DNA from: Candidatus Zhuqueibacterota bacterium
GTDB taxonomy: Bacteria; SM23-31
DNA: 12,561 nucleotides
Assembly (NCBI GenBank): GCA_022562855.1
Contig: JADFON010000026.1
Coordinates: 1 to 12,561 of the forward strand
Direction: 5' to 3'
Both the position numbers and the translations under genes were made by a program. This document shows, one piece after another, positions 1 to 12,561 of the stretch; within the stretch, counting starts at the first letter, position 1; the number at the start of each line of letters is the position of its first letter. The notes under the pieces are model-generated. The model did no database searches, was not told the DNA's origin, and saw nothing but the letters and a program-made list of their open reading frames with translations.

Positions 1-1
1 C

Positions 2-97
2 ATTGATGATAGCCATCAAAAATCCAATTGGTTGTTTTTACGCTATAGCAGAGGCAAATTCGAACTGCAATTGAGAGGAAGAAATCAACCAGGATGA
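2..97 (+). CDS. possible C-terminal end of an upstream gene (partial)
   Basis: Frame 2 is open from the window edge to a TGA at 95-97 and reads as 31 residues ending in ...LRGRNQPG. The mix of aromatic, basic and hydrophobic residues (for example NWLFLRYSRGKFELQLRG) looks like the last beta-strands of a folded protein. I do not recognise the family. Frame 3 is also open over much of this stretch, so the choice of frame is uncertain. If real, the gene ends about 37 bases before larE and could share its transcript. Confidence 0.35.
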   Translation: MDDSHQKSNWLFLRYSRGKFELQLRGRNQPG

Positions 98-134
98 AAT
101 CCGTCATTAAAATCATTAAGCTGTCATCTCGTTG

Positions 135-971
135 ATGAATTTAGACAAAAAATACTTAATGCTGCAGAATATCCTGCGTGAAATGAAGGGAGTGGTCATC
201 GGATTTTCCGGTGGCGTAGACAGTACGCTCTTGCTAAAAGTCGCATCGGATATACTTAAAGACAGAGCGATCGGCGTAATAGCGGTCTCATTTTCATTTC
301 CCGAACATGAACTTGATGAAGCAAAGGATATTGGCAAGCAAATAGGCGCTAATCTGCGGATCATCAATACTGAAGAAGGAAATAATCCCCAATATTTGAA
401 AAATCCGATAAACCGGTGTTATTTTTGCAGGTCGGAGCTTTTTGTTAAAATGTCCGAAATCGCCGAAGAGTCCGGAATTACTTTTCTTGCCGATGGTACA
501 AATACCGATGACGATGGAGATTACCGCCCGGGAAACATTGCACAAAAAAAATATGCAGTCAGAAGCCCGCTTCGGGAGGCAGACTTAAACAAAAATGAGA
601 TCAGGATGCTGTCCAGACGTCTTGGACTGTCTACTTATGACAAACCTGCTTTTTCATGTCTCGCCTCACGCATTCCTTACGGCTTTGAAATAACAAAGGG
701 GAAATTATATATGATAGAAAAAGCTGAATTGTTTCTTAGAGATCTTGGCTTTGTAAGTGTCCGCGTCAGGCATTATGACGTAACAGCCAGAATTGAAGTT
801 GGTTCTGATGAATTGGCTAAAATCATGGAAGAATCCCTGAGAGATAAAATAATAAGAAGGTTTAAGGAGTTGGGCTTTACCTATGTCACTCTTGACCTGG
901 AAGGTTTTCGTTCCGGCAGTATGAACGAAGTGTTAGCGCATAATCAAGACGCTATCCCGGGTACACAGTAA
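135..971 (+). CDS. larE: LarE, ATP-dependent sulfur transferase for nickel-pincer cofactor synthesis
   Basis: LarE adenylates the carboxylates of pyridinium-3,5-biscarboxylic acid mononucleotide and inserts sulfur, a late cytoplasmic step in making the nickel-pincer nucleotide cofactor of lactate racemase and related enzymes. The protein is 278 residues from the ATG at 135, the family's usual length; a TTG at 132 is an in-frame alternative. An N-terminal PP-loop ATP pyrophosphatase domain carries SGGVDST at residues 25-31. NRCYFCRSE holds Cys95 and Cys98, and KPAFSCLASRIPYG holds Cys175, which matches by position the sacrificial Cys176 of Lactobacillus LarE. Three cysteines placed this way also fit the LarE class reported to use a [4Fe-4S] cluster and recycle sulfur, but that assignment is inference. 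No larA, larB or larC lies in the window. No clear ribosome binding site precedes the start. Confidence 0.92.
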   Translation: MNLDKKYLMLQNILREMKGVVIGFSGGVDSTLLLKVASDILKDRAIGVIAVSFSFPEHELDEAKDIGKQIGANLRIINTEEGNNPQYLKNPINRCYFCRSELFVKMSEIAEESGITFLADGTNTDDDGDYRPGNIAQKKYAVRSPLREADLNKNEIRMLSRRLGLSTYDKPAFSCLASRIPYGFEITKGKLYMIEKAELFLRDLGFVSVRVRHYDVTARIEVGSDELAKIMEESLRDKIIRRFKELGFTYVTLDLEGFRSGSMNEVLAHNQDAIPGTQ

Positions 972-989
972 AAGTTGCGCGCCGGACTT

Positions 990-1748
990 ATGGATTTTTC
1001 AACAATTGACAAAATAATGCTCAGCGAATTTACTATATTCGCAGATTATCCTGAGCTAAGGGCGGTTACGGTAGCCGGTAAAGCATTTGAATCGAATTCT
1101 ACCCGTTATAATGATCCGGGAAACGGGAAGAACGATGTGCTGTCCAAACCGGAACTAAGATTTTATAATAATATCAATTTGCCGGCTGAATGTTTGGCAA
1201 AAATCCGGCAGGTACATGGCAACAGCGTAAAGGTCGTATTTGAGCCGGGAAGTTTTGGTGAAAGCGACGGTATGATAACCCGCAAAAAGAATACCTATTT
1301 GAGAATTGTTACCGCTGATTGCCTGCCGCTGTTTTTTTATGATCCGGTTTCGTGCTCTATTGGTTTAGCGCATGCCGGCTGGAGAGGTTTAAAAGCAAAT
1401 ATTGCAGGTAAAGTTACACGACAAATGCAATCCAGTTTTAAAACAAAACCTATGGATTTACTTGTCGCCGTCGGTCCTTTTATCCGGGACTGCTGTTATT
1501 CTGTTAAGGATGATGTTGCCTCTCTATTTTCTGCCGGTTTCGCAAAACCGGCGAAGAATGGAAAATACATGGTTAACTTAGGTGAGATAGTAATGAATCA
1601 ATTGACCGATTCAGGAATTAGGCGGAAAAATGTTGAGATTTCAAAGGAATGCACGTATTGTCATGATGAGCGGTTTTCCAGTGCGCGGCGCGACGGGAAA
1701 AGGTCGGGAAGAAATATCAGTCTTATAGGACTGGTGCATAATAATTGA
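990..1748 (+). CDS. pgeF: PgeF/YfiH family purine nucleoside phosphorylase (LACC1-like, formerly 'polyphenol oxidase')
   Basis: This cytoplasmic zinc enzyme family phosphorolyses adenosine, inosine and related nucleosides and can deaminate adenosine; in E. coli a role in editing peptidoglycan precursors was also reported. The family's zinc-site motifs are all present: RQVHG (His76), TADCLPLFF (Cys111) and LAHAGWRGLK (His128). The conserved GPFIRDCCY segment follows, and the C-terminal CTYCHDERFSSARRDG matches the usual C..C....SYRRD end. From the ATG at 990 the protein is 252 residues, typical for the family; a TTG at 975 would add five residues (MRAGL) with no family support. It follows larE closely and its TGA lies next to the uppP reading frame, which suggests one transcript. 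Confidence 0.9.
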   Translation: MDFSTIDKIMLSEFTIFADYPELRAVTVAGKAFESNSTRYNDPGNGKNDVLSKPELRFYNNINLPAECLAKIRQVHGNSVKVVFEPGSFGESDGMITRKKNTYLRIVTADCLPLFFYDPVSCSIGLAHAGWRGLKANIAGKVTRQMQSSFKTKPMDLLVAVGPFIRDCCYSVKDDVASLFSAGFAKPAKNGKYMVNLGEIVMNQLTDSGIRRKNVEISKECTYCHDERFSSARRDGKRSGRNISLIGLVHNN

Positions 1749-1837
1749 TTTTAAGGACTGAAGCAGGCAATAAGCAACCAAAAACGCAGCCCCTAAAAGG
1801 TTTTAATAACAATCAATCTAATTTAATCAGTCAATTC

Positions 1838-2659
1838 GTGATTACAGATTTTAGTGATAGTATTATTCTCGGCTTAATTCAGGGACTGACAGAGTTTTTC
1901 CCGGTCAGTAGTTCGGGTCATCTGGTATTTGCAAAAGCGCTGCTCGGTGTCGGGGATATTCCCCTTTTTTACGATATTTTTTTTCACTTTGCCACGGTAC
2001 TGGCAATATTGACATATTTCAAACGCGATATTGCCGACTTATTATATGGTCTTGTAAAATATATTTCGATTGTTATCGGCGGTGGTAAAAACGATGCGGA
2101 TGATTCCATTGCCAAAAATGCGCGACTCGCTTTCTATCTAATTATCGGTTCTATACCCGCGGCTTTGGCAGGATTGACGTTTGAAGATTATATTAAGAGT
2201 TTCTTTACATCACCCGGCTTAGTCGCGGTTTTCTTAACAATCACCGGAATTATACTTTTAAGTACAATTTGGTTGAAAAGCAGCGAAAAACCGGTATCAC
2301 GGATTTCAGCTTTATCGATTGGTTTAATGCAGGCATTTGCTTTGTTTCCGGGAATTTCTCGTTCGGGAATTACGATTGTAACAGGTTTATGGCTCGGAAT
2401 TAAACCTCTGGATGCAGTCAAATTCTCGTTCTTTTTGGCGGTTCCAATTATTCTTGGGGCAAATATTCTGGAATTTTCTTCAGTTCCGCTATACACTATA
2501 AGTGAAGAAATATTGACACTTTTGGCAGGAGGAATTGCATCGTACCTGTCGGGTCTTTTCGCTATATCGATCGTGCTTAAGCTGGTCGGAAACACCCGGT
2601 TTTATTTGTTTGGCGTTTATTGTGTATTGGCAGGCATAACCGCTTATATTAGTGTGTAA
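1838..2659 (+). CDS. uppP: undecaprenyl-diphosphate phosphatase (BacA/UppP family)
   Basis: UppP dephosphorylates undecaprenyl diphosphate at the membrane, recycling the lipid carrier for peptidoglycan and other surface polymers; overproduction gives bacitracin resistance in other bacteria. Both signature motifs are present: QGLTEFFPVSSSGHL near residues 15-29, with the catalytic glutamate, and FPGISRSG near 170-177, with the active-site arginine. The rest is a series of hydrophobic helices, and KRDI after the fourth hydrophobic stretch is typical. The frame is open from a TTG at 1745 that overlaps the pgeF stop, giving 304 residues. I chose the GTG at 1838 because it gives 273 residues and places the first motif about ten residues from the N-terminus, as in the family. 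The extra 31 residues are polar and Asn/Gln-rich. Confidence 0.9.
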   Translation: MITDFSDSIILGLIQGLTEFFPVSSSGHLVFAKALLGVGDIPLFYDIFFHFATVLAILTYFKRDIADLLYGLVKYISIVIGGGKNDADDSIAKNARLAFYLIIGSIPAALAGLTFEDYIKSFFTSPGLVAVFLTITGIILLSTIWLKSSEKPVSRISALSIGLMQAFALFPGISRSGITIVTGLWLGIKPLDAVKFSFFLAVPIILGANILEFSSVPLYTISEEILTLLAGGIASYLSGLFAISIVLKLVGNTRFYLFGVYCVLAGITAYISV

Positions 2660-2701
2660 AAAAAATGAAAAAAAGTCCAACAATTAATAAGGGAAAAATC
2701 T

Positions 2702-4153
2702 ATGGAAAAGCGGGAAGTATTTAGTTCGCGGCTGGGACTTATACTTGCAACTCTTGGTATGGCTCTCGGCACCGGGAATATTTGGAGATTCCCACGAATT
2801 ATTGCCCAGAATGGCGGGGGTTCGTTTCTTATTCCCTGGCTGATATTTCTCTTTTTGTGGTCGATTCCTTTGTTAATCCTTGAATTCAGCCTTGGAAAGG
2901 CAGCGCGTAAGGGAACTATCGGCTCTTTTGGAAAAATCATGGGCAAAAAGTTCGGATGGATGGGCTCTTACGTTGGTTTCTGTGCGATGGCAATAATGTT
3001 TTACTATTCCGTTGTAACGGGTTGGTGTATAAAGTACCTGTTTTCTTCGGTTTCCGGCTCGGTTCTCAGTCAAGATGGTCAAGCTTTCTGGAACTCTTTC
3101 TTGTCTTCAAGTTACCAGCCTATAATCTTTCATTTCATGGCTATGCTTTTCGGGTCATTTATAATATATAAGGGCGTTCGGGGGATAGAAAAAGTGAATA
3201 AAATCCTGATTCCATCACTCCTTGTAATATTGCTTATTGGGATGATAAGAGCACTTACTCTCCCGGGTGCAGCCGCAGGATTGAATTACTTATTTACTCC
3301 GAATTTCAGCGACCTTCTAAATTATAAGATTTGGCTTGAAGCGCTTACACAATCTGCCTGGTCTACCGGGGCAGGTTGGGGTCTTGTTATTACCTATGCG
3401 GTCTACATGAGAGAAAAAGAGGATATCGTACTTAATTCAACTATTATCGGGTTTGGCGATTACGGTGTTTCTCTGATTGCGGCTATCACGATTATCCCTG
3501 TTGTGTTCGCTCTTATGCCGTCTATTGAAGCAGCGACAGAACTTGTGCAGCAGTCAGGTCCAGCCAGCACCGGGTTGACTTTTATCTGGATACCTGAATT
3601 GTTTAACCAAATGCCGGGCGGTAGGTTTTTCCTTATATTATTTTTTCTCGCACTCAGTTTTGCGGCGATTTCTTCTTTGATTTCGATGATTGAATTGACG
3701 ACAAGAATATTTATAGACATGGGACTGACAAGAAAAAAAGCTATCATCATGGTAGGGTCGACCGCATTCGTGCTCGGCGCCCCATCTGCGCTCAGTATGG
3801 GTTTCTTTGGAAACCAGGATTGGGTATGGGGAGTCGGATTACTGGTAAGCGGGTTTTTTATCGCGATGGCAGCAATTACCTACGGAGTCAAAAAGTTTAG
3901 AAATGATTTTATTAACCAGGAAGGAAACGATATACATCTCGGAAAGTTTTTTGATATAATTGTATATCTTATACCGGTCCAGTTTGTTGTTCTCTTATGG
4001 TGGTGGTTTAGCCAGGCGGGCGGATGGACAGATATCTTTAGTTCGTACAGTGTCGGTACCTGCCTGATCCAGTGGGGACTGGCAATTACTATTTTTATAG
4101 TTTTTAACAAAAAAATTATGGCTCTCACTTTAAAGGAAGGGGAAGCTCGATGA
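2702..4153 (+). CDS. sodium-dependent transporter, NSS/SNF family (probably amino acid uptake)
   Basis: A 483-residue inner-membrane protein of the neurotransmitter:sodium symporter family, which couples inward sodium flow to import of amino acids or similar solutes. The N-terminus has the family hallmark: an unwound first helix with GNIWRFP at residues 25-31, followed by NGGGSFLIPW. About eleven or twelve hydrophobic segments follow. The sodium-site region in the eighth helix (LSFAAISSLISMIELTTRIF, near residues 318-337) is also recognisable. A purine-rich stretch, AAGGGAAAAA, lies just before the ATG. The stop overlaps the ATG of a 40-residue membrane peptide by four bases. That pairing matches MetP/MetS-type bacterial NSS transporters, so methionine or alanine are plausible substrates; this substrate call is inference. 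Confidence 0.93.
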   Translation: MEKREVFSSRLGLILATLGMALGTGNIWRFPRIIAQNGGGSFLIPWLIFLFLWSIPLLILEFSLGKAARKGTIGSFGKIMGKKFGWMGSYVGFCAMAIMFYYSVVTGWCIKYLFSSVSGSVLSQDGQAFWNSFLSSSYQPIIFHFMAMLFGSFIIYKGVRGIEKVNKILIPSLLVILLIGMIRALTLPGAAAGLNYLFTPNFSDLLNYKIWLEALTQSAWSTGAGWGLVITYAVYMREKEDIVLNSTIIGFGDYGVSLIAAITIIPVVFALMPSIEAATELVQQSGPASTGLTFIWIPELFNQMPGGRFFLILFFLALSFAAISSLISMIELTTRIFIDMGLTRKKAIIMVGSTAFVLGAPSALSMGFFGNQDWVWGVGLLVSGFFIAMAAITYGVKKFRNDFINQEGNDIHLGKFFDIIVYLIPVQFVVLLWWWFSQAGGWTDIFSSYSVGTCLIQWGLAITIFIVFNKKIMALTLKEGEAR

Positions 4154-4272
4154 ATACGTCCGCAATAGTTATGCTGATCGTTGTTGGCGGCATTGTCTGG
4201 ATTGGATTTATTGTCTCCTTGCGAATCGCTCTAAAACGTGAAAAAGGGAAAAATTCCGCTGATACTGAATAG
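4150..4272 (+). CDS. MetS-like small membrane subunit of the NSS transporter (40 aa)
   Basis: A 40-residue reading frame starts with ATG inside the ATGA overlap at the end of the transporter gene and ends with TAG. It has one hydrophobic helix (IVMLIVVGGIVWIGFIVSL, about residues 6-24) followed by a basic then acidic tail (RIALKREKGKNSADTE). This is the pattern of the methionine/alanine import NSS transporter small subunit, a family in which the small partner (MetS in Corynebacterium) is needed for transport by the large subunit. Stop/start overlap implies translational coupling and one-to-one production with the transporter. The gene is short enough that automated callers often miss it. Identification rests on topology and context rather than long sequence motifs. 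Confidence 0.82.
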   Translation: MNTSAIVMLIVVGGIVWIGFIVSLRIALKREKGKNSADTE

Positions 4273-4287
4273 GTTGCGATAAACAAA

Positions 4288-5352
4288 ATGACTAAGAAAC
4301 AATCATACCGTGATAAATTATTAATGATCAGAAATTCCGATTTGATGCCTTCTTACGTATTTACGGGAGCAGAGGATTTTCTTCGCGAGACAGCGGTTAC
4401 TATGATAACTGAAAAGGCAAAAACCGAAGATGACGGGGAAGTTACGATTACAAAGTTCTATGGAGAAGAGATTGAAGCGGATGAACTGAGTGTCGATCTG
4501 TTATCATATTCACTGTTTTCAGACCGGAAATTTATCATTATTAAGGATGCAGGCAGAATGAAAAAAACCTGTTGGGTGGTTATTGAGAATTATATAAAGG
4601 AACCGTTTGAAAAAACAGTACTTATACTCGATAGTGAAAAAATAAAGACGCGGGAGAAAAAGCCGGATGATTCCGACGGCTCAGGTAAAAATATTGGTTC
4701 AGTAATAAACTATGTCATGAAGCATTCATTCTGTCTTGATTTCCCATTGTTATATGATAACCAAATAATGGAGTGGATGAACAGATACACGAGTAAATTA
4801 GGCTTAAAAGTCAGTCCCGAAGCCCTCAGGGTTCTTATCGATGCTAATGAAAATAATCTTAGAAATTTTGTAAATGAGTTTGAAAAACTCCGTCTTAATT
4901 TTCCCGGTGAACAACTGATAAACGAATCGGATATGTTAGAACTCATACAGACCAACCGGGGTTTTAAAATATTTGAATTTTTAGACTCTATATGTGAGGC
5001 AGACGGGTCACGGGCAATTGCACAATTACAACAAATAATATTGCAAAATGAAAATGCCCCTTATGTTTTGGTAATGATTACCCGGCAGTTGACCAACCTG
5101 CTAAAAATAAGAATTTTTCTGGACAAAGGGATTCACAGGAGCAAGATTTATAAAGTTTCGGGTATGAATTCGTACGTTGTGGGTAAATGTTTACCACAGG
5201 CAGAAAGAATATCTTTCGAGGAACTCAGAGGGCTGCTTGAGGCAACGCTTGAAGCGGACAAAGGTCTCAAAACCGGTTATCAGACCGATCAAATGATTTT
5301 AACGATACTTATACAAAAATTTATATCGGCTTTTAGCAAAAATGCTGCGTAA
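4288..5352 (+). CDS. holA: DNA polymerase III, delta subunit
   Basis: The delta subunit is the 'wrench' of the clamp-loader complex: it opens the beta sliding clamp so it can be placed on primed DNA. The 354-residue protein is close to the usual 330-350. The N-terminal AAA+-like domain begins with YVFTGAEDFLRETAVTMI (residues ~18-35), resembling the usual ...lleG.e.yl.......i start, and lacks a Walker A motif, as expected for delta. KFIIIKDAGRMKK (~77-89) and the lid segment LRVLIDANENNLRNFVNEFEKL (family L...vg.dl..l..EleKL) are characteristic. The C-terminal helical collar has the LVMITRQLTNLLKI segment typical of HolA. It starts 15 bases after the MetS-like gene with only a weak ribosome binding site. 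A stretch of about 84 bases separates it from the sigma-factor gene. Confidence 0.88.
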   Translation: MTKKQSYRDKLLMIRNSDLMPSYVFTGAEDFLRETAVTMITEKAKTEDDGEVTITKFYGEEIEADELSVDLLSYSLFSDRKFIIIKDAGRMKKTCWVVIENYIKEPFEKTVLILDSEKIKTREKKPDDSDGSGKNIGSVINYVMKHSFCLDFPLLYDNQIMEWMNRYTSKLGLKVSPEALRVLIDANENNLRNFVNEFEKLRLNFPGEQLINESDMLELIQTNRGFKIFEFLDSICEADGSRAIAQLQQIILQNENAPYVLVMITRQLTNLLKIRIFLDKGIHRSKIYKVSGMNSYVVGKCLPQAERISFEELRGLLEATLEADKGLKTGYQTDQMILTILIQKFISAFSKNAA

Positions 5353-5403
5353 AGATTGGCGAAAAATAATAATCAAAAAATAAATGGTTTTTCTATTGAA
5401 AAA

Positions 5404-5418
5404 AGGGAACTTTTCCCT
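5404..5418 (+). promoter_or_regulatory. inverted repeat upstream of the ECF sigma gene
   Basis: AGGGAA and TTCCCT form a perfect 6-base inverted repeat around a 3-base centre, 18 bases before the sigma-factor ATG. It could be an operator or a small RNA hairpin near the ribosome binding site (AGGT at 5427-5430). It also contains GGAACTT, the -35 core of sigma-E-type promoters, but a -10 at normal spacing would put the transcript start at or past the ATG. A self-activated ECF promoter is therefore doubtful here. Confidence 0.35.
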
Positions 5419-5436
5419 GCGAAATAGGTAGTATAC

Positions 5437-6036
5437 ATGAGTAAAGAAAGGCGCCTTGGTAAAACTCCTTCCGATGAAGACCTTATTCTTCAATTTCAAG
5501 AGGGAAATGTTTATGCCTTTGAACAAATAGTAAATCGTTACAAAGACCAACTCGTCAATTTTGCTTTCAGGTTTCTGGGCGATGTTGAGGATGCGGAGGA
5601 TATAGTCCAGGAAACATTTCTGAGAGTATTCCGAAAGAAAAAAGCTTACAAAAATGTAGCAAAGTTTTCAACCTGGATATATACAATAACCGGCAATCTT
5701 GCTAAAACGGAGCTAAGACGTCGCAAAAGACGTAAACTTCTTTCTATCAGTAGTCTTGGATTTGAAGATAAAGATTTTGAACTGACGGATACTAAAAAAG
5801 GACCGGAAGAAAATGTTGACGACCTTCTGCAAAGCAGGGTGATTCAGAAAGCAATCGATAGTCTGCCGGATAAATTTAAAGAAGTTATAATATTTCGCGA
5901 TTTGCAGGAACTTTCTTACGAAGAGATAAGTAAAATCGTAAAAATACCGCTTGGTACAGTCAAATCCCGTGTCAACCGGGGAAGATTAAAACTTCAGGAA
6001 AAATTGATTGGATATTTAAAGGAAATAAAAGAGTAA
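5437..6036 (+). CDS. ECF (sigma-70 family, RpoE-like) RNA polymerase sigma factor
   Basis: A 199-residue extracytoplasmic-function sigma factor that directs RNA polymerase to stress or envelope-response promoters. Sigma region 2 spans about residues 13-95: the core-binding helix (FEQIVNRYKDQLVNFAFRFL) is followed by the -10 recognition segment (DAEDIVQETFLRVFR, then FSTWIYTITGNLAKTELRRRKR). A charged linker of about 40 residues leads to region 4 (residues ~133-190), where the helix-turn-helix reads LSYEEISKIVKIPLGTVKSRVNRGR, the standard -35 binding motif. There is no extra C-terminal domain. The next gene, two bases or a few codons later, is a zinc-binding transmembrane anti-sigma factor, so activity is probably held at the membrane until a signal releases it. 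Confidence 0.95.
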   Translation: MSKERRLGKTPSDEDLILQFQEGNVYAFEQIVNRYKDQLVNFAFRFLGDVEDAEDIVQETFLRVFRKKKAYKNVAKFSTWIYTITGNLAKTELRRRKRRKLLSISSLGFEDKDFELTDTKKGPEENVDDLLQSRVIQKAIDSLPDKFKEVIIFRDLQELSYEEISKIVKIPLGTVKSRVNRGRLKLQEKLIGYLKEIKE

Positions 6037-6043
6037 TTTGCCT

Positions 6044-6628
6044 ATGATTAATTGTGAACGATTTGCGCAGCAGTTATCTGATTATCTTGAGGGTGAAGTT
6101 TCAGAGGAAAATTATAAACTGCTAAATGCACACGAAAACTCATGTAATAAATGTGCTGAGATGGTAATCAATGCCCGTCTTTTATCAAAAATGTTGAGAA
6201 ATATTCCGGCAATAAAGGCATCCGATAATTTTACAAAAAACTTACGCCTTAAATTAGCGGCAGAAACAGCATTGCAAAAAAACGGCGCGGTCAAACGTGC
6301 TGTTATTAACGTAAGAACTTTCAGTTTGAAACCGGTTGTCGTAACTTTTGCCGCTGCCGCATCATTCTTCATTGCGTTTATACTTTTGGATTCATATATC
6401 CTTGATGATGACAGCGAGGTATTAATGTCCCCGCGTATTGAAATTCCACCGCTTCCGGGTACGGATCAAAACGCCAATGCGAATCAAAATTTATTCGTTC
6501 CTAATCAGATGCAGGTGGGAGGATTCACCGTATCAGACAGCCTTGAGAAGTTTTTTCAGGATACTGTCGGCGAAAGTCTAATGAAGGATGACCCTTCCAG
6601 AGCGCCTCGAAAGGATTCCAAACGCTAA
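6044..6628 (+). CDS. transmembrane anti-sigma factor with zinc-finger (zf-HC2/ZAS) domain
   Basis: Probable partner and inhibitor of the preceding ECF sigma factor. From the ATG at 6044 it is 194 residues; a TTG at 6038 would add two. The N-terminal cytoplasmic domain carries the ZAS zinc motif His-x3-Cys-x2-Cys (His30, Cys34, Cys37 in AHENSCNKCAE), with an additional Cys4 near the start that can act as a fourth ligand. After a helical segment, one membrane helix spans about residues 98-120 (VVVTFAAAASFFIAFILL...). The outer part is Asn/Gln/Pro-rich (for example GTDQNANANQN) and probably lies in the periplasm. It follows the sigma gene almost directly, as in most ECF modules. It is likely controlled by zinc redox state or regulated proteolysis, but nothing in the sequence says which. 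Confidence 0.9.
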   Translation: MINCERFAQQLSDYLEGEVSEENYKLLNAHENSCNKCAEMVINARLLSKMLRNIPAIKASDNFTKNLRLKLAAETALQKNGAVKRAVINVRTFSLKPVVVTFAAAASFFIAFILLDSYILDDDSEVLMSPRIEIPPLPGTDQNANANQNLFVPNQMQVGGFTVSDSLEKFFQDTVGESLMKDDPSRAPRKDSKR

Positions 6629-6766
6629 TCCTGCTGTATATCTTCCATGGGACCGCGAAAAAAACCTCTAAACTTCTGCTATAAATACTAAACCACTGAA
6701 TAATTAATATCAAATACAATTATATTGTATTTTTTGTGAATCGGGATTATATTATTACTGCTTAAT

Positions 6767-6775
6767 TGGTATAAT
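6767..6775 (+). promoter_or_regulatory. candidate extended -10 promoter
   Basis: TGGTATAAT is a perfect extended -10 (TGnTATAAT) for the housekeeping sigma factor. No good -35 is present at normal spacing, which extended -10 promoters can tolerate. A transcript would start near 6782 and read into the hairpin and long inverted repeat downstream. Base composition here is very AT-rich, so a chance match is possible. Confidence 0.3.
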
Positions 6776-6777
6776 AT

Positions 6778-6799
6778 AACCGGAAGAAAATGCCCGGTT
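6778..6799 (+). terminator. small hairpin, possible weak terminator
   Basis: AACCGG and CCGGTT form a 6-base perfect stem around a 10-base loop, in otherwise AT-rich sequence 150 bases after the anti-sigma stop. Only three T residues follow, so termination would be weak. It overlaps the start of any transcript from the TGGTATAAT box. Confidence 0.3.
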
Positions 6800-6850
6800 T
6801 CAGGACTGCCATAGCGCATAAATTCACTCATACAGGATTTAAAGAAGATT

Positions 6851-6916
6851 TAAGTGTATCATTTTGATAAGATGCATCATTATGATAAATAGATGTGTAT
6901 TGAAATGATACATTTA
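6851..6916 (+). repeat. long inverted repeat with operator-like subrepeats (possible enhancer for the sigma-54 promoter)
   Basis: The arms 6851-6869 and 6898-6916 can pair over 19 positions (16 Watson-Crick and 3 G-T), including the perfect 10-base repeat TGTATCATTT / AAATGATACA at 6855-6864 and 6903-6912. Inside lie two smaller palindromes of the same type: TATCATTTTGATA (6857-6869) and ATCATTATGAT (6876-6886), plus the 8-base palindrome GATGCATC (6871-6878). The block sits about 140-200 bases before the predicted transcript start of the pilin gene, roughly where activators of sigma-54 promoters bind. A regulator-binding cluster is the favoured reading. A T-rich tract follows (6913-6927), so an AT-rich terminator is an alternative. 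Confidence 0.5.
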
Positions 6917-6973
6917 TTTTGTTTTTTGGCAGGTTTGTTGTTATATTACGGTATCAAGGGCACTCAATTTAGT

Positions 6974-7010
6974 AATTTAACTTTTTTTTAGTTTGTTATT
7001 ACGTTAAATT
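6974..7010 (+). repeat. 8-base inverted repeat between enhancer-like block and sigma-54 promoter
   Basis: AATTTAAC (6974-6981) and GTTAAATT (7003-7010) are perfect inverted copies separated by 21 bases containing an A/T-only run. They lie 18 bases before the -24 element. They could be a second activator site or an IHF-type bending region; the sequence does not decide. Confidence 0.35.
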
Positions 7011-7027
7011 GCCCCTTTGTAAAATCC

Positions 7028-7044
7028 TGGCACGGAAGTTGCAA
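7028..7044 (+). promoter_or_regulatory. sigma-54 (RpoN) -24/-12 promoter of the pilin-like gene
   Basis: TGGCACGGAAGTTGCAA matches the sigma-54 consensus TGGCACG-N4-TTGCA, with GG and GC exactly 10 bases apart. Transcription should start near 7054, leaving a leader of about 42 bases. The leader ends in a strong ribosome binding site, AGGAGGT at 7086-7092. Type IV pilin genes in several bacteria are known to use sigma-54 together with a PilR-type activator, so site and gene fit each other. Confidence 0.85.
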
Positions 7045-7095
7045 ATTATGATGGTGAAATTGATTATGGCAATATGTAAGTAAACAGGAGGTAGT

Positions 7096-7536
7096 ATGAA
7101 AATGGCTATAACGACAAAAGGCTTTACACTTATCGAACTTGTAATGGTTATTGTAATTCTGGGAATTCTGGCAGCAGTTGCGGTACCGAAATTTGCCGAT
7201 ATAACGGGCGATGCAAATAGAGCGGTCTTTCGAGCCGACATGGCTAATATCAGCGGTGGAATAGCGATACTTCAGGCGCAGAATTTAATCGCTAATCCAG
7301 GAGCCGCGAACAGTGGATATCCGCAAAATCTTGAGTCAGGATCTATACCGTTTAATGATGTTATCCAGGGCGGCATAGCGGTGAGATGGACTATTTCCGG
7401 TTCTGCTGCCTCAGCTTTTGGAGGTAGCGCAGGTGATGCAAGCGGAATTACTACCTATTCTTTTACAAACGACAATTTCAGCGCCGTTCCCGACACAACC
7501 GCTACGTACGATAATTTTCTCGGTACGATAAAATAG
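7096..7536 (+). CDS. type IV pilin-like / pseudopilin protein with prepilin N-terminus
   Basis: A 146-residue prepilin. After a short basic leader (MKMAITTKG) the prepilin peptidase site is G9|F10, followed by the class III methylation motif FTLIELVMVIVILGIL, with the conserved Glu at mature position 5 and a 20-residue hydrophobic helix that serves as membrane anchor and assembly spine. The mature part is Gly/Ala/Ser/Asn-rich and has no cysteines, so the usual C-terminal disulfide loop of many PilA proteins is absent. It may be a thin-filament pilin or a type II secretion pseudopilin. The ribosome binding site AGGAGGT sits 4 bases before ATG 7096 and 9 before the in-frame ATG 7102, so the true start could be the second. 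A sigma-54 promoter precedes it and a probable terminator follows, so it is probably transcribed alone. Confidence 0.88.
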   Translation: MKMAITTKGFTLIELVMVIVILGILAAVAVPKFADITGDANRAVFRADMANISGGIAILQAQNLIANPGAANSGYPQNLESGSIPFNDVIQGGIAVRWTISGSAASAFGGSAGDASGITTYSFTNDNFSAVPDTTATYDNFLGTIK

Positions 7537-7571
7537 ACTCACGTTGATACTCCGTACAGTTGAGCAGATAT

Positions 7572-7618
7572 AGAAGCCTTTGTTTTCGCAATTTTTGACG
7601 ACTGGGCTTCTTTTTTTT
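7572..7618 (+). terminator. probable intrinsic terminator of the pilin gene
   Basis: AGAAGCC (7572-7578) and GGCTTCT (7605-7611) form a 7-base stem with a 26-base loop, followed directly by a run of eight T (7611-7618). The loop is long for a classical terminator, which lowers confidence. The T run ends one base before the ATG of the ABC ATPase gene at 7620. Confidence 0.6.
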
Positions 7619-7619
7619 C

Positions 7620-8537
7620 ATGATTAAACTTGAGAATATAACGAAGTGGTATTCAAAAGGTTTTATTCCTAAAAAAGTTGAAATACTGAAAGGAGTAACG
7701 TTAACAGTCAACAAAGGTGATGTATTTGGATATTTGGGACCGAACGGGGCGGGCAAAACGACCACCATAAAAATATTATTGAATCTCCTGAAAAGCGATA
7801 AAGGTTCTGCACAGATTAACGGAATCGATGTCACAAATCCCAAATCCAGACAATCGGTGGGTTACCTGCCGGAACAGCCCTGCTACTATGACTACTTGAC
7901 CGGCAAAGAGTTTTTAGACTATTGCGGAAGCCTCTTCCGGATACAAAAACAAAGTCTTCAGAAAAAGATCGATGAACTGCTTGAAAAGGTTGGTCTCGAA
8001 AACGCACGTAATACTCACTTGAGGAAGTATTCGAGAGGAATGCTGCAGCGCATCGGTATTGCACAGGCTTTAATAAACGATCCCGAAGTCCTCATTCTTG
8101 ATGAGCCTCTTTCAGGATTGGACCCGCATGGCAGAAAAGATGTTCTTGATATAATCATTGAACAGAAAAACAAGGGAAACACTATCTTCTTCAGTTCGCA
8201 TATTTTAGCAGACGCAGAATCGTTATGTGATAAAATCGGTATAATAAATGAAGGCGTCTTAATAGCTGAGGGAGATATTGACACGGTACTTGACCGGGAA
8301 AGCGCTTCTGCAGGTGTGGAAATAGTTTATACTACGGATTTAACCGGCATATACGAAGAGTTTGGAAAATTCGGGAATATTGATAAACTACAAGAGAATA
8401 AATACCGGCTGACTATGGAAGACAAATACCACGTTAATGATATTCTGGAAAAGCTGATTTCTTCCGGCGCGGAAATTCTTTCGGTCAACCGTCACCGGTT
8501 AACCCTGGAAGAGTTGTATCTCAAAAAAATTCGATAA
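7620..8537 (+). CDS. ABC transporter ATP-binding protein (ABC-2 exporter type)
   Basis: The 305-residue ATPase that powers the permease encoded next. The nucleotide-binding domain covers about residues 1-230: Walker A GPNGAGKTT (40-48), Q-loop YLPEQP (83-88), ABC signature YSRGM (137-141, a variant of LSGGQ), Walker B VLILDEP (157-163), D-loop SGLDP (165-169) and H-loop His194. A C-terminal ~80-residue extension (YTTDLTGIYEEFGKFG... to LTLEELYLKKI) is the regulatory tail usual for this exporter group, ending in the common 'sLEelyl' motif. The ATG is placed by homology (MIKLENITKWY is a typical start). It has no ribosome binding site and begins one base after the T run of a probable terminator, which is odd and may mean leaderless or read-through expression. 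Confidence 0.92.
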   Translation: MIKLENITKWYSKGFIPKKVEILKGVTLTVNKGDVFGYLGPNGAGKTTTIKILLNLLKSDKGSAQINGIDVTNPKSRQSVGYLPEQPCYYDYLTGKEFLDYCGSLFRIQKQSLQKKIDELLEKVGLENARNTHLRKYSRGMLQRIGIAQALINDPEVLILDEPLSGLDPHGRKDVLDIIIEQKNKGNTIFFSSHILADAESLCDKIGIINEGVLIAEGDIDTVLDRESASAGVEIVYTTDLTGIYEEFGKFGNIDKLQENKYRLTMEDKYHVNDILEKLISSGAEILSVNRHRLTLEELYLKKIR

Positions 8538-8544
8538 TTGGACG

Positions 8545-9309
8545 ATGATAATTAAAACTATAGCATACAACACTTTCAAAGAGACTGTAAGAGATAAAAT
8601 CCTGTACAACATTCTGCTCTTTGCACTGGGATTTTCCATATTAAGCGGTATAGTCAGTCAGTGGTCTTTGAACCAGGAAGAAAAAGTACTGCAGGATTTC
8701 GGGCTTACGATTATTTCGGTCTTCGGAATACTCATAGCTGTTTTTATCGGTATCGGGCTGCTGTATAAAGAATTGGACAATAGAACCATATATACCGTTC
8801 TTTCGAAACCAATATCACGCGGGCAGTTCTTATGGGGAAAATATTTCGGTCTTGTTTTAACACTTGCGGTTAATTTTACTCTCATGGCAGCCGGTTTGTT
8901 ATCCGTTCTGTGGCTTTTTACCGGATTATTGAAAGTTACGCTGCTCATAGCGGTTGGGATGATTTTTTTTCAAATGACTATTTTGGTGGCGGTGTCGTTG
9001 TTCTTTGCAGTATACGCTTCGCCGGTCGTCAGTGTCGTCCTTACCTTGTTTGTTTTTCTTGCAGGTAATTTTTCTGCGGATATAACGATGTTAAATCCAG
9101 GTATTGAAAATCCCCTATTTATGAGCATATTGAATGTGTTGTTTTATGTAATACCAAATTTTTCTCTATTAAACATAAATAGTCAAATAGTTCATAATTT
9201 ACCGTTGAATTATATAGAACTAATCTGGAGCATAGTGTACAGTATAGCCTACAGTGCAGTTTTGCTTGTTTTTGGTTCGATGATTTTCAACAGGAAAAAT
9301 CTCAAATAA
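8545..9309 (+). CDS. ABC-2 type transporter permease
   Basis: A 254-residue membrane protein with about six hydrophobic helices, the usual size and layout of a NosY/ABC-2 permease half-transporter. The N-terminus IAYNTFKETVRDKILYNILL matches the family start (a ..T..E..R.ki pattern before helix 1). The cytoplasmic segment KELDNRTIYTVLSKPISRGQFLWGKY after helix 2 is the most diagnostic motif and is where the ATPase couples. It starts seven bases after the ATPase stop, so the two form an exporter. Substrate unknown; these pairs export lipids, polysaccharides, peptides or drugs. Its place between a pilin gene and a membrane-anchored protein suggests a surface-related role, which is inference. 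Confidence 0.9.
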   Translation: MIIKTIAYNTFKETVRDKILYNILLFALGFSILSGIVSQWSLNQEEKVLQDFGLTIISVFGILIAVFIGIGLLYKELDNRTIYTVLSKPISRGQFLWGKYFGLVLTLAVNFTLMAAGLLSVLWLFTGLLKVTLLIAVGMIFFQMTILVAVSLFFAVYASPVVSVVLTLFVFLAGNFSADITMLNPGIENPLFMSILNVLFYVIPNFSLLNINSQIVHNLPLNYIELIWSIVYSIAYSAVLLVFGSMIFNRKNLK

Positions 9310-9324
9310 CATTGAAAATATTGG

Positions 9325-9588
9325 ATGTTCAATTTAAATAAAACAAAATTAATTATTCCTGTTCTCTTGATCGTTCTGATAATCGGGATACAAAATAAAT
9401 CGCGGGAAAGGATCGACAAGACCGACAGTCCCGAATTTGAATTATACTTTACTGCAAACCCACAATATCTGAAGTTTATGTCCGCTGGATTTGATGGTAC
9501 AATCGCCGATTATTACTGGATTAAAGCAGTCCTCTATTTTGGAAGAATGGTAACCGGAGACGATTTAGAAATGTTTTTCAACTTCTAG
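9325..9588 (+). CDS. N-terminal fragment of a membrane-anchored protein, cut at the compositional join
   Basis: An 87-residue reading frame with an N-terminal signal anchor (KLIIPVLLIVLIIGIQ, residues 7-22) and then MSAGFDGTIADYYWIKAVLYFGRM. That segment resembles the start of longer, often TPR-containing, membrane proteins found beside ABC-2 exporter genes, in which '..DYyWik...YfG' is followed by a conserved stretch on the far side of the membrane and by TPR-like repeats. Here the protein stops at TAG 9586-9588, exactly where base composition changes, and none of the expected remainder is found downstream in any frame. The last codons (EMFFNF) still look like chromosomal sequence. It is therefore a gene broken by insertion, rearrangement or mis-assembly, and probably not functional. 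The family link is from memory and moderate in confidence. Confidence 0.7.
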   Translation: MFNLNKTKLIIPVLLIVLIIGIQNKSRERIDKTDSPEFELYFTANPQYLKFMSAGFDGTIADYYWIKAVLYFGRMVTGDDLEMFFNF

Positions 9589-9600
9589 GACTCCTGAAAA
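9583..9600. other. compositional join between AT-rich chromosome and GC-rich accessory DNA
   Basis: To the left, AT-rich codons of a truncated gene run up to about 9585. To the right, the small proline-rich gene starts at 9600 in clearly GC-richer sequence. The joint may be the left edge of an inserted island or a chimeric assembly point. No transposase, integrase or terminal repeat is visible, and the matching right edge is not in the window. Confidence 0.6.
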
Positions 9601-9740
9601 TGGCCAATGAAAACAAACCAGATAAGCCGGACCGTCCGGACCGACCTGACGTACCTCCGGGCCCACCAAGCGAGACTCCAGGGCTCCCAGACGGCCCGCC
9701 TCGTCCGAGCATACCGCCTGGTCACCGCCCGGTAGGCTAA
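9600..9740 (+). CDS. 46-residue proline-rich peptide ending in Val-Gly; candidate modifier/substrate of the E2-E1/JAB system
   Basis: This short gene begins with ATG behind a plausible ribosome binding site (AGGAC at 9587-9591, 8 bases upstream) and ends TAA, four bases before the E2-E1 gene. About a third of the residues are proline (16 of 46), placed every third residue over residues 7-22 (KPDKPDRPDRPDVPPGPP) and again, in a shifted register, over 27-39. It is hydrophilic, with no cysteine and no membrane helix, so it is probably disordered or a polyproline-II rod. The C-terminus is PPGHRPVG. In bacterial E1/E2/JAB operons the first gene usually encodes the protein whose C-terminus is adenylated and conjugated (a ubiquitin-like protein or the CD-NTase). 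Position and terminal glycine suggest the same job here. It is far too short for a beta-grasp fold. I do not recognise a named family; function is inference. Confidence 0.68.
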   Translation: MANENKPDKPDRPDRPDVPPGPPSETPGLPDGPPRPSIPPGHRPVG

Positions 9741-9744
9741 GCCT

Positions 9745-11562
9745 TTGGCACCGCGGTCGAAGGCGTCGCGCAGGGCTCCACGCGATACGAGTTGGTGGAG
9801 TGTCTGGCCCGTTCTGTACAAACAAGAGCTCAACGCCTTTGACCAGAGGGGCATTTCTTACCGGATCAGGCTAAAAAAGAAGGGCCTTCTCGCCCTTGAG
9901 GTAGACTGGCCGGTCAAGGGGCGCGAATCGTTGCGCCTCCATGTTAGTTTTTCACCGTTGCACCCATTTTTTCGACCTGCTGTAGCGGCACCACAAGAAA
10001 CATTTGAACGGCACCAAAATCCATTTAATAGGGATTTGTGTTTGATCACCCAGGAGACACACCAATGGGACTCAGGGAAACTAATCGCGGATTTCATTGA
10101 CGAACGCTTACAACAGTTCCTAAGCGCTCTTGAGGCACGGCGCGAGAAGCGATGGGAAGATGCGGCGGAGTTGGAGGAGCAAGCTGCCGATCCTTTAATG
10201 CCTTACTTCACACATGCGGCTGAAGACAACTCGATCATTCTATTCGACGGTAGGATGCCCATACCACACGCAGACCATGGTCTCATGGACCTCGTTCTGT
10301 GGACCCGCCCATTCAATCACGGCCAATCTATCGAGGTGGTGCTACGGCAGTTAAAGAGGGCCGATGGCAGCGTGATCGGCCAAACATTCATTCCGCTCGG
10401 GAATCCGCCAGAAGAGCGCCAGATTCCCGGACGCTGGGTCCGTTTGAGCCGACCGCCAATTGCGGATAACCCGACGGCACTCATGCTCTCGGTCACAGAA
10501 GAGTTGGAGAGGCGGGAGGTTCTGCGGCCGAAGGACATCTGCAAACTTAACCAGATTGCCGAAGAAGCCTTTTCGATTACGGGCATCATCTTTCCAGAGG
10601 AAGTGGAATACAGTCACGGCAAAATCGGCGCTGGCTGGCTGTTTCTTGTCAGCCGCCGAGAATTCATAGAAGGGGCGCCCGGGTCGCCGCAGATCAGTTT
10701 GGTTCGTGGGGAGCGCGCCAGCGACCGGGATATTTTTGCTCGTCTCCCAGTAGCCAGCGCTCTGGAAGCGAAGAAAGTGCTTCTCACCGGTTGTGGCGCA
10801 ATCGGAAGTTTTGCAGCCGTCGAGTTAGCTCGCGCTGGCGTCGGGAATCTTGCTTTACTCGATTCCGACGTGGTCCAACCCGGTAACGGCCTACGATGGC
10901 CACTGGGACGTAGAGCCTGGGGCGTCAAGAAATCGGTAGCCCTCAAGTATTTCATTGATCAGAATTATCCTCGGACGAAGGTGGATGCTCTTCACGGCCG
11001 TCTTGGTAGCGGAATGACACATGACACAGCGCTTCCGGCAGAAGTTGAAAGTAACCCCACTCAACTCGCCCAAATTCTGGGCCTAATCCAGGATGCCGAT
11101 CTCGTAATCGATGCATCCGCGTCAACCGAAGTGCAACACGCTATAAATTTCTACTGCCGTGATCTCGGAAAGCCCTTGGTAATGGGATATGCAACCGAGG
11201 GTCTTGCAGGAGGTGTCGTAGCCCGCTTCAGGTCCCGTTCCGACGCGTGCTGGGTGTGTCTAAACGAACACTGGAACGACGAGGATGGGCCGCTCCCCAA
11301 ATTGCGTATTGATAAGACTGGCGTGGTTACGCCGATCGGCTGCAACCAACCCACCTTCACCGGCGGAAGCTTTGACCTCCAAGAAGTGTCGCTTGAAATT
11401 GTGCGGAGTGCTATCGGCCTACTCGCCGATGGCGCCTATGACCCCGGTAGCTGGTCGGTAGCCATTCTTGAGCTTCGGGATGATCGCGGGCACCGCATTC
11501 TCCCGACTTGGACCAACCATAATCCTCCACCTCATCCCAACTGCCGCTGTAGCAACAAGTGA
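9745..11562 (+). CDS. E2-E1 fusion, ubiquitin-like conjugating enzyme (Cap2-like)
   Basis: A 605-residue fusion. Residues ~25-130 are an E2-like domain: HQN at 90-92 stands where E2 enzymes have HPN, and Cys99 in FNRDLCLI is the expected catalytic cysteine, followed by Trp108 as in the usual CL..........W pattern. Residues ~160-320 match the linker region of Cap2-type proteins in size. Residues ~340-605 are a ThiF/E1 adenylation domain: nucleotide loop LTGCGAIGS (347-355), DSDVVQPGNGLRW (373-385) with Asp, Asn and Arg of the ATP site, and VIDASAS (454-460). Cys533 in PIGCNQPTFTGGSFD is the likely E1 catalytic cysteine. Cys502/Cys505 (CWVC) and Cys600/Cys602 (CRC) probably bind zinc. Size and order match CBASS Cap2, which ligates a protein C-terminus to targets. 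The TTG at 9745 is the only start after an in-frame stop at 9733-9735; the ribosome binding site is weak (GTAGG). Confidence 0.9.
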   Translation: MAPRSKASRRAPRDTSWWSVWPVLYKQELNAFDQRGISYRIRLKKKGLLALEVDWPVKGRESLRLHVSFSPLHPFFRPAVAAPQETFERHQNPFNRDLCLITQETHQWDSGKLIADFIDERLQQFLSALEARREKRWEDAAELEEQAADPLMPYFTHAAEDNSIILFDGRMPIPHADHGLMDLVLWTRPFNHGQSIEVVLRQLKRADGSVIGQTFIPLGNPPEERQIPGRWVRLSRPPIADNPTALMLSVTEELERREVLRPKDICKLNQIAEEAFSITGIIFPEEVEYSHGKIGAGWLFLVSRREFIEGAPGSPQISLVRGERASDRDIFARLPVASALEAKKVLLTGCGAIGSFAAVELARAGVGNLALLDSDVVQPGNGLRWPLGRRAWGVKKSVALKYFIDQNYPRTKVDALHGRLGSGMTHDTALPAEVESNPTQLAQILGLIQDADLVIDASASTEVQHAINFYCRDLGKPLVMGYATEGLAGGVVARFRSRSDACWVCLNEHWNDEDGPLPKLRIDKTGVVTPIGCNQPTFTGGSFDLQEVSLEIVRSAIGLLADGAYDPGSWSVAILELRDDRGHRILPTWTNHNPPPHPNCRCSNK

Positions 11563-12053
11563 CAGTCTGGTTAGCTAATACGGCGTTTCGCGCGATGTGC
11601 GAGGAGGGAGCCGCCCTTCATCCACTTGAAAGCGGCGGCATTGTCCTTGGCTGGCGCGCCAGCAATGACACTGTAGTAATTGATGTTCGCGGGCCGGGTC
11701 CGCAAGCCTTACACGGCCGCTACCGTTTCCTACCCGACCATCGGTGGCAAGTTGCTGAGATTCATCGACTCTTCGAGGAGACTTGCGGTGATATTGACTA
11801 TCTTGGCGACTGGCACTCGCACCCAGATGGTTCTTCGGCCATAAGTAGCGAGGATCGCGCTACCCTCCGGCGTATTTCCCGCCGTGTACACGAACCACTG
11901 ATGCTCATTATTGCGGATGACGGTAGCCAGGAAAGCTGGATAACGGGCTGCTGGAAAGGACGCCGGCATCGCGGTCTAATCTACCGACGTTTTGAGGTCG
12001 TTATAGAGTCCATCAAATTGTTTGAACCGCCGCCGAACTGGACTATTGAATGA
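11559..12053 (+). CDS. JAMM/JAB-domain isopeptidase (Cap3-like, Mov34/MPN/PAD-1 family)
   Basis: A 164-residue zinc metalloprotease of the JAB family, which cuts isopeptide bonds to remove ubiquitin-like modifiers or mature their C-termini. The full JAMM signature is present: Glu24 in PLESGG, then His86-Ser-His88-Pro, then Ser96 and Asp99 (HSHPDGSSAISSED). Two histidines and the aspartate bind zinc, and the glutamate activates water, so the enzyme should be active. Length and lack of extra domains match CBASS Cap3. The GTG start overlaps the E2-E1 stop by four bases (GTGA), showing translational coupling. It is the last gene of the operon; no effector follows. In CBASS the equivalent enzyme reverses Cap2 conjugation; here the natural substrate would be the product of the E2-E1 enzyme, possibly carrying the 46-residue peptide. 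Confidence 0.93.
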   Translation: MTVWLANTAFRAMCEEGAALHPLESGGIVLGWRASNDTVVIDVRGPGPQALHGRYRFLPDHRWQVAEIHRLFEETCGDIDYLGDWHSHPDGSSAISSEDRATLRRISRRVHEPLMLIIADDGSQESWITGCWKGRRHRGLIYRRFEVVIESIKLFEPPPNWTIE

Positions 12054-12158
12054 TTAAAGGTCAACCATGCGGTGCCGGTCAAACAACGTGCTAAAAATTA
12101 TTAGACCTAGTTTCGCTTCCCTGGCTGTGGAAGACGATTGACCGAAATGGGGACGCGC

Positions 12159-12398
12159 ATGAAAACCAACGGTGCCTCCGAGGCCAGGACCCATTTCTCC
12201 CGCCTACTGGAGCGGGCCGCGAATGGCGAACAGGTCGTGATCACAAGGCACGGCACGCCGATGGCGCGCCTCGTGCCCTTCGCCAAACCCGACGGCGCGC
12301 GGACGCGGCGCGCGATCTCCCGTCTCAAGACCTCCCGCAAGGGACGCCGCCTGGATGGCCTCTCCTGGAAAGAGCTGCGCGATAACGGGCGCTGCTGA
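12159..12398 (+). CDS. Phd/YefM-type antitoxin without an adjacent toxin
   Basis: A 79-residue protein of the Phd/YefM (type II antitoxin) family. The N-terminal DNA-binding/dimer domain is typical: KTNGASEARTHFSRLLERAA, then GEQVVITRHGTPMARLVPF. The C-terminal half is basic and then ends in the short LDGLSWKELRDNGRC tail, which resembles the toxin-binding tail of antitoxins paired with VapC/PIN toxins. Such antitoxins normally overlap or abut their toxin gene, but no PIN, Doc or RelE-like frame follows within the 163 bases left. I chose the ATG at 12159 because GGGGA lies 5 bases before it and the protein then begins where the family does; TTG 12138 and ATG 12147 are in-frame alternatives. 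This stretch is even more GC-rich than the preceding operon. Confidence 0.85.
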   Translation: MKTNGASEARTHFSRLLERAANGEQVVITRHGTPMARLVPFAKPDGARTRRAISRLKTSRKGRRLDGLSWKELRDNGRC

Positions 12399-12535
12399 CT
12401 TTCGCGGGTATGGCCGGAATCCCGACCCCGCTTACCCCCCACTCTCGCGCCAACGCCCGGCGCGCAAGATTTGCCCTGTCCCGGCAGTTTGGCATAACTA
12501 GATACCGTTGCGAACCGCCAGGAACAAACCCCACC

Positions 12536-12561
12536 ATGACACTCGATCTCGACCGGCTGCG
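12536..12561 (+). CDS. first codons of a gene running off the window (unidentified)
   Basis: ATG at 12536 opens a frame (MTLDLDRL...) that continues to the end of the window, with AGGAA at 12520-12524 as a plausible ribosome binding site. Eight codons are too few to assign a family. The sequence does not look like the start of a VapC/PIN toxin, which usually begins with a hydrophobic strand and a conserved aspartate. Confidence 0.35.

Follow-up and report, generated by a model that had tools for sequence, protein, structure and literature searches.

A short proline-rich peptide as the predicted modifier of a bacterial E2-E1/JAB operon

Results

The stretch of DNA analyzed here (the window, 12,561 nucleotides) carries three tightly packed genes on the forward strand. 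The first (positions 9600-9740) encodes a proline-rich peptide of 46 amino acids that ends in PPGHRPVG and is the predicted disordered modifier; its C-terminal Val-Gly codons, GTA GGC (9732-9737), mark the predicted activation site. The second (9745-11562, TTG start) encodes a Cap2-like E2-E1 fusion of 605 amino acids, in which the codons for the catalytic cysteines Cys99 of the E2 and Cys533 of the E1 lie at 10039-10041 and 11341-11343. The third (11559-12053, GTG start) encodes a JAB/JAMM metalloprotease of 164 amino acids, a Cap3-like predicted isopeptidase. The packing described in the original prediction, with a 4-base gap between the peptide and E2-E1 genes and a 4-base overlap between the E2-E1 and JAB genes, agrees with these coordinates. 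A Phd/YefM-type antitoxin gene (12162-12398) lies 3' of the operon, with no toxin gene before the contig end.

A compositional junction (9574-9599, without strand) separates the operon from a truncated conserved gene on its left. The GC content jumps from 0.35 to 0.59 at about 9590, where the operon begins, and GC3 is 0.41 in the left genes, 0.54-0.58 in the operon and 0.84 in the Phd gene. The left gene (9325-9588), which follows an ABC-2 permease, stops at this junction after 87 residues. Its homologues in related genomes are intact, with about 263 residues at L066 and about 243 at L067, and its missing part was found nowhere else in the MAG, which is 80% complete. The region upstream of the operon is likewise lost at the junction. 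Since a GC jump that cuts the left gene marks the start of the operon, the host of this copy is uncertain: there was either an insertion of the operon or a chimeric assembly, in which the right 3 kb would come from another organism and nothing could be inferred about the host of the left part. We give a chimera even odds. It would account for the jump in GC and GC3, the truncated gene, the lack of an E2-E1 operon in 40 sampled relatives, the closest E2-E1s being those of Bradyrhizobium and Mesorhizobium, and the contig end at 12561. However, a genuine insertion would look alike, and peptide operons elsewhere sit on plasmids and beside recombinases. The right part of the window, compared with plasmids at the nucleotide level, gave no match. 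The choice concerns the placement of this copy and not the mechanism; the operon itself is real either way, given 60 other loci, and the finding of a peptide operon is independent of it.

The E2-E1 protein matches the ThiF family of Pfam (3.4e-21) and the E1-E2 model of PADLOC (1.5e-27), and the third gene product matches Prok-JAB (Pfam, 1.7e-14) as well as Cap3-like models, its match to the NCBIfam Cap3 model (1e-13) being under the cut-off of that model. The two cysteines that the original prediction had singled out proved to be invariant among 41 aligned E2-E1s, Cys99 together with His90 of the E2, and Cys533, within an invariant GC..TFTG motif, together with the nucleotide-binding glycines, Asp375, Arg384, Lys396 and Asp456 of the E1. 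Invariance of Cys99/His90 and Cys533 was seen in two E2-E1 alignments (A2 and A4), and near-invariance in the 41 aligned proteins extends to the zinc-type cysteines 502, 505, 600 and 602. The protease is intact, as had been noticed at first reading, with Glu24, His86, His88, Ser96 and Asp99 invariant in a 29-row JAB alignment, and a JAB frame adjoins the E2-E1 gene in 59 of the 59 loci examined. Plasmid-derived rows were left out of the alignment rebuilt for structure prediction, and the AlphaFold (AF2) model of the window E2-E1 reached a pLDDT of 86.5 and a pTM of 0.79. The top Foldseek match of this model is the Enterobacter Cap2 7to3 (E 2e-26, nearly full length), followed by ThiF, UBA5, Atg7, MoeB, MccB and BubCD. 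In VIA-align, where the coverage is mainly of residues 324-605, the top ranks are taken by MoeB (Z 27.4), ThiF and E1s. By its fold and sequence matches to Cap2 and its invariant cysteines, the second gene encodes the Cap2-type fusion that characterizes type II CBASS; by its Prok-JAB match, its invariant residues and the sub-cut-off NCBIfam match, the third encodes the corresponding Cap3-type protease.

The peptide of the window has no family match in Pfam. A tblastn search of plasmids with the E2-E1 returned 12 records spanning most of the protein, the best from Sinorhizobium fredii NGR234 (47% identical). All eight records that were opened have a proline-rich frame just 5' of the E2-E1 gene, ending in RPVG, RQVG or RPVGQQ and annotated in Hymenobacter only. 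Scanning some 85,000 species genomes yielded 50 E2-E1 relatives and two archaeal matches (L061 and L062), which are E1-only and were set aside. The peptide is present in 47 of the 50 relatives. The remaining three are damaged: at L031 the peptide body continues in frame into a broken gene, and at L035 and L052 the E2 half is missing. The locus L060 was rejected as a peptide-less case, its peptide sitting further upstream. Five further loci came from Hymenobacteraceae, which brings the collection, window included, to 61 loci with 47 distinct short peptides. Every locus with an intact E2-E1 start has a proline-rich frame directly upstream that ends in Val-Gly, mostly unannotated. The check proposed in the original prediction, a search 5' of E2-E1 homologues, came out in its favour: proline-rich peptides whose C-terminal glycine is conserved recur there in five phyla.

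The 47 distinct peptides are 39-70 residues long, with 37% Pro, 14% Gly and no Cys. Val-Gly ends 47 of 47, an invariance that is partly built in, as the frame search demanded Val-Gly near the end; Arg or Lys stands at position -4 in 45 peptides and Pro at -7 in 40. An independent test of the recurrence of Val-Gly is that every intact locus turned out to have such a frame. Six peptides carry one or two residues beyond it (QG, Q, R, LL, LN and QQ), so that trimming would be needed, and these extensions may be likened to those of pro-ubiquitin. In an AF2 model in which the stop codon was read through into the E2-E1, a homologous Mesorhizobium peptide was predicted to be disordered (pLDDT about 40); the tail, whose glycine is not free in this construct, had a pLDDT of about 43 and did not dock. 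The idea that a tiny disordered peptide belongs to a conjugation system was supported by the genomic test. The same prediction spoke of the peptide as the modified molecule, and modifier is the better term.

The peptides of the Arthrobacter group (L007, L053 and L057) have simple PEHPEHP repeats, which suggests that the body of the peptide can grow as repeats are copied, with the tail remaining unchanged.

A short frame that lies directly 5' of the E2-E1 start, separated from it by a small gap or overlapping it slightly, could also be a leader or spacer, its DNA being kept for the sake of translation coupling or as the Shine-Dalgarno site of the E2-E1 gene; GGTAGG near the end of the frame in the window could be such a ribosome site. 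However, the Val-Gly pair draws on the full set of four Val and four Gly codons across loci. Over the last 27 codons, the Bradyrhizobium/Mesorhizobium group has a pN/pS of 0.077 and the sphingomonad/Sinorhizobium/Brevundimonas group one of 0.127, whereas the shifted frames of the peptide region give values from 3.7 to 11.4. The synonymous codon use and the low pN/pS indicate that amino acids are conserved, not DNA. Judged by these substitution patterns, the peptide is under selection at the protein level, and together with the recurrence of the frame in this position at 61 loci, with its invariant Val-Gly end, they show that it is not a chance ORF. The occurrence of proline-rich bodies across phyla also speaks against a leader, a reading that we rejected on codon use and pN/pS and now regard as highly improbable.

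The nearest E2-E1s without a peptide are CBASS Cap2 enzymes, which have a CD-NTase in the peptide's slot. In type II CBASS, Cap2 joins the C-terminal Gly/Ala of the CD-NTase to targets and Cap3 reverses the reaction (PMC10097602). We opened six peptide-less E2-E1 loci on plasmids and found an annotated nucleotidyltransferase directly upstream in five of them; the sixth has an unnamed upstream gene with a SAVED gene before it. The one nucleotidyltransferase examined is DncV-like (Pfam), and CBASS effectors lie near the E2-E1 in several of the six loci. As nucleotidyltransferase and peptide occupy the same slot, the layout of the peptide operon is that of CBASS with the conjugated molecule exchanged. 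The window contains no CD-NTase gene, the slot being taken by the proline-rich peptide in all intact relatives, which sets the family apart from type II CBASS. Unlike in CBASS, no gene for a cyclic-nucleotide effector was seen next to the operon, be it in the window or at the annotated plasmid loci. At the loci of the peptide family, the E2-E1/JAB pair is not preceded by a CD-NTase or a folded ubiquitin-like gene, the arrangement that the original prediction had named as evidence against it. The shared slot also bears on whether the peptide is conjugated at all. It might instead be a regulator, for instance a pseudo-substrate that blocks the E1 site and gives way to a ubiquitin-like or CD-NTase partner supplied in trans, as disordered proline-rich tails can bind enzymes non-covalently. 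We consider this unlikely: the peptide stands where CBASS has the conjugated CD-NTase, and a free C-terminal glycine, an invariant Val-Gly and C-terminal extensions suit activation, not inhibition.

Two Hymenobacter loci, a partial and informative exception, have a tandem DUF1508 (YegP-like) protein of 160-162 residues in the peptide slot (L038, 5537-6019, and L046, 1602-2090; DUF1508 matches of 1e-18 and 1e-21). These proteins end in PPKDRQVG or PGDRPVG. From their sequences, they represent a natural tail swap, in which the tail of the peptide is kept while the body is replaced. A YegP homologue has been reported after the immune regulators CapK-CapS in 57 cases (PMC13373217). The slot is filled by a disordered peptide or by a DUF1508 protein with the peptide tail, and not by the folded beta-grasp modifier that defines Bil and Bub operons. 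Pupylation is not matched either, as the operon has an E2-E1 instead of a PafA-type ligase and its peptides end in Val-Gly plus at most two extra residues, and not in a C-terminal Gln/Glu.

The regulators CapP and CapH were first described for CBASS. In a survey of neighbours at 30 non-redundant loci, CapP was matched by nine neighbouring proteins and CapH by three, and Gabija, AbiE, DRT-type and type IIG R-M matches were also found. An HExxH peptidase of the M78 kind is encoded upstream of the operon in 10 of the 30 loci. These M78 genes (ImmA/IrrE, CapP-type), found at L013, L025-L028, L033, L038, L049, L050 and L059, are mostly divergent, and some of the peptidases are fused to an HTH domain. 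RES-Xre toxin-antitoxin pairs lie 5' of the operon in NGR234, Sphingobium and others.

In Hymenobacteraceae, 8 of 203 other genomes were positive at the threshold used, one of them with a distant peptide-less operon (L091), and outside this family the frequency is about one in several hundred. No full-length E2-E1 relative was present in viral contigs or phage genomes, which gave two weak E1-only matches. Such a rare and patchy family fits a mobile accessory defence or stress module, which is not proof of phage defence. Two copies per genome were seen in Bradyrhizobium murdochi (L011/L032) and, as two different types, in Ensifer IC4062 (L023/L042), and one Hymenobacteraceae genome has an intact and a frameshifted copy (L090/L092). 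In the tree, the window E2-E1 is placed as sister to those of Bradyrhizobium/Mesorhizobium (support 100/96). Very long branches lead to the CBASS Cap2 rows and to the only Ubl-type row, the deep forks are weak, and three peptide rows of the Arthrobacter group come to lie beside these rows.

Discussion

The results of our study point to a ubiquitin-like conjugation system that would be reversible and would use a short, intrinsically disordered peptide rich in proline as its modifier; we assign this reading a probability of roughly 0.8. We observed the genes with their catalytic residues, an invariant tail, selection, the exchange in the slot and the neighbours, whereas we infer the conjugation chemistry, the targets and the antiphage role. 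The E1 domain would adenylate the C-terminal glycine of the peptide in its (R/K)-x-V-G tail, and the activated peptide would be loaded as a thioester on Cys533, handed to Cys99 of the fused E2 and joined to target proteins through an isopeptide bond. The JAB protease would remove the peptide from its targets, and would also trim the one or two residues past Val-Gly, where present, so that the peptide becomes active. The operon probably serves as an antiphage or stress module that is carried on mobile DNA and inducible by stress (CapH/CapP-type); its putative antiphage role is likely in view of its context, that is, CapP/CapH-type neighbours, defence genes and mobile plasmids.

The fold matches bring in another possibility. 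MccB, an E1-like enzyme that acts on a short peptide, is among them, and in microcin C7 it modifies the heptapeptide MccA. The peptide of the operon might likewise be a RiPP-like precursor, adenylated at its C-terminus by the E1-like domain and matured by the JAB into a small bioactive peptide, and the peptides are indeed short, variable in length and strongly biased in composition. We find this quite improbable. The fused E2 with its invariant Cys and His and the invariant JAB do not suit it, as microcin C systems are not known to have a fused E2 or a JAB. Moreover, the tail residues persist when the body is a DUF1508 protein of about 160 amino acids, and no transport or immunity family is prominent among the best 25 neighbour families listed. 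MccB-MccA resembles the peptide operon in pairing an E1-like enzyme with the C-terminus of a short peptide, but differs in having no E2 and no JAB, and in yielding an antibiotic, not a conjugate.

The predicted conjugation system can be compared with others. It shares with type II CBASS the E2-E1 fusion and JAB in the order modifier, E2-E1, JAB, a best full-length fold match to Cap2 (7to3), CapH/CapP-type regulator genes nearby, and a conjugated molecule (the CD-NTase there, as predicted the peptide here) with a single C-terminal Gly. Unlike in type II CBASS, the slot holds a disordered proline-rich peptide of 39-70 residues ending in Val-Gly in place of a CD-NTase, and no adjoining effector was seen. 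Pup, a small disordered protein joined at its C-terminus, ends in Glu/Gln and is attached by PafA, a glutamine-synthetase-like ligase. The peptide is like Pup in being small, disordered and, as predicted, joined through its C-terminus, but its enzymes are of the E1/E2/JAB kind and its end is Val-Gly. Bil and Bub operons, which use folded beta-grasp modifiers, resemble it in combining ubiquitin-like conjugation, predicted here, with a protease of the JAB or another type. The peptide operon, by contrast, encodes no folded modifier and has E2 and E1 in one chain. Bub has also been linked to CapH/CapP regulators (PMC13373217).

Our literature search, with several central works outside its reach, found no earlier description of such a peptide. 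Iyer et al. (2006) placed the E2-E1/JAB pairs of Rhizobium NGR234a and the actinobacterium 'Asp.' in row 6b of their types 6a-6c (PMC1779556), and this row probably includes the peptide-operon family. In section 14 and the table of that work, row 6b is described with a nucleotidyl transferase and the proline-rich peptide is unmentioned (PMC1779556).

The operon resembles the antiviral Cap2/Cap3 systems, and the proposed tag would be unlike the folded ones known. It is likely to represent a new branch of CapH/CapP-linked bacterial immunity, and one that gene annotation mostly overlooks at the level of the peptides. Ubiquitin-type enzymes are regarded as handling folded beta-grasp modifiers, with the CBASS cyclases as a striking exception. 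A family that retains a short tail alone in five phyla would show that what defines an E1-E2-JAB machinery can be a C-terminal tag instead of a fold. We think it rather probable that the conserved, dedicated peptide modifier is recognised solely through its short (R/K)-x-V-G tail, which could be moved to DUF1508/YegP-like proteins, and that the enzymes would conjugate any carrier of it, forming a tail-defined class without a ubiquitin fold. With three genes in about 2.5 kb, the system is very small and testable.

The distant Hymenobacteraceae operon L091 (197-2289) encodes an E2-E1 and a JAB without a proline-rich peptide. The gene before it encodes a protein of 103 aa that matches DUF2604 weakly (E 0.0085, under the cut-off) and is possibly a folded ubiquitin-like modifier.

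Follow-up and report, generated by a model that had tools for sequence, protein, structure and literature searches.

A proline-rich, apparently foldless peptide with an invariant Val–Gly end, encoded with a Cap2-like E2–E1 fusion and a JAB protease, as a candidate bacterial modifier

To our knowledge, every modifier that passes through E1 and E2 enzymes has a fold; Pup, the one well-known modifier that is disordered, depends on an unrelated ligase chemistry. The modifiers of the bacterial Bil and Bub systems are folded ubiquitin-like domains. Pup and UBact end in GGE or GGQ and are ligated through a side chain. We know of no precedent for a disordered E1/E2 substrate that lacks a globular docking domain. 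In type II CBASS, the C-terminal Gly of cGAS becomes linked to Cap2 as a thioester, Cap2 conjugates cGAS to proteins, and Cap3 is the isopeptidase; the penultimate residues of the Cap2 substrate are variable (PMC10097602). No proline-rich peptide with E1, E2 and JAB partners was found described in the full-text literature; an earlier mention is not excluded, as several central papers were outside this coverage.

Here, we describe a peptide of this kind. Because a peptide ending in VG precedes ubiquitin-type enzymes in at least three phyla, it is probable that bacteria possess a form of ubiquitin-like labelling in which the label is foldless.

The three-gene module in the window

The window, that is, the whole stretch of DNA analyzed (12,561 nucleotides), is the entire contig of a draft assembly. 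It contains a compact module of three genes in the order proline-rich peptide, E2–E1 fusion, and JAB/JAMM protease. The features are as follows.

9587–9590, + strand: AGGA, Shine–Dalgarno-like, probable ribosome-binding site of the peptide gene (from the sequence and the orthologues)
9600–9740, + strand: proline-rich disordered peptide, proposed modifier (orthologues in about 60 loci, invariant VG)
9745–11562, + strand: E2–E1 fusion protein, 605 aa (ThiF PF00899, 3.4e-21; Cap2 7to3 is the best PDB relative)
9793–10143, + strand: E2/UBC domain, about residues 17–133 (UBE2L3 profile match, profile positions 13–135)
10012–10014, + strand: E2 His90 (invariant in 34 rows)
10039–10041, + strand: E2 catalytic Cys99 (invariant in 34 rows)
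10717–11559, + strand: E1 adenylation domain, about residues 325–605 (VIA-align Z 28 to MoeB/ThiF)
11341–11343, + strand: candidate catalytic E1 Cys533 (invariant in 34 rows)
11559–12053, + strand: JAB/JAMM metalloprotease, 164 aa (Prok-JAB PF14464, 1.7e-14; Cap3 model, 1e-13)

The ORF at 9600–9740 starts with an ATG located 9 nt after the AGGA, and sites of the AGGAG or GGAG type are found at the equivalent place in most peptide orthologues. Its 46-aa product is MANENKPDKPDRPDRPDVPPGPPSETPGLPDGPPRPSIPPGHRPVG, with ...PPGHRPVG as the C-terminal end. No family match was obtained for this peptide in Pfam, NCBIfam, or PADLOC. Prolines occupy residues 7, 10, 13, 16, 19, 20, 22, 23, 27, 30, 33, 34, 36, 39, 40, and 44. 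An earlier note on this DNA, made from the letters alone, had pointed to prolines at a period of three in a disordered body. The positions that it listed are all correct, five further prolines are present, and the period is real, with 10 Pro–Pro pairs at this spacing versus 5.1 when the residues are shuffled (p = 0.0016). The excess of Pro at spacing 3 is also seen across 49 short distinct orthologues (518 versus 327, z = 17), and it recurs as echoes at spacings 6 and 9. The disordered body is supported by the AlphaFold model of the peptide, which has no secondary structure (pTM 0.18).

The E2–E1 gene begins 4 bp past the stop codon of the peptide gene, and the JAB gene overlaps the E2–E1 gene by 4 bp. 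By sequence profile, Cap2 (7to3) is the best relative of the fusion protein among solved structures (E 7.6e-24). The AlphaFold model of the fusion (mean pLDDT 80.6) matches the fold of the same structure over the whole chain (E 4.5e-24, about 16% identity). The VIA-align list contains E1 domains only and is therefore silent on the middle of the protein. Relatives in the family match Prok-E2_B (PF14461), and the E2–E1 of the window is below that threshold. In the 34-row alignment, Trp108 is invariant alongside His90 and Cys99, and the residues of the E1 ATP site (GxGxxG at 349–354, Lys396, and Asp456) are invariant or nearly so. Cys533 is a candidate for the catalytic cysteine of the E1, as inferred from its invariance and place, and Cys502, Cys505, Cys600, and Cys602 form a probable Zn site in the same domain. 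The JAMM residues of the JAB protease in the window (Glu24, His86-x-His88, and Asp99) are intact, and the motif is present in 50 of 54 loci.

The peptide family and its linkage to the enzyme

Upstream of each E2–E1, any proline-rich ORF was sought without prescribing its C-terminal end. In nearly every locus, such an ORF abuts or overlaps the E2–E1 gene and its product ends in VG, in some cases with one or two further residues, and selection on proline content alone returned the same set of peptides. All 51 distinct peptides have this end: VG is the exact terminus in 45, and it is followed by QQ, LL, LN, QG, Q, or R in the other six. Up to the Gly, the endings read RPVG (37 peptides), KHVG (5), RQVG (3), RKVG (2), or others. 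The short peptides are 39–70 aa long and consist of 37% Pro and 14% Gly, with no Cys or Tyr. Their bodies vary, containing HPEHPEHP repeats (Arthrobacter), RPDRPD, KEPKDP repeats (L113, another actinobacterium), NPTPPGNP (Hymenobacteraceae), or tandem YegP/DUF1508 domains. In the last case, found in two Hymenobacter lineages (L039, 3537–4019, and L047, 1602–2090), two DUF1508 (YegP) domains are fused before a proline-rich VG tail, and this fusion replaces the short peptide.

The peptide frame is under strong purifying selection, with dN/dS of 0.04–0.12 in four orthologue groups, and the differences lie mostly at the third codon position (e.g., 238 at position 1, 237 at position 2, and 1616 at position 3). 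In the group with the KHVG end, dN/dS was 0.62 with few changes, and the sequences are too similar for a selection test. A signature of at least eight Pro in the last 35 aa and an end of VG plus 0–2 residues was counted in 1.16 Mb of strand sequence from the loci: the + strand has 57 instances, one for each system, and the − strand has none. Its absence from the − strand, together with the low dN/dS, rules out a chance proline-rich ORF in GC-rich DNA. The ORF in the window is a genuine gene.

In 50 of 54 loci, the peptide lies directly upstream of E2–E1 with a gap of −8 to +16 bp, and no intact E2–E1 of the clade lacks it. Where an intact peptide is absent (L032, L036, L053, and L061), the E2–E1 is broken or truncated, and some loci (e.g., L004, L033, and L035) retain the peptide beside a frameshifted E2–E1. 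The distances between peptides and those between enzymes co-vary (Mantel r 0.76, a value reached in 0 of 2000 permutations), and VG is unchanged across deep branches of the enzyme tree. A comparison of the neighborhoods revealed no other gene common to all loci, and the peptide is therefore the sole modifier candidate that the module encodes. The earlier note had suggested a tag combining a disordered body with E1/E2/JAB chemistry and had named a nonconserved terminal glycine and an unselected frame as grounds for refutation. On both points the suggestion survived, as the orthologues keep the terminal Gly while their bodies vary and the frame is selected. Some orthologues also extend one or two residues past the Gly, as would suit trimming by JAB. 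Moreover, the peptide occurs strictly together with an E2–E1 that has the full set of catalytic residues.

Distribution, neighboring genes, and host

The module was found in about 60 loci, which were gathered by tblastn in plasmids, a scan of genome contigs, and further genome searches. They belong to Pseudomonadota (Alpha- and Gammaproteobacteria), Actinomycetota, and Bacteroidota, and a single decayed locus (L056) is in a Planctomycetota MAG. The module is rare in Bacteroidota (1 of 395 genomes) and Actinomycetota (2–3 of 346 genomes) at large, and no relatives of the E2–E1 were found in viral contigs and phage records. Carriers include the culturable bacteria Azospirillum brasilense, Sinorhizobium fredii NGR234, Mesorhizobium, Arthrobacter, and Hymenobacter, which makes the idea directly testable. 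Plasmid pNGR234a (NC_000914.2) has two modules, at 251811–254044 and 296814–299060 (L098/L078 and L003), which differ in their tag ends (KHVG and RPVG), and a separate 6c system is also there. The peptide gene is unannotated in most plasmid records examined (the PLSDB gene table is incomplete); the Hymenobacter peptide is annotated as a hypothetical protein in a plasmid record. In L106, from a genome of the same family as Pontibacter and Hymenobacter, a different small protein of 104 aa (233–547) with no Pfam match precedes a more distant E1 and is a possible Ubl.

An HTH gene and/or an IrrE-like M78 peptidase is located divergent from or adjacent to the module in about 10 loci (Pseudomonadota and Bacteroidota). 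In seven other loci (L003, L005, L023–L025, L030, and L031), a RES–Xre toxin–antitoxin pair is situated immediately upstream of the module and divergent from it. The HTH and M78 peptidase neighbors resemble CapH+CapP, although their true identity as CapH/CapP is unproven. When DNA is damaged, CapH+CapP activate immune operons, CBASS among them, and the pair is frequent beside Bub operons (PMC13373217). The YegP-bodied tags deserve attention because yegP-like genes occur behind CapK+CapS, which are related regulators, in 57 cases (PMC13373217). A role of the module in defence (against phage) or in a stress response is likely but unproven. It is proposed because, in many lineages, regulators of the DNA-damage or toxin–antitoxin type (the pairs of HTH gene and IrrE-like peptidase and the RES–Xre pairs) appear to adjoin the module, and the defence reading leans on neighbors in a minority of loci. 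No regulator is visible near the module in the window itself. Downstream of the JAB gene, a Phd/YefM-type antitoxin is encoded at 12138–12398 (PF02604, 6.4e-13), and no recognized toxin was found between it and the contig end.

Just before the module, at about 9571–9586, GC content rises abruptly from 0.34 to 0.56. The ORF to the left of this junction (9325–9588) stops at residue 87, its homology ends near residue 82, and the open frames of its relatives are 243–350 aa long. A search of the rest of the assembly did not recover the missing part of this truncated gene, a result compatible with insertion and with misjoin alike. The E2–E1 of the window has its nearest counterparts in Bradyrhizobium and Mesorhizobium (54% identity). 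The module is absent from all 59 of the other genomes that were searched as the assembly's relatives; in these genomes and in the window's own assembly, the search turned up no further copy, only ordinary ThiF/MoeB. The junction may be the edge of an inserted element or a metagenomic misjoin of two genomes, and the host of the module is therefore uncertain. The module is unaffected by this doubt because it stands on the other loci.

Proposed mechanism and comparison with known systems

What is observed directly is the order of the genes, the selection on the peptide, its invariant end, the intactness of the catalytic residues, and the relationship to Cap2. Cap2 charges the C-terminal Gly of cGAS, and in the simplest reading the E2–E1 of the module does likewise on a stand-alone tail. 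We consider it highly probable that the peptide is a disordered modifier that is activated by the E1 at its terminal Gly, passed via the E2 onto targets, and trimmed or removed by the JAB protease. The E1 half would adenylate the C-terminal glycine of the peptide with ATP, and Cys533 would then form a thioester with this glycine. The glycine would be handed to Cys99 of the E2 half, which would couple the peptide to target proteins through their amino (or hydroxyl) groups. Precursors bearing residues past VG may be trimmed by the JAB protease, which may also take the tag off its targets. Trimming of the six extended peptides is an inference, and since only 6 of 51 peptides have an extension after VG, the JAB protease may act mainly in removal or otherwise. 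The body would be the part read by partners, either as a period-3 proline chain, likely an extended rod of the PPII type, or as tandem YegP domains, and only the tail, PP-x-RPVG or similar, would need to fit the enzymes. Every chemical step (adenylate, thioester, conjugation, and cleavage by JAB) is inferred, as are the targets and the role. The wider picture, in which a foldless period-3 proline modifier runs on E2–E1 and JAB, serves phage defence or a stress response, and is present but mostly unannotated in sequenced bacteria, including twice on pNGR234a, appears reasonably likely.

MccB adenylates a peptide C-terminus in microcin C7, and both MccB and PaaA are among the relatives of the E1 by profile and fold. 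With a short peptide as substrate in the same operon, the E1-like enzyme of the module might act in the MccB style and yield a modified peptide or an antibiotic rather than a protein tag. However, the closest relative is Cap2, not MccB, and the module possesses an invariant E2 domain with Cys99, the candidate E1 Cys533, and a JAB protease. No transporter or immunity gene recurs beside it across lineages, and an MccB-type RiPP, with an E1-like enzyme without E2 and with export or immunity genes, does not fit an invariant E2 and no recurrent transporter; we regard this origin of the peptide as very unlikely. Genes for biosynthesis do not recur around the module either, which disfavors a sulfur carrier whose terminal Gly, after trimming of a precursor by JAB, is converted to a thiocarboxylate that feeds a biosynthetic pathway. 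Such trimming occurs in some siderophore or thiamine-type systems, the E1 core is of the ThiF/MoeB type, and the six extended peptides would suit the removal of C-terminal residues, but sulfur transfer does not need an E2 domain with an invariant Cys, and a carrier function seems scarcely tenable.

The peptide could instead be a noncovalent cofactor, such as a scaffold, chaperone, or inhibitor of E2–E1, with the true modifier encoded elsewhere. Proline-rich chains often serve as docking peptides, and co-divergence with the enzyme also fits a binding partner. This explanation is nevertheless improbable, as the strongest constraint is found at the extreme C-terminus, where VG is followed by nothing or by variable residues. 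Constraint on such an end is the signature of a chemically used carboxyl group, and the VG end is kept in every peptide, including those fused to YegP.

If conjugation is shown, the E1-activated peptide would represent a new class of modifier. It would mean that the tail, not the β-grasp fold, is what E1, E2, and JAB enzymes need, and it would link the tail recognition of the Cap2 type to stand-alone tags.

The term Pup-like, used in the earlier note, holds only by analogy. Like Pup and UBact, the peptide is short and disordered with a conserved C-terminus, its covalent use being inferred. Unlike them, it ends in VG (VG or VG+1–2 in 51 of 51 distinct peptides) rather than in GGE or GGQ, and its partners are E1, E2, and JAB. 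No PafA/Dop-type ligase (PF03136) was found in nine module-carrying genomes, although G000 is only 80% complete; the search matched its positive control, Corynebacterium glutamicum. The wrong terminus and the absence of PafA-family members in the nine carriers exclude that the peptide is Pup. With β-grasp modifiers the peptide shares a conserved C-terminal Gly, sometimes with a short extension. A β-grasp modifier (Bil, Bub, SAMP, or Urm1) is excluded by the lack of a domain match, the composition (37% Pro and 14% Gly), and the model without secondary structure. The Bil and Bub operons resemble the module in combining a bacterial E1, E2, and JAB with a small modifier, and the regulators are similar too (CapH+CapP, PMC13373217). 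They differ in that the modifier of the module is foldless and its E2 and E1 are fused.

The type 6c operon of Iyer 2006 (pNGR234a, 395373–398326) also has an E2–E1 fusion and a JAB and is on the same plasmid as two modules. It contains DUF2604 (Ubl-like), a metal-binding protein, and Prok-E2_C, whereas in the proline-tag loci all three are missing and Prok-E2_B is present. The module is thus not the published 6c operon, and the 6c locus of pNGR234a is a different one.

No CD-NTase and no cyclic-nucleotide effector is in the window, and none recurs beside related loci. In L114 (minus strand), a CBASS-like locus, a CD-NTase (3098–4453) ends in a proline-rich tail, ...APGHVASRPRAPRDERYG, with a terminal Gly, and adjoins a distant relative of the E2–E1 (Cap2-type) and a JAB. 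As an inference from one locus only, L114 could plausibly represent an intermediate stage on the way from a substrate with a tail to a free-standing tag. Like the Cap2/Cap3 pair of type II CBASS, the module has an E2–E1 fusion of about 600 aa and a JAB with active sites intact by sequence, and, like the Cap2 substrate, its peptide has a single C-terminal Gly and no β-grasp fold. Unlike in type II CBASS, there is no cyclase, and this Gly ends a disordered peptide of 39–70 aa or a YegP fusion.
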